Assembly (NCBI GenBank): GCA_002733495.1
Contig: NVVV01000002.1
Span: 60,861 to 124,860 of the forward strand
Source of the DNA: Robiginitomaculum sp.
GTDB lineage: Bacteria > Pseudomonadota > Alphaproteobacteria > Caulobacterales > Maricaulaceae
Length of the DNA: 64,000 nt
Direction: 5' to 3'
Positions 1 through 64,000 of the stretch are shown in pieces. The first letter of the stretch is position 1; every line of letters begins with the position of its first letter. Made by a program: the position numbers and the translations under genes. The notes beneath the pieces were generated by a model. It was not told the origin of the DNA, made no database searches, and saw only the letters and a program-made list of their open reading frames with translations.

Positions 1-47
1 TGTTCCGGCGCGACAGTCATCGCGCAAAGTCTGTGTGTGTTTTGCAT
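1..47 (-). CDS. 5' end of a CDS running off the left edge (MQNTHRLCAMTVAPE...), product unknown
   Basis: ATG at 47 on the minus strand, AAAAGGAAAA upstream as a possible RBS, Fur-box-like site further upstream; only 15 codons visible. Confidence 0.4.
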   Translation of the reverse strand, partial: MQNTHRLCAMTVAPE

Positions 48-80
48 GGGGTTTTCCTTTTGATCGTGACGCACTATAAT

Positions 81-99
81 GAGAATGATTTTCATTCGC
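81..99. promoter_or_regulatory. Fur-box-like site
   Basis: GAGAATGATTTTCATTCGC matches GATAATGATAATCATTATC at 14/19 positions; overlaps TATAGT-like -10 on the minus strand. Confidence 0.55.
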
Positions 100-272
100 A
101 ACATGTTTTTCTGAATTTGTAATTTTGAGTGCTCGGATGTTCAGAGCCGGTATGCTGAAAACATGCCCATTAAACATAGTTCAGTCTTAGGGGTGTATAA
201 ATGCCCCGGTATCCCCCCAAGGAATCGAGATTCCACCTACAGTTTTCAGTGCCCGTTATGAGACAAAAAAAG

Positions 273-303
273 AGGGCTGGTGCATATAGCCCCAGCCCTT
301 TTT
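273..303 (+). terminator. Rho-independent terminator
   Basis: AGGGCTGG / CCAGCCCT stem followed by T run; A run on the left side, so possibly bidirectional. Confidence 0.7.
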
Positions 304-616
304 AGGTCGGTCAATGAGGGGCGTTTCCTCCCCGAAAACGCCGAACGAAGCGCCAAGCGCCTCATCTGGTTATCATCTTTGGTGGTCAGGCGCGCTGAGT
401 CAAGGTGGTTAGGCATTTTTCACGCCAGGGTTGCGATAAAAGTCCGCTGGCACTGTGCCATGGGGACAAGCACCTTACGCCTTTTAGGCCATGCCCCTGC
501 GATTTATAGAAAAGGAGAAGCCACTAGATTGGGAGCTATTCCTGAGATGGAATTGGATGATTGGGGTATCGGTGTTATGCCCGTTACAGCGTTTAGATGC
601 GGGAAAATAAAAACCA

Positions 617-1198
617 ATGAGTACAAGGAAAAGCCTAATTGGTCGCGTGCAGGCCTGTACGCTTTGCCAGGACCTTCCTCTTGGGCCGAGGCCCCTTTTG
701 CAAATTAATCCCAAGGCGAAAATTCTGATTGCCGGTCAGGCCCCAGGACGTAAAACGCACCTCAAAGGCCGCCCCTTTGATGACCCCTCAGGAGAGAGGT
801 TGCGTCGCTGGATGGGCATCGACCAGGACGTATTTTATGACCCGGAAAAGATTGCCATCCTGCCCATGGGCTTTTGTTATCCAGGCACAGGAAAATCCGG
901 GGATTTGCCACCCCGGCCAGAATGCGAACCGGCCTGGCGCACGCAAATTCTTAGAACGCTGCCCTATATCGAAACCACGCTGGTGATCGGCCAATATGCA
1001 TTAAAATGGCATCTGGGTGCCAAACGGGGCAAAACCCTGACCGAAACGGTTAGAAACTGGCCTACATTCTGGCCGGCACTATTGCCCTTGCCTCATCCGA
1101 GCCCGCGCAATATGCGCTGGTTCAAGAAAAACCCGTGGTTTGAAGAGGACATTCTACCCATTTTACGCTGCAAGATTCAAATGCTGCTGACCTCATAA
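617..1198 (+). CDS. Uracil-DNA glycosylase family protein
   Basis: 193 aa ORF; ACTLCQDLPLGPRPLLQ, ILIAGQAPGRKTHLKGRPFDDPSGERLRRWMG and LLPLPHPSPRN are UDG-like motifs. Confidence 0.8.
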   Translation: MSTRKSLIGRVQACTLCQDLPLGPRPLLQINPKAKILIAGQAPGRKTHLKGRPFDDPSGERLRRWMGIDQDVFYDPEKIAILPMGFCYPGTGKSGDLPPRPECEPAWRTQILRTLPYIETTLVIGQYALKWHLGAKRGKTLTETVRNWPTFWPALLPLPHPSPRNMRWFKKNPWFEEDILPILRCKIQMLLTS

Positions 1199-1336
1199 GC
1201 CAGCCCATAAAAGCAAATGTCTGACCTGTAAAAAAACCGGGCAAAATGCAGGTTTTCATCCCCTTTGCCTGAAAAATGTTTTATGACTGCCATGGGATGA
1301 AATACGTAACATTAACAAGAGTCCGGGGGGACACTC

Positions 1337-3538
1337 GTGAAACTTTTTATACGCCTTGCCGCATTCCTTTGCCTTGCGCTCATCTTTGCGCCCATGGCCA
1401 GGGCTGCCTGTGACTTTGATGATGAGGACGGTCTGGACGTCGGCCTTGTGCTTAGTGGTGGCGGGGCTAAGGCCAGCACCCAAGTCGGCGTTTTGCAAAT
1501 CCTCGACGAGCTGGATATTCCGGTGCATTGCATCACCGGCACCAGCATGGGGGCGGTTGTCGGGGCCTTTTACGCCGCCGGGTATTCGGCTGATGAAATT
1601 GGCAATATCATGACGGCCAATAATTGGGGTGCCATTTTTCGCGGCAATGCGCCCAGGCGCGATAAATCCTTTATCGAAAAAGAGCGCGAAGAGACATATT
1701 TTTCCGGTAATGTGGCCAGTATCAGTAAAAACGGTGTGAAGCTGCCGGGCGGCCTGTCCTCGATGAGCGGGCTGAAGCTGTTTTATCGCGAAATTCTTTC
1801 TAACATTCCCAAAGATGCAGACTTTGATGCGCTGGAAATTCCTTTTCGGGCCGTGGCGACCAATCTGCACACGGGCAAGGCCAAGGCCTTTTCCAAAGGT
1901 GATCTGGTGGAAAGCATATTGGCCAGCATGGCCGTGCCCGGTGCGTTTGCACCGCGGCAAATTGATGGTGAGTATTATGTGGATGGCGGTATAGCCACCA
2001 ATTTACCCATTGAAGTGGCAAAAAAAATGGGGGCGGACATTATTATCGCGGTGGATGTTTCCAACCCGCCGCCGCGCCCCCAGTCTGATATTTCGGTTGC
2101 CGGCACAGCACTGCAAATTACCACCATTATTGTCTGGCGCGGGGTACAGCATGAATTATCTCTGCTAACTGAACAAGACCTTCTGATCCGGCCCAACAGC
2201 ATCAATATTGGCACTGCGGCCTATGAACGTTCCGCAGAAGGGATTGCCGCCGGGCGCGAAGTTGCAGAAGGCTTTAAGGAGGCCCTTTTGGCCATCAAGG
2301 CCAAAGCCGCCCCGGCAGAGCGCCATATCATGCGCGCAAAACCGGCAATGGAGGCCACAGAACTTAAGATTGTAAACAATACCGGCATGAAGGATAGCCT
2401 GATCCGCAGCCGGTATTTACAAGGCCAAAGCCACACCGAAAATCCCGTTATCCAAAAGCGACGATTGCGCGATCTGGCCTCTTTTGGCGGCTTTGGTGAA
2501 GTTGACCTTGGCTATTCCAACGGGGCAACGGTGCTGACGGTGGATGAAAACAAGCTGGGCAAAAACCTGTTGCAGGTCGGCCTGAATGCCGCCAATGATT
2601 TTGAGGGCAGTTCCAGCTATTCTATTCTGGCACGTGTCACCCATCGGCCTTTGAGCCAATATGGCGGAGACTTCAGTCTGTCGGGAGAATTTGGCACCAA
2701 TATCGGCTTGAGTGCTGAGTTGTATCAACCCTTAGGCGCTGCTGGGCGTTTTTTTATCCAGCCCGAAATTTTTATGCGCTGGGAACAGCGTAAAATTAAC
2801 ATTCTGAGCTTAAGGGTCGGCGATTTTCGAGCGCGTAAAATCGGTGCTCGGGGCCGTATTGGCCGTGAGATTGGCAAATGGGGCGTTGTGGCGCTTGAAG
2901 GCGGTATAGACACCACGCGCCTGACCGAGATTGTCAGTATTTTTGATGACTTTCAGGCCAATAGTGCGGATCGTGCCAATATAGGCCTCTATTTTGCCAC
3001 CGACACGCTGGACCGCAATGATTGGCCAACATCGGGACAAAGACTGCGTATGCGGGCCAAGCGCACTTATGATTTGGCAAGCAAGAAGGCCGAAACCACC
3101 GACAAGCTGGATATTTCTTTTTTGACGGCGTTTGAATTCCCTGAATTTGGTGTTCTGCTGAATGGTCGTTATGGCGAAATTTCCAATAAAGGCGGGGTGG
3201 ATGCCTCGCTTGAGATTTTCCAGCTTGGCGGCTTTCGCCAAATGGCCGCATTTTCTGATCGTTCCTTGCCGGTAAACTCTTTTGTTTATGGCTCGGTGGA
3301 GGTTTTTCGCAGGTTGACCGATACCGGGAAACTGATTGACTTGCCCATTTATGTGGGGGCGATTGGCGAGTTTAGTCGCCTGCCGCTCAGCTTTTTTGAG
3401 ATTAACCAGCGGGCCAATGCCTATGCTGGCTCGCTCTATATCGGGGCTGATACGCCCTTAGGACCGCTCTTTTTGGGTGGAGCCTATGGCAGCGGTGGAA
3501 CCACCCAGTTTTTCTTTAAATTCGGACGCACGTTTTAG
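1337..3538 (+). CDS. Patatin-like phospholipase with C-terminal Omp85/surface-antigen-like barrel
   Basis: LVLSGGGAKAS, GTSMGA and DGG patatin motifs; signal peptide; C-terminal beta-barrel-like region ending in FKFGRTF. Confidence 0.88.
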   Translation: MKLFIRLAAFLCLALIFAPMARAACDFDDEDGLDVGLVLSGGGAKASTQVGVLQILDELDIPVHCITGTSMGAVVGAFYAAGYSADEIGNIMTANNWGAIFRGNAPRRDKSFIEKEREETYFSGNVASISKNGVKLPGGLSSMSGLKLFYREILSNIPKDADFDALEIPFRAVATNLHTGKAKAFSKGDLVESILASMAVPGAFAPRQIDGEYYVDGGIATNLPIEVAKKMGADIIIAVDVSNPPPRPQSDISVAGTALQITTIIVWRGVQHELSLLTEQDLLIRPNSINIGTAAYERSAEGIAAGREVAEGFKEALLAIKAKAAPAERHIMRAKPAMEATELKIVNNTGMKDSLIRSRYLQGQSHTENPVIQKRRLRDLASFGGFGEVDLGYSNGATVLTVDENKLGKNLLQVGLNAANDFEGSSSYSILARVTHRPLSQYGGDFSLSGEFGTNIGLSAELYQPLGAAGRFFIQPEIFMRWEQRKINILSLRVGDFRARKIGARGRIGREIGKWGVVALEGGIDTTRLTEIVSIFDDFQANSADRANIGLYFATDTLDRNDWPTSGQRLRMRAKRTYDLASKKAETTDKLDISFLTAFEFPEFGVLLNGRYGEISNKGGVDASLEIFQLGGFRQMAAFSDRSLPVNSFVYGSVEVFRRLTDTGKLIDLPIYVGAIGEFSRLPLSFFEINQRANAYAGSLYIGADTPLGPLFLGGAYGSGGTTQFFFKFGRTF

Positions 3539-3686
3539 AAGGGCTTTTGCTTTTGGTGACAAGGCCATGAAGGCTTTGAGCAAAGCGAAGTGAAAACGCA
3601 TTTAAAACAAAAAATTATGAGGGGTTACCCCATTGAACGCGTATTGCAGAAGACGCTGTATGCGAACAGAAAAACAAGGACGTTTC

Positions 3687-4346
3687 ATGAATAAGCTCTT
3701 TCTTTATATGGCGCTAGCCTTCTTTGCCTTTGCTAGCATAACCTTTGCCCAGCCAGCGCAAACACAGAGCGATGCGCAGGCGGCTAGCAAACAAGGGCAT
3801 GACACCACGCAAGCGACCCATGATGAGGCAACTGGCGGCAAAGAGGAAAAAGAGGGGAATTCACACTGGGGGAGCAATGGAGCGAGTACGCCTTTTGAAA
3901 AACTTTTAGCTTATCTTGGCAAGTTCCATGCCCTGGCCGTTCACTTTCCCATTGCGCTTTTTCTAAGCGCTGCACTCGCGCAAGCCTTGCTATTAACCCG
4001 TAAAAAAGAATATTATTCAGACATTGTACGTTTTAGTGTGTGGCTGGCTGCCTTTGGCGCACTGGGAGCAGGCCTTTTGGGCTGGGCCCATGCCGGACCG
4101 GCACCGGCGCAGGAATCCGCTGTTATGATGAATCACCGCTGGATTGGCACAACAATTTTGTTAGGCGGTCTGGCAACGGCCTTGTTAATGGAGGCCGCGC
4201 GTAAGCCATCGGCTTCACCGGCACTGCGCCTAGCCTTCAGCATTACGCTTTTTGTTATGGCCGCTTTTGTAGCAATAAACGGATTTTTAGGCGGTGCCCT
4301 GGCCCATGGCGGCATGAAACACCTTTTACCCGGCATGATGGGCTGA
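3687..4346 (+). CDS. DUF2231-like membrane protein with signal peptide
   Basis: GKFHALAVHFPIALFLSAALAQALL motif and multiple hydrophobic helices. Confidence 0.6.
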   Translation: MNKLFLYMALAFFAFASITFAQPAQTQSDAQAASKQGHDTTQATHDEATGGKEEKEGNSHWGSNGASTPFEKLLAYLGKFHALAVHFPIALFLSAALAQALLLTRKKEYYSDIVRFSVWLAAFGALGAGLLGWAHAGPAPAQESAVMMNHRWIGTTILLGGLATALLMEAARKPSASPALRLAFSITLFVMAAFVAINGFLGGALAHGGMKHLLPGMMG

Positions 4347-4377
4347 ACCACACTTTACCAACAGGAAAGAAGAAAAA

Positions 4378-4860
4378 ATGAAAACGATACTGATAAGCAT
4401 AACCGGCGCTGCGGCTCTTGTTCTGGCAGGTGTGGCGATGGCCGACCCTCAAAATGGACAGCATATGGCCCATGAAGAAAAGGCTGCGGATGGCCCAACG
4501 CTGGTCCTGCAAGCCTATGCCAAGGCTATAGCGGATGAGGATGTGGCAGCCATGGGAAAGGCCGTAGCCAGCGAAGGTAATGCGTTCACCGTCTTTGAAG
4601 GCTCAGGCGCAAATGTTGGCTGGGCAGACTATCGTGATCACCATCTGGCCCCGGAATTTGCCAATACCGACTTGAAATTCCATACCTATCAATATCAGGA
4701 CATTACAACACAAAGCGAAGGTGATTTGGCTTTTTCAACTTTCTCAATTAAAATGGAATATACCTATAAGGGAGAAGACAAAAGCCGGACCGGACGGGGT
4801 ACGGCAATATTGAAACGGCAAGATGGTATTTGGAAGATTATCCATTTGCATACATCCTGA
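4378..4860 (+). CDS. Secreted SnoaL/NTF2-like protein
   Basis: Signal peptide; YAKAIADEDVAAMGKAV...FEGSG and GRGTAILKRQDGIWKIIHLHTS. Confidence 0.65.
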   Translation: MKTILISITGAAALVLAGVAMADPQNGQHMAHEEKAADGPTLVLQAYAKAIADEDVAAMGKAVASEGNAFTVFEGSGANVGWADYRDHHLAPEFANTDLKFHTYQYQDITTQSEGDLAFSTFSIKMEYTYKGEDKSRTGRGTAILKRQDGIWKIIHLHTS

Positions 4861-4871
4861 AGGAGCGTTGC

Positions 4872-5150
4872 ATGACTGAAAAATTTAATTCCCTGATCAA
4901 TGCCTTGCGCATTAAGGATAAGCCTGCTTTGGCTCCAATTGGCTTGGAAACTAGGGTCTGGCAAACTTTGGGTGCTAGTCCACGACCTCGTTCCACGTTG
5001 TTTTTTGTCATGCAGGCGCTTCAGGCGTTACCTATTGTCTTTACCCTCGCCCTGGGCGGTGCCGTTGGCGCCCGGGCCATGACCAGCTACGATGAAGTTT
5101 CGGCCTTCGCCCCCGTGCCCGCCTACAGCGTCATGCAATTGGTGAAATAG
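4872..5150 (+). CDS. CnrY-like small single-TM anti-sigma factor (by position and size)
   Basis: 92 aa, short cytoplasmic N-terminus plus one TM helix, directly upstream of a CnrX-like sensor and an ECF sigma gene. Confidence 0.55.
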   Translation: MTEKFNSLINALRIKDKPALAPIGLETRVWQTLGASPRPRSTLFFVMQALQALPIVFTLALGGAVGARAMTSYDEVSAFAPVPAYSVMQLVK

Positions 5151-5152
5151 TT

Positions 5153-5599
5153 ATGGCCAGATACCATTGGCGTAACACCTTAATTGCTGTTGCCTTGAGC
5201 TTTCTTGCTGGCTTGGCAGGCATTTGGGTGGGTCTGAACAGCCTGTCAGATGGCGGATCGAATACGGTTAACCTGCATGAGAGAATTCATCACGAATTTA
5301 TTTTGAACGCGTCGCAAAAAACCGCCTTACATGCTCTTGAAGGGCGATACGCTTCCAGTCAGAAACAATATATTAAGGACCTGAAGGCCGCTAATTTTGA
5401 ATTGGCCGCAGCGATCAAGGCCCATCATACGCTATCGCCCGAAGTGGTGCTGGCCGAACAGGAGTATCTGAAAGTTCTTGGGGCCTTTCAAACTGAAACT
5501 CTGCGTCATATTTTTGCTATGCGAGCCATTCTTTCACATGTGCAAGCGCAAAAGTTCGATGATATTGTGTTGCGATCACTCCATGACATCACCGAATAA
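5153..5599 (+). CDS. cnrX: CnrX-like periplasmic metal sensor
   Basis: 148 aa, N-terminal TM; H42, H46, E63, H119 and M123 present at the CnrX ligand positions. Confidence 0.8.
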   Translation: MARYHWRNTLIAVALSFLAGLAGIWVGLNSLSDGGSNTVNLHERIHHEFILNASQKTALHALEGRYASSQKQYIKDLKAANFELAAAIKAHHTLSPEVVLAEQEYLKVLGAFQTETLRHIFAMRAILSHVQAQKFDDIVLRSLHDITE

Positions 5600-6167
5600 T
5601 CAAGCCTTTGATGATCAAGTCGACAAGGATTTGATAGCCAGTGCTCTGGCCGGTAATGACCAAGCCTTTACGACGATCATGCGTCGCTACAAGGATAATT
5701 TGTTTCGCTTTGCCTTGCGCCATCTGGATGATTCCGATGATGCCGAAGATGCCGTTCAGGACGCCTTTGTGGCGGCCTATAACAATCTGCACCGCTATAA
5801 ACCTCAATACCGACTGTCCACCTGGCTGTTTCAGATCACCCTGAACAAGTGCCGTGACATCGGGCGCAAACGAAAAACCCGCGCCTTCTTGCAACGCCTG
5901 ACCCCTGGTATTGAAAACACTGTGGCTGGCAGTGATGCCCTTTATAACCCGGAAACCCTCAGCCAGTCGCGCACGGGTGTAGAGCGGCTGAGAGCAGAAA
6001 TAGCGCACCTGCCAAAAGGTGTGAAGACGGCCTTTATCTTGTGTGTTCTGGAAGAGAAGTCACATAAGGATGCCGGGCAAATTCTTAACCTCAGTCCCAA
6101 GGCTGTGGAATTGCGTGTCTATCGGGCGCGCCGACACCTGAAAATGATTGCTAACTCTGATCTGTAA
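5583..6167 (+). CDS. ECF RNA polymerase sigma factor, CnrH-like
   Basis: Sigma70 region 2 (DDAEDAVQDAFVAAYNNLHRYKPQYRLSTWLFQITLNKCRD) and region 4; overlaps the end of the sensor gene. Confidence 0.85.
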   Translation: MTSPNNQAFDDQVDKDLIASALAGNDQAFTTIMRRYKDNLFRFALRHLDDSDDAEDAVQDAFVAAYNNLHRYKPQYRLSTWLFQITLNKCRDIGRKRKTRAFLQRLTPGIENTVAGSDALYNPETLSQSRTGVERLRAEIAHLPKGVKTAFILCVLEEKSHKDAGQILNLSPKAVELRVYRARRHLKMIANSDL

Positions 6168-6872
6168 TCAGTTGGTATAGTCAAGATCACGAATTTGTGC
6201 CTCATCCATGGGCTTTTCAGCATAATAAAGGGAAATACTGCCAACAGGGGTCATGATAACCTGTTTTTCCGCAACGTTTTGAAAACCCGAAGCCTCCATC
6301 AGTTTTGGCAAAACACCTTCGGCATTTGGCTGTGTCGTCTCAAAGCCATCCAGACGCTGGATTGTCTTGAAAAGTGTTCTGGAAAGTGGTGTTTTTTGTT
6401 CACCAAAATCAGCGATATACAAACTGCCACCGGGTTTAAGAACATCAAAGGCCGCTTGAAAAATAGCGCGCTTGGTTTGCACCGTGACATGGTGCAGCAT
6501 CAGGCCGCTGAAGACCTTGTCGACGGTGTTTATTTCAAAATGCCTGCCAAGGGCATCGCCATAGTCTTGTACGAAGGCAATATTAACGCCTGCCTTTGCC
6601 ACTTTATGCCGCGCAATGGATAGAATGGCCGGATCAGGATCAATGCCGGTTATCCGCACGCCTGGTGCAATTCTGGCAATGGCAATATCCAGGCTCGCTG
6701 TACCGCAGCCAATATCGAGAATAATCTCGGATGGCTTCGGACTGATCAGTTGGACCAATGCTTTTCGCCAAGTCTGCTCGCGCGTCGTTAATGCAATAGA
6801 CAGGTCATAAAATGGCGTAAGCCAATGCTTTCCCAAGGCGGGCGTAAACGTATTCTCCTGAGCGGCAGGCAC
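6168..6872 (-). CDS. Class I SAM-dependent methyltransferase
   Basis: ILDIGCGTASLDIAIARIAPGVRITGIDPD motif I region. Confidence 0.85.
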   Translation of the reverse strand: MPAAQENTFTPALGKHWLTPFYDLSIALTTREQTWRKALVQLISPKPSEIILDIGCGTASLDIAIARIAPGVRITGIDPDPAILSIARHKVAKAGVNIAFVQDYGDALGRHFEINTVDKVFSGLMLHHVTVQTKRAIFQAAFDVLKPGGSLYIADFGEQKTPLSRTLFKTIQRLDGFETTQPNAEGVLPKLMEASGFQNVAEKQVIMTPVGSISLYYAEKPMDEAQIRDLDYTN

Positions 6873-6884
6873 GATATCCGCCTC

Positions 6885-9125
6885 CTAAAGCTTAACTCGG
6901 CGCAGGCGTAAAGCATTGGAAATAACGGAGAATGAGCTGAAACTCATGGCCGCAGCGGCAATCATCGGGGAAAGCAAAACACCAAACACCGGATACAGAA
7001 CACCGGCAGCAATCGGCACCCCAAGGGCATTATAGGCAAAAGCAAAAAACAGGTTCTGGCGAATATTCTTCATGGTCGCTTCGGCCAGTCTTCTTGCGCG
7101 CACAATACCGCGCAAATCACCGCGCAAGAGCGTTACGCCGGCGCTTTCCACTGCCACATCAGCCCCGGTGCCCATGGCAATGCCCACATCGGCCTGAGCC
7201 AGTGCGGGGGAATCGTTTACCCCATCACCAGCCATGGCTACCTTGTGCCCCTTGGCCTGCAAGGCCTTAACCAGCTCAGCCTTGCCCTCGGGCATGACCC
7301 CGGCGCGAACCTCATCAATACCCAATTGATCGGCAACGGCCCTCGCGGTGCTTATATGATCGCCGGTGGCCATAATAATCATCAGGCCTTCCTTATGTAG
7401 AGCGTCGATGGCTTCTTGCGTATTTTCCTTGATCGGGTCTGTAACCACCATCAAGGCTGCCGGCCCTCCATCAATGGCCAAAAACATGACCGTTGCGCCC
7501 TTTGCGCGCAAGGCATCCGCCTCGTCCGCATGGCCCTTAAGGTCAATGTCAAGGTTTTGCATAAGTTTGGCATTGCCGAGCGCCAGAATATGCCCTGCAC
7601 TTTCGCCTGTGACGCCCATCCCTGAATGGGAATGGAATTGCTCAACCGGGGAAAGTGGCAAGGTCTTCGCCTTGGCCGCCTTGACGATGGCTTCGGCCAG
7701 AGGGTGGGCGCTGCCTTGTTCCAGTGCCGCTGCATAGCTTAAGATGTCATTCTTATCGTGGCCGCCCAATGGTATGATGTCGGTCAGAACCGGGCGCCCC
7801 TCGGTGAGGGTGCCGGTTTTATCGACAACCAGAATATCAACCTTGGCAAAGCGTTCCAGAGCTTCGGCGTTCTTGATTAACACACCGGCCTGTGCCCCGC
7901 GCCCGGTGGACACCATGATCGAGATCGGTGTCGCCAGGCCCAGCGCACAGGGGCAGGCAATAATCAAAACCGATACGGCGGCAATCAGACCATAGGCCAT
8001 AGGCGGATTTGGCCCCAAAAAGGACCAGGCAACAAAGGCAATGACGGCGCTGAGCACCACGGCGGGCACAAAAATTCCCGATACGGAATCTGCCAGTTTC
8101 TGAATAGGGGCACGCGAACGCTGGGCCTCGGCTACCATGGTGACGATCTGCGCCAGCATCGTGTCGGCCCCGACCCGAGTGGCCTTAAACACAAGAGTGC
8201 CATTGCCATTGATGGTACCGCCAGTGACCAGATCACCGGGCTCTTTTTCAACTGGCAAAGGCTCGCCGGTTAGAAGGGATTCATCAATGTGGCTTTTGCC
8301 CTCAACAACTTCGCCATCCACCGGAACTTTATCGCCCGGACGAATGCGTAAGTGATCACCGGCTTGTACGTCTTCCAGTGGTATATCTTCTTCGGTACCG
8401 TCTTCACGAACAATGCGGGCAGTTTTGGGGGCCAGATCCAGAAGCGCCCGTATGGCACCACCAGTGCGCTCGCGCGCCCGCAGCTCCAGAACCTGCCCGA
8501 GAAGAACCAGAACAATGATAACGGCAGCGGCCTCGAAATAGACGGCAACGCTGCCATCTTCGGCCCGAAAGGCGTCGGGAAAAATTGTTGGCGAAATGGT
8601 CGCAATAAAGCTGTAAATAAAGGCGGCCCCGGTACCCATGGCGATCAGGGTGAACATATTGGGGCTTTTGTTGACGACCGACTGCCAGCCGCGGACAAAA
8701 AATGGCCAGCCTGACCACAAAACCACTGGCGTTGCCAGAACCAGTTCGATAATTCCAGACAGGCGTGCAGGGATCCAATTTTCGAGAGGCATGCCAACCA
8801 GTGGACCCATGGCCAGCACCAGCAAAGGCAGCGTCAGGATCAGGCCAATCCAAAACCGGCGGGTAAAATCAATCAGTTCCGGGTTAGGGCCTTCATCACC
8901 AGTAGGAACCCCCTTGGGTTCCAGCGCCATGCCACATATTGGGCAGTTTCCTGGTCCGACTTGTTCAATTTCAGGGTGCATGGGACAAGTGTAAATAGCA
9001 TTTTTATCCACCGGCCCTGTAGGTTTTGGTGCATGATCATGATCGTGATGGCAGGCATGCTCTTCCTTTGCTTCACCATGATGGGCATGGTTGTGTCCGG
9101 TATGCTTATTGTGATCGTGTTGCAT
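6885..9125 (-). CDS. copA: Copper/silver-type P1B ATPase
   Basis: His-rich N-terminus, [31 protein letters not shown] motif ([12 protein letters not shown]), [21 protein letters not shown]. Confidence 0.93.
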
Positions 9126-9146
9126 TTATTCATCCCTTAAAAAAGT

Positions 9147-9184
9147 GGCTGCAAACCCGCCGGGGGATGGCACAGCTTGCAGCC
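9147..9184 (-). terminator. Terminator of the downstream Met-rich lipoprotein gene
   Basis: GGCTGCAA / TTGCAGCC inverted repeat followed on the minus strand by TTTTTT. Confidence 0.5.
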
Positions 9185-9254
9185 TGAATGCACAGAGAGC
9201 GTATTTACGTACGTTAAGATGCGCACGACGTTTAAGCCCTGTCACATGGTCAGC

Positions 9255-9842
9255 TTAATGTGCGTGCTGCTCGCTCTGCGCATCTGCCTTGGCTGGAGTA
9301 TCATGTTTGGTCTTGTGCATTTTGTTGTGCATCATTTTGTGGCAAGTCTTTTGCTGATCACTCATGCCGTCTCCAGATTTCATTTTTTCTTTCATGGCCG
9401 CCATGTCCATGTCGCCGGACTTCATTTTTTCATGCATTTTGGCCATCATGGCTTTGCACTCTTGTGGCATGGCTTTCATCTTGTCTGAATGCTCAGGCAT
9501 CATGGCTTTGTGTTTGTTATGAGAGCCAGTGTTTGCCTTGTGCATTTTGTTGTGCATCATTTTGTGGCAAGTCTTTTGCTGGTCACTCATGCCGTCTCCA
9601 GATTTCATTTTTTCCTTCATGGCCGCCATGTCCATGTCGCCGGACTTCATTTTTTCATGCATTTTGGCCATCATGGCTTTGCATTTTTGCGCCATGTCAT
9701 TGTTATGTCCGCTTTGCGGCATGGTTTTGGTCTGGGTGTCTGCCGGGGCGGAAGCCGTGGGCTTTACCTGAGATGTGGCACAGGCGCTTAAGGCAAGAAT
9801 ACCTGCACCTAAAACGGCATTGCGCATAATTATGGTGATCAT
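9255..9842 (-). CDS. Met/His/Cys/Lys-rich lipoprotein with internal duplication, probable metal-binding protein
   Basis: Lipobox-like ILALSACATS; two copies of CKAMMAKMHEKMKSGDMDMAAMKEKMKSGDGMSDQQKTCHKMMHNKMHK. Confidence 0.7.
   Translation of the reverse strand: MITIIMRNAVLGAGILALSACATSQVKPTASAPADTQTKTMPQSGHNNDMAQKCKAMMAKMHEKMKSGDMDMAAMKEKMKSGDGMSDQQKTCHKMMHNKMHKANTGSHNKHKAMMPEHSDKMKAMPQECKAMMAKMHEKMKSGDMDMAAMKEKMKSGDGMSDQQKTCHKMMHNKMHKTKHDTPAKADAQSEQHAH
9312..9690. repeat. Direct duplication of about 150 bp, offset 225 bp, inside the Met-rich lipoprotein gene
   Basis: Near-identical copies starting at 9312 and 9537. Confidence 0.85.
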
Positions 9843-9906
9843 ATAATGCTCCTATATTTTTACTACGTTCCAAGGATAAATATCCCTCAAAAAAAATCAA
9901 GAGCAT

Positions 9907-9944
9907 AAAAAAACTCGCGGTGGAACACTTAATTCCACCGCGAG
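9907..9944 (-). terminator. Rho-independent terminator of the Gly/Asp-repeat protein gene
   Basis: 12-bp perfect stem CTCGCGGTGGAA / TTCCACCGCGAG plus T7 on the minus strand. Confidence 0.8.
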
Positions 9945-9970
9945 CTTTGGCCGGTTAAACGGGGCAGGCT

Positions 9971-12094
9971 TTACCGGTCGTTACTGCGCACGTGACCTTT
10001 AGGGAAGAGGTCTAATACCATGCCACGATTACTATCAGCGGTCATCGCCATGCCCTGGATCGGGTTAACAGTGGAGCTACGGTTATCATCTTCAACCCGC
10101 AGCGTAGCTTGGCCGCTATAGCTGCCAGCAGAGGCACAGTTTTGCAGTGAAACTGTCACTGAGTAGAGGTTTGCACTGGCGCCGGAAGAGGTAAAGTCAC
10201 CGGAAACATTACATACCTGCGCAGAGCCAGGGAATGCATACGTTCCGCTGAAAGTGCCGGCGCTGGAAACCGTCAAGTCACCAATGTCTGTATTCCCATC
10301 GTAGAAGTCGAAGCTCCCACCAAGGTCGGCAATAACGGTAGAGCGGTCATAATCTCTGGAGAAGGCTGCCCGCAGAGAGCCAGTTCCGATAGAGGCCGTC
10401 GTGGATCCAGTGGAAGGGACATACGTACCCGTCAGAGAGCTTTTTGCATCCCAGTTCCCACCAAGTTGGTAAGCAACGCCGCCAACCGTGTTGGAAAGGT
10501 CAAGAACCTTTGCGTTGGCAGTCCAACCGCCGGAACCATCGGTGCTGATCGTTCCCGCAAACAGCGTAGCCGAGGCAGCCCGGTTTTCTGAATTATTGCC
10601 ATCATCATCATTGTCGTTGTCGCCAGAGCCGTTACCGTCTCCATCGCCATCGTTATCGCCGGAACCGTTCCCGTTATCGCCAGAGCCGTTGCCGTCTCCA
10701 TCGCCATCGTTGTCGCCAGAGCCGTCTCCGTCTCCATCGTTATCGCCGGAACCGTTGCCGTTGTCACCAGAGCCGTTGCCGTCTCCATCGCCATCGTTGT
10801 CGCCAGAGCCGTCTCCGTCTCCATCGTTATCGCCGGAACCGTTGCCGTTGTCACCAGAACCATCCCCATTATCGCCGGAACCATTTCCGTTGTCACCGGA
10901 ACCATTGTCGTCGTTACTGTCATTGCCGTCATTGTTGCTATCACCATTGCCGTTATGGTTGTCTGAGCTGCCATTATCGCCGCTGGCATCACCATTGTTA
11001 TTGTTACCGGCATTATTGTTGTCGCCTTCGCCACCACCATCATGATTGCCATTGCCATCGCTATAGATGATGGCATTCAGGGCACCGGCGGCAGAGATAA
11101 ACAGCAAGCCTTCGTTATAACCGCCATTGGTGCTGTTAAAACGTGCTTCCCAAATCCCTTCGGGTAATGAAGACGTTTGGCCGTCAGAACTAGCAGGCGC
11201 AGGTGCTGTTAACGCCATGCCAGTAGCACCACGGCCTTCGCCGCGCTCATCACTTAGAGGGGCGGATTCTTCGTAAAACCGCAAATATACGCGGGAAAGG
11301 TCTGGAAATTCCGGGATGCCAGCTTCTGGATCCGCATTGGCAAATACCGTATAGGTTTTTAGTGTAGCGCCAACCTTGGTGTGGATAAAGGGGGCTGGAT
11401 CGGACAAGCATGCCCCCGTCGTCGGTTCGGTTTCGCAAACAAACAAGCTGGCCGGAAGGGCAACATTGCCGGTATCTGGCATGGCAATAAGGTCTGCTTC
11501 TTCGGCCTTACCATTCGTGCCTGCACCAATATTCACAGCTGAAATTGCCATGGCCTCTGCGCCACCCGAGGTTAGGATACGGACATAACCATCAACAGAT
11601 CGGGATTGGGCATTCGTCACCACGTCTGGGGAAGGTGTTGCAGAAGCAGAAAAGGAAAGGGCGTTAACGCCATCAACCACGGGGGCTTCTACTTTAGCAC
11701 CTGCATCATCGGAACAGGCATAGGTCAGGCGCAGTGTACCAGCAGGAACTGGCGCACTTGCGGTAAAGGATAAGACAAAAGCCTGGGCAGCGCCGGGCGC
11801 AATATCAACAGGAGTATCTGTAGCAGCCGCTGCTGTCGCATTATCAGCTTCCATTGCCCGATAAGAAATATTAATGGGCTGACCGGCCTTGCGCAGGCTA
11901 ATACTGCATGAGCGGGCAATGCTGTCACCACTATTGATCATGCTGGCAAAAATCGTTACCGGCCTGTTGATTGACGTTGAGCGGCTAGAAGGCAAGACCG
12001 CAGCTTGCAATGCGGGACCAGCAAGTGCCGAAGTAGCTGCACCCATTACGGACAGGGAAGCTGCGCTTAACAGTAAAACTTTGCGTGAAATCAT
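9971..12094 (-). CDS. Secreted/surface protein with (S)GDN(G/D) low-complexity region
   Basis: Signal peptide MISRKVLLLSAASLSVMGAATSALAG; about 130 aa of Gly/Asp/Asn/Ser repeat; flanking unrecognised domains. Confidence 0.75.
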   Translation of the reverse strand: MISRKVLLLSAASLSVMGAATSALAGPALQAAVLPSSRSTSINRPVTIFASMINSGDSIARSCSISLRKAGQPINISYRAMEADNATAAAATDTPVDIAPGAAQAFVLSFTASAPVPAGTLRLTYACSDDAGAKVEAPVVDGVNALSFSASATPSPDVVTNAQSRSVDGYVRILTSGGAEAMAISAVNIGAGTNGKAEEADLIAMPDTGNVALPASLFVCETEPTTGACLSDPAPFIHTKVGATLKTYTVFANADPEAGIPEFPDLSRVYLRFYEESAPLSDERGEGRGATGMALTAPAPASSDGQTSSLPEGIWEARFNSTNGGYNEGLLFISAAGALNAIIYSDGNGNHDGGGEGDNNNAGNNNNGDASGDNGSSDNHNGNGDSNNDGNDSNDDNGSGDNGNGSGDNGDGSGDNGNGSGDNDGDGDGSGDNDGDGDGNGSGDNGNGSGDNDGDGDGSGDNDGDGDGNGSGDNGNGSGDNDGDGDGNGSGDNDNDDDGNNSENRAASATLFAGTISTDGSGGWTANAKVLDLSNTVGGVAYQLGGNWDAKSSLTGTYVPSTGSTTASIGTGSLRAAFSRDYDRSTVIADLGGSFDFYDGNTDIGDLTVSSAGTFSGTYAFPGSAQVCNVSGDFTSSGASANLYSVTVSLQNCASAGSYSGQATLRVEDDNRSSTVNPIQGMAMTADSNRGMVLDLFPKGHVRSNDR
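10610..10990. repeat. Low-complexity minisatellite with an 87-bp tandem unit
   Basis: CAGAGCCGTTGCCGTCTCCATCGCCATCGTTGTCGCC... at 10681 recurs at 10768 (offset 87 bp = 29 codons). Confidence 0.85.
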
Positions 12095-12140
12095 AATACT
12101 CTCCATTTATTCGCGTTTCGGCACCAAGCCGTTCAGTGCA

Positions 12141-12169
12141 TTGACGTCATGGTGGGGCAATAACCTCCA
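12141..12169 (-). promoter_or_regulatory. Putative ECF sigma promoter upstream of the Gly/Asp-repeat protein
   Basis: Minus strand TGGAGGTTATT-GCCC-CACCATGACGTCAA; same layout as 12926-12954. Confidence 0.6.
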
Positions 12170-12234
12170 GTCTCTGTGAGGTTTCTTGATATAAAGTGAT
12201 TTATGTGGTGTGAGATTAAATCAATAATTCAAGC

Positions 12235-12259
12235 AATTGTCTATAACTTATAGACAATT
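12235..12259. promoter_or_regulatory. 25-bp palindromic operator candidate
   Basis: AATTGTCTATAA-C-TTATAGACAATT, perfect 12-bp arms with 1-bp centre, in the divergent intergenic region. Confidence 0.6.
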
Positions 12260-12306
12260 ACGATTAGAAACCTGCACGGATTTTAATCCGCTGATAAAGA
12301 TAAGTT

Positions 12307-12882
12307 ATGGCGTATTCCTTCATTGCGAAGGACCTTATAATTGCTCATACTCGCCCAATGTTGAGTGACAATCTCAAAACGACTTATATGGCACAGCGTG
12401 CCAATCTATGCCGGTTTCTGGCTGCCCGTTTGCGTGATGATGCCATAGCAGAGGATTTGGTGCAGGAATTGTGGGTCAAGCTCAGCAAGGCCAACATCAC
12501 CGAAAAAATCGACAATCCGGTCAGTTACCTCTTTACAATGGCAGGTCGTCTGTCTCTGGATCACATTCGCCAGCGTCAACGCCGCGTACGCCGCGATGAA
12601 AAATGGACGGACGAAAGTACAGAAACGGTTGGCGGCTTTGCCACCAGTGCCGAGGATGATGGGGAAACCAGGCTGATCCGGGCGGAACGCATTGCTAAGG
12701 TTCGTGACGCCATCGACACACTGCCTCCCAAGGCCAAAAAGGCATTTCAACTTCACCGCATGCAGGGGATGTCCCACAAGGAAGTGGCGGCGGTGCTTGG
12801 TATTTCCGTTAGCACGGTGGAAAAACATATCATCCGCGCCATGCGTGAATTGACACAAATTTTGCGTGAAGCAGGCCCCTAA
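12307..12882 (+). CDS. FecI-type ECF RNA polymerase sigma factor
   Basis: AEDLVQELWVKLSKANITEKIDNPVSYLFTMAGRLSLDHIRQRQRR; region 4 MSHKEVAAVLGISVSTVEKHIIRAMREL; followed by fecR. Confidence 0.88.
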   Translation: MAYSFIAKDLIIAHTRPMLSDNLKTTYMAQRANLCRFLAARLRDDAIAEDLVQELWVKLSKANITEKIDNPVSYLFTMAGRLSLDHIRQRQRRVRRDEKWTDESTETVGGFATSAEDDGETRLIRAERIAKVRDAIDTLPPKAKKAFQLHRMQGMSHKEVAAVLGISVSTVEKHIIRAMRELTQILREAGP

Positions 12883-12925
12883 ATATAAGTAGCAAAAAAA
12901 GAATGCATTTTTTTTGAAGAAAAAG

Positions 12926-12954
12926 TGGAGGTTATTTTTACACGGTGACGTCAA
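12926..12954 (+). promoter_or_regulatory. Putative ECF sigma promoter upstream of fecR
   Basis: TGGAGGTTATT-TTTA-CACGGTGACGTCAA; same layout as the site at 12141-12169. Confidence 0.6.
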
Positions 12955-12980
12955 CCCTGTGAGGCAATAGAAAAGAGATT

Positions 12981-14042
12981 ATGGAAAACAAGTCGCATAA
13001 CAGCGCCCAGCGCGCACTGGAAGAAAAAGCCCTGCACTGGCATGTGCGGCTGCACGGCGGCGATGCCACCGAAGCAGACTGGCTGGATTTTACCAGTTGG
13101 CTGGAAGCCAAGCCGGCACACAATGACGCTTATGACGTTGTGGCTCTGGCCTGGGATGACGCTGATGACTTGCCCTCTGCTCTCCACATCGAGACGAGCA
13201 ATGAAAACGTACAACAAGGCAATGTAGTTGCCTTCCCCATGGATCGCCTGCGCAAAGCTGTGGCCGCCAAGCCCTGGGCATTTGGTGGCGGCTTTGGGGC
13301 CGCCATTGCCGCGACACTGATGCTGTTGGTCGCCCCTGTCTATATGGCACAAAATGATGCCATGGACCCAACAATTTATGCCACAGCGGTTGGCGAACAG
13401 CGCATAATCACCCTAGCCGATGGTAGTACCGTCACCCTGAATACAGATACGTCTATTTCTGTGATCATGGACAAGACCTCACGGCGCATTGATCTGCAAA
13501 AAGGCGAAGCCTATTTTGATGTCAGTCACGAAAAGGCGCGTTCTTTTACCGTGGCCGCCAATTCTCTGCGCATTACGGACATTGGCACCCGCTTTGACGT
13601 CCGTCTTAATGCAGAAAGCACATTGGTATCTGTCACAGACGGCATTGTTGAAGTTGAACCTATGGCGCAAGCTAATGGCGGTGCGAAAAATAAAAAACCG
13701 GCGGTGCGCCTTATAGAAGGACAACAGGCGATACATTTTTCAAACAGTGCAGAAATTACAGTGCAACCCTTTGATTCAACACAGGTCACAACGTGGAAAC
13801 AGGGCTATCTGGTGTTTAAAAATAATGATCTTGGTCATGTTGTATCGGAACTGAACCGCTATTTCTCGACCCCGCTAAGCTTGGCGCAAACGGACATGGC
13901 TAGCCTGCATTTTTCAGGTATATTGCAAATCACAGATCAGGATCGCGCTTTACGTGATCTAACGGCGCTGTTATCTTTAACGGTCGCCAAAACTGATACA
14001 GGAATAACCTTGCATCAGGATGATAGGGTTCATAGCGAATAA
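12981..14042 (+). CDS. FecR-family anti-sigma/transducer
   Basis: DUF4880-like N-terminus (WHVRLHGGDATEADWLDFTSWLEAKPAHNDAYD); FecR core YATAVGEQRIITLADGSTVTLNTDTSI. Confidence 0.9.
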   Translation: MENKSHNSAQRALEEKALHWHVRLHGGDATEADWLDFTSWLEAKPAHNDAYDVVALAWDDADDLPSALHIETSNENVQQGNVVAFPMDRLRKAVAAKPWAFGGGFGAAIAATLMLLVAPVYMAQNDAMDPTIYATAVGEQRIITLADGSTVTLNTDTSISVIMDKTSRRIDLQKGEAYFDVSHEKARSFTVAANSLRITDIGTRFDVRLNAESTLVSVTDGIVEVEPMAQANGGAKNKKPAVRLIEGQQAIHFSNSAEITVQPFDSTQVTTWKQGYLVFKNNDLGHVVSELNRYFSTPLSLAQTDMASLHFSGILQITDQDRALRDLTALLSLTVAKTDTGITLHQDDRVHSE

Positions 14043-14066
14043 ACGCATTACTGTTATATAACGTCT

Positions 14067-16541
14067 ATGGCTTGTCACTCCCTTTTTAAATCTGTCTGTT
14101 CTTTAACAGCCGCCGCCTTTGTGTGCTTTGCCCCGGCTAGTTACGCACAGGCTTCCAAAACTTATATTATTGATTTACCGCCGCTCAGTCTGGACCGCGC
14201 TCTCACTCGGCTTGCAAGGCAAACGCAAATTTCTGTGAACTTTTCGACATTTGATCTAAAGCGCACCAAACGTCCGGCCATTTTGGGGCTATATACGCTG
14301 GACAACGCCCTGCGGGCTATTCTTGAAAATACAGATTATTCTTTTCAGAAACTTGGGACCGGAGCCTATCGAATTATCCTGGCACCCCCGCCCGTGAAGA
14401 ATTCGTCCAGGCCCACACTGGACTTGCAAAGCACCGTAGCGCCCATCACCAAAGACATTATCATTGTGCATGCCACCAAACGTGCCGGTGTGGCGGCGCG
14501 TCTGCCCATGAGCCTCAGCATTACGGACAGTGCGCAGCTGGAAACCCTGCAGATTACAGATACCAACGCGCTGGCTTTGCATACGGCCGGTATGTCATCA
14601 ACCAATCTTGGCCCCAGCCGTAATAAAATCTTCATTCGCGGTATTTCGGACGGCAGCTTTACTGGGCGACAACAGGCCACAATCGGGGCCTATCTTGATA
14701 ATATCCGCCTCAATTATAATGAGCCGGACCCCTATCTGCAGCTGGATGATGTGGATCATGTTGAAGTGCTACGCGGGCCACAAGGCACTCTTTATGGCGC
14801 AGGGTCGCTCGGCGGGCTTTACCGGGTTATTACCAATAACCCGGACACGGAAAAATATACGGCCAGCATAAACCTTGATACGTCTCTAACCCGCAATGGC
14901 GGTCAAAATGGCCGCATCAGCTCCACCATCAATATGCCTTTGGTCAAGGGCAAGCTGGCCCTGCGTGTCACCGGCTATCTGGATCATGCGGCCGGCTATA
15001 TCGATGATGTGCGGCTTGGCTTGAAAAACGTAAACACCACCAATGTGTTTGGCACGCGTGCCCGTATTTTATGGAATATTGATGATCGCTGGAGTGTTAA
15101 TGCAGGCCTGAATTTTCAGGATGTCATCGCAAGTGACACACAATATTCCCTCGACTCACTTGGCCCCTACAAACGTGCAAACTATGTGCGCGAGCCGCAT
15201 GAAGATGACTATATCAATCCATATAGTGAAATCAGGGGCCGTTTTGGCTGGGGCGAATTTGTATCCTCAACCGCTTTTATCAATCGCTCTATTGGTGATG
15301 AGATCGATGCCTCGCTTGGTGTTCCCGTGCTAACGGCGCTTCCCATAACGCCCAGTACATTTGACCAGGGGCGCAAAATCAACATGATTACCAATGAAAC
15401 CCGGCTGGTGTCGCGCTCTGGTGGCCCCATAGACTGGCTGGTTGGTGGTCTTATTTCTCAGCGCAAAGAGAACTTTTCTTCCACACTGACCATTCCCGGC
15501 TCAGCCTCTGTACTACCCGGCGGGGCCCGCAATGGCGATATTGCCTTTAGTGAAAAGCGTCATGAACGCACCAATGAACTGGCGGCCTTTGGGGAAGTGA
15601 TCTGGCATCTGCCCTTCGAGATTGATCTGACGGGCGGCCTGCGCTGGTTTTATTCAGACGAACAGACGCGGGCTGACATTGGTGGTGCCCTTGGCACCGC
15701 CGCCGTTATGCGTAATGGCAATAGCCGCGATACCGGCTTTACGCCCAAAGCGGTGATTAGCTGGCAAGCCAATGAAAACGTTTTTCTTTATGCACAGCGC
15801 GCACAGGGATTTCGGGTTGGCGGGATCAATCTGAATAGCCCGGACAGTGTTTTTTTTGAAGATGGCAGCGGTGATATTGATGAGGAAAATGACCAAACGT
15901 TTGAACCAGACAAGCTGACCATGTATGAGCTTGGTGGAAAATTCGCCCTCTTTGATGAGCGCGTTCAGTTGCATATTTCGGCCTTTACCTTCAAATGGAA
16001 TGACATCCAGACCGATCAGATTTTACCAAATGGCTTTAGTGTCATTCTGAATGCCGGTTATGCCCGAAGCCAGGGCGTCGATGTAGACATCTTGTTTTCG
16101 CCTTTCGAGGGCCTGACCTTTGATGCCAATTTGTCTTTTAATGACCCGGACTTGGTGATTGTAAACCCATTTCTGGGCTCTCAGGTCAACGACCATTTGC
16201 CCGGTATTGCCACCCTGGCCGGCGGCATACTTGCAGAATACAGTTGGGCCGCAGGGATTGAGCGCCGTTGGGTACTTAGCGCAGATTTTTCCCATAATGG
16301 CCGCTCTCAACTGACCTTTGCGCGCACCGACAACCGCGATGCCCAGGCGACCAACATGCTGAATTTTCGCATGGCGCTGGAAAGCCCGTCACACTGGAAA
16401 ATTGGCGCCTATGTCCGTAATATCCTCAATGAAAAGGCCAATACTTTTGCCTTCGGAAATCCGTTCAGCTTCCGCCAGGAGGTCCACCGCACCCCGCCTG
16501 TGCCCCTGACGGTCGGTATATCCTTCAAGCGACAATTATAA
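14067..16541 (+). CDS. TonB-dependent receptor with N-terminal STN signalling domain
   Basis: STN segment IDLPPLSLDRALTRLARQTQISVNFS; plug with VEVLRGPQGTLYGAGSLGGLYRVITNNP; C-terminal barrel ending VGISFKRQL. Confidence 0.92.
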   Translation: MACHSLFKSVCSLTAAAFVCFAPASYAQASKTYIIDLPPLSLDRALTRLARQTQISVNFSTFDLKRTKRPAILGLYTLDNALRAILENTDYSFQKLGTGAYRIILAPPPVKNSSRPTLDLQSTVAPITKDIIIVHATKRAGVAARLPMSLSITDSAQLETLQITDTNALALHTAGMSSTNLGPSRNKIFIRGISDGSFTGRQQATIGAYLDNIRLNYNEPDPYLQLDDVDHVEVLRGPQGTLYGAGSLGGLYRVITNNPDTEKYTASINLDTSLTRNGGQNGRISSTINMPLVKGKLALRVTGYLDHAAGYIDDVRLGLKNVNTTNVFGTRARILWNIDDRWSVNAGLNFQDVIASDTQYSLDSLGPYKRANYVREPHEDDYINPYSEIRGRFGWGEFVSSTAFINRSIGDEIDASLGVPVLTALPITPSTFDQGRKINMITNETRLVSRSGGPIDWLVGGLISQRKENFSSTLTIPGSASVLPGGARNGDIAFSEKRHERTNELAAFGEVIWHLPFEIDLTGGLRWFYSDEQTRADIGGALGTAAVMRNGNSRDTGFTPKAVISWQANENVFLYAQRAQGFRVGGINLNSPDSVFFEDGSGDIDEENDQTFEPDKLTMYELGGKFALFDERVQLHISAFTFKWNDIQTDQILPNGFSVILNAGYARSQGVDVDILFSPFEGLTFDANLSFNDPDLVIVNPFLGSQVNDHLPGIATLAGGILAEYSWAAGIERRWVLSADFSHNGRSQLTFARTDNRDAQATNMLNFRMALESPSHWKIGAYVRNILNEKANTFAFGNPFSFRQEVHRTPPVPLTVGISFKRQL

Positions 16542-16557
16542 GCCCTGCATTTTTTTC

Positions 16558-16588
16558 TTGAACCTATAGGGACTGTAGGAATTATAGT
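16558..16588 (+). promoter_or_regulatory. MerR-family-type promoter/operator upstream of the czc cluster
   Basis: TTGAAC-19 bp-TATAGT with CCTATAG-GGA-CTGTAGG inverted repeat in the spacer. Confidence 0.5.
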
Positions 16589-16650
16589 ACACGTACTTTG
16601 TGCTTTTGCACCGAATCACGTCCCTGTGATCCGGAAATTTTTTTGGTGTC

Positions 16651-16968
16651 ATGCAAATCCTACTCACCCGCATTCTTGTGATCTGCCTGATTGCCATTTC
16701 CCTGCACGGGTTTGTCACGGACGACCACGTCTTTGAGGCTCAGGGTGATGAGGCGCTGGTCATGTTGACCGATGCCACAGACAAATCGAGGGACACCGCT
16801 CCCAACCTTGGCTACCCGTGTGAAACCTGCGAAATAGTGCACCATTATGTGGCCCTGAATACGAACCCGCTGGCTTTGCCTGTCACTTCGCGGGTCAGGG
16901 ACCCATTGCCGTTTCGCCCCCCATCGGGGCACCACGCCAGCGATATTCTGCACCCCCCCACAGCCTAA
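16651..16968 (+). CDS. Small exported protein of unknown function, CzcI-like position
   Basis: N-terminal hydrophobic segment, PCETCEIVHHYVAL motif, just upstream of czcC. Confidence 0.4.
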   Translation: MQILLTRILVICLIAISLHGFVTDDHVFEAQGDEALVMLTDATDKSRDTAPNLGYPCETCEIVHHYVALNTNPLALPVTSRVRDPLPFRPPSGHHASDILHPPTA

Positions 16969-17101
16969 ACGCATACAGGTGCCCCTCTGTGCGCCTGTTT
17001 ATCCATAGGACCAACGCCGGATGCTGACGATCTGTGTCTGCGCGCGGTCTGGTCATGATGACATGCCCCTTTTGAATGGCATTCCCAGATGAGTAATCAA
17101 A

Positions 17102-18370
17102 ATGAAGTATAAATCTACGGCAGCCTTGGCTGTCTTGTGGGCTAGTGCAGCGGTCGCTATTGCACCGGCTGCCCACGCCCAAAGTACCGCAATAGCTGAG
17201 ATCCAAAGTTCCCGCCCGCTTATTGCAGAATTTTCAAGATCCATATTGGCCACCCACCCCGCCATTGCTGCGGCGCAGGCTGAGCTGGATGCAGCAAAAG
17301 CACGCGCCCAGGGCGCAGGTCGGGCGCTCTATAACCCGGAAGTTGAAGCGGGGTATGAAAATGCCGATTCAACCACAAAGGCCTTTGGTGTATCGCAAAC
17401 CCTGGACTGGTCAGGCAAACGCAAGGCAAGGGCTGCCACAGGGCGCGCCGATGTCATGGCGGCCAAAGCGGCGCTGGAACTGGTGCAAAAATCCCTGCTT
17501 AGTGATGTACTGGACGCCCTTTCGGCGCATCAGGGGGCCTTTGAGAAGCTGCAATTAGCGGCCTCTAGTGTTCGTTTGGCGCGAAATTTTCTTGACCTGT
17601 CGCAAACGCGCAAAACCGCAGGCGATTTGTCTGAATCCGAACTTCTGACCGCACGACTGGCGCTTTCTCAGGCTCTGGCCGAGCAAAGCCGGGCCAAAAA
17701 TGACCTGTCTCGCGCCCGCGAACGTCTGGCCGCTTTAAGCGGTATGGGACGCGATGTCTGGCCCCTTATTGTTGGCACACCGGACGGAGCCTTGTTGCAA
17801 GGCTGGTCGGGTGAAATAAACGCCTTGCCCGAAATGCGCCTGGTGCTGGCGCAATCAGACAGTTTTCGTTCCCGCATTCAGCTTGCCGATAAAATGCGTA
17901 AAGCAGATCCGACGCTGGGCCTCAGTTTTGGTCAGGAAAGCAACGGCCTTGGTGGCAATGCCACGCTCTTTGGCGTACGCTTGGCCATCCCCTTGCAGAT
18001 CCGCAATAATTTCAGTGAAAGCGTTACTGCGGCGCGTGCCGACGCCCTTGGCGCCGAAGCTGAGGTTCGCAAAACACGCCAACGGGTCGAGGCGCGTCTG
18101 AATGCAACGACCGAGCGCTTTCTGGCTGCCTCAACGGCCTGGCAGAGCTGGCGGGACAATGGTGCCGCCGATCTCAGCGCCCAGCGCGACCTTTTGAAAA
18201 CCCTTTGGGAGGCCGGCGAGTTGAATGCCGTATCCTACCTTATCCAACTGAACCAGACCTTTGATGCGCAAGCCGCCGCCATCGATCTGAAGGAGGCCTT
18301 ATGGCGCTCCTGGATCGAATGGCTGGGCGCATCCAATTCCGCAAATTCATGGCTGGAGGCCATCCAATGA
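17102..18370 (+). CDS. czcC: TolC-family outer membrane factor of RND metal efflux
   Basis: Signal peptide, OEP-like repeats, operon with czcB/czcA. Confidence 0.85.
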   Translation: MKYKSTAALAVLWASAAVAIAPAAHAQSTAIAEIQSSRPLIAEFSRSILATHPAIAAAQAELDAAKARAQGAGRALYNPEVEAGYENADSTTKAFGVSQTLDWSGKRKARAATGRADVMAAKAALELVQKSLLSDVLDALSAHQGAFEKLQLAASSVRLARNFLDLSQTRKTAGDLSESELLTARLALSQALAEQSRAKNDLSRARERLAALSGMGRDVWPLIVGTPDGALLQGWSGEINALPEMRLVLAQSDSFRSRIQLADKMRKADPTLGLSFGQESNGLGGNATLFGVRLAIPLQIRNNFSESVTAARADALGAEAEVRKTRQRVEARLNATTERFLAASTAWQSWRDNGAADLSAQRDLLKTLWEAGELNAVSYLIQLNQTFDAQAAAIDLKEALWRSWIEWLGASNSANSWLEAIQ

Positions 18371-19491
18371 CTTTTCCCAATACTTTTCTGAAAACCGTGC
18401 CGGTAATTGCGGCTCTTGTTCTGGCGCAGCCTGCGCCCGTCATGGCCAATGAAGACGGCCATGGCGAAGAACATGCCGAAAACCTGCTCCGCATGAGCCA
18501 AAACCAACGCCGTCAAAACGGCGTCGAGACCTTACGCATTGAGCGCATAGCCCTTGCCGAAGAGATCAGCGCCCCCGGTGAGGTTGGCCTTGACCTTTAT
18601 AAAACCAGTCAGGCCACGCCGCGTATTTCTGCGCAGGTGATTACCCGTCATGCCCGTCTTGGCGATGAAGTGACCAGCAATGCTCCTTTGGTGACGCTCT
18701 CCAGCGTTGATATGGCCAGCGCACAAGGCGATTTGATCGTCACCGCCCGTGAATGGGACCGGGTTAAAAAACTGGGCCGCAAGGTGGTTTCTGATCGCCG
18801 CTATGTGGAGGCTCAAGTTGCTGCTCAGCAAGCCCGCGCCAAGGTTCTTGCCTTTGGCATGACCAAAGTTGCGGCTGACAAGCTGGTCAGCATGGGTGAT
18901 GCCTCCAAGGCCACAGGGGCGTTTACGCTTTATGCCCACCAGGATGGCACGATTATGCGCGATGATTTTGTCATTGGAGAAATTGTTGATCCTGGCCGCG
19001 TACTTTTTGAAATTACGGATGAGCGCACTGTCTGGGTAGATGCCCGGCTTTCCGCAGATGATGCATCGGTCATTGCCGCCGACGCTCCGGTACGTATTCT
19101 CACCAGTGCTGGCAAGCAATTTTCCGGTAAGGTACTGCAATTACACCATGCCATTGATGAAACTACACGTACGCTTACCGCGCGTATTGAAGTTTCCAAT
19201 ACTGACGATGCCTTGCACGCCGGACAGTTCGTCACCGCCTTTATCGAGGCTGGAAAAACCGATCCCGTGCTGGCCGTGCCGCAAGAAGCCATAACCCTGA
19301 TGAATGGGGGCAATCATGTGTTCGTCCTTAAAGATAACACTCTGATGCCAGAGCCGGTGCTTACCGGCGCCACAAGGGGCGATTGGGTCGAGATTAAAAG
19401 CGGGCTGAAAGCAGGCGATGAAGTCGCCACTAGCCAGGTCTTCTTACTCAAATCCTTGATTCTGAAATCTTCCATTGGCGACGCGCACTAG
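18367..19491 (+). CDS. czcB: RND efflux periplasmic adaptor
   Basis: Membrane-fusion-protein motifs; start overlaps czcC stop. Confidence 0.85.
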   Translation: MTFPNTFLKTVPVIAALVLAQPAPVMANEDGHGEEHAENLLRMSQNQRRQNGVETLRIERIALAEEISAPGEVGLDLYKTSQATPRISAQVITRHARLGDEVTSNAPLVTLSSVDMASAQGDLIVTAREWDRVKKLGRKVVSDRRYVEAQVAAQQARAKVLAFGMTKVAADKLVSMGDASKATGAFTLYAHQDGTIMRDDFVIGEIVDPGRVLFEITDERTVWVDARLSADDASVIAADAPVRILTSAGKQFSGKVLQLHHAIDETTRTLTARIEVSNTDDALHAGQFVTAFIEAGKTDPVLAVPQEAITLMNGGNHVFVLKDNTLMPEPVLTGATRGDWVEIKSGLKAGDEVATSQVFLLKSLILKSSIGDAH

Positions 19492-19500
19492 GGGGCGAAT

Positions 19501-22500
19501 ATGTTAAACAAACTTGTTGAATTTTCACTCCAGTACAAAGTACTGGTGTTGATCGCATTTAGCGTTGTTGGCTTTTTGGGCTGGCGCGCTGTAACCACCA
19601 TACCCATTGATGCCTTTCCCGATGTGACCCCGGTGCAGGTCAATATTTACACCGAATCCCCGGGACTGGCCGCCGAAGATGTGGAACAACTTCTGACTTT
19701 CCCGGTGGAATCGGGCATGGCGGGCCTGCCCGACGTGCAGGAAATCCGCTCGGTCAGCCTGTTTGGCCTCTCGTATGTGGCGGTCTATTTTGAAGACAGT
19801 ATGGACATTTACTTTGCCCGCCGTCTGGTGATGGAACGTCTGGCCGAGGTTGCCGATCGCATTCCCGAAGGTTATGGCACGCCGGAAATGGGGCCTAACA
19901 CCTCTGGTCTGGGCCAAGTGTTCTGGTACACTCTGGAACGGGCCGATGAGAAGCTGAACGCCGATATTACCGATATGGATTTGCGCACCGTTCAGGACTG
20001 GAATGTCCGCCTGATCTTGCGTACGGCACCCGGCGTGGATGATATCATGTCCTGGGGTGGTCAGGAACGCCAGTTTCAGGTGCAAATTGATCCGTTAATG
20101 CTGATCAAATATGAACTTGGCTTCAAAGACGTTATGGAGGCTTTACAAGTCAATAACCGCCAGGTTGGCGGTCAGTATATTGATCGCGGACCAGAGCAAT
20201 ATCTGGTGCGCGGCTTAGGGTTGGTCAAAAACGAGCATGATATAGGCGATATTGTCGTCAAGGTTGCACATGGCACCCCCATTTATTTGCGTGATGTTGC
20301 CAATATTGTTCAGGCACCGGCTTTGCGCTTTGGCGCGGTCACACGCGATGGCAAAGAGGTCGTCTTGGGCATGGCCTTGTCGCGTATTGGCGAAAACGCC
20401 AAGGCGGTGGTCGATAACGTCAAGGAAAAGCTCGACATTGTAGAGAGCGCTTTGCCCGAAGGCATGGTCATCAAACCCATTTATGACCGTACCGAGCTGG
20501 TGGAAAAAGCCGTTGGCACCGCCGAGCGGGCCTTGATTGAAGGCTCCATTCTGGTGGCCATTGTGCTCTTTTTGTTTTTGGGCGAATTGCGCTCGGCGCT
20601 GGTGGTCATCACCGCCTTGCCTCTGGCCATGCTGATTGCCTTTATTTTTATGGATCTGATGGGCCTGTCGGCCAATTTGATGTCGCTGGCGGGTCTTGCC
20701 ATCGGGATCGGAATGATGGTCGATGGTGCGGTGGTGATGGTCGAGAACTCGTTTCGCATCATGGCCGAACGAAAATCCGAAGGCGACGGTCCGGTTAATC
20801 GAACCGCCGCGGTTCTGACTGCAGCGCGCGAAGTGGCCAATCCAGTCAGCTTTGCCATTGGCATTATCATTATTGTGTTTATGCCATTGTTCACGCTGGA
20901 CGGACTGGAAGGTAAATTGTTCAAGCCAATGGCCTTCAATATCAGCTTTGCTATGGCTGGATCCATGTTGCTGACCCTGACCCTTATTCCGGTGCTGGCC
21001 TCATTAATTTTGAAGCCGAAGGAAGAAAAAGACACCTTTTTGGTGCGTTGGATCAAAAAAATCTATCTTCCCATGTTAGCTTTTGGCTTACGTCGCAAAG
21101 CGGTTGTCGTTGGTAGTGCGGTGATTTTGTTGATCGCATCTTTGGGTCTGTTCCCGTTTTTGGGAAAAGAGTTCATGCCGCAACTTCAGGAAGGCTCCAT
21201 CATGTGGCGGGTTACTTCTATTCCCTCCACCTCGCTAGATCAGTCGATCAAAATCTCCAAGGATATTGAAAATGCCTTAAGTGCTTTTCCCGAAGTGGAA
21301 ACCACTGTTGCCATGATCGGCCGCGCCGAAAAAGGTGAAACGGCTGACGTCAATTATATGGAGATTTACACAGCCCTTAAGCCGCAAAAAGACTGGCCGG
21401 AAAAGCGCTCTTTTGAGAACTTGGCCGATGAAATGCGCGAAAAGCTGGAAGTGGTGGCACCGACCTCGGTCATTGCCTTTACCCAGCCGATCCAGATGCG
21501 GGTTGAGGAATTGATCTCTGGTGTACGGGCAACCTTGGCGGCCAAGCTTTATGGTGAAGATCTGGGTGAGCTGGATCGTTTGAGTGAGCAGGTTAAGAAC
21601 GCCATTGCCGAGGTGCCGGGCGTGGCTGACCTCTCGCTGGAAGCCAATATCGGCAAGCCGCAGATACGCATTACTGTGAATCGTGAGGCGTTGGCCCGTT
21701 ATGGCATGAATGCCGATGACGTGCTCGAGCTGGTCCGCACCGGTATCGGTAACGAGCCGGTCAGCACCCTGATTGATGGCGTTAAACGCTTTGATATCAC
21801 AGCAAGGCTGAATGACGCGTCCAAAGCCTCTGTTGCCGCCATTGAAAACATTCCGCTGCGTACTGGTACGGGCGCAATTGTGCCCCTTAAACAGGTCGCT
21901 AACATTACTACGGCAGAGGGGTATTCCTTTATCCGGCGTGAGCAATTGCAACGGTATGCCGTGATACAGATGGATGTGCGCGGGCGGGATGTGGACAGCT
22001 TTGTGCAGGAAGCCAATACCGTGATTGCGCAAAAAATCGATATGCCACCAGGATATTGGATCGAATGGGGTGGTGCCTTTGAGAACCAGCAACGGGCCAT
22101 GAAGAAATTGGGTGTCATTGTTCCAGTGACCATCTTTTTCATTTTTGTGCTACTGTATACGGCCTTTAACTCCTTGCGCTTTGCTGCTCTGATTATCGCC
22201 AATGTGCCTTTTGCCACGATTGGCGGCTTGGTTGCCTTGTTTATTAGCGGCCAATATCTCTCGGTGCCATCAGCCATCGGGTTTATCGCCGTCTTTGGTG
22301 TGGCTATGCTGAACGGCATTGTGTTGGTCAGCTTTATCAATGAGCTGCGCGACAAAGGCCTCAGTATTGCCGAGGCCGTGCGAAAGGGCGCTGAAATGCG
22401 CCTGCGTCCGGTGATGATGACCGCCAGTGTCGCCATTTTGGGCCTCGTTCCCATGCTGCTGTCCAGCGGCGTTGGTGCGGAAACCCAGCGCCCGTTGGCC

Positions 22501-22626
22501 GCTGTCGTAATTGGAGGTTTAATTACATCAACCTTGCTGACACTGCTCATCCTGCCTGTGATTTACGAGTGGATGGAAACGCGCATTGAGCGCAAACAAC
22601 TAGCAAAAAAGGAAGCGCAATCATGA
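19501..22626 (+). CDS. czcA: CusA/CzcA-family heavy-metal RND transporter
   Basis: 1041 aa; VGFLGWRAVTTIPIDAFPDVTPVQVNIYTESPGLAAEDVEQLLTFPVE. Confidence 0.95.
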   Translation: MLNKLVEFSLQYKVLVLIAFSVVGFLGWRAVTTIPIDAFPDVTPVQVNIYTESPGLAAEDVEQLLTFPVESGMAGLPDVQEIRSVSLFGLSYVAVYFEDSMDIYFARRLVMERLAEVADRIPEGYGTPEMGPNTSGLGQVFWYTLERADEKLNADITDMDLRTVQDWNVRLILRTAPGVDDIMSWGGQERQFQVQIDPLMLIKYELGFKDVMEALQVNNRQVGGQYIDRGPEQYLVRGLGLVKNEHDIGDIVVKVAHGTPIYLRDVANIVQAPALRFGAVTRDGKEVVLGMALSRIGENAKAVVDNVKEKLDIVESALPEGMVIKPIYDRTELVEKAVGTAERALIEGSILVAIVLFLFLGELRSALVVITALPLAMLIAFIFMDLMGLSANLMSLAGLAIGIGMMVDGAVVMVENSFRIMAERKSEGDGPVNRTAAVLTAAREVANPVSFAIGIIIIVFMPLFTLDGLEGKLFKPMAFNISFAMAGSMLLTLTLIPVLASLILKPKEEKDTFLVRWIKKIYLPMLAFGLRRKAVVVGSAVILLIASLGLFPFLGKEFMPQLQEGSIMWRVTSIPSTSLDQSIKISKDIENALSAFPEVETTVAMIGRAEKGETADVNYMEIYTALKPQKDWPEKRSFENLADEMREKLEVVAPTSVIAFTQPIQMRVEELISGVRATLAAKLYGEDLGELDRLSEQVKNAIAEVPGVADLSLEANIGKPQIRITVNREALARYGMNADDVLELVRTGIGNEPVSTLIDGVKRFDITARLNDASKASVAAIENIPLRTGTGAIVPLKQVANITTAEGYSFIRREQLQRYAVIQMDVRGRDVDSFVQEANTVIAQKIDMPPGYWIEWGGAFENQQRAMKKLGVIVPVTIFFIFVLLYTAFNSLRFAALIIANVPFATIGGLVALFISGQYLSVPSAIGFIAVFGVAMLNGIVLVSFINELRDKGLSIAEAVRKGAEMRLRPVMMTASVAILGLVPMLLSSGVGAETQRPLAAVVIGGLITSTLLTLLILPVIYEWMETRIERKQLAKKEAQS

Positions 22627-22931
22627 AAGAGATAAAGGCATATATTCACCGAAACCGGGCGGCTGATGTCGTCCGGGCACTTCGCAAGGCAAAATTTGGG
22701 CACTTCACCTTGGTAGATGTAAAACAGGTGTTGAAGCTCCTCGACTCTACTGGTCAAGAATACTCCACCGAGTTTGGTGCCCGGGTGCTGACTGAAGTAA
22801 AACTGGAATTGGTGTGCAAGCCTGAACAGCTAGAAGAAGCCATCGCATTGATCACCAAAAATGCCCAAACCGGGCGGGATGATTCAGGCTGTATCTATGT
22901 CAGCAACATAGTTTCGCATCACCCCATCTGA
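22623..22931 (+). CDS. PII-like protein associated with a metal RND pump
   Basis: MKEIKAYIHRNRAADVVRALRKAKFGHFTLVDV PII-like N-terminus; ATGA overlap with czcA. Confidence 0.75.
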   Translation: MKEIKAYIHRNRAADVVRALRKAKFGHFTLVDVKQVLKLLDSTGQEYSTEFGARVLTEVKLELVCKPEQLEEAIALITKNAQTGRDDSGCIYVSNIVSHHPI

Positions 22932-22943
22932 AGGAGTGCGGAA

Positions 22944-25073
22944 ATGAATAAGCAAATAAATCTGCGCGTCGAGGGCGTGGATTGCCCATCTTGTGTTGGG
23001 CCGATTGAAAAGGCAGTTTGTGCCCTGCCAGGCGTAAATACGGCCAGCGTCAATTTTAACACTGGAAAAATCAGGCTTGATATCGAAGATGGTGGCGTTG
23101 ATGTAGTGGCGATCGAGAAAACCATCAACAAACTTGGCTACAAACTTGCCAAGGGCGATGGTGGGGCCGCTACAGGCGGGCTGAGAGCTTGGTATTACAC
23201 CAAAAAAGGCAAGCTGGTTCTATTCACTGGAGTCATGCTGGTTCTGGCCACCTTGGTTTACATTCTGGCCAAAAATGCTGCTGTAAAAATTAGCGGTTTC
23301 AGCATCGAGCTTTATGAACTCGGTTATGCAATTGCTGCACTGGTTGCATTGGTTCCGATGGCCAAAAAGGCCTTTAGTTCGGCCCGGTCCGGCAGTTCAT
23401 TTACTATTGATACATTGGTGACGTTTGCCGTGGTGGGTGCAATCGTCATCGGTGCATCCGTAGAGGCTGCGGTTGTGGTGTTTTTGTTTGCCTTGGGCGA
23501 AATGCTGGAAAGCATGGCCACCGAAAAAGCACGAAAAAGTGTCAAGGCATTGGCGGATCTCGCGCCCAAAATGGCCTTTTTGGTCCAAGGTGAAGGCGTT
23601 AGCGAAGTGGCGGTAGATACGTTGGTGGTTGGCAACGTGGTAGAAATTCAACCCGGCGGGCGAGTGCCCGCAGACGGAGTGATTGTACAAGGCTCAACTA
23701 GTCTGGACGAAAGTTCGATCACTGGCGAGAGCATTCCAGTGCGCCGTGAAGTTGGTGCGCAAGTTTATGCGGGTGCGATCAACACGGACGGGGTGATCCG
23801 TTTGCGGGTCGATAAAACCGCAGAAGACAACATGATTGCCCGGATCATGAATCTGGTCGAAGAAGCCGAGGCTGGTAAGTCACCTACAGCCCGCTTTATT
23901 GACGATTTTAGCCGCTATTATACTCCGGGTGTTTTGGTGGTGGGTATCTTAGTCGGCGTTATACCACCGGTATTGTTTGATGCCCACTGGATGACTTGGG
24001 TTTATAAAGGGCTTGCCATCTGGCTGATCGGTTGTCCCTGTGCGCTGGTTCTGTCCACCCCAGCCGCGATCACATCGGGCATTGCCGCCGGGGCACGGCG
24101 CGGGTTGCTCATGAAGGGCGGCGTGGTGTTAGAAGCGATCAGCAAGGTCAGCACCATTGCTTTTGACAAAACCGGAACCCTGACTGAAGGCATACCGAAA
24201 GTAACCGATATCCAAACATTCAACGGCACCGAAGCTGAAATGCTATCATTCGCAGCGGCTGTCGAAGTTACGTCATCGCACCCGTTAGCATTGGCTATTG
24301 TTGATGCAGCAAGACAGCATGACCTTACGTTTTCTCGCGCCAAAGACGCGAAAGCCCTAAGCGGTCGCGGTGTGCAAGGCAAAGTCGGCAATTCCGTGAT
24401 TACCATCGCCTCGCCGCGATATGCAGTAGGCATTTCCAAAATAGGCGATGCCGAACGTAAGGTATTTTCAGACTTTGAAGAAGACGGGAAAACCCTAGGC
24501 GTAGTGGTCAAAGGCAAGACCTTGCTCGGCGTTATTGCCATGCGGGATGAATTGCGTGAGGACGCACGTGATGCCATGGAACAATTGCGGGCCATGCAGA
24601 TCAAAACCATCATGCTCACTGGCGATAATGCCCGCACCGGCAGGGCCATCGCTGCCCAGCTTGGCATGGATGTACAGGCCGAATTGATGCCAGACGACAA
24701 ATTGAAGGCCATTGAAACCCTAAAGACGCAAGGCGGTGTGGCGATGGTTGGTGATGGCATTAATGATGCGCCCGCTCTGGCCCGCGCAGATGTCGGCATT
24801 GCCATGGGCGGAGGAACGGATGTGGCCTTGGAAACCGCTGATGCGGCTTTGCTACGTGAGTATGTCGGCGGTGTTCCGGATCTGGTTCGTTTGTCCAATG
24901 CCACCATGAAAAATATCCACCAGAACATTACCTTCTCATTGATTTTGAAAGCCGTGTTTCTGGTTACAACCATGTTGGGTTACACCTCGTTATGGATGGC
25001 CATTTTGGCCGACACCGGTGCGACTGTGTTGGTGACATTAAATGCCTTGCGACTCTTAAATTTCAAGACCTAG
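22944..25073 (+). CDS. cadA: Zn/Cd/Pb-type P1B ATPase
   Basis: HMA domain [51 protein letters not shown]. Confidence 0.92.
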   Translation: MNKQINLRVEGVDCPSCVGPIEKAVCALPGVNTASVNFNTGKIRLDIEDGGVDVVAIEKTINKLGYKLAKGDGGAATGGLRAWYYTKKGKLVLFTGVMLVLATLVYILAKNAAVKISGFSIELYELGYAIAALVALVPMAKKAFSSARSGSSFTIDTLVTFAVVGAIVIGASVEAAVVVFLFALGEMLESMATEKARKSVKALADLAPKMAFLVQGEGVSEVAVDTLVVGNVVEIQPGGRVPADGVIVQGSTSLDESSITGESIPVRREVGAQVYAGAINTDGVIRLRVDKTAEDNMIARIMNLVEEAEAGKSPTARFIDDFSRYYTPGVLVVGILVGVIPPVLFDAHWMTWVYKGLAIWLIGCPCALVLSTPAAITSGIAAGARRGLLMKGGVVLEAISKVSTIAFDKTGTLTEGIPKVTDIQTFNGTEAEMLSFAAAVEVTSSHPLALAIVDAARQHDLTFSRAKDAKALSGRGVQGKVGNSVITIASPRYAVGISKIGDAERKVFSDFEEDGKTLGVVVKGKTLLGVIAMRDELREDARDAMEQLRAMQIKTIMLTGDNARTGRAIAAQLGMDVQAELMPDDKLKAIETLKTQGGVAMVGDGINDAPALARADVGIAMGGGTDVALETADAALLREYVGGVPDLVRLSNATMKNIHQNITFSLILKAVFLVTTMLGYTSLWMAILADTGATVLVTLNALRLLNFKT

Positions 25074-25091
25074 CAATATTCTGACTTGCAT

Positions 25092-25121
25092 TACCTCTAT
25101 ATAACTAGTTATATAGAGGTA
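25092..25121. promoter_or_regulatory. 30-bp perfect palindrome, candidate ArsR operator
   Basis: TACCTCTATATAACTAGTTATATAGAGGTA, ending on the first base of the arsR ATG. Confidence 0.75.
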
Positions 25122-25456
25122 TGGATACAAAAGCAGTTATACGCGCCCTAGATGCGCTGGCACAAGAAAGTCGGCTCGCCATTTTTCGTCTGCTAATAGA
25201 GACCGCCCCGAAGGGCATGATGGTTGGTGCCATTGGCGAACACATGGACATGCCGGCGACGACTTTATCTTTTCATCTGGACAAATTAAGACATGCCGGG
25301 CTGCTTACCAAGCGACACGAAGGCCGGGCCCGTGTTTACACGGCGAATTATGACACGCTGGTCGGCACTATAAAATACCTCGCTGAAGACTGTTGCAAGA
25401 ACAGCGAGCAAATGCCGTGTCGCATCATTTTTAAGAACAAAGAGGATGGCACCTAA
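25121..25456 (+). CDS. arsR: ArsR-family metalloregulator
   Basis: [19 protein letters not shown]...[19 protein letters not shown]; Cys residues in [13 protein letters not shown]. Confidence 0.9.
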
Positions 25457-26508
25457 TGGAAACAAAAAAATTATCCTTTTTGGACAGATATTTAACGCTA
25501 TGGATTGTCCTAGCGATGGTATCGGGTGTTGCGCTGGGTAGCGTATTCACGGGTTTGCCCGTTTGGCTGGAAAGTTTGAGCGTTGGCACTACCAATATCC
25601 CCATAGCCATTGGTCTTATTTTGATGATGTATCCGCCATTGGCAAAAGTGCGGTATGACGAATTGCCAAAGGTTTTTCAGGACAAGCGCATATTGCTGTT
25701 ATCTTTGGTGCAGAACTGGCTAATCGGGCCGGTGTTGATGTTTGTGCTGGCCGTCACGTTTCTGGCGGATTATCCGGCCTATATGACGGGATTGATTTTG
25801 ATTGGGCTAGCGCGCTGCATTGCCATGGTCATTGTCTGGAACCAGTTGGCCGGTGGAAGCCGGGAATACGCGGCGGCCCTGGTGGCCTTTAACAGTGTTT
25901 TCCAGATTCTATTTTTCAGTGTTTATGCATGGTTTTTTATGTCCGTACTGCCTGAAATGTTAGGCCTTAAAGGGCAGATTATTGATGTCAGCTTTGTTAT
26001 GATTGCCCAATCGGTGATGATTTACCTTGGTATCCCTTTTCTGGCTGGCTTTCTGACCAGAAAAATCCTCATTAGCCGCAAGGGAGGTGAATGGTATAAA
26101 ACCATATTTGAGCCACGTATCGGCCCGATCACCTTGATTGCCTTGCTGTTTACCATCGTCGCCATGTTTTCCTTAAAAGGCGGCATGGTGCTTGAATTGC
26201 CTTTGGATGTACTGCGCATTGCGGTGCCGCTGGCTATTTATTTCGTCATCATGTTCCTGATCAGCTTCGCCATGGGCAAGTGGATCGGTGCCGATTATCA
26301 GCGTACCACCTCTATCGCCTTTACCGCTGCCAGTAATAATTTTGAATTGGCCATCGCCGTTGCCATTGCCGCCTTCGGGCTTGCCTCACCAGTTGCTTTT
26401 GCCACTGTCATCGGTCCGCTTGTCGAGGTTCCGGTACTGATCTCGTTGGTTAGCGTCGCTCTTTGGCTAAAATATCACTGGTTTAAGGACATGGAAATGG
26501 GAGCATGA
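25456..26508 (+). CDS. ACR3-family arsenite efflux transporter
   Basis: 350 aa multi-[43 protein letters not shown]. Confidence 0.93.
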
Positions 26509-26894
26509 AAACCGTTCTTTTTCTTTGTGTGGCCAACAGTGCGCGCAGCCAGATGGCGCAAGGTTTGGCGCAACATCACTTGGGCGACCGCATCACGGCA
26601 CTTAGTGCCGGATCAGAACCATCGGAACAGGTCAATCCGTTGGCCGTTCAAGTTATGGCAGATGCCGGGATTGATATTAGCCCGCACACCTCAAAATCGG
26701 TGGACCAGTATGATCTTTCCAAGATTGATCTAGTTGTAACGCTTTGTGCAGATGAAGTATGCCCTGCCGTGCCCGGAAAATTCAAACGACTGCATTGGCC
26801 GATTGACGACCCCGCAGGGCCAAATGCGCTGGAGGCATTCATAAAGGCTCGGGATTTGATCAGCCAAAAACTGATAGATGGGTTTTCAGAATAG
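26505..26894 (+). CDS. arsC: Arsenate reductase, LMW-PTP/thioredoxin-coupled type
   Basis: [16 protein letters not shown]-loop; [20 protein letters not shown]. Confidence 0.92.
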
Positions 26895-27057
26895 ACTCTG
26901 GGAAATCACTCATAAAGCTCCTCTAAAAAAAGCTGTCCGTGGTATAGTCTTCAGCGACAACTGTCGCGTTAGCATATTCGATTGCTGTGGTAAGTTATCC
27001 ATTGACAAAAATGCATATCGGGTTTTACGCATATATGCTATGTCGTATATTCCCCTC

Positions 27058-27162
27058 ATGACAAACACAACCTTGTTTCAAATGTTGGCTGATACCACCC
27101 GCTTGCGGGTGATGTCCGATGACACCGAGGTTTGCATCCCCTGTTCCGGTTATGGGGTGTGA
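27058..27162 (+). pseudogene. Truncated ArsR-family regulator remnant
   Basis: TTLFQMLADTTRLRV start of an ArsR HTH, then premature end after 34 aa. Confidence 0.55.
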
Positions 27163-27195
27163 TGCGGTAAAACGCACGCGAAAAAGGGGCCTGTC

Positions 27196-27911
27196 ATGGT
27201 ATCTGCGATACTCGGTGCGGTCATTCTGGCAACCTCATTCCTGTTCTCCATGCTGGAACTGGGCCGGGTTTGACTTGAAAACCGTGGCGATTCCGGTTGG
27301 CTTGCTGCTGAACGGCGTGACCACGACGCTGGCGCTTACTACCTATGCCCGCAAGAAACTGGTCGACTGGTCTGGCGGCTGGCCAATGGCGCTGACGGCG
27401 GTGGTCGGCGCACCCATCGGCGCCATGATGGAGCCTTATGTGCCCCATAATGCCCTGATGCTGGGCTTCGCCGCCATGGTGGCGATCGCCGCCGGGCGGA
27501 TGATCTGGACCAGTGTTTTCGCCAAAAAGGCGGCCAATTGGTCCCGCTTCGCACCCGCTTGATCGTCGGTGTGTTTACCGGTCTCTGGATCGGCTTTGTC
27601 GCCGGATTGCTCGGCATTGGCGGCGGCTTCATTGTCGCGCCCCTGTTGATGGCGCTGGGCTATCCGGTGAAAATCGCTGCCGGAACCACCGCCATGGTCT
27701 CTGCCTTTTCTTCGATATCGGGATTTTCCGCCCATGCCCTGCAAGGTCATTTCCCGTTGGTGATCGTGTTGATCGGCGGCGCGGCGGTGCTGGTGGGGGC
27801 CTTGGCTGGCTCGCAATTCATGGCCAACACGCCAAGCCAAAATGGATCAAGCTTACCTATGCGCTGGTCTTGCTGGTGGTGTCGGTCAAACTGGTCATGG
27901 AGATCATCTAA
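27196..27911 (+). pseudogene. TauE/SafE-family permease, disrupted by an internal deletion and frameshifts
   Basis: Homologous-looking segments in successive frames: MVSAILGAVILATSFLFSMLELGRV* / FDLKTVAIPVGLLLNG... / RLIVGVFTGLWIGFVAGLLGIGGGFIVAPLLM... / WIKLTYALVLLVVSVKLVMEII*. Confidence 0.75.
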
Positions 27912-28276
27912 TGTTCAAAATTTTCACCTGGCTTGCTGATTGGGTTACGTATTCTCTGTTGCATTTATCCGCCGAAAGCCGCTTGGGCGATGCGGTGCAT
28001 TTCTTCATCGAGGATGTCACTAAGATCTTTGCGCTCTTGATCCTGACCGTGTTTGCCATCGGTTTCTTTCGATCGCTCTTAACCCCGGAACGGGTGCGCA
28101 AGGCGGACGAGATGGGCGTGGAAATCAAGCTCGAAAAAATCACCAACATGGCGGCCATACTGGGCTATGGGGTGATGTCTACGCCGGGCGTGGTGCTGGA
28201 CGAAGTTGTCGTACATGCAGGCGGCATGCCTAGTCCGGATATGGTGGCCCAATGGCTCGTTAAGGGAAATCGATAG
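27911..28276 (+). pseudogene. Deletion chimera: permease N-terminus fused to thioredoxin-like C-terminus
   Basis: Residues 1-62 look like an ArsP/DUF318 permease start; the rest (MGVEIKLEKITNMAAILGYGVMSTPGVVLDEVVVHAG) looks like a redox-active disulfide protein lacking its CxxC half. Confidence 0.6.
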
Positions 28277-28291
28277 TGAAAGATATGTTTC

Positions 28292-28711
28292 TTATTCGTA
28301 TAGCGCCTCAATGATTGGGCAATCCGGGGCATCGCCACCAGCACATTCTTTTGAGATGGTTTTTAAGGTACGTTCCAGCTTTCTAAGGTCAGCAATTTTT
28401 TCCGATACACTTCGCAAATATTCTTGGGTTAATTCGTGCACTTCGCCGCATGTATAGCCATCGGAATCCACCATCGACAAAAGCCTGCGCAATTCTCCGA
28501 TAGAAAACCCAAGTTCGCGGCAACGCAAAATAAACCGCAAGCGCTCCTGCTGTTTTTGGTCATAAATTCGGTGGCCGCTTTGTGTGCGCATGGGCTCTGG
28601 CATGATTCCTATGTTTTCATAGTACCGAATCGTTTCCAGATTGCAGCCTGATTGCTTGGCCAAAGCGCCCCTTTTTAAGTGATCTCGCGTAACTGTGATC
28701 GCCATTGTCAT
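28292..28711 (-). CDS. merR: MerR mercury-responsive regulator
   Basis: MerR HTH (GCNLETIRYYENIGIMPEP); Cys in GYTCGEV and CAGGDAPDCPI. Confidence 0.9.
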   Translation of the reverse strand: MTMAITVTRDHLKRGALAKQSGCNLETIRYYENIGIMPEPMRTQSGHRIYDQKQQERLRFILRCRELGFSIGELRRLLSMVDSDGYTCGEVHELTQEYLRSVSEKIADLRKLERTLKTISKECAGGDAPDCPIIEALYE

Positions 28712-28719
28712 AAAACCTC

Positions 28720-28750
28720 TTGTATCTGTAGTAACTACAGACTGTAGGTT
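28720..28750 (+). promoter_or_regulatory. MerR-type operator/promoter of merCTPA
   Basis: TTGTAT-19 bp-TAGGTT with CTGTAGT-A-ACTACAG dyad in the spacer. Confidence 0.75.
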
Positions 28751-28804
28751 AATATCACTAAGTTAATATAGCAAGTGAAAGTGACTGACGTGTCAGGTGA
28801 AAAT

Positions 28805-29203
28805 ATGAAAACTGCGGGTTTATTATCAAAAATCGGCGAAAGCTCAGGCGCATTAGGCAGCGTCATTTCCGCGATGGGTTGCGCTATGTGCTTTCCGGCT
28901 ATTGCCAGCATTGGCGCGGCGCTTGGTCTTGGGTTTCTGGATCAATGGGAAGGCCTGTTTTTGCACACGCTGATGCCGCTATTTGCCCTGCTCGCTTTGC
29001 TGGCAAACGGGCTTGGCTGGCTGGCGCATCGCAGTTTCATGCGAAGCCTGATCGGCATGCTTGGGCCTGCTTTAGTATTGCTGGCGCTTTACCCTTTGTT
29101 CGGTTCGCCCAATCGCAACGCGATTCTTTATAGCGGATTGGCATTGATGGTGAGCTTTGCCCTCTGGGATATTTTTATCAGACCCAGAGGTAAAAAGGGA
29201 TGA
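28805..29203 (+). CDS. merC: MerC-like mercury transporter
   Basis: GSVISAMGCAMCFPAIASIGAALGLGFLDQWEG; four hydrophobic helices. Confidence 0.75.
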   Translation: MKTAGLLSKIGESSGALGSVISAMGCAMCFPAIASIGAALGLGFLDQWEGLFLHTLMPLFALLALLANGLGWLAHRSFMRSLIGMLGPALVLLALYPLFGSPNRNAILYSGLALMVSFALWDIFIRPRGKKG

Positions 29204-29580
29204 GTTCATCTGATAATATGAATAAAGCTCCACCCAAAAATACAAATAAACTGCTAGCTACGGGTGGGATTCTAGGCGCAATTCTGGCGTCATCATGCTG
29301 CATTGTGCCGCTGATACTCATCAGTCTCGGTGTATCCGGTGCATGGATCGGCAGCCTCACGGCGCTAGAACCTTACAAGCCGTTATTCATCGGTATTACC
29401 TCCCTTTTTCTGGCCGCCGGATTTTGGCATGTGTATTTCAAAAAACCAGAACCCTGCGAGGATGGAAGCTATTGTGCCCGGCCTTCAAGCTCGCTCATTA
29501 CCAAAACTGCGCTTTGGATCGCAACATTTGTGGTTCTTCTGGCACTTACAACCGATTATTGGGCACCTCTGTTTTATTGA
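29200..29580 (+). CDS. merT: MerT mercury transporter
   Basis: GGILGAILASSCCIVPLILISLGVSGAWIGSLTALEPYKP. Confidence 0.9.
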   Translation: MSSSDNMNKAPPKNTNKLLATGGILGAILASSCCIVPLILISLGVSGAWIGSLTALEPYKPLFIGITSLFLAAGFWHVYFKKPEPCEDGSYCARPSSSLITKTALWIATFVVLLALTTDYWAPLFY

Positions 29581-29595
29581 AAAAGGAACGACCTC

Positions 29596-29937
29596 ATGAA
29601 AAAACAAACTCTTGGTATTTTAGTCGTCGGAACCATCGCGCTCAGTGGTTTGGCAGTGCTGGCCACACAGATACCATCATTCGCCAAGGACAATTCAGTT
29701 ATGGCCACGCAAGCCAAACAAACCAAGGCACAGTTTGCCATTGAAAATATGACCTGTGCTACGTGTCCTATCTCTGTACGTACCGCGATGAAGCGTGTGG
29801 ATGATGTGAAGTCTATAGACATTGATTTTGCCACCAAAATCGCAACAGTCGTTTTTGATCCTGCGCACACAGACATAGAAATGATAGCTGCGGCATCCAG
29901 TAATGTCGGCTACCCTGCCAATAAAATTGAAAACTAA
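29596..29937 (+). CDS. merP: MerP periplasmic mercury-binding protein
   Basis: FAIENMTCATCPISVRTAMKRVDDV HMA motif with signal peptide. Confidence 0.92.
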   Translation: MKKQTLGILVVGTIALSGLAVLATQIPSFAKDNSVMATQAKQTKAQFAIENMTCATCPISVRTAMKRVDDVKSIDIDFATKIATVVFDPAHTDIEMIAAASSNVGYPANKIEN

Positions 29938-29965
29938 AATCCCTCAAAAAAAAGAGGCTCTCTCC

Positions 29966-31390
29966 ATGACTGATCGTTCTCCAGTAATGTCTAAAAACAC
30001 CTACGATTTGATCGTTATCGGGGCCGGTTCAGCCGGGTTTTCCGCTGCAATTACAGCTGCCGAACAAGGAAAAACTGTGGCCATCATCGGCTATGGCACC
30101 ATTGGTGGTACCTGCGTCAATGTTGGCTGCGTGCCGTCCAAAGCCATGATCCGCGCTGCCGAAGTGATGCACGCACATTCTGCTGCCAAGCGCTTTAATG
30201 GCATTGATGCCCAGACAAAACTGGAAAGTTGGGCCGATGTGCAGACACAAAAACAAAAGCTTGTCGATGACCTGCGCGCCGCCAAATATAGTGATATTTT
30301 GCCGCAATATGAAACCTTGTCCTATATTGAAGGTGAAGCAAAGCTGGTCACTGGCGGGGTAGAAGCCACTGGACAGTTTTACGAATCCGCTAAAATTATC
30401 ATCGCAACCGGATCACACTCATCAGTGCCACCGATTGATGGTATTTTGAGCGTCCCGCATCTGGATAGCACCAGCGCCCTTGACCTCGAACAATTGCCCA
30501 AAACCATGATTATCATTGGCGCGGGCGTAATTGGTTGTGAACTGGGGCAAATGTTTTCCCGTATGGGCACGCAAGTGACTCTGCTTTGTCGTTCAAATGT
30601 CTTGGCGGGAGCCGAGCCTGAAATCAGTAACGCACTCGCACAATCTCTTAGAGATGAGGGAATGTATGTTCACTGTGGCTCAGTTTATGAATCGATCAAG
30701 CAAGGTGATGGTAAAATCTGCTTGTGCTATCACTACAAAGGTGAAGTTCGCCATTTAGAGGCCGAACATGTCATGCTGGCTACGGGGCGCAAGGCCAATA
30801 CGGCAGGTCTTGGCCTTGAAGACATGGGCGTGGAGCTCGCCAAAAACGGGGGCATCAAGATCGATGAATTCATGCAGACCAATATACTAGGCATTTATGC
30901 TGCTGGCGATGTGACAGGCACGGACCAATTCGTTTATATGGCGGCTTATGGTGCCAAATTGGCGGCGAATAACGCCATAAAGGGAAATGCCATGCGCTAC
31001 GACAATAGCGTCATGCCTGCCGTTGTGTTTACTGACCCCAATTATGCCAGCGTGGGCCTCACCGAAGCTGCGGCCAAAGCAGAAGGTATTGCCGTTAAAA
31101 CCTCGATTCTTGATCTAGAACATGTGCCGCGCGCGCTGGCGGCCAGAGACACACGCGGACTTATTAAACTGGTTGCCAATGCCGACGATAATAAACTGCT
31201 CGGCGCGCATATCCTCGCGCCCGAAGGTGCTGACACCATTCAAACGGCGGCACTCGCCATCAAGACAGGCATGACCTATATCGAACTTGGCGAAATGATT
31301 TTTCCCTACCTGACGACTGTAGAGGGCCTCAAACTGGCGGCGCAGGCCTTTGACAAGGACGTGGGCAAGCTTTCCTGTTGTGCGGGATGA
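29966..31390 (+). CDS. merA: Mercuric reductase without N-terminal HMA domain
   Basis: GTCVNVGCVPSK active site; C-terminal vicinal Cys LSCCAG. Confidence 0.95.
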   Translation: MTDRSPVMSKNTYDLIVIGAGSAGFSAAITAAEQGKTVAIIGYGTIGGTCVNVGCVPSKAMIRAAEVMHAHSAAKRFNGIDAQTKLESWADVQTQKQKLVDDLRAAKYSDILPQYETLSYIEGEAKLVTGGVEATGQFYESAKIIIATGSHSSVPPIDGILSVPHLDSTSALDLEQLPKTMIIIGAGVIGCELGQMFSRMGTQVTLLCRSNVLAGAEPEISNALAQSLRDEGMYVHCGSVYESIKQGDGKICLCYHYKGEVRHLEAEHVMLATGRKANTAGLGLEDMGVELAKNGGIKIDEFMQTNILGIYAAGDVTGTDQFVYMAAYGAKLAANNAIKGNAMRYDNSVMPAVVFTDPNYASVGLTEAAAKAEGIAVKTSILDLEHVPRALAARDTRGLIKLVANADDNKLLGAHILAPEGADTIQTAALAIKTGMTYIELGEMIFPYLTTVEGLKLAAQAFDKDVGKLSCCAG

Positions 31391-31405
31391 TTTGGGTAAC
31401 GGATC

Positions 31406-31516
31406 ATGGCTTCCACAGACCTGAAACTTGAAGAAACCGGCAGTCTGCCCAAACCCGGCCTCATTGGCAGACTGGTTCGTCTCGGTTTTGGGACTTTGTG
31501 GGTGCTGTCAGACTAA
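31406..31516 (+). pseudogene. 5' fragment of a post-merA ORF cut by the IS6 end
   Basis: MASTDLKLEETGSLPKPGLIGRLVRLGFGTLWVLSD*, last codons lie in the IS end. Confidence 0.5.
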
Positions 31517-31972
31517 AGCGAAGTGGTCTCTGAAGTTGCAAATTGAGCGTAGTTTAGGTGGCAAGTTGGGCACCTCAGCCAGTGCGTTTGATCGGTTTTC
31601 TTTGAATGTGGTCCTTAGGGTTAGCTGACGGTCGTGGTTGAAATGGTTGTGGATGGATGAGTGGTTTGGTACGAACTTTTGTAAGGTTGCAAAACTCCTA
31701 AATTTGAGCATCGCCCGCTCGCGTCTACGAAAAGGTTGGTGGGAGTTCTCTGCTCGGTTATTGAGCCACCTTTTGATCTGTTGGCGCGGTTCATTACCAA
31801 TGTTTTTCATAGCAGCACGATATGATTTTAAGCGGTCTGTCACGACCATCTTGGGTTTGCCGTATCGTTTCATGGTTTTCTTCAAAAACTTCAATGCAGC
31901 TTTGTCCGTTGTTATGGGCGCATAGTTTCTGTTAATTGTTGCCAGACTTAATGTTTGGGGGGCGTACCGCAT
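31501..31972 (-). mobile_element. IS6-family insertion sequence fragment (C-terminal half of the transposase)
   Basis: TTDKAALKFLKKTMKRYGKPKMVVTDRLKSYRAAMKNIGNEPRQQIKRWLNNRAENSHQPFRRRERAMLKF; N-terminal half missing. Confidence 0.85.
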
Positions 31973-33158
31973 GAAACTTACACAACCGTCAGCGCAGAAT
32001 GAAAAAACTTTTCGTCGTCAACGCGATTTGATTCTGGCGGCAACAGGTGATGGTATTTACGGCATCAACACTGATGGGAAAACTATGTTTGTGAACCCTG
32101 CCGCGGCCAAAATGTCAGGCTTTGCTGACGAAGAAATGCTTGGCCTTAGTCAACATGAATTAATGCATCACACCCACCCGGATGGCACCCCCTACCCTGT
32201 TCATGAATGCCCGATCTATGCCGCTTTTAGAGACGGCAAGGTACATAGGTGTTCTGATGAGGTCTTCTGGCGCAAGGATGGCACCAGCTTCCCCGTGGAA
32301 TATGTCAGCACCCCAATCTGGGATGAGGGTAAACTCGTGGGCGCTGTTGTTTCATTTCGTGATATATCAGAACGCAAGGCTGCCGAAACAGCCCTGGAGC
32401 AAAGCAAGCAAAGAGAGCGTGACTTGCAAAGTGATCTGCACCATGTTTCCCGTTTAAGCGCCATGGGAGAAGTGGCCTCTGCCATGGCACATGAATTAAA
32501 TCAGCCATTAACGGCCATGATGAATTATGTTCAGGCGTCTCGAAGGCTGCTCGATACTGAGGATCAAGGCGCTAAAGACAAGGCAATTGGGTATATGGAC
32601 AGGGCTATAGAGCAGGCAAGTCGTGCCGGCGGCATCATTCGCAGCCTGCGCAAGTTTGTAGAAAAAGAGGATGCGGACAGAACCTTCGAGTGTATCAACA
32701 CCATTATTGAAGAGGCTGTCGCTCTGATCTTACCAGGAGGAACTGACACCAGCATACGCTTTGAAACGGCACTGGCAGCAGATTTACCCCATATTCTGGT
32801 CGATAAAATCAGATTGCAGCAGGTTGTTGTCAATCTGGTGCGTAATGCACTTGAAGCTCTGCACGGTACCAAAGACGCCAGCATTGAGATTTCCACAACC
32901 TTGGACTCAAAAGACATGATTGAAGTGTGTGTTAGCGATAATGGGCCGGGGCTTTCAGACGCGCTCAAAGGGAAATTATTTCAATCCTTTGTCTCAACCA
33001 AAGGCGAAGGAAAGGGCATGGGCGTTGGGCTTTCCATTTGCCGCACGATCGTCGAAGAGCATGAAGGTAAAATCTTCGCGTTAGACAATACGGACGGAGG
33101 TGTAACCTTTTGCTTCACGTTACCAACACGACCAGAACAGGAAACACAGGATGCCTGA
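31971..33158 (+). CDS. PAS-domain sensor histidine kinase, FixL-like
   Basis: PAS (ILAATGDGIYGINTDGKTMFVNPAAAKMSGF), HisKA (MGEVASAMAHELNQPLTAM), HATPase. Confidence 0.88.
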   Translation: MKLTQPSAQNEKTFRRQRDLILAATGDGIYGINTDGKTMFVNPAAAKMSGFADEEMLGLSQHELMHHTHPDGTPYPVHECPIYAAFRDGKVHRCSDEVFWRKDGTSFPVEYVSTPIWDEGKLVGAVVSFRDISERKAAETALEQSKQRERDLQSDLHHVSRLSAMGEVASAMAHELNQPLTAMMNYVQASRRLLDTEDQGAKDKAIGYMDRAIEQASRAGGIIRSLRKFVEKEDADRTFECINTIIEEAVALILPGGTDTSIRFETALAADLPHILVDKIRLQQVVVNLVRNALEALHGTKDASIEISTTLDSKDMIEVCVSDNGPGLSDALKGKLFQSFVSTKGEGKGMGVGLSICRTIVEEHEGKIFALDNTDGGVTFCFTLPTRPEQETQDA

Positions 33159-33786
33159 TAATCAGACTGTTTTTATACTGGATGATGATGATGCGGTGCG
33201 TGATTCCCTGGAGGCATTGCTAGAATCACATGGTTTTATGACAAAACCCTATGCCTCGGCATATGCTTTTCTGGATGAGGTTACCGCATCGAAAAACGGG
33301 TGTTTAATCCTTGATATTCGTATGCCAGAAATGAATGGGTTGGATGTGCAGGATTGCCTTTCAAAGAGAAATATCTCTCTTCCGGTTATCATCATCACCG
33401 GCCATGGCGACTTGCCAATGGCGGTGCGAGCGATGAAGGGCGGCGCTCTGGACTTTATTGAAAAACCATTTGACGAAGATGGACTGTTGAAGGCTGTGCG
33501 TCGGGCGCTGGATATTGGGGGGAAAATTTACAAGGACGCGGCTATACGCGATAATCTGGCAAAACGGATCAACAAACTTACCCCCCGCGAATATGAAGTG
33601 TTGGTGCAGATCGCTTCTGGCCACCCCAACAAGGTGGTTGCTTTTGAACTGGGTATTAGTCCACGCACCGTAGAGATTCACCGGGCACGGGTGAGTGAAA
33701 AAATGAAGGCGCGTAACTTGTCGCATCTAGTTCGCATGGCCATTGAGGCAGGTATTCTTAACCTTGGGCAACCAACTGCAAATTAG
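33151..33786 (+). CDS. FixJ-family response regulator
   Basis: Receiver (FILDDDDAVRDSLEALL...LDIRMPEMNGLDVQ) plus LuxR-type HTH; overlaps the kinase stop. Confidence 0.88.
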   Translation: MPDNQTVFILDDDDAVRDSLEALLESHGFMTKPYASAYAFLDEVTASKNGCLILDIRMPEMNGLDVQDCLSKRNISLPVIIITGHGDLPMAVRAMKGGALDFIEKPFDEDGLLKAVRRALDIGGKIYKDAAIRDNLAKRINKLTPREYEVLVQIASGHPNKVVAFELGISPRTVEIHRARVSEKMKARNLSHLVRMAIEAGILNLGQPTAN

Positions 33787-33834
33787 GGATATTCACGTAT
33801 ATTTTTTCGGCATTTGAATACCTAATATTCAGAC

Positions 33835-34200
33835 ATGAAGCAGTGTATCCTTGTTATCGATGATGATGCCGCCGTGCGGGATTCATTATCCGCCTTGCTG
33901 GAATGTGCCGGGTATAGCGTGCAATCTTTTTGTTCCGGCGCTCAATTTTTTGATGCGGCACCACGGAGTGAGTGTCAGTGCCTGATTGTCGATATGCATA
34001 TGCCAAGCATGAGCGGTTTACAGGTTGCTGAACGCCTGAAGCTGGAAAATCGCAATATCTCCATTATCCTAATAACCGGGAATCCTAATGCCGCCCTGAA
34101 ATTGCAGGCGGAAAAGTATGACATTGCCATAATTCTGGAAAAGCCCTTTCGTCATGACGCATTATTGGATGCCGTATCCAATTGCCAAACCTATAGGTAA
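33835..34200 (+). CDS. Stand-alone receiver-domain protein
   Basis: ILVIDDDAAVRDSLSALLECAGYSVQSF...IVDMHMPSMSGLQV; no output domain. Confidence 0.85.
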   Translation: MKQCILVIDDDAAVRDSLSALLECAGYSVQSFCSGAQFFDAAPRSECQCLIVDMHMPSMSGLQVAERLKLENRNISIILITGNPNAALKLQAEKYDIAIILEKPFRHDALLDAVSNCQTYR

Positions 34201-34225
34201 TTCTCCCTAGGTATAAAACCGAATT
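34194..34225 (+). promoter_or_regulatory. Duplicated TAGGTA box upstream of the isochorismatase-family gene
   Basis: TAGGTA at 34194 and 34208 (14-bp period), then TAAAACCGAATT; 21 bp identical to 37486-37506. Confidence 0.65.
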
Positions 34226-34300
34226 TTGCTAAGCACTCTCACTTCTTAAGTTCTGCTCATACCGGCCAACCCAAGCAATATGGCCTTAAGGAGAGAGAAA

Positions 34301-35077
34301 ATGAAAAACAGGAACCTTCACCTCGGATCGCAATTTCTGAACATTATAATGTTTGGGCTTTTTCTGGCAGTGATGATTACCAACGTCGCGCAAGCTGCTG
34401 GCTTGCCTGACCCAGGCATGAAAATAGACCCCGCTAGGACAGCATTGGTGGTTACCGATCCGCAAAATGATTTTCTTAGCCCAGATGGTGTGGCTTGGGG
34501 TGTGGTTGGCAAAAACGTTGTTGCGAATAATACCGTCGCCAATATCGAAAACCTTTTCAAAACCGCCAAAAACATTGGCATGCCGGTTTTTGTGTCGCCG
34601 CATTATTATTTCCCCCACGACCACCGCTGGCAGATGGAAGGATCACTAGAGCGCCTGATGCACAATATCGGCATGTTTGACCGCAAGGATGCACTGTCCC
34701 TTGATGGCTTTGAAGGCTCTGGTGCCGATTGGCTAACACAATACAAACCATATATTGCCGATGGCAAAACCGTGGTCACCAGTCCGCACAAAGTTTATGG
34801 CCCTGAAACCAATGATCTGGTTTTACAATTACGCAAAGCCGGGATCGACAAGATTATTCTGGCTGGCATGTCCGCCAACCTCTGCACCGAATCTCATATG
34901 CGTGAGTTGATGGAGCAAGGTTTTGAAGTTCTGGTTGTCTCGGATGCTACTGCCGCCGCGCAATTGCCGGGTCTTGATGGCTATGCTGCTGCGCTTACCA
35001 ATTTTCGCATGATCGCCAATCATGTTGGCTCGACCAGCGAAACCATTACTGCCATTAACACGGCTTACCAGAATTAG
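34301..35077 (+). CDS. Exported isochorismatase-like cysteine hydrolase
   Basis: Signal peptide; TALVVTDPQNDFLSPDGVAW; LAGMSANLCTESHMRELMEQGFEVLVVSDATAA. Confidence 0.85.
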   Translation: MKNRNLHLGSQFLNIIMFGLFLAVMITNVAQAAGLPDPGMKIDPARTALVVTDPQNDFLSPDGVAWGVVGKNVVANNTVANIENLFKTAKNIGMPVFVSPHYYFPHDHRWQMEGSLERLMHNIGMFDRKDALSLDGFEGSGADWLTQYKPYIADGKTVVTSPHKVYGPETNDLVLQLRKAGIDKIILAGMSANLCTESHMRELMEQGFEVLVVSDATAAAQLPGLDGYAAALTNFRMIANHVGSTSETITAINTAYQN

Positions 35078-35125
35078 CCCCCGACCCTGTGAGCCCCTCC
35101 CCCTGCCGCAGGGTCAATCTCAGAG

Positions 35126-35160
35126 CCCGACCGGACAAACACCGGTCGGGTTCCCTTTTT
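35126..35160 (+). terminator. Rho-independent terminator
   Basis: CCCGACCGG / CCGGTCGGG stem followed by TTCCCTTTTT. Confidence 0.8.
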
Positions 35161-35325
35161 AATCCACAGTACAGAAGACTAAGAATGTTGATTAAGTTCA
35201 AAACTGATCTAGCCGCGATACCAGTAAAGACGATGGCACCAGAGGCTCGTGTTTTACTGGAATAAATAAAACCAAAATGAGATTTGCACCCAATATCTAC
35301 CGGACACAGGAGCGAGAAATTAGAC

Positions 35326-35745
35326 ATGACTGCAACTAAACTCATCCCCCCATTCACGTATCAAACAGCAATTGCCAAGGTTCAGGCTGCCGAAGATGGT
35401 TGGAACTCACGGGATCCAACGCGGGTGACCCAAGCCTATAGTGAAAACTCTGAGTGGCGCAATCGCGACCTGTTTTTCACGGGCCGGGCGGCCATCGAAG
35501 CTTTTCTAAGAGATAAATGGGAAAAAGAGTTGGACTACAAACTCATGAAAGAATTGTGGGCCTTTATTGGGAACCGCATTTCTGTGCGCTTTGAATATGA
35601 ATGGAGACATGCAAAAACCGATCAATGGTATCGTACCCATGGAAACGAACACTGGGAGTTCGACGATGACGGCCTGATGCGCCGCCGCGATATGAGCGCC
35701 AATGATATTCCCATCAATGAGACAGACCGCAGGTTGACCCACTAA
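35326..35745 (+). CDS. DUF1348/NTF2-like protein
   Basis: [59 protein letters not shown]. Confidence 0.8.
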
Positions 35746-35769
35746 GATACAAAACAACAGAGGCACAGC

Positions 35770-36426
35770 ATGACCCGTAATTTGAACATGGATTTTAGAA
35801 AGTCGGTTGTTATTAACACCTCAAAAAAGGAATGGGTTCCAAGTCGGCTTCCAGGCGTGGCTCGCAAGATGCTCGAAAGGGAAAGCGCTGAATCGGGCAG
35901 AGCGACAACAATCGTTCGTTATGAGCCAGGAAGTGTATTTTCTACTCATACCCATGAGGGCGGTGAGGAATTTTTTGTTCTGGATGGTGTGTTCTCAGAT
36001 AAAACCGGCGATTTTGGTGCCGGAATGTATGTACGAAACCCTGTTGGTTCCACACACAGTCCTTTCAGCACAGATGGCACACAAATTTTTGTAAAGCTCG
36101 GTCAAATGAAGCCTGATGACCAGAGTTATGTTCGCATTGATACACGTAATGAACAGTGGTTGCCGGGATTGATTGATGGCCTCAGTGTGATGCCCCTTCA
36201 CCAATATGAGGGTGAGCATGTAGCACTTGTGAAATGGCAAGAAGATACGGTCTTCAATAGGCATTCTCATCCTGGAGGAGAGGAAATTCTGGTCATAGAG
36301 GGCGTTTTTGAAGATGAACATGGACGTTATCCAAAGGGTTGCTGGATCAGAAACCCGCCCGGCAGTATGCACACACCCTCTAGTTCAGAAGGTTGTACAA
36401 TCCTCGTCAAGACAGGCCATTTGTAA
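35770..36426 (+). CDS. ChrR-like bicupin protein
   Basis: Two cupin repeats: FSTHTHEGGEEFFVLDGVF and FNRHSHPGGEEILVIEGVF. Confidence 0.8.
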   Translation: MTRNLNMDFRKSVVINTSKKEWVPSRLPGVARKMLERESAESGRATTIVRYEPGSVFSTHTHEGGEEFFVLDGVFSDKTGDFGAGMYVRNPVGSTHSPFSTDGTQIFVKLGQMKPDDQSYVRIDTRNEQWLPGLIDGLSVMPLHQYEGEHVALVKWQEDTVFNRHSHPGGEEILVIEGVFEDEHGRYPKGCWIRNPPGSMHTPSSSEGCTILVKTGHL

Positions 36427-36491
36427 GACGGGGTAATAGTAATTCTCTTCCCACATCCTACTTATGAATAACGACTTTAAGGAGAAAGCTT

Positions 36492-37469
36492 ATGGGACTT
36501 TTACAGGACGGCGTTTGGCGTGACGATTGGTATGACACCAAATCAACCAAGGGAAAATTTGTTCGCAAGCAGTCCAGCTTTCGAAACTGGGTAACCAAAG
36601 ATGGCGCAGATGGACCAACGGGCGCGGGTGGATTTCAAGCCGAGGCCGGTCGTTATCACCTTTATGTTTCCCATGCCTGCCCCTGGGCACACCGCACCAT
36701 GATTTTTCGGGCCATAAAGGGGCTGGAAGACATGATTTCCATCTCGGTAGTCAACTGGTTCATGCGCGAGAACGGCTGGACGTTTGACCCTGTGGATGGT
36801 GTCATCTCGGATTGCATCCATCAAGCGCAATACATGCATCAGGTCTATACGGCAGCCCAGAGCGACTATAGCGGGCGTGTAACTGTACCGGTCCTTTGGG
36901 ACAAAAAACAGAACACGATTGTTTCCAACGAATCATCGGAAATCATCCGTATGTTCAACGGCGCTTTTGATGATGTTGGTGCCAAGACGGGCGATTATTA
37001 TCCTAAACATTTGCGCACCGAAATTGATACGTTGAATGAGCGCATCTATTCGACCGTCAACAATGGCGTGTACAAAGCTGGCTTCGCCACTACGCAAGAT
37101 GCCTATGAGACTGCGCTTACGCCGCTTTTCGAAACCCTGAACATGCTGGATCAACGACTTGCCACATCGCGATATTTAATGGGCGCAGAAATTACCGAAG
37201 CGGATTGGCGTTTGTTCACTACGCTTGTGCGCTTCGATCCAGTTTATGTTGGACATTTCAAATGTAATCTGAAACGCATTGCCGATTACCCCAATCTTTC
37301 GGGCTATGTGCGTGAACTCTACCAACAACCAGGCGTGGCTGAGACCGTACATATGGATCATATCAAGTCTCATTATTATGGCAGCCATGACATGATTAAC
37401 CCAACCGGCATTGTGCCCGTTGGGCCTGTGCTGGATTTTGACGCACCCCATGATCGCGCTAGCCTCTGA
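36492..37469 (+). CDS. Glutathionyl-hydroquinone reductase (Xi-class GST)
   Basis: YHLYVSHACPWAHRTMIFRAIKGLEDMISISVVNWFM with CPWA active site. Confidence 0.92.
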   Translation: MGLLQDGVWRDDWYDTKSTKGKFVRKQSSFRNWVTKDGADGPTGAGGFQAEAGRYHLYVSHACPWAHRTMIFRAIKGLEDMISISVVNWFMRENGWTFDPVDGVISDCIHQAQYMHQVYTAAQSDYSGRVTVPVLWDKKQNTIVSNESSEIIRMFNGAFDDVGAKTGDYYPKHLRTEIDTLNERIYSTVNNGVYKAGFATTQDAYETALTPLFETLNMLDQRLATSRYLMGAEITEADWRLFTTLVRFDPVYVGHFKCNLKRIADYPNLSGYVRELYQQPGVAETVHMDHIKSHYYGSHDMINPTGIVPVGPVLDFDAPHDRASL

Positions 37470-37474
37470 CCCCC

Positions 37475-37506
37475 TAGGTAAAACCCCCTAGGTATAAAAC
37501 CGAATT
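37475..37506 (+). promoter_or_regulatory. Duplicated TAGGTA box upstream of the alpha/beta hydrolase
   Basis: TAGGTA at 37475 and 37489 (14-bp period), then TAAAACCGAATT; 21 bp identical to 34205-34225. Confidence 0.65.
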
Positions 37507-37579
37507 CTCTCCCAATCGAGCTTGAGTTATTTTTCAGCACCATTGCAAACCCGCGATGGCAAATAAGCTGGAGGATTAA

Positions 37580-38614
37580 ATGACAAGCACTGCCCTGACC
37601 CTGTACAACCCAAAGCCAAAGCCGCGCAAGTTACGGTTGTTACGCTTGGCATCAGCCGCCGTTATCGCCTCAACATTGGCAATGACCATGATGACAGTGC
37701 CGCAAACGGCACAAGCAGAAACGACCATCTCGGCGGAAGTTCGTGAAAATTCTGTTTTTTACAAAAACATAAAAATAGATGGTATTTCAATCGCGTATCG
37801 TGAAGCTGGTGACCCGGCAAAACCAACCATCTTGCTTTTACACGGCTTTCCCACTTCTTCACAAATGTTTCGTAATCTGATCCCGGTACTGGCGGAAAAA
37901 TACCATGTATTGGCCCCGGATTATCCAGGTTACGGCGCCAGTGACATGCCATCCCGCGAGGCGTTTGAATACAGTTTTGCCAATTTTGCCAACGTCGTAG
38001 AAGGCTTTGTAGACGCCAAGAAGGTGTCTTCATACGCGCTCTATCTGATGGATTATGGCGCACCTGTCGGCTACCGCCTGTTTGCCAAAAACCCAGAACG
38101 AGTTACCGGTTTCATTATCCAGAACGGCAATGCTTATGAAGAAGGCTTGCTTGAGTTTTGGGAGCCCATCAAGGCCTATTGGAACGAACCAAATGCAAAA
38201 AATCGCGATGCCTTACGTGGCCTGCTGACGATTGACGCCACCAAATGGCAATACACCCATGGAGTGGGCAATGTCGATAAAATTAGCCCCGACACTTGGC
38301 ACACAGACCAATACCTTCTGGACCGCGAAGGCAATAATGACATTCAACTGGATATGTTTCTAAGCTATGCCAGCAATGTTGATGAATATCCCTCTTGGCA
38401 GGGCTTATTCAGAGAGTTTCAGCCACCTGCGCTGATCGTCTGGGGTAAGAATGACCATATTTTTCCTGCCGATGGCGCCCATCCCTACAAGCGTGATCTG
38501 AACAATGTTGAGTTTCACCTTTTGGACACTGGCCATTTCGCCCTTGAAGAATATGGCGATGAGATCGGCACAGAAATTCTTGATTTTCTGGACAGAGAAG
38601 TCACAAAAAACTGA
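37580..38614 (+). CDS. Exported alpha/beta hydrolase, haloalkane dehalogenase-like
   Basis: Signal peptide; [64 protein letters not shown]. Confidence 0.85.
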
Positions 38615-38665
38615 GTACCTACATGGGATTAGGGCGCATCAATTGGTGCGCCCATATTTCAGTTC

Positions 38666-39319
38666 ATGGAGAATGTTATGGCCCGCGCCTTTGCAAAGAT
38701 CGCCTTCACACCCTCGGTTCGTAAAGAGCAGGAGCGTCTTGGCTCTGCTGATGCTTATGCCAAGTGGCTTTCACCAGAAATATCCGGAGGTGAGAAATTA
38801 ACCGAGGCAGAGGCTTTGTTTATCGCTGAGCGTGATGGGTTCTACCAAGCCAGTGTTTCCGAGACCGGCTGGCCCTATGTGCAGTTTCGCGGTGGACCGC
38901 GCGGGTTTACTAAAGTGCTGGATGAGAGAACCATTGCTTATGCCGATTTTCGCGGCAATCGTCAGTATGTAAGCGTTGGCAACTTATCCAAAGACGATCG
39001 TATTTCACTGATTTTGATGGATTATCCCAACCGGCGCCGCTTAAAGGTCTGGGGCCGGGCAAAACTGGTTAATATTGAGGACGATCCTGAACTGGTTGCA
39101 CAGCTTCATGACGAGAGTTATCGCGCACGCCCCCAACGAGCGGTCATCATCACAATTGAGGCGTTTGACTGGAATTGCCCACAGCATATTCCGCAACGCA
39201 TGACGATCGAAGAATTAGAACACCATTTGGCCCCATTGTACGAAAAGATTGCGGACTTATCTGCTCAAAACGGGAAATTGCAAAAATCTATTGAAAAATA
39301 TCAAAATCAGTCAAGTTAG
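38666..39319 (+). CDS. Pyridoxamine 5'-phosphate oxidase-like flavin-binding protein
   Basis: FIAERDGFYQASVSETGWPYVQFRGGPRGFTKVLDERTIAYADFRGNRQYVSVGNL. Confidence 0.85.
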   Translation: MENVMARAFAKIAFTPSVRKEQERLGSADAYAKWLSPEISGGEKLTEAEALFIAERDGFYQASVSETGWPYVQFRGGPRGFTKVLDERTIAYADFRGNRQYVSVGNLSKDDRISLILMDYPNRRRLKVWGRAKLVNIEDDPELVAQLHDESYRARPQRAVIITIEAFDWNCPQHIPQRMTIEELEHHLAPLYEKIADLSAQNGKLQKSIEKYQNQSS

Positions 39320-39761
39320 TTTTCTAAACTCACGCGATTGTCCGTCTTCATATGAAGTGGAACATCTCTTTCATCTTGACCTCAGTGGAGAAAAAGATGG
39401 GTATTTCCACACCGCTCAAATCGACTTTAATCTGACAGTGCGGACTTAGGTTGCCATTTTAGTCTAACAATGTCGCTTTGCGTTCTTTTTGATAAAAAGT
39501 CGACGATTTTGAAACTTGACCGAATCTATTTCCTGCAACCCCCATATTCTGAAAAACATCTTGCCACTGACGGCTGGACGCATGAGAGAAGCTGGGCGCT
39601 TTGATTGTGGGATAAATATTTTCCTAGAAATGATCTAAGCCCAGTGCTTCAGACGTATAAAATGCTTTTGCATCCAAACTGGTTTGTGGAATATATCCAG
39701 TTTCTGGTGAGACGGAATGGTGGTGTGCGTAGTCATCGGCGAACCGGCCTCACGCCTGAGA

Positions 39762-39930
39762 TTCCCTGTTAACAGGGAAAATACAGGGAAATATTGTAAT
39801 TTTGGATCAAATTGCGATTTTTACTCTTAAATACCCTCATTGTTTCCGCGTCATACAAGGTAAATTCCCTAAAGTTCATAACAAGGAATTTTGTCAAATA
39901 AACAAGGTAATGATTCCTCTTATCAGGGAA
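39762..39930. repeat. TTCCCT/AGGGAA half-site cluster with an 18-bp perfect palindrome
   Basis: TTCCCTGTTAACAGGGAA at 39762; further half-sites at about 39783, 39865 and 39924. Confidence 0.6.
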
Positions 39931-40079
39931 CGGAGTGCGCCCGGATTTCCTGTGAGTTTTTGTCAGACGATGCCCAGTATCGCAAAGGGCACTTTCTCAA
40001 TGAAAACAACTACAACTTGTATTTTGAGAAAGCCTGTGTTACCGACAAACAATCACATTGAATAACTTCGGGGGTTTTC

Positions 40080-40460
40080 ATGGGACAACAGAGAGATAAA
40101 GCATTCACGGATGCGTTTCATTTTTTGGTGGAACATCGAGGAGTGGAGGCGGAACAAAAGCTTGTTGCTAAACTGTCTCTACACAGGTTTTCAGAATTGA
40201 TCGGAGGAAACGAGCCAACGTTCAGTGAGACAGTGGTGATCGCTGAAATACTAAACGTTCCGGTTTCTTCATTTCAAAAGTGCAAACCATCACCTGCCCC
40301 TGAGTTGGAAATCGCTTTTGCAGAATTGATGTATGTTGGCTGCCAAATGCCAAAAAGGCAAAGAACCGAATTAGCAGTAAAAATTTTGGAACTTATCCAT
40401 CCGGACTCAGAAGAGGTTTCGAGCATTCTTAAATTCAAAAAAGTACCGTCAGTAAATTAA
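40080..40460 (+). CDS. Hypothetical 126 aa protein, possibly a degenerate HTH
   Basis: LSLHRFSELIGGNEPTFSETVVIAEILNVPVSSF resembles an XRE-like layout; 18 bp upstream of the next ORF. Confidence 0.5.
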   Translation: MGQQRDKAFTDAFHFLVEHRGVEAEQKLVAKLSLHRFSELIGGNEPTFSETVVIAEILNVPVSSFQKCKPSPAPELEIAFAELMYVGCQMPKRQRTELAVKILELIHPDSEEVSSILKFKKVPSVN

Positions 40461-40478
40461 AGGTCGAGTATTAAAAAA

Positions 40479-42521
40479 ATGCGACCCCACCTCCTTATTA
40501 CATGCGCTCCCCAAGATGAAAAAAGAGCTTTGGCTCTGTGGTCTGCTCTAAATCAATTAGGGGCGGAAACAGACTTGTGGCCTATACAAGAATTAGAATT
40601 TGATGCGCTGTCCGATGTAGGAATTGAAACCTCGATTTCCCACCTGATTGTTTTATGTTCCCCTGCTGCCGCTGACAATTTCAGCGTCAGCCGCGCTATC
40701 AACGCTTTCTTGGATAAAAGACAACGTAGCGAAATATTTTCTATACTAACTTCATCAATGCAAACATCTGACGGAATGGCCTCCAGTTATCCGGCGATGC
40801 TCCGGCAAGAATGGCGTGGCGGGCGGTTGCATCCTACAAAACCAATAGAACCGATCGCTGATTTAAGATCAGGCTCTGAATCCCCGACCAAAGTTGCCTA
40901 CAAAATTCTACGCGCTGCTGGCATAAAACCTGCTCAAAAGAAATGGACAATTTCACCAACAATCGGACGCATTTCTGTTGCCGCTGGATTGGCCCTTATT
41001 CTCCTTTCAACATCGGCCGCTGTGGTAGAATTTAACACTGTCAAAAAGGTGCGTCAGGAGGCAGCTTTGTCCGAGCAATTTGCGGTTGGCCTACTCGGTA
41101 AACTTGAAAGTAAACTTTCTAGCAAATCTCGCCGTGAAGTATTCTCCATTTTGGGCACTGACATCATAAACACCGCGCAAAGCAAAAATTGGGTAAATTT
41201 GTCTGGTGATGAATTGGGCAGGTTAGGCAAGCTTCTACATGTGGTGGGGGATGCGCGAACAACTGATGGAAATGTTGAAGGCGCGATAGAAGCGCTTACA
41301 TTAGCCAAGAAAGTTACCGGACAGCTGTTGGCCCGGTCACCAAATGACCTGGAGCGATTGTATGATCATTCTCAGTCGGTATTCTGGCTGGGCAATAACG
41401 CACTAACTTTAGGAAAGTATGTACAAGCTAAAGAGTCTTTTAGGGAATACTCCAAGTACAGCGAAAAACTCGTTTTAGAGGAACCCAGAAATCAGAAATA
41501 TCAAGCAGAACTGGCATATTCAAATAGCAATAATGGCATTGTTTTGTTGTACAATGGACAGGCCAACTTGGCGCTTGAACAATTTAGTCAAGCGATACAA
41601 ATGTATGGCAACGGTCTGATAGATATAGGGTTGGTCAAGGGGGACAGTTTGGCAAATGCCTATTCTTGGGCAGCAATTGCTTCAATTGCATCCGGCAACC
41701 TTAGAAAGGCAACCATTTTTCACAAACACGAAGAACAAATTTGGACTGGACTTCTAGAAGTCACGCCCAATAGTCGATCCCGACAAATGAAGTTCGCAAG
41801 CTCACTGATAAGAAGAGCATCGGTATTTGGCGATATGGGAGAGCTTTCAAAAGCTAAAGAAATTCTCCAACGCGCTGACCAAATCTTAGCGCACCTCTCA
41901 AAATCGTATCCCACCGATAAGCGAATTCAGCGTAAAAAATTGGCAGTTATGAGAGACCGGGCTCGTATTGACCTCTGGCAAAATAAACCCCTAAATGCAC
42001 TGCTGGCAAATACGATTGCCCAAAACATTCGTATCAGAGATGGAAATGCAATTGCGGATTATAATAGAGATTTTGAAACAGGAATTATCGATCTTTTAAA
42101 CGCCCGAATCGCATACGCTTCAAAGGAGTTTGAAAAAGCCCATACCCTTTCTGTCCTAGCTACAGCGAATTTCGAAAGAAATGTTCACAAAGGACAACTC
42201 TTTAGACGACATTTTGTTGCTGAAGCATTGTACGTACAAGGAGAAATTCTGCTGGCATTAGGCCGAGCAGATCAAGCTAATCGCGCTTGGATTACCGGTT
42301 TTTCCTACATAAAGAATACACCACCTGACCATAGTTTACGAGAAGACGATACGCGAGCCAAACTCTTGCAAAGATTGGGTAATGTAAAAGAAGCTGCCAG
42401 CCTCAGGGTAAAACTGGAACGCGCTGGATATCACCGAAAAGAATCTATGCCGTTCACCAATGAAATTGAGGAACTTTCTTCCAGTATAGCGCACTTACAA
42501 AAAGGAGAACTAAATGACTGA
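40479..42521 (+). CDS. TIR-like domain / TM helix / TPR-like repeat protein
   Basis: N-terminus MRPHLLITCAPQDEKRALALWSALNQLGAETDLW...LIVLCSPAAADNFSVSRAINAFL; TM at about residues 165-188; alpha-helical repeats to the C-terminus. Confidence 0.65.
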   Translation: MRPHLLITCAPQDEKRALALWSALNQLGAETDLWPIQELEFDALSDVGIETSISHLIVLCSPAAADNFSVSRAINAFLDKRQRSEIFSILTSSMQTSDGMASSYPAMLRQEWRGGRLHPTKPIEPIADLRSGSESPTKVAYKILRAAGIKPAQKKWTISPTIGRISVAAGLALILLSTSAAVVEFNTVKKVRQEAALSEQFAVGLLGKLESKLSSKSRREVFSILGTDIINTAQSKNWVNLSGDELGRLGKLLHVVGDARTTDGNVEGAIEALTLAKKVTGQLLARSPNDLERLYDHSQSVFWLGNNALTLGKYVQAKESFREYSKYSEKLVLEEPRNQKYQAELAYSNSNNGIVLLYNGQANLALEQFSQAIQMYGNGLIDIGLVKGDSLANAYSWAAIASIASGNLRKATIFHKHEEQIWTGLLEVTPNSRSRQMKFASSLIRRASVFGDMGELSKAKEILQRADQILAHLSKSYPTDKRIQRKKLAVMRDRARIDLWQNKPLNALLANTIAQNIRIRDGNAIADYNRDFETGIIDLLNARIAYASKEFEKAHTLSVLATANFERNVHKGQLFRRHFVAEALYVQGEILLALGRADQANRAWITGFSYIKNTPPDHSLREDDTRAKLLQRLGNVKEAASLRVKLERAGYHRKESMPFTNEIEELSSSIAHLQKGELND

Positions 42522-42960
42522 TCACCGAGGACAAATATTGTTTAAGTCTGCCGGATTCACTGGCGTTGATATTCGGCATATTGCGGTAAGGGTGTACCCA
42601 TATTCAGAAATTAAAGACGGCAAACTTGTTGAAGCGCATCGCGTCTATATTGGCAGTAAAAAAGGAGACATAAGAGCCTCTACCCCCACTGATTACATCT
42701 TTGTATGTGCAAGCAAGGATTGGGTTTTTCATGAGTTCGAATTGGCGAATGAGAAATGGCCTGGGCTGGCACTTTTTCCAAAAAGCGGTGATTATTCCTT
42801 GAAATTCGGAGATGCACAGCAAAAGAGTGTCCTTTTGCATGATAATTGCAAAGTGTTCTATACGCACCGGTATCAGATCATACTGCGAAACACAAAAACC
42901 GGTGAACTTGCCTCTTGCGATCCAGATGCGGGCAGCGATGATGACGAAGGAGAAGTATAA
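42514..42960 (+). CDS. Hypothetical 148 aa protein with acidic tail
   Basis: Overlaps the TIR-like gene stop by 8 nt (ATGACTGA); ends DPDAGSDDDEGEV; no family recognised. Confidence 0.6.
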   Translation: MTDHRGQILFKSAGFTGVDIRHIAVRVYPYSEIKDGKLVEAHRVYIGSKKGDIRASTPTDYIFVCASKDWVFHEFELANEKWPGLALFPKSGDYSLKFGDAQQKSVLLHDNCKVFYTHRYQIILRNTKTGELASCDPDAGSDDDEGEV

Positions 42961-42961
42961 C

Positions 42962-43426
42962 TTGAAACGACCAGACCAAAAACCTAAGCAGAAGGCCTCT
43001 ACAAACGTACGGTCGGCAACTGATGTTGATCGCATTGTTGGTCTGAGATTGGGTCTGGCCAGAAAACTTCGTGGCCTGACTCAAACTTCACTTGGTGATT
43101 TGGTTGGTGTCCAATTTCAACAGATTCAAAAATATGAGAGCGGGGGAAATAGAATTCCGGCATCTCGCCTTTATAAAATTGCAAAAACCCTTCAATTACC
43201 TATCACATATTTTTTCCCAACAGATGATATCAATCAGCAGGAATTTGAAGACATATTTATGTCGCTAAAAAAGCTAAAACTGAAAGATGCCCAAAGCGTT
43301 TTGGAGGGCTTGGATCGAAGCGATGAGAAAACAAGGAAGCACATTGTTGAATTGGTAGCGATAATTGCTGATAAAAAAGCGCTTAGCAAAGGTCCGGTGG
43401 GCATTGTCAAATTAAAACGCCCTTGA
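42962..43426 (+). CDS. XRE-family transcriptional regulator, TTG start
   Basis: GLRLGLARKLRGLTQTSLGDLVGVQFQQIQKYESGGNRIPASRLYKIAKTLQLPITYFF; GAAGGAG upstream. Confidence 0.85.
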   Translation: MKRPDQKPKQKASTNVRSATDVDRIVGLRLGLARKLRGLTQTSLGDLVGVQFQQIQKYESGGNRIPASRLYKIAKTLQLPITYFFPTDDINQQEFEDIFMSLKKLKLKDAQSVLEGLDRSDEKTRKHIVELVAIIADKKALSKGPVGIVKLKRP

Positions 43427-43431
43427 GCACG

Positions 43432-43654
43432 AAACCTGCATTTCGTCCGGTTTGAGAATGATAAATCCGTTCCTCTATTTCAAAACTTCACTCGAGATCA
43501 TCCGCCTTGCAGTGATGATGTACATTCGCTTTCCACTTTCACTACGTAATGTTGAGGATTTGCTGCACGAACGTGGGATAGACATCACGCACGAGACCGT
43601 GAGGTTTTGGTGGAACAGATTTGTCATTCTCAAACCGGACGAAATGCAGGTTTG
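43432..43654. repeat. 34-bp inverted repeat (33/34) flanking an IS6 transposase fragment
   Basis: AAACCTGCATTTCGTCCGGTTTGAGAATGATAAA (43432-43465) versus TTTGTCATTCTCAAACCGGACGAAATGCAGGTTT (43621-43654). Confidence 0.9.
43458..43620 (+). mobile_element. IS6-family transposase N-terminal fragment
   Basis: MINPFLYFKTSLEIIRLAVMMYIRFPLSLRNVEDLLHERGIDITHETVRFWWNRF. Confidence 0.8.
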
Positions 43655-43853
43655 GCGCTTAAGTTGTCAACGGCGGAGCAAAAACCGGCCATTCGGCGGC
43701 GTAAAAGAAGGCCACTTGGCGACGGGGTAATTTGTTTCTAGAGACGACAGCAGCCTTTTCCGGTGGAACTGACCGGAGGGCGGGCTTGGCCGCCCGTAGG
43801 GCAGGTTCACCGGAAAAGGCATACATCTATTTACGGGGTGGCCTGAGGCCGGT

Positions 43854-44612
43854 TTAAGGCGTCATGCGTTTGGCGCGGCTCTGGCTGAGGCGATAGCTTT
43901 CGCCATTCATTTCCAGGATATTGACGTGGTGGGTCAGCCGGTCCAGCAGCGCGCCGGTGAGGCGTTCAGTGCCGAAGGTATCGGTCCATTCCTCGAACGG
44001 CAGATTGCTGGTGATGAGGGTTGACCCCTGCTCGTAGCGTTGCGAGATCAGCTCGAACAGCAGTTCTGCACCGGTTTTGCTCAGCGGCACAAAGCCCAGT
44101 TCGTCGATAATGAGCAGTTTGACCTTGGCAAGTTGCCGTTGGCGTCGCTGCAGACGTTTCTCTTCACGCGCCTCCATGAGTTCGTTGACCAGTGCGGAAG
44201 CCGTTACAAAGGCCACCGGCAGGCCCTTTTGGCAAGCCGCCAGTCCCAGCCCGAGGGCCACATGGGTTTTTCCAGTACCGCTGGGACCAAGCGCGATGAC
44301 GTTTTCTTTGCGTTCGATCCAGTCGCAGCGTGCCAACTCCAGCACCATCATCTTGTTCAGGGACGGGATGGCCTTGAAGTCGAAACTATCCAAACTCTTC
44401 ACGGCAGGGAACTTGGCGGATTTTATCCGGCGTTCCACCATTCTGCGCTCTCGGTCGATCAGTTCCAGCTCAGTCAGGCGGGCCAAATAACGCACATGGT
44501 CCAGCCCCTCGGCGGCACAGATGCGGGCCTGTTTGTCATGCTCACGCAGAAAGGTCGGCAAGCGCAGAGTTTTGAGGTGATGGGCCAGCAACAGTTCAGG
44601 GGCTTTGTTCAT
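43854..44612 (-). CDS. istB: IS21 helper ATPase
   Basis: LGPSGTGKTHVALGLGLAACQKG; LLIIDELGFVPLSKTGAELLFELISQRYEQGSTLITSN. Confidence 0.95.
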   Translation of the reverse strand: MNKAPELLLAHHLKTLRLPTFLREHDKQARICAAEGLDHVRYLARLTELELIDRERRMVERRIKSAKFPAVKSLDSFDFKAIPSLNKMMVLELARCDWIERKENVIALGPSGTGKTHVALGLGLAACQKGLPVAFVTASALVNELMEAREEKRLQRRQRQLAKVKLLIIDELGFVPLSKTGAELLFELISQRYEQGSTLITSNLPFEEWTDTFGTERLTGALLDRLTHHVNILEMNGESYRLSQSRAKRMTP

Positions 44613-46117
44613 GATGCACCTCCCTCAGATAGAAGGCTCATGTAGGCAGAAGCCGATGTCGTGGCGACATTGGTGCGGGGCAGAAATGGGTAAACGTCCA
44701 GATCCAGCCGTGGTGGCCGCCGTTCTACCCTGCACAGAACCAGATGCTTGATGGCATCAAAGCTGATCGCCTTTTTGTGCAGAGCGTCTTTTATTGCGGC
44801 GTGTAAATCTTCCATGGCAAAACGCTCCAACAGGCGCAGTACTTGCACGTACTCTCGCTTCCCCGTCTTTCCCTGCCTTGCCTCCAGAAGCCGCTGGATG
44901 GTTCCAAACGCTTTCGGCAGCTCCCAACCCTGCAAGGGTGCCGCCTGATCAAAAGACATGATTTTGCGCTCGATCAGCGGCAGGTAATGCAACGGATTAA
45001 ACACCATGTCATCCGTCTCGTAAGAGCGTGGGTGATCGGCAATGACCTCGGCCGCACAGCCAATAACAACACGGGCAACAAAGCCTTTGATCCAGACCTC
45101 GCGGTGGCCATAGGCTACCGGCACAGAATAATCATTGCCGCGATAGCGCACCAGCGATGTGGACGTGACCTGTCCGCTGTGCAAATCGCAGGCCTCAAAG
45201 GGCGCGGTTGGCAAGGATTGCATGGCTGCCAAATCCGCTTCCAGCCGCTCGCAAATGCTGGCCTTATGGCCCCGCAGGATGTCATCCTGCCGTGTCAGGC
45301 ATCGCTTTTCCAGATAATCATTGAATGCATCCCAATCCGCGAAGCGCGGCATCGGTACCATGAAGTTCCGGCGCGCATAGCCAACCAGCCCCTCTACCTT
45401 GCCTTTATCGTTCCCTTTGCCGGGGCGGCCATACCGATCATTGATCACATAATGCGACAGCATGGCACTGAACCGTTGCGTGCGTTTGCGAACCTCGTCT
45501 GGCATGATTTTGGCGACAAGACACCGGTCATTGTCGTAAAGGACCGACTGTGGAACAGCGCCGAAGAACGTAAAGGCATGAACATGGCCGTCAAGCCACG
45601 CTTCGGTATTGGCTCTCGGATAGGCTCGGACATAGCAGGCATCACTGTGCGGCAAATCATAGGCAAAAAAATAGGCCTTCTGCTCAACCCCACCAATCAC
45701 AACCAGAGTCTCGCCAAAGTCGGCTTGCCCATGGCCCGCCGGATGGCTGAGGGGCACAAACATCTCCTTGCCGCCACGCTTCTCGCTCCGAACGTAATCC
45801 TTCACAATGGTGTAGCCGCCAGTGAAATCGCACTCATTTCGTAAACGGTCAAATATCCGCTTGGCCGTATGGCGTTGCTTGCGCGGGTGCCCTTTGTCCT
45901 CTGCCAGCCAGATATCAATCTGATCCGTAAACGCGTCCAGCTTGGGCCGCTTGATAGGAGCGGTTCGCTGATACCCGGGCGGTTCCGAATACGCCAACAT
46001 CTTCGCCACACTATCTCGGCTGATCCCGAAGTCTCTCGCAATCGATCTTCCGCTCTGCCCGTCATGAAAATGAGCTCGGCGCACACGTAAATAAACTTCC
46101 ACAGTATAAATCCCCAA
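44609..46117 (-). CDS. istA: IS21 transposase
   Basis: RSIARDFGISRDSVAKML HTH; GHGQADFGETLVVIGG; VEGLVGYARRNFMVPMP. Confidence 0.95.
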   Translation of the reverse strand: MGIYTVEVYLRVRRAHFHDGQSGRSIARDFGISRDSVAKMLAYSEPPGYQRTAPIKRPKLDAFTDQIDIWLAEDKGHPRKQRHTAKRIFDRLRNECDFTGGYTIVKDYVRSEKRGGKEMFVPLSHPAGHGQADFGETLVVIGGVEQKAYFFAYDLPHSDACYVRAYPRANTEAWLDGHVHAFTFFGAVPQSVLYDNDRCLVAKIMPDEVRKRTQRFSAMLSHYVINDRYGRPGKGNDKGKVEGLVGYARRNFMVPMPRFADWDAFNDYLEKRCLTRQDDILRGHKASICERLEADLAAMQSLPTAPFEACDLHSGQVTSTSLVRYRGNDYSVPVAYGHREVWIKGFVARVVIGCAAEVIADHPRSYETDDMVFNPLHYLPLIERKIMSFDQAAPLQGWELPKAFGTIQRLLEARQGKTGKREYVQVLRLLERFAMEDLHAAIKDALHKKAISFDAIKHLVLCRVERRPPRLDLDVYPFLPRTNVATTSASAYMSLLSEGGAS

Positions 46118-46199
46118 ACCCTCCCATAAATGAAAGGGCCAAAGTGGCCGGTTTTTACACCGCCCGCGACCGCATTATGCCGCCGCTACTGTGGCCTAG

Positions 46200-47324
46200 T
46201 ATTGCTCCGCCGTTGACACCATCATCGTCCGCAAGCTCTTTGCGCTTTATGCTGAACTCAAGAATGTACGCACTGTTCAAAAAGAAACCATGCAATTAGG
46301 CCTTATGACCAAGCAGCGTATGGACAAGCACGGCTTGATCAAAGGTGACAAACCCTTCAGCCGGGGCCACCTTTATGTGATCCTGAACAACCCGCTTTAT
46401 ATCGGCAAGATCGTGCACAAGCAAAATATCTATAAGGGCCTGCATGAAGGCATAGTGGATCAGGAGCTATGGGATGACGTGCAGGCTATTCTTGAAGCTA
46501 ATGCCATAAAGCGAAAAACAAAAAAGAACATCAAATCACCCAGCCTGCTGGCAGGGCTGATCCATGATGAAGATGGAAGTCTTCTCTCACCATCCCATGC
46601 CAACAAGGCTGGCAAACGTTACCGTTATTACGTCTCAAAGGATCTTAAGGCAGGAGATGCCAAAATGGGTTGGCGCATACCCGCACCTGTCATCGAGGAT
46701 CTGGTGTGCAGGACTTTGGTCAAGACGTTCAGTGACCAGCAGGCTTTGTTAAAACTCATCGGGCCGATGGATATTGATGCATCCGCTCTGCCGGCATTGT
46801 TTGCTCGCGGTTGCGAGTTTGCAAACACCATTCAAACAACTAAAGCCAAAACGGTAGTGCAGCTTTACCATGATCTCATTCATTCGATCAGCATTAGCAA
46901 GACCAACCTCGGGATCACGCTGCACGCTGGCTTTGTTGGAAAACAATTGGCGATCTCGTTCAGTCAGGATCAAACCCTCATGCTAGATGTTCCCATCCAG
47001 ATTAAACGCCGGAATCATGAATTAAAGATGGTGGTTGGTGAGGGCCAAGCCCAAACTAACATGGACCTAAAACTCATTAGGCTAATAGCGCAGGCCTATG
47101 ATCTAAAGACTGCATTGGCTGAAAACCCTAAAATGTCGATCGATGAATATGCCACCAAAGAGAAAATCGATCATGGTGATGCCCGCAGGTTAGTGCCTTT
47201 AGGGTATCTTGCTCCTGATATCGCCCAGGCAATTATCGAAGGTCGCCAGCCTGTTGAGCTCAATGTCACGCAGCTCAGGCGATCAAACCAGCTGCCCATA
47301 CTCTGGGCCGAACAGCGTAGTTAG
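46200..47324 (+). pseudogene. Large serine recombinase, C-terminal remnant lacking the catalytic domain
   Basis: Recombinase-domain-like FSRGHLYVILNNPLYIGKIVHKQNIYKGLHEGIVDQELWDDVQ; C-terminus LPILWAEQRS; ORF cut at the IS21 boundary. Confidence 0.85.
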
Positions 47325-47538
47325 CTCGGGTTTAGCCAGAATCACTAGATCTACTGAGCATCACCCATAATTTAAAGAGGCGACGGAAATGCCCGAAAGA
47401 GACGAATGGGAAAATGTGCCGATAATCGGCTACATATCGCGTCTCCACGTCTCATGAGCGAGCGGATAATGACGCTAACCCACGGAAACTACGCCACTAA
47501 ATAGAGAAACGCCAGTGTGCCCTAAAACTGGCAGACTG

Positions 47539-47616
<78 letters not shown>

Positions 47617-47694
47617 ATTTGTTTCCAACGATCAACACGCTGGAAATGGAGGCGGAAACTAGTGCGAATGCACTTCTGTTTCAAGCCTCAAAAT

Positions 47695-48165
47695 TCAGTC
47701 ATTTTCACCCATGTTTTCTTCATCGGCCATTTTGGCATCTTCATCTTCGTCATCGGATAATATATCACTATCATCCTCGACGCCTTCTTCGGTGTAGCCT
47801 TTTGGCAAAGTCGAGCCGCCGCCACTGTCACTATCTGCTGTTGCTTCTTCGTCATCACCACCAGAGGACATCAGGGGCGCGGCATCGTCCAAGCTTAGTT
47901 CTTTCTGATCGCCCTCGTCGGAACTCAGGCTATCTTCATCTGATTCTGTTTCTACGTTTTCATCCGCATCTTCGTCACCATCTTTATCTTTGGCTTCTTC
48001 TGGTTTTGGGGTTGGTGCAGCTTTGCGTGCAGGTCGTTTCGGTACACTATCTGGATCATAACTAAATCCACATTTTGGACAAACCACAGGGCGTTTTTTG
48101 AGATCAAAAAACTTTGCCCCACAATCAGAGCAAACGCGCTTTTCACCTAAATCTGGATTGGCCAT
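47695..48165 (-). CDS. TIGR02300 (FYDLN acid domain) family protein
   Basis: MANPDLGEKRVCSDCGAKFFDLKKRPVVCPKCGFSYDP and long acidic tail. Confidence 0.9.
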   Translation of the reverse strand: MANPDLGEKRVCSDCGAKFFDLKKRPVVCPKCGFSYDPDSVPKRPARKAAPTPKPEEAKDKDGDEDADENVETESDEDSLSSDEGDQKELSLDDAAPLMSSGGDDEEATADSDSGGGSTLPKGYTEEGVEDDSDILSDDEDEDAKMADEENMGEND

Positions 48166-48308
48166 TTTTCTCACCTTATGCGAAAAATTATTCAAAGGGT
48201 TTCGTCAGGTCGCTTGCCATGTTCAAACCGGGCTGTCAAAACCATTTTTGCAAATTTTTGCCAGCCGCTGCATTTGTACCATCTTGAACTTTGAACTGGA
48301 CCGTAGTT

Positions 48309-50330
48309 ATGGGCCTCGCCCCAAAGCCACAAACTGGCAAATTAACCCCAAATACCATGACCTCCCGCCCGGCCTTTCGCCTGTCTGGAACCATCATTGC
48401 ACCAGGAGATAAATCTGTGTCGCACCGTGCCCTTATTTTGGGTGCACTGGCCGAAGGCACAACATGTGTAACAGGCTTGCTCGAAAGTGATGATGTCTTG
48501 GCCACCGCCGCAACCATGCAGGCATTGGGAGCGGATGTTGTCCAATCCAGCAACGGCACTTGGGAAATCAAAGGTCGGGGTGCCAAGGGATTACAAAGCC
48601 CAAATGCACCGCTTGATTTTGGCAATGCCGGAACCGGAGTACGGTTATGCATGGGCCTAGTGGCCGGGCAGGATATCACAGCAACTTTTGTGGGTGATGA
48701 CAGTCTTTCCCGCCGGCCAATGGGCCGGGTATTGGGACCATTATCCCAAATGGGAGCTCAATCCACCAGTGACGAGAATTGCCTGCCGGTAATCATGCGT
48801 GGCACAAACAACCCGAACCCGGCCCAATACACGCTGGATATAGCCTCCGCGCAGGTTAAATCCGCTCTGTTGCTGGCTGGTCTACGCGCCAATGGGCAAA
48901 CCATTGTCGAAGAGCCGGGTCCCAGTCGGGATCACACTGAAAATATGTTGCGTTCATTTGGTGCCAAAATTGAAACCGTATCACTTTCCAGTGGAGCCAA
49001 GCGCATTTGTCTTAACGGGCCAGTTCAACTTACCGCGCAAAACATCAAAGTACCAGGTGATCCTTCTTCTGCTGCATTTGCCATTGTTGCCGCACTGGTT
49101 GTGCCTGACAGCGATATCACTATTAAAAATGTAATGATCAATCCGACCCGAGATGGATTGATCCGAACGTTAAGCGAAGCCGGATATAATATCAGCCTGC
49201 ACAACCAGCGAGATCAGGGCGGCGAACCGGTCGCAGATGTGTCTGTTGTTTATGGCGCAAAAACCCCTTTGCATCCGCCAGCTGCACGCGCCGTAACCAT
49301 GATCGATGAATACCCCATTTTGATGGTACTCGCCGCCTTCGCCGCAGGTACCAGCCGATTCGACGGCATCGGCGAATTGCGGGTAAAAGAAAGCGATCGC
49401 ATCCAGAAAATGCAAGCGCTGTTGAGCTGCTATGGCGTCCCCACTCAAAGCGGCAAGGATTGGATTGAAATAGAAGGAAGCGGTGCTATTTTTGGTTCCA
49501 TACACGAGTTGCAATCAACTGAACCGTTTAGTGTGTCCGGAGACCATCGAATTGCCATGTCGGCAATGGTTCTCGCTATGGGTGGGTTTTCACCCCTGAC
49601 CATTCAGGGTGCCGAGACAATTGGCACTTCCTATCCAGATTTTGTCGCGGATATGAATCAGTTGGGAGCCAATATATTGACCCACAAGACGCCGATTAGA
49701 TTAGTGATCGCGGTAGATGGACCGTTGGCCTCTGGCAAAGGAACCTTGGCCCGAAAACTGGCTGATCACTTTGACCTGCCCCACATGGATACTGGATTAT
49801 TATATCGTGCCACGGCACGCGCCGCACTGGAACAAGGCACCGAATTGGATAATGAGACTGAAATTGCCCAACTGGCCAGCCAGCTGGATTTTCCAATTTC
49901 AGCAGTTGAGACCCTTCGCACCAACGAAATAGGTGCGGCGGCTTCAAAAGTGGCAGCCCTACCCAAAGTCCGTAAAGCCCTGCTTGAACTGCAACAGAAT
50001 TTTGCTGCAAACCCGGATGGAGCAGTGCTGGATGGCCGCGATATTGGTACAATAGTATGTCCCAATGCGGATATTAAGTTGTGGATTACCGCGTCAGAAC
50101 AAGTGCGAGCCGAACGTCGGAAGCAAGAGTTTGCCAAAAATGGACAAGCCATCACAACCGATATGATGTTGGCTCAATTGCGCGAACGCGATGCCCGGGA
50201 TGGGAAACGCAAAAACTCGCCAATGTACAAGGCTGAAGATGCCCTCTTGATTGATACCAGTAAGTTGAGTATAGACGCGGCGCTCCTAGTCGCCCTTGAA
50301 ACGGTTGAACGGAAACTGGCTGAACGCTGA
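48309..50330 (+). CDS. aroA-cmk: Fused EPSP synthase / cytidylate kinase
   Basis: AroA motifs (PGDKSVSHRALILGALAEG, DYNP-type C-terminal GTSYPDFVADMNQLGA), then IAVDGPLASGKGTLARKLADHFDLPHMDTGLLYRA in the same frame. Confidence 0.9.
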   Translation: MGLAPKPQTGKLTPNTMTSRPAFRLSGTIIAPGDKSVSHRALILGALAEGTTCVTGLLESDDVLATAATMQALGADVVQSSNGTWEIKGRGAKGLQSPNAPLDFGNAGTGVRLCMGLVAGQDITATFVGDDSLSRRPMGRVLGPLSQMGAQSTSDENCLPVIMRGTNNPNPAQYTLDIASAQVKSALLLAGLRANGQTIVEEPGPSRDHTENMLRSFGAKIETVSLSSGAKRICLNGPVQLTAQNIKVPGDPSSAAFAIVAALVVPDSDITIKNVMINPTRDGLIRTLSEAGYNISLHNQRDQGGEPVADVSVVYGAKTPLHPPAARAVTMIDEYPILMVLAAFAAGTSRFDGIGELRVKESDRIQKMQALLSCYGVPTQSGKDWIEIEGSGAIFGSIHELQSTEPFSVSGDHRIAMSAMVLAMGGFSPLTIQGAETIGTSYPDFVADMNQLGANILTHKTPIRLVIAVDGPLASGKGTLARKLADHFDLPHMDTGLLYRATARAALEQGTELDNETEIAQLASQLDFPISAVETLRTNEIGAAASKVAALPKVRKALLELQQNFAANPDGAVLDGRDIGTIVCPNADIKLWITASEQVRAERRKQEFAKNGQAITTDMMLAQLRERDARDGKRKNSPMYKAEDALLIDTSKLSIDAALLVALETVERKLAER

Positions 50331-50473
50331 CCATTTGATGGTGCGCGAAATTCAAACAGCTGGATCCAAAGACTTTGGAACGAAAATCATTCAACTCCAC
50401 ATTGCCGAGACGCGATGAGACCGCCGGATTCAACCGGTTGGCCTATATTTTTTTATGAAAGAACTCACAACCA

Positions 50474-52189
50474 ATGTCTGAAACAGTTTCACCTGAAAAC
50501 TTGAACCCAAGCATCGACGATTTTGCCGCAATGCTTGAAGCTAGCTTTGCTGGTCATGAAGTCCTGGAAGGCCGGGTCGTCAGCGGTCTGGTTACCGCCA
50601 TTGAAAATGAATTTGTCATCGTTGACGTAGGCCTGAAAACCGAAGGACGCATCCCAATGCGTGAGTTTTCAAGCGATGAAAATGCAACGGCAATTGAAGT
50701 CGGTGGGAAAGTGGATGTTTATATCGACCGGGTAGAAAATGCCTTGGGTGATGCCGTTTTGTCTCGCGACAAAGCGCGTCGTGAGGAAGCTTGGGACCGG
50801 ATTGAAAAATCCTATGCCAAAGAAGAACCGGTTGATGGCGCGATTGTTGGTCGAGTCAAAGGCGGGTTTACCGTTGATCTTGGGGGCGCGAATGCGTTTC
50901 TGCCAGGCAGTCAGGTCGATATTCGCCCGGTTCGTGATCTTGGCCCGCTCATGGGTTTGTCGCAGCCATTTGCTGTATTGAAAATGGATCGCCCACGCGG
51001 AAACATCGTTGTTTCCAGACGGGCGATTATGGAAGAATCCCGTGCGGAACAACGCGCCGAGCTGATCAATCAATTGCACGAAGGTGAAGTGCGCGAAGGT
51101 GTTGTTAAAAACATCACCGACTATGGCGCATTTGTCGATCTGGGCGGTATTGATGGCTTGTTGCATGTCACAGACATGAGCTGGCGTCGGGTCAATCACC
51201 CGAGCCAAATCCTCAATGTTGGCGATACGGTTAAAGTTCAAGTTGTCAAAATCAACCCGGAAAGCCAACGCATTTCACTGGGTATGAAACAATTGGAAGC
51301 TGATCCATGGGACGGCGTAGAAGCTAAATACCCACTGAAAGAAAGATTCACGGGTCGGATTACAAATATTACCGAATACGGCGCATTCGTGGAACTGGAA
51401 GCCGGCATTGAAGGCCTAGTTCACGTCAGTGAAATGAGCTGGACCAAGAAAAATGTTCACCCGGGCAAAATTGTTTCTACCTCTCAAGAAGTGGAAGTTG
51501 TCGTTCTTGAGGTTGATGCCGAAAAACGCAGAATTTCACTGGGGATCAAGCAATGTGCTGATAATCCTTGGAATTCATTCGCAAAAGACAACCCAATTGG
51601 CTCCACCGTCACCGGTGAAGTTCGCAATATCACTGAATTTGGTTTGTTTGTTGGCTTGGACGGAATGATCGACGGCATGGTTCACCTTTCTGATCTGGAT
51701 TGGGATCGATCCGGCGACGAAGCTCTAGCCACCTATAAAAAAGGCGACACTGTTTCGGCTAAGGTTCTGGATATTGATACCGAGAAAGAGCGTGTTTCCC
51801 TCGGCATCAAGCAATTGGAAAAAGATCCGACTGATGACAGCAGCTTCAAGCGCGGTGCTGCCGTGACCTGTATCGTCAGTGAAATTACATCTGGTGGCAT
51901 CGAAGTGACCTTAGGTGACGACAACAAGGTAAAAGCCTTTATCCGCAAATCAGACCTGTCCCGGGATCGTTCGGAACAACGTCCAGAGCGTTATGCTGTT
52001 GGTGACCGTCTGGATGCCAAGATTACCAATGTCGACAAGGCTTCACGTCGCCTTTCATTGTCGATCAAAGCATTGGAAATGGCCCAAGAAAAAGAAGCGA
52101 TCGAACAATATGGTTCTTCAGACTCTGGCGCATCATTGGGCGATATCCTTGGCGAAGCACTGAAAGGTGCCTCCGATAGCGACGACTAA
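50474..52189 (+). CDS. rpsA: 30S ribosomal protein S1
   Basis: Multiple S1 repeats ([29 protein letters not shown] and others), downstream of cmk. Confidence 0.97.
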
Positions 52190-52210
52190 CGTCCTTCACA
52201 TATTCTTGGA

Positions 52211-52237
52211 AAAGGGTCGGCAATGCCGACCCTTTTT
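52211..52237 (+). terminator. rpsA terminator
   Basis: AAGGGTCGGC-AAT-GCCGACCCTT followed by T run. Confidence 0.85.
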
Positions 52238-52344
52238 TATGTGCCAACAAACTTACTTTACACAAAAGCTTATTGACGAGCACAAGGCCAAGGTGTCAGC
52301 TTCACAACCAGAAATTAAACCACGCTGACAGGAACCGTTTCCCC

Positions 52345-52635
52345 ATGATCAAGTCCGAACTTATTGAACAGTTGACCGACGAAAACCCGCATTTGTATCA
52401 GCGAGATATCGAACGAATTGTAGCAACAATCTTTGATGAGATCACCGAGTCTCTGGAACAAGGTGGCCGTGTGGAATTGCGTGGTTTTGGTGCATTTTCA
52501 GTTCGTCATCGCGGACCGAGAATCGGGCGAAACCCACGTTCCGGCGAGTCGGTTAAAGTTGCGGCTAAATCTGTCCCGTTTTTCAAAGCCGGCAAAGAAT
52601 TGCGCGAACGCGTTGATGCCTCCCGCCAAGCCTGA
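52345..52635 (+). CDS. ihfB: Integration host factor beta subunit
   Basis: [10 protein letters not shown]...[28 protein letters not shown], canonical position after rpsA. Confidence 0.95.
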
Positions 52636-52717
52636 AGCAATCCAAAATTAAAATACCGGTGATTTGTTGCACCGTATAATTGCCTTGAAACCAAGGTAAA
52701 ACAGAGCGGAGAAACTC

Positions 52718-53134
52718 ATGCTCAAAGAATTCAAAGAATTTGCCATGCGCGGCAATGTGATGGATATGGCCATCGGTATCGTCATCGGGGCAGCCTTCAG
52801 CCCGATTATCAAGTCACTGGTCAGTGATGTGATCATGCCACCGATTGGCTTGTTGATGGGCGGAATTGATTTCAGCAATTTGCTGATCTCACTGGATGGC
52901 AATCATTACGACACATTGGCTGCGGCCAAAGAAGCCGGGGCCGCCACCATAAATTATGGCTCCTTCATCAACACCGTGGTGAACTTCATTATTGTGGCCT
53001 TCGCCATCTTCATACTGATCAAAGCCATGAATACTGCCAAGAAAAAAGAGGAAGAGGCCCCGGCGAAACCAACGCCACCACCCGCCCAGGAAGTATTGCT
53101 TGGTGAAATCCGCGACCTTCTAAAAAAGAAATAA
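52718..53134 (+). CDS. mscL: Large-conductance mechanosensitive channel
   Basis: [44 protein letters not shown]. Confidence 0.96.
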
Positions 53135-53158
53135 ACCCAATCGGGTTTGACAAATGTA

Positions 53159-53189
53159 GGGGCACCGGTCATTGGCTGGTGCCCTTTTT
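53159..53189 (+). terminator. mscL terminator
   Basis: GGGCACC...GGTGCCC stem followed by TTTTTA. Confidence 0.75.
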
Positions 53190-53203
53190 ATTGGAAGAAC
53201 AAT

Positions 53204-53848
53204 ATGGCCATTGCGATCAAAATTTGCGGGATCACAGAACTAACTGGTTTGGCTGCGGCATTGGATGCTGGAATTGATCGAATTGGCCTAATGTTTGCGC
53301 CAAACAGCCCCAGATTGATCAATCTGAACGTAGCTAACGAACTGGCCGAAACCGCACGCGGCAAAGCGACCATCATCGCCGTGTTATCAAATCCCGGCGA
53401 CAAACTCGTTGCTCGTATTACCCAAGACTTGCGCCCGGATTTTCTGCAATTACACGGCAAAGAAACACCGGACCGGGTTCGCAGTTTATGGAAACAGCAT
53501 CATATCCCGATCATTAAGGCATTTGCAGTATCCCAAACCAGAGACATTGCCGACGCACAAAGATATGCGCGAACTGCGGCAGAGTTTCTGTTTGATGCAA
53601 AACCGGCCAGCGATGAAAATCGAACTGGCGGGTTTGGTCAGGCATTTGACTGGTCATTGCTGCAAGATGCCAACCCAGCCCGGCCGTGGATGTTAGCCGG
53701 CGGGCTAAATCCCGAAAATGTCGGGGCTGCAATTGATATCTGCTCACCAACAATGGTCGATGTCTCCTCTGGTGTAGAAAGCGCACCTGGCGTAAAAGAC
53801 CCGGCGCTGGTGGCTCAATTTTGTACCGCAGTGCGAACAAAAAGATAA
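53204..53848 (+). CDS. trpF: Phosphoribosylanthranilate isomerase
   Basis: [54 protein letters not shown]. Confidence 0.95.
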
Positions 53849-53852
53849 AATT

Positions 53853-55061
53853 ATGACTAAGCGAAATTGGCAAAAAGAACCAGATGAAGCAGGCAGGTTT
53901 GGCACATTCGGTGGACGGTATGTCCCCGAAACCCTGATGCCATTGGTGCTGGAATTGGAACAGGTCTGGGAAAACGCCAAAACTGATCCCGCTTTTCAAA
54001 CAGAACTTGATGGCTTGCTCAAAGACTATGTTGGTCGACCCAGCGCTATTTATCATGCAGAGCGTCTGTCGACACATTTTGGCGGCGCAAAGATTTGGTT
54101 CAAACGCGATGAATTAAACCATACTGGCGCCCATAAGATCAATAATTGTTTGGGACAGGTATTGCTGGCCAAACGAATGGGTAAAACCCGGATTATTGCC
54201 GAAACAGGCGCTGGCCAACACGGTGTGGCAACCGCAACTGTTGCGGCCAGATTTGGCTTGAAATGCGTTGTGTTCATGGGTGAAACCGACATTGAACGGC
54301 AAAAACCAAATGTATTTCGGATGAAATTATTGGGTGCCGAAATCGTCCCGGTTACCTCGGGCACCGGGACTCTAAAAGATGCCATGAACGAAGCACTGCG
54401 CGATTGGGTGACCCATGTCCATGATACCTTTTATGTGATCGGTACCGTTGCCGGACCGCACCCATACCCAACATTGGTCCGGGATTTTCAATCGGTGATT
54501 GGCCGCGAAGCTCGTGCCCAGATACTGGAGCGCGAAGGTCGTTTGCCTGATGCTTGCGTCGCCTGCATTGGTGGTGGCTCGAATGCCATGGGCCTGTTTT
54601 ATCCGTTTCTCGAAGACGAGGGCGTCCGCTTAATCGGCGTTGAAGCTGCCGGTAAGGGCATTGAAACCGGTCAGCACGCAGCCTCGCTAACCGGTGGGCA
54701 GCCGGGTATTTTACATGGCAACCGCACCTATCTATTACAGGATGATGACGGGCAAATCGCCGATGCACACTCTATCTCTGCCGGACTTGATTATCCGGGC
54801 ATTGGCCCGGAGCACTCTTTTTTGCACGAACTTGGTCGGGCCGAATATATATCTGCAACCGACGCCGAAGCATTGGACGCTTTTCAGCTTTGCACACGAT
54901 TGGAAGGGATCATTCCAGCTTTGGAGCCAGCTCATGCCTTGGCGCGGGTGGGTGATCTGGCCAAGGAACTGGGACCCGACGGGTTGATCCTGATGAATAT
55001 GTGCGGACGAGGCGACAAGGATGTCTTTGCCGTAGCCGGGCATTTGGGGATCGAAATATGA
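53853..55061 (+). CDS. trpB: Tryptophan synthase beta subunit
   Basis: [40 protein letters not shown]. Confidence 0.98.
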
Positions 55062-55855
55062 GTATCGCCCGCATATCTGATACTTTTGCTAAATGTACAG
55101 CCAAACAACAAAGTACATTTGTCGCGTACATGATGGCCGGTGATCCGGATATCGCCGCCTCTCGTGAATTGCTGCTTGGCCTTCCCGGTGCCGGTGCTGA
55201 TATTGTCGAGTTGGGTATGCCATTTTCTGACCCCGTAGCCGAAGGCCCAACCATCCAATTGGCCGCCGAGCGGGCATTGATCGCCAAAACCAAAATGGCC
55301 GACGTGCTAAAGCTAGCTACAGAGTTTCGTCAAAAACACCCGGACACCCCCTTGATCCTGATGGGCTATGCCAATCCAATTCACTTTATGGGTTGGGATA
55401 AATTTGCGGAAGCCGCTGCAAAATCCGGGGTTGATGGGGTAATTGTGGTTGACTTACCACCGGAAGAGGCCGAGCCACTTTCTCTTGCCTTGACGGACAA
55501 TGACATTGCGTTGATCCGCCTGATTGCACCCACCACCAAGGGCGCACGGTTGGAGCAGGTACTGCGCGGCGTCAGTGGCTTTGTCTATTACGTATCCATT
55601 ACCGGCATTACCGGTGCCGCCGTCCCACAGAGCGATCAGGTGGCAGAGGCAGTTCGGTCCATTCGAAAAATCTCTAACCTGCCAGTTGCAGTCGGGTTCG
55701 GCGTTCGCACCCCACAAACTGCCCGGGAAATTGCCAAAGCAGCTGATGGGGTCGTGGTTGGTAGCGCGATTGTTGCGGCAATGGCAGAAGATGGCGTAAA
55801 AGCTGCCTTGGCGATTACGGCAACCTTGGCCGATGCCACCCACGGCAAGGTCTAG
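55058..55855 (+). CDS. trpA: Tryptophan synthase alpha subunit
   Basis: [38 protein letters not shown] overlap with trpB. Confidence 0.97.
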
Positions 55856-55908
55856 ACGCAGTTCGCGATGCTCTGCTAAACTGTTCATGAGCTTTACAGG
55901 ATCGACAA

Positions 55909-56358
55909 ATGAGAAAAACCACCGCTATTTTTACCGGACTTATCGTAGCTTTTGCCTTTTCTGCGAATGCTGCACCGCTTGATGTTGCCGGGCTTTGGCT
56001 AACCCAGTCTGGCACGGGTCATGTCAAAATTGCCGATTGCGGCGATGGAACGCCTTGCGGCAAACTCGTATGGATTGAAGGGCCAGATGCGGCTGCTCAA
56101 CGGGACAACAACAACCCGGATACCACCTTGCGAGATCAACCTATTGTCGGACTACAATTGCTTTGGGGCTTCAAAGAACGATCCAGTAATTGGGCCAAAG
56201 GTAAAATTTACAGCCCGGAAAAAGGCAAAACCTATCGTTCAACTATTAAACTCATGGATGAGAACACGTTACAGGTCAAAGGTTGTGTTGGTCCTTTTTG
56301 CCAAGCCCAAACTTGGACCCGGGTTGAGCCAATGACTGCGGTAGGCGGGCAACCCTAA
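55909..56358 (+). CDS. DUF2147 exported protein
   Basis: Signal peptide; VAGLWLTQSGTGHVKIADCGDGTPCGKLVWIEGPDA. Confidence 0.85.
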   Translation: MRKTTAIFTGLIVAFAFSANAAPLDVAGLWLTQSGTGHVKIADCGDGTPCGKLVWIEGPDAAAQRDNNNPDTTLRDQPIVGLQLLWGFKERSSNWAKGKIYSPEKGKTYRSTIKLMDENTLQVKGCVGPFCQAQTWTRVEPMTAVGGQP

Positions 56359-56423
56359 CCTCTAGATTTTTATTGCAACTGACCTTTTTTTGAAGATCAA
56401 TTAGAAAGAGCAAAGACCCCCCA

Positions 56424-57278
56424 ATGAATTGGCTCGATAAATTAACCCCGCCGGGAATGAAAAAAATGTTCTCGAAGCGGGACACGCCGGAAAACCTTTG
56501 GATCAAATGTCCATTGTCTGGCGAGATGGTATTTCATCAAGATCTCACGGCTGGTCTGCATGTAACCCCAGCGGGGCACCACATGCGAATTGGGCCAGAG
56601 CTTCGCTTTTTGTATACGTTTGACGATGGAAAATGGGACGATGTGGAACTGCCGCCAGTTCCTGCGGATCCATTGAAATTTCGCGATCATAAAAAATATA
56701 CGGATCGCTTAAAAGCGGCACGAGCCAAAACTGGAGATACCGACGCGGTTCGAGTTGCGGTTGGGAAAATTAACGGCATTGAATCTGTGGTATTTGCTCA
56801 AAACTTCAGCTTTATGGGCGGCTCGCTCGGCATGGCATCCGGCGAAGGGTTCATTCGCGCCGCAGAGGAAGCCGTCCGACGTAAACTGCCCTTGATCGCT
56901 TTTACCTCGGCTGGCGGTGCGCGCATGCAAGAAGGCGCATTGTCGTTGATGCAAATGCCACGAACTACCTTGGCGTTAAATGATCTACGCAATGCCAAAT
57001 TGCCCTATATTGTGGTTTTGGCTGACCCGACCACGGGGGGCGTTACCGCCTCTTTTGCCATGTTGGGCGATGTACATCTGGCTGAACCGCGCGCTTTGAT
57101 CTGCTTTGCCGGACCTCGGGTGATTGAACAAACCATTCGGGAAAAACTACCCGAAGGATTTCAACGGGCCGAGTATCTGATGGAAAAAGGCATGATTGAT
57201 GCCGTGGTGAGCCGTCAGGATATCCCTACGGCGCTGGGTCGATATTTACGGGTTTTGCTCAGAAGGCCCGCTGCGTGA
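56424..57278 (+). CDS. accD: Acetyl-CoA carboxylase carboxyltransferase beta subunit
   Basis: [66 protein letters not shown]. Confidence 0.95.
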
Positions 57279-58579
57279 ATGCGCGTCAATCGATCTCAGC
57301 GACTTTAACTCGCTTTGGAAAACTACACGATAAAGACATAGACCTTGGCTTGGGTCGAATGCACAAATTACTGGAACGCTGCGGCAATCCTCATTTGTCA
57401 TTGCCGCCCACTATCCATGTGGCCGGCAGTAATGGCAAAGGCTCTACCATTGCTTTTTTGGCCGCAATGACCAAGCAACAAGGTCTGCAATGTCATGTGC
57501 ACACCAGCCCGCATTTACAACGATTAAATGAACGCTACCAATTGGCCGGGCAGCAAATATCGGATGCAGCACTGGCCGAGTTGCTGCACGAGGTTGAGAA
57601 CATCAACCGGGGCGACCCAGCCACGGTTTTTGAGCTACTCACCTTGGCGATGTTTATTGCATTTTCACGAGAACCGGCTGACCTAGCCATCATTGAAGTT
57701 GGTCTTGGCGGGGAACTAGATGCAACCAATTGCATCCAGAGGCCCACATTAAGTCTAATCACGCCAATAGCCCTGGAGCATACCGACTGGCTGGGTAAGG
57801 AGCTGTCCGGGATTGCTCAAGCCAAAGCCGGGATCATCAAACCAGATTGCCCAGTTTTTTCAGCCCGGCAACCAGACGAAGCCCATGCCATCTTGCAAAA
57901 AACGGCGGCAAGACAACGTGCAGAATTCAAAACATCCGGTGAACATTTTCAATGTTGGCAGGAAGACGGGCATTTGCTCTGGCAAAATGACGATGTTTTA
58001 CTCGATCTGCCTTTGCCATCACTGCCCGGCCAACATCAAATTGAAAATGCAGACTTAGCCATTGCCGCCGCTATTTCGCTGGGCTGGGGTGAACAAGCCA
58101 TTGCCGAAGGCCTGAAAACAGCAAACTGGCCCGGGCGATTGCAATCGGTAAAACCATTTTCACCACTGGGACCAGAAGCGGAAGTTTGGTTGGATGGCGC
58201 CCACAACCCGCACGCGGCACAAGCTCTGGCCATTTTTCTGCAACAGCGTCAGCAAAGAACCCCAGCCAATTTGCACTTGGTTTTTGCCATGCAACGCACC
58301 AAAGACGTGGCTGGATTTCTAGGGCCCTTATTGGATTTGTCCCCACATATACATGTAGTGCCCTTGCCGAGCGCGCCCTCACCAGTTTCCCCTTTGGAAC
58401 TTATGGAAAAAGTGGCGGCTACTGGCCTGAAAGTGACCGTTCATGCAGGGTTGGAAGATGCCTTGGCTCAATTGCCATCTGACCGGGTCCGCCTGTTGGT
58501 GACCGGCTCATTGTATCTAATTGGCAACTTTCTCGATTTGGCAAATAAAAATGCCCGCCCGAAGGCAGGCATTTCATAA
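57275..58579 (+). CDS. folC: Folylpolyglutamate/dihydrofolate synthase
   Basis: [46 protein letters not shown]. Confidence 0.95.
58549..58577. terminator. Hairpin shared by convergent folC and trxA
   Basis: ATGCCCGCC-CGAA-GGCAGGCAT between/over the convergent gene ends. Confidence 0.5.
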
Positions 58580-58597
58580 CAATCAACGCCAATTGGT

Positions 58598-58927
58598 TCA
58601 GGCGGCAGAAACAGCCGAGTTCAGCCAATCCGCAATTTTGCTTTTTGGCATGGCACCGACTTTGGTCGCAGAAACTTGTCCACCACTGAACAGCATCAGA
58701 GTGGGAACGCCGCGCACACCATATTTGCTCGGGATACCTGGATTTTCGTCAATATTGACCTTGGCAATGGTGACTTTACCAGCCATTTCGCCGGAAAGCT
58801 CTTCCAGTGCCGGGCCTATCTGCTTGCAGGGGCCGCACCATTCAGCCCAAAAATCTACCAGAACCGGTCCGTTTGCATTCAATACTTCCGATTCAAAATT
58901 TTCGTCACTTACTGCGATGGTTGGCAT
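58598..58927 (-). CDS. trxA: Thioredoxin
   Basis: [33 protein letters not shown]. Confidence 0.97.
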
Positions 58928-59027
58928 AGTACTCTCCTTTTGGCAGATAAACTGCAATTTTCAGCGAAATAATATTCCCGCCTGACTGCTAGCTAGTGTT
59001 GCAGGCCCCAAACGTCAAGACACAAGC

Positions 59028-62000
59028 TTAAACAGTTATGTGATCCATCATTTCAGACGGGATTTCCATCAGGTCCGGACCATCGGTCCATAGCAAGGCA
59101 CAACGGACTTTCCTGTTCGGCCAAACCTGTGCCAAAAGCGCCCGATACGTGGCCATTTGATCAATATAAGTCTGCGAAACCGCATCGATAGTTTGCGGCG
59201 GCGGTCGATTTGTTTTGAAATCCAGCACCAGAATTTCGTCCTTTCGTACCACCAGACGATCAATCTTTCCCTGCACCAAATGGCGGGAACCGGCCACCGA
59301 CACCGTACCAGTGATCGGCAATTCAGCTCGGCTGTCTGATCCGAACAAATCCACAAAAACCGCATGGTTCAAAACGCCCATGGTGACGGCAATAATTTCG
59401 GCTGACTGTTCAGCCGTTACTTGCGGATAGTCATCCAAAAATCGTTTGGCGGTGTCTTCATGTTGATCCGGATCAATATCAGGCAAAATTTGCAACAAAC
59501 TGTGAATCAAATTTCCCCGGCGAAACCGATTCGCAGCATCTGGCCCAATGGGGGATGTGACCGCTGGCCAAATTTCTGGTTCATGCCCTGTTTCCGCCCG
59601 CAAACGCGACGGCGTTTTGGTATCACTGGTTTGAACCTCCATTTCAAACGGTTCGAGCGCCCAGAGCGGTAGTTTGGGTATCTGGATCGCGTCCGCGCAT
59701 GAAACATCATTGGATGCTGGGGGCAAATCTCCCAACCGATAGCCAATTTGACCATCTTCGGTTTGCAAAACTTCTGCCTGACCAAACTTTTCGAGATGTT
59801 GAGAAGCAGTTTGGCAGCGAATATACCAGCTATCCAGCGCCACACCGTCTTGCAAATTTTTTCCATTACCTCGGCCATGCCCGCCAATGATCAAATGATC
59901 TCTGGCCCGGGTCAGCGCGACATATAATAATCTGCGACTTTCCTGTTCATCCAGTTTCTGCTGGCTAGCTTGGTACTGGGCCACGGCCCGGCAAACCTGC
60001 TTGCCAGAGCCGGACCAGATCCAGCAGTTTTGATCCTGAACCAAACCGGCCTGGCTCTGCCCGCCCGATCCACCTGTGGTGTCTGGCAGGATTACAACGG
60101 GTGCTTCCAACCCTTTGGCACCGTGTACGGTCATTACTCGAACCGCATTACCCGCTTCTTCCATCTCGCGTTTGATGATGTCTTCACGGCCAGCCATTTC
60201 GATCACAAACGACAACAAAGAACCATCGCCCTTTTGATTGAAGCCCAAGGCCTTATTCAATAACTCCTGCACAGGATCGGCAGCCTCCTGCCCCAACCGG
60301 GCATATAACCGACGGATCATGGTCTCACCGGTACCACTGCGCCGGTACATCAGGCCGGAAAAGAACCGATAAGGACTTTCATGGGTCGCCCTGGAAATCA
60401 GATCGAGCAGCCATTTTTGAATTTCTTCAAACACCGGTGCCGAGCTAGCCATCAAGGCACCAAATAAGCTCTGACCCTTGGCTCGGCTCTGGCTCAGGTC
60501 ATACAATACCTGATCATCAATCAACGGTTGGGCGGTTTGCTCCGGGTGGGTCAGCGGACCTTTCAAAACCTCGGCCAGAGAAAGATCATCGGAGGGCTGT
60601 AAGGAAAATTTGGCAATGGCCATCAAATCATACACTGCCGTTTCACTTTGCAAGGTCATCCGATCTGCCCCGGCAATCAGGATTTTTTGCAACTTCAAAT
60701 GACGAATGATTTCACGAAACAAGGCATTGCGCGAGCGGACTAATATCAGAATATCGCCAGGTTGCACCGCACTCGATTGCCCGGAACTATCCGGTATTTG
60801 ATCGCCGCGCGCCAGCATCTGACCAATCTGTTCCGCAACTTGTTGGGCGAGTAAACTCACTGGTGCTTGCGTTGAGACCATATCAACCGGGCGTGATGGA
60901 TCGGTGTCTGGTTCGGGCTTTTTGTAAGGAATAACCGGCAATACGGTAACACTTCCCACTGCCTCGATCCGCTCTGCTTCATGTTCCATATAGTCTGAAA
61001 AACCGGGATCAAATTCCGTAGAAACCAGCTCTGTAGCCACAGTTTCAAAATTCGAAACATCTCCTGCGTATTTTGTCTCCAATTGGGCAAGGGGTGCAAA
61101 ACAGGCGTCAACAAATTTCAACACTTCTGGTGTTGAGCGCCAAGATAAGTGCAATTTCGGGATATGCACCCGCATGCCCGGCACCTCACCCCTTGCCTGC
61201 AATTTTTCTTTTTGTTCCTGAAACAGAGCCGGTTCCGCACCCTGAAACTTATAAATTGATTGTTTTGGGTCTCCCACAGCAAACAGTGTCCGGATTTCTT
61301 CCAGCGCGCCTTTGCCGGAGAAAAACTCATCGGTTAGCGCGCCAATCACTTGCCATTGCGCCGCCGAATTATCCTGCGCCTCGTCAACCAGTACGTGGCG
61401 CAAGTTTCCATCTAACTTGTACAATACCCATTCGGTCGAGATTTTACTGTGTAGCAGGCGATGAGTGAATTCGATCTGGTCATCATAATCAACCAACCCC
61501 GCCTCGCGCTTAGCACGGGCATATGCCTGTACGAACTGGTGACACAACACCAAAGCGGCGCGGGTCATGGCAAAAGATTCGACCGCCCACACCTGATCCA
61601 GAATTTCTTCAATTTGCCCGATCACAGGTTCGATTTGCGATTCCCAATTCGGCAAATACTCAGCAGCAGCCTTGCTGAACAGTTTATCACGCCTGGCAAA
61701 ATCTTTTTTCAGGAACACCGCAACCAGTGCATGAAACCCAGCCGCCGGGTCATCCAGCAATAGTGCGCCACGCAATTGATCGGCCTGCGCTTGATTGGTT
61801 TTGGCTCCTTTTGCCAAAGCCTCAATAATCTGATCCATTTCCCCTGTAGAAAAGCCAGCCATTCCGGCCTTGCAAAGGCTTTGTTCGGTATCCTCAACGC
61901 CAACGCCCAGATGCTGGGCCGAAGCGCGTATTGCTTCTTGCAACCCGTCAGGTCCAGCCATCGTATTGGTCAGCGCATGAGCATTGTTTCTGGCTGTTTC

Positions 62001-62600
62001 AAACACTTTTGGCACTACTGACGAGCCAGATTGGCCCAATAGTGCATAAGCCGCTGCCATACCCCCTTCGGGTTCAGCCAAGGTCTGATTGGCAATTGCA
62101 GCCACCAACTCTTTTTGTAGTTTGGCGCTTTGGGCATCGTCGATTACTTCAAAGCCGGGTGATATACCGGCCTCAATCGGAAACTGGCGCAACAAGCTGG
62201 CGCAAAAGCCGTGAATAGTTTGAATTTTCAGCCCGCCCGGCGTTTCCAAGGCGCGAGCGAATAGACTTCTTGCTTTGGTCAGGTATTCCGGGCCTTGCGG
62301 CATATCCGGGTTTAATTTTCTTAATTCAAGGCGCAACTCATTATCGGGCAAAATCGAAAACTGGCCAAGCCGGTCATATAGCCGATTGAGCATTTCCGAG
62401 GCAGCGGCCTTGGTATAAGTCACGCACAATATTTGTTCCGGAGCCGCTCCATCCAGAAGAATACGGATTACCCGGTTAATCAGCACATGGGTCTTGCCCG
62501 AACCCGCATTAGCGGCAACCAGAACCGATGCTCTGGGATCAGCCGCCAGCGCCTGCTGCGCTTCGGCTGCTTGTCGATGTTGAGGGGTTTCAGGGGTCAT
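59028..62600 (-). CDS. addA: Double-strand break repair helicase AddA
   Basis: VLVAANAGSGKTHVLINRVIRILL; UvrD/Rep motifs; C-terminal nuclease LVLDFKTNRPPP. Confidence 0.95.
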   Translation of the reverse strand: MTPETPQHRQAAEAQQALAADPRASVLVAANAGSGKTHVLINRVIRILLDGAAPEQILCVTYTKAAASEMLNRLYDRLGQFSILPDNELRLELRKLNPDMPQGPEYLTKARSLFARALETPGGLKIQTIHGFCASLLRQFPIEAGISPGFEVIDDAQSAKLQKELVAAIANQTLAEPEGGMAAAYALLGQSGSSVVPKVFETARNNAHALTNTMAGPDGLQEAIRASAQHLGVGVEDTEQSLCKAGMAGFSTGEMDQIIEALAKGAKTNQAQADQLRGALLLDDPAAGFHALVAVFLKKDFARRDKLFSKAAAEYLPNWESQIEPVIGQIEEILDQVWAVESFAMTRAALVLCHQFVQAYARAKREAGLVDYDDQIEFTHRLLHSKISTEWVLYKLDGNLRHVLVDEAQDNSAAQWQVIGALTDEFFSGKGALEEIRTLFAVGDPKQSIYKFQGAEPALFQEQKEKLQARGEVPGMRVHIPKLHLSWRSTPEVLKFVDACFAPLAQLETKYAGDVSNFETVATELVSTEFDPGFSDYMEHEAERIEAVGSVTVLPVIPYKKPEPDTDPSRPVDMVSTQAPVSLLAQQVAEQIGQMLARGDQIPDSSGQSSAVQPGDILILVRSRNALFREIIRHLKLQKILIAGADRMTLQSETAVYDLMAIAKFSLQPSDDLSLAEVLKGPLTHPEQTAQPLIDDQVLYDLSQSRAKGQSLFGALMASSAPVFEEIQKWLLDLISRATHESPYRFFSGLMYRRSGTGETMIRRLYARLGQEAADPVQELLNKALGFNQKGDGSLLSFVIEMAGREDIIKREMEEAGNAVRVMTVHGAKGLEAPVVILPDTTGGSGGQSQAGLVQDQNCWIWSGSGKQVCRAVAQYQASQQKLDEQESRRLLYVALTRARDHLIIGGHGRGNGKNLQDGVALDSWYIRCQTASQHLEKFGQAEVLQTEDGQIGYRLGDLPPASNDVSCADAIQIPKLPLWALEPFEMEVQTSDTKTPSRLRAETGHEPEIWPAVTSPIGPDAANRFRRGNLIHSLLQILPDIDPDQHEDTAKRFLDDYPQVTAEQSAEIIAVTMGVLNHAVFVDLFGSDSRAELPITGTVSVAGSRHLVQGKIDRLVVRKDEILVLDFKTNRPPPQTIDAVSQTYIDQMATYRALLAQVWPNRKVRCALLWTDGPDLMEIPSEMMDHITV

Positions 62601-62603
62601 CGA

Positions 62604-64000
62604 TCATTCCTCCCCTTCCAGCAAGGCCGACCATTCACTGCGGCGAGCCAAATGATCAAAATCACTAAAACTATCAGTGAACAACACCCGGGGCTGACAA
62701 AGATATGGCGTGTCCGGATTGGCAAAGGTCTCAAACAATTCCCGGGTTCTCTGTAACTCAAGGTCGATCGTTTCCGCTAGCGAGCTATCTTTGCCAGGGC
62801 GAATATATTTTTCCTCCAGCGGTTGTCGGCCTCCTGAAAGTTTCAGGTAAAGCAATGCTTCGGTTTCACCATCGTCAATACCCTCGGTGGCAAACCCACC
62901 ATTGTTCAAGATCGCGGCGGTCAATGGCAGTTGCGGATCAAATCCAGCCAGCACTTGCAAGGTCGAAGATGGCATACCCGTTTTGTAATCCAAAACGGTC
63001 CAATTTTGACCACGCCGATCAATCCGGTCTGTTTTGGCGGAAATGGTAATATCACCCTGCGCTGTTTCCACTTTTAAGGTGCCGCATTTCTCCAACAAGA
63101 AAACACGATGCCCATCGGCTTCGCGTTTTGCTTGCCAAACCAGATATGCCTCGGCAATCCGAGTGGCCGCTGGGCCTTCAATGGCCATATCTGACGGTTG
63201 AAACCCGTATTCGCACAAAGCATTCGTGATCAAGTTTGTCAGATGTTCAATCTGTTTTGTCTGGCCCGCTGGTTGCGGTTCCTCATGCCAGCGCTCCAAA
63301 GCGGTATGAATGGCCGAGCCACGCTCACGCGGGCCAGGTTCCCGGCCAATTTCGTCGAGCTTACGTAAGCCCAGGATTTTCTGACCATAAATGGCATATG
63401 GATTGCGGATCAGCGTTTTGATCCGGGTGACGTACAAATCCTTTGGGCGCTTTGAGACCGGTGGCCGGGGTTCTGGTGGCCCAACAGGGTGAAAATGATC
63501 GGCTGTAATCATCTGCCGGGCAATGGCCAAATAGTCAGTTTTGGATTGCAACAAAGATTGCCAATCCGTACCAGAAGCAGCCCGACATAGGGTTTTTAAA
63601 CGCCAAACCCAGCGTGAGGTAATTGTCGGCGTGCCATCGCGCCGAGCAGACCGGGTCAGTAGAACCTGATCTTTGCAGGCAATTTCCGAAAAATCATGGG
63701 CGGATAGGCCCAGCCGATGCTCCGGGTCTGGCAATTTCAATTGTTTGATCAGCGCCCGAGGCAAAAATGGATCAGCAGCAGCAGATGAGGGCCAGGTTCC
63801 CTCATCCAGCCCACCCAATAGAACCAGATCAGCCGTTTGTTGTCTGGCCTCCAAGGGTCCCAAAATCCGAACACGACCTCCTTTGGGACGTCGGGGTCGA
63901 ACCGATATTTGCCCGGCAAAGAAGTCAAATATCCGTTGATACCCATTCAAATTGGTCTGGCCCACCGGCTCGCTTTCATCAATCAGCGAACGGATCAACC
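62604..64000 (-). CDS. addB: Double-strand break repair protein AddB, C-terminal part, continues beyond the window
   Basis: LLGGLDEGTWPSSAAADPFLPRAL; nuclease WTVLDYKTGMPS; directly upstream of addA. Confidence 0.92.
   Translation of the reverse strand, partial: LIRSLIDESEPVGQTNLNGYQRIFDFFAGQISVRPRRPKGGRVRILGPLEARQQTADLVLLGGLDEGTWPSSAAADPFLPRALIKQLKLPDPEHRLGLSAHDFSEIACKDQVLLTRSARRDGTPTITSRWVWRLKTLCRAASGTDWQSLLQSKTDYLAIARQMITADHFHPVGPPEPRPPVSKRPKDLYVTRIKTLIRNPYAIYGQKILGLRKLDEIGREPGPRERGSAIHTALERWHEEPQPAGQTKQIEHLTNLITNALCEYGFQPSDMAIEGPAATRIAEAYLVWQAKREADGHRVFLLEKCGTLKVETAQGDITISAKTDRIDRRGQNWTVLDYKTGMPSSTLQVLAGFDPQLPLTAAILNNGGFATEGIDDGETEALLYLKLSGGRQPLEEKYIRPGKDSSLAETIDLELQRTRELFETFANPDTPYLCQPRVLFTDSFSDFDHLARRSEWSALLEGEE

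What the first reader, a model, noticed from the sequence alone, without database searches (positions are those of the whole stretch)
12141..12954. Two matched ECF-type promoters place the Gly/Asp-repeat protein in the FecI-like sigma regulon
A 29-bp site upstream of fecR (TGGAGGTTATT-N4-CACNNTGACGTCAA, 12926-12954) recurs with identical spacing on the opposite strand (12141-12169), 47 bp upstream of the repeat-protein start. The only differences are the 4-nt spacer and two bases. GGAGGTT as -35 and CGTC as -10 is an ECF-like arrangement. This suggests a surface-signalling circuit in which the sigma factor drives both fecR/TonB receptor and the repeat protein, making the repeat protein a candidate partner or substrate-capture component of the receptor.
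Basis: partly seen in the sequence, partly recalled or inferred. Interest (0 to 1): 0.75.

Follow-up and report, generated by a model that had tools for sequence, protein, structure and literature searches.

The report
Surface-signalling sigma regulon with Asp-repeat protein
In a marine bacterium (Robiginitomaculum) two matching DNA switches beside a receptor-controlled sigma factor are very probably real promoters, and the same switch also sits in front of a small-molecule synthesis operon and another exported protein, which outlines a receptor circuit that I could not find described.

Summary
In detail: the 29-bp site occurs at both stated places and nowhere else in the 3.19-Mb assembly. Relatives show that the conserved core is TGGAGG-N16-[A/G]CGTC with invariant spacing. 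It lies upstream of fecR in every genus relative examined that has a close copy of this sigma, and upstream of the repeat-protein gene in 12 of 12, even where that gene has moved. It is absent upstream of the sigma gene, the TonB receptor and unlinked repeat-protein paralogs. A weight matrix built only from fecR sites recovers the repeat-gene sites, plus sites before a T_hemolysin / acyl-ligase–haem-oxygenase-like operon and before a small exported protein (S177). In this genome a relaxed pattern has five hits; four are these units. All 11 sigma-linked repeat proteins carry Asp-rich repeats; none of 41 unlinked paralogs does. Co-regulation is therefore well supported, without experiment. That the repeat protein captures substrate for the receptor is not shown. 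Best reading: FecI/FecR/FecA-type surface signalling controlling a receptor, a biosynthetic operon and secreted acidic proteins; a new variant of a known kind.

The parts
12926..12954 (+). Predicted ECF promoter of fecR-receptor; core TGGAGG-N16-ACGTC at 12926-12952
12141..12169 (-). Predicted ECF promoter of the repeat protein; core at 12143-12169
12095..12140 (-). Leader of the repeat-protein gene with conserved TGAACGGCTTGGTGCCG (small CGGC-loop-GCCG stem)
9971..12094 (-). Repeat protein: signal peptide, two Ig-like domains (N part), C-terminal beta domain interrupted by an Asp/Gly/Asn-rich repeat
   Evidence: no Pfam or NCBIfam match
12358..12882 (+). FecI-like ECF sigma factor; likely start at 12358 rather than 12307 (homologs start there)
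12336..12341 (+). TATAAT conserved upstream of the likely sigma start; possible housekeeping -10
   Evidence: no full sigma-70 promoter by the consensus scan
12235..12259 (.). Near-perfect palindrome AATTGTCTATAACTTATAGACAATT between the divergent genes; possible repressor site for the sigma gene
12981..14042 (+). FecR-like sigma regulator (DUF4880, transmembrane segment, FecR domain)
14067..16541 (+). TonB-dependent receptor with plug, barrel and a weak N-terminal STN (signalling) match

Best explanation
The two sites are paired promoters read by the FecI-like ECF sigma factor encoded between them. Ligand at the TonB-dependent receptor is signalled through its STN-like domain to FecR, which releases or activates the sigma. 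The sigma then transcribes fecR-receptor, the divergent repeat protein and, elsewhere in the genome, a T_hemolysin plus acyl-ligase/haem-oxygenase-like operon and the small exported protein S177. The sigma gene has no such site itself and is probably made from another promoter. Shown here: the sites, their conservation and scarcity, held-out prediction of targets, and co-variation with the sigma. Inferred from FecI/FecR/FecA and Has systems: the signal path. Inferred and weaker: the operon makes an acylated small molecule that may be the receptor's ligand or a metal carrier, and the repeat protein and S177 are acidic, metal-binding secreted partners.
For: Exact pair, unique in the genome. Footprints before fecR in 13 genus loci and before the repeat gene in 12, including G010 and G004 where the gene order differs. 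A matrix from fecR sites alone recovers repeat-gene, operon, second fecR and S177 sites; none above -2 before sigma, receptor or 17 unlinked paralogs. Relaxed pattern in the own genome: 5 hits, 4 of them regulon units. S177 has the site in 8 of 8 genomes. The T_hemolysin operon is adjacent to the sigma in G001, G004, G009, G010, G064, G102, G219 and two Sphingomonas records, with matched sites in G064 and G102 (sequence). The -35 base follows the sigma recognition helix, TGGAGG/STVEKH versus TGGGGG/GTVGKH, with the same spacing. Four genus genomes without the sigma lack consensus-like sites, the ligase and S177. Has precedent: the sigma drives the anti-sigma gene, not its own gene (PMC9249621).
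Against: No transcript or binding data. Some sites are weak (G013 repeat gene; operon in G004 and G010). The helix/base co-variation is probably one change on the tree. G014 and G017, 99% complete, lack the operon but keep the receptor and repeat protein, so the operon's product need not be the ligand. The window's genome is a draft assembly (88% complete, 5% contamination), and two of the four targets lie on other contigs.
Confidence: 0.87

Rival explanations
1. The motif is the operator of another transcription factor; the sigma is only a neighbour or a co-target.
For: The motif is GC-rich and its distance to the start codon varies from 25 to about 65 bases. No binding data exist.
Against: Fixed two-block spacing with a CGTC -10, no site before the sigma gene, sites tracking sigma presence and the -35 base tracking the sigma helix all favour a sigma.
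Confidence: 0.07
2. The repeat protein is in the regulon but has nothing to do with uptake: it is a surface or biofilm matrix protein (two Ig-like domains, RbmA-like) made in the same condition.
For: N domain predicted as tandem Ig-like sandwiches, best PDB match RbmA. It belongs to a large paralog family not linked to sigmas. No ligand-binding fold was established.
Against: Sigma-linked copies alone carry Asp-rich repeats, 11 of 11 against 0 of 41, even when the rest of the protein differs.
Confidence: 0.45
3. The repeat protein is a hemophore-like capture partner: its acidic repeats hold metal or a metal complex and hand it to the receptor.
For: Co-regulation with the receptor, Asp repeats specific to sigma-linked copies, and a similar Asp/Asn tail on S177 that varies with the repeat between genomes. 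HasA in the Has regulon is a precedent.
Against: No binding data; no similarity to HasA found; repeat length and composition vary widely.
Confidence: 0.3
4. The pair of sites is a recent local duplication or chance, without function.
For: The two window copies share ATT and CAC beyond the general consensus.
Against: Each site is conserved in its own position across many genomes, with its own downstream leader.
Confidence: 0.01

Closest known systems
FecI-FecR-FecA ferric citrate signalling (E. coli)
   Same: Sigma, FecR-type regulator with DUF4880 and FecR domains, TonB receptor with an STN-like N part; no site of the sigma's own motif before the sigma gene
   Different: Here the motif lies before fecR and the receptor follows it without a site of its own; the regulon includes a biosynthetic operon and secreted proteins; the sigma is far below the FecI equivalog cut-off (61 against 260 bits)
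HasI-HasS-HasR-HasA haem system (Serratia; PMC9249621)
   Same: The sigma drives the anti-sigma gene but not itself; a secreted protein is controlled together with the receptor
   Different: The repeat protein is an Ig-like, Asp-repeat protein with no similarity to solved proteins; no haem link shown
Pyoverdine FpvA-FpvR-PvdS/FpvI circuit (Pseudomonas; from general knowledge)
   Same: A receptor-sigma circuit that controls both receptor and biosynthesis genes
   Different: No NRPS here; a T_hemolysin protein and an acyl-ligase fused to a haem-oxygenase-like domain instead
RbmA biofilm matrix protein (Vibrio cholerae)
   Same: Tandem Ig/FnIII-like exported domains; best PDB match of the N part
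   Different: TM-score about 0.3, 10% identity; no evidence of common descent

Membership tests
FecI-FecR-FecA-type cell-surface signalling | ECF sigma, adjacent FecR-domain regulator and TonB receptor | tested here: met
   Pfam/NCBIfam hits; gene order conserved in relatives
FecI-FecR-FecA-type cell-surface signalling | Receptor carries an N-terminal STN signalling domain | tested here: inconclusive
   STN E=5e-4, below Pfam's cut-off (20.2 against 28.4 bits); NCBIfam FecA model aligns to residues 13-106
FecI-FecR-FecA-type cell-surface signalling | Sigma-specific promoter before the controlled genes | tested here: met
   Conserved TGGAGG-N16-RCGTC; activity itself not testable here
FecI-FecR-FecA-type cell-surface signalling | Ligand at the receptor induces transcription | not testable with these tools
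   Needs experiment
Hemophore (HasA) type partner | Similarity to HasA or a known haem-binding fold | tested here: not met
   No PDB sequence relatives; N part Ig-like; C part of low confidence
Metallophore biosynthesis under receptor feedback (pyoverdine-like) | Biosynthetic operon under the same sigma motif | tested here: met
   Sites before the T_hemolysin operon in this and related genomes, weak in two
Metallophore biosynthesis under receptor feedback (pyoverdine-like) | The product binds metal and is the receptor's ligand | not testable with these tools
   Product unknown; operon absent in G014 and G017, which keep the receptor

The most novel reading that the evidence does not exclude
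A receptor-sigma circuit built around an undescribed small molecule: a T_hemolysin-family enzyme and an acyl-ligase fused to a haem-oxygenase-like domain make it, the TonB receptor senses and imports its metal complex, and co-regulated secreted proteins with Asp-rich repeats serve as an external ion reservoir or capture partner. Species that lack the operon use the compound made by others.
Probability: 0.22. Interest if true: 0.8.

Novelty: new variant of a known kind. Interest (0 to 1): 0.6.

Why it matters
It gives a testable regulon for an uncharacterised FecI-like group: a promoter with fixed spacing, a proposed base-to-helix specificity rule, and a defined gene set. It ties the T_hemolysin family, named after a haemolysin, to an acyl-ligase/haem-oxygenase-like fusion and to TonB receptors, which suggests a small-molecule role and a route to the product. 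The restriction of Asp-rich repeats to sigma-linked copies makes the role of such repeats in receptor-linked processes testable.

Tried and rejected
Chance or sigma-independent motif: rejected. Sites before the sigma gene or the receptor: none. All paralogs of the repeat protein in the regulon: rejected, 17 upstream regions without a site. A sigma-70 consensus promoter for the sigma gene: none by the scan, only a conserved TATAAT. Rfam element: none. Literature on a T_hemolysin plus haem-oxygenase-like pathway or its link to TonB signalling: nothing found in the open library; subscription papers are not held, so this absence is weak. PDB sequence relatives of the repeat protein and of T_hemolysin: none. 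The model of the C-terminal domain has low confidence (pLDDT 66), so its lipocalin/avidin-like matches (E about 0.1) are not used. The fifth relaxed hit in the genome, C63:7804, was set aside as chance because it scores poorly with the matrix and appears to lie within coding sequence (the reading as coding sequence is by eye).

Full report
WHAT IS THERE. The two 29-bp sites are exactly as described and are the only two in the 3.19-Mb genome. The window is G000:C55:60861-124860; its nearest named relatives are Robiginitomaculum metagenome-assembled genomes. Gene order: repeat protein on the minus strand; sigma, fecR and TonB receptor on the plus strand. Pfam and NCBIfam support sigma, FecR and receptor; the STN part of the receptor is a weak match; the repeat protein matches no family.

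FOOTPRINTS. Orthologs of the repeat protein (71-85% identical over the N part) occur in 8 other genomes of the genus. In 7 they lie beside the sigma-fecR-receptor genes; the eighth (G001) is on a 3-kb contig. Upstream alignments show TGGAGG-N16-RCGTC, or a close variant, before both fecR and the repeat gene. In G010 the repeat gene sits downstream of the receptor, and in G004 4.6 kb that includes the T_hemolysin operon intervenes, yet both keep the site. In G005, G013 and G014 the divergent repeat protein is only about 33% identical over the N part, but the promoter and leader are still recognisable (weak in G013).

HELD-OUT TEST. A matrix made from 13 fecR sites alone was applied to other upstream regions. 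For the repeat gene, 12 of 12 best hits fall at the expected place (scores 3.4 to 27). Upstream regions of sigma, receptor and 17 unlinked paralogs give nothing above -2. Among 1.54 million positions only 48 exceed 8, and most of these are the fecR sites themselves or regulon sites. The exceptions are listed; one of them (L070:4535, score 27) may be a further real target.

REGULON. A genus-wide pattern search exposed other recurrent sites, which were read. (a) An operon of a T_hemolysin protein (PF12261, E 3.5e-52) and an AMP-binding ligase fused to a Haem_oxygenas_2 domain (PF14518, E 4.4e-23); in this genome at C17:17484. (b) A 177-residue exported protein, S177, at C16:104828, with a site in all 8 genomes that have it. 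(c) A second fecR-receptor pair, divergent from operon (a), in G002, G006 and G012. In this genome the relaxed pattern GGAGGNT-N15-CGTC has 5 hits: fecR, repeat gene, (a), (b) and one apparent chance hit.

OLDER LINK. Operon (a) lies next to the sigma in G001, G004, G009 and G010, in another genus (G064), in two other families (G102, G219) and in two Sphingomonas records. Reading the intergenic sequence by eye, G064 has TGGAGG-TGCAACGTCTCATGCA-GCGTC before the operon beside TGGAGG-TGCAATAAAGGCCATG-CCGTC before fecR. G102 has TTGAGG-N16-TCGTC and TTGAGG-N16-GCGTC at the two places. This suggests that the operon is the older partner and the repeat protein an addition within the genus (inference).

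READER OF THE MOTIF. The recognition helix of sigma region 4 reads STVEKH in the 13 genus sigmas with TGGAGG and also in G064. It reads GTVGKH in 8 sigmas whose fecR site is TGGGGG. The spacing is identical throughout. This is probably one change on the tree, so it is supportive rather than repeated evidence. Genus members without a detected sigma (G007, G008, G011, G016) have no consensus-like site, no ligase and no S177; some of these assemblies are incomplete.

THE REPEAT PROTEIN. Its N part is predicted as two Ig-like sandwiches (pLDDT 88), nearest in the PDB to RbmA but with low TM-scores. In the orthologs the Asp/Gly/Asn repeat is inserted before the C-terminal beta domain's main part and differs strongly between species. 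Asp-rich repeats (at least 11 Asp in 40 residues) occur in 11 of 11 sigma-linked proteins and in 0 of 41 unlinked paralogs (maximum 9). The exact p is about 1.7e-11 if copies were independent, which they are not fully. S177 ends in a similar Asp/Asn tail; where the repeats carry Arg and His (G003, G017), so does the S177 tail. This fits ion binding but does not prove a function.

MECHANISM. By analogy with FecI/FecR/FecA and with Has, where the sigma drives the anti-sigma gene but not its own gene (PMC9249621), ligand at the receptor would release the sigma to express receptor, regulator, operon and the secreted acidic proteins. The direction of signalling, the ligand and the product are inferred. 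G014 and G017, nearly complete, lack the operon but keep the receptor and repeat protein, so the ligand is either taken from others or is not made by this operon.

VERDICT. Observation confirmed; regulatory reading well supported; substrate-capture role open. A new variant of cell-surface signalling, interesting mainly for the content of the regulon.

Noticed in passing
window 12235-12259: Palindrome AATTGTCTATAACTTATAGACAATT, unique in the genome, conserved with 2-3 changes at the same place in G002 and G006 (partly in G012); possible repressor site for the sigma gene.
   Followed up: partly
window 12095-12140: The leader of the repeat-protein gene is conserved well beyond the promoter, with a CGGC-loop-GCCG stem; traces remain in the distant G005/G013/G014 copies.
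   Followed up: partly
window 9255-9842 (-): Lipoprotein-like Met/His/Cys-rich protein with a duplicated block, next to a heavy-metal P-type ATPase; kept beside the repeat gene in G002, G006 and G012. The sigma locus lies within a metal-resistance region there.
   Followed up: partly
window 5153-6167 (+): A second ECF sigma factor directly after a Metal_resist-like (periplasmic, CnrX-like) protein.
   Followed up: no
genus-wide: The N part of the repeat protein is a large paralog family, often 5-15 or more copies per genome with open frames up to thousands of residues and no Pfam entry; apparently an undescribed exported Ig-like family with variable C-termini.
   Followed up: partly
L162:7607-7633 (G010): A further good site upstream of a PycTM-domain protein, seen only in this genome.
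   Followed up: no
L070:4535-4561 (G012): High-scoring site (27) about 110 bp upstream of a small exported protein; possible further target.
   Followed up: no
L110:3853-3879 (G064): A site upstream of a flavin monooxygenase-like gene beside the T_hemolysin operon in another genus; a possible further biosynthetic step.
   Followed up: no
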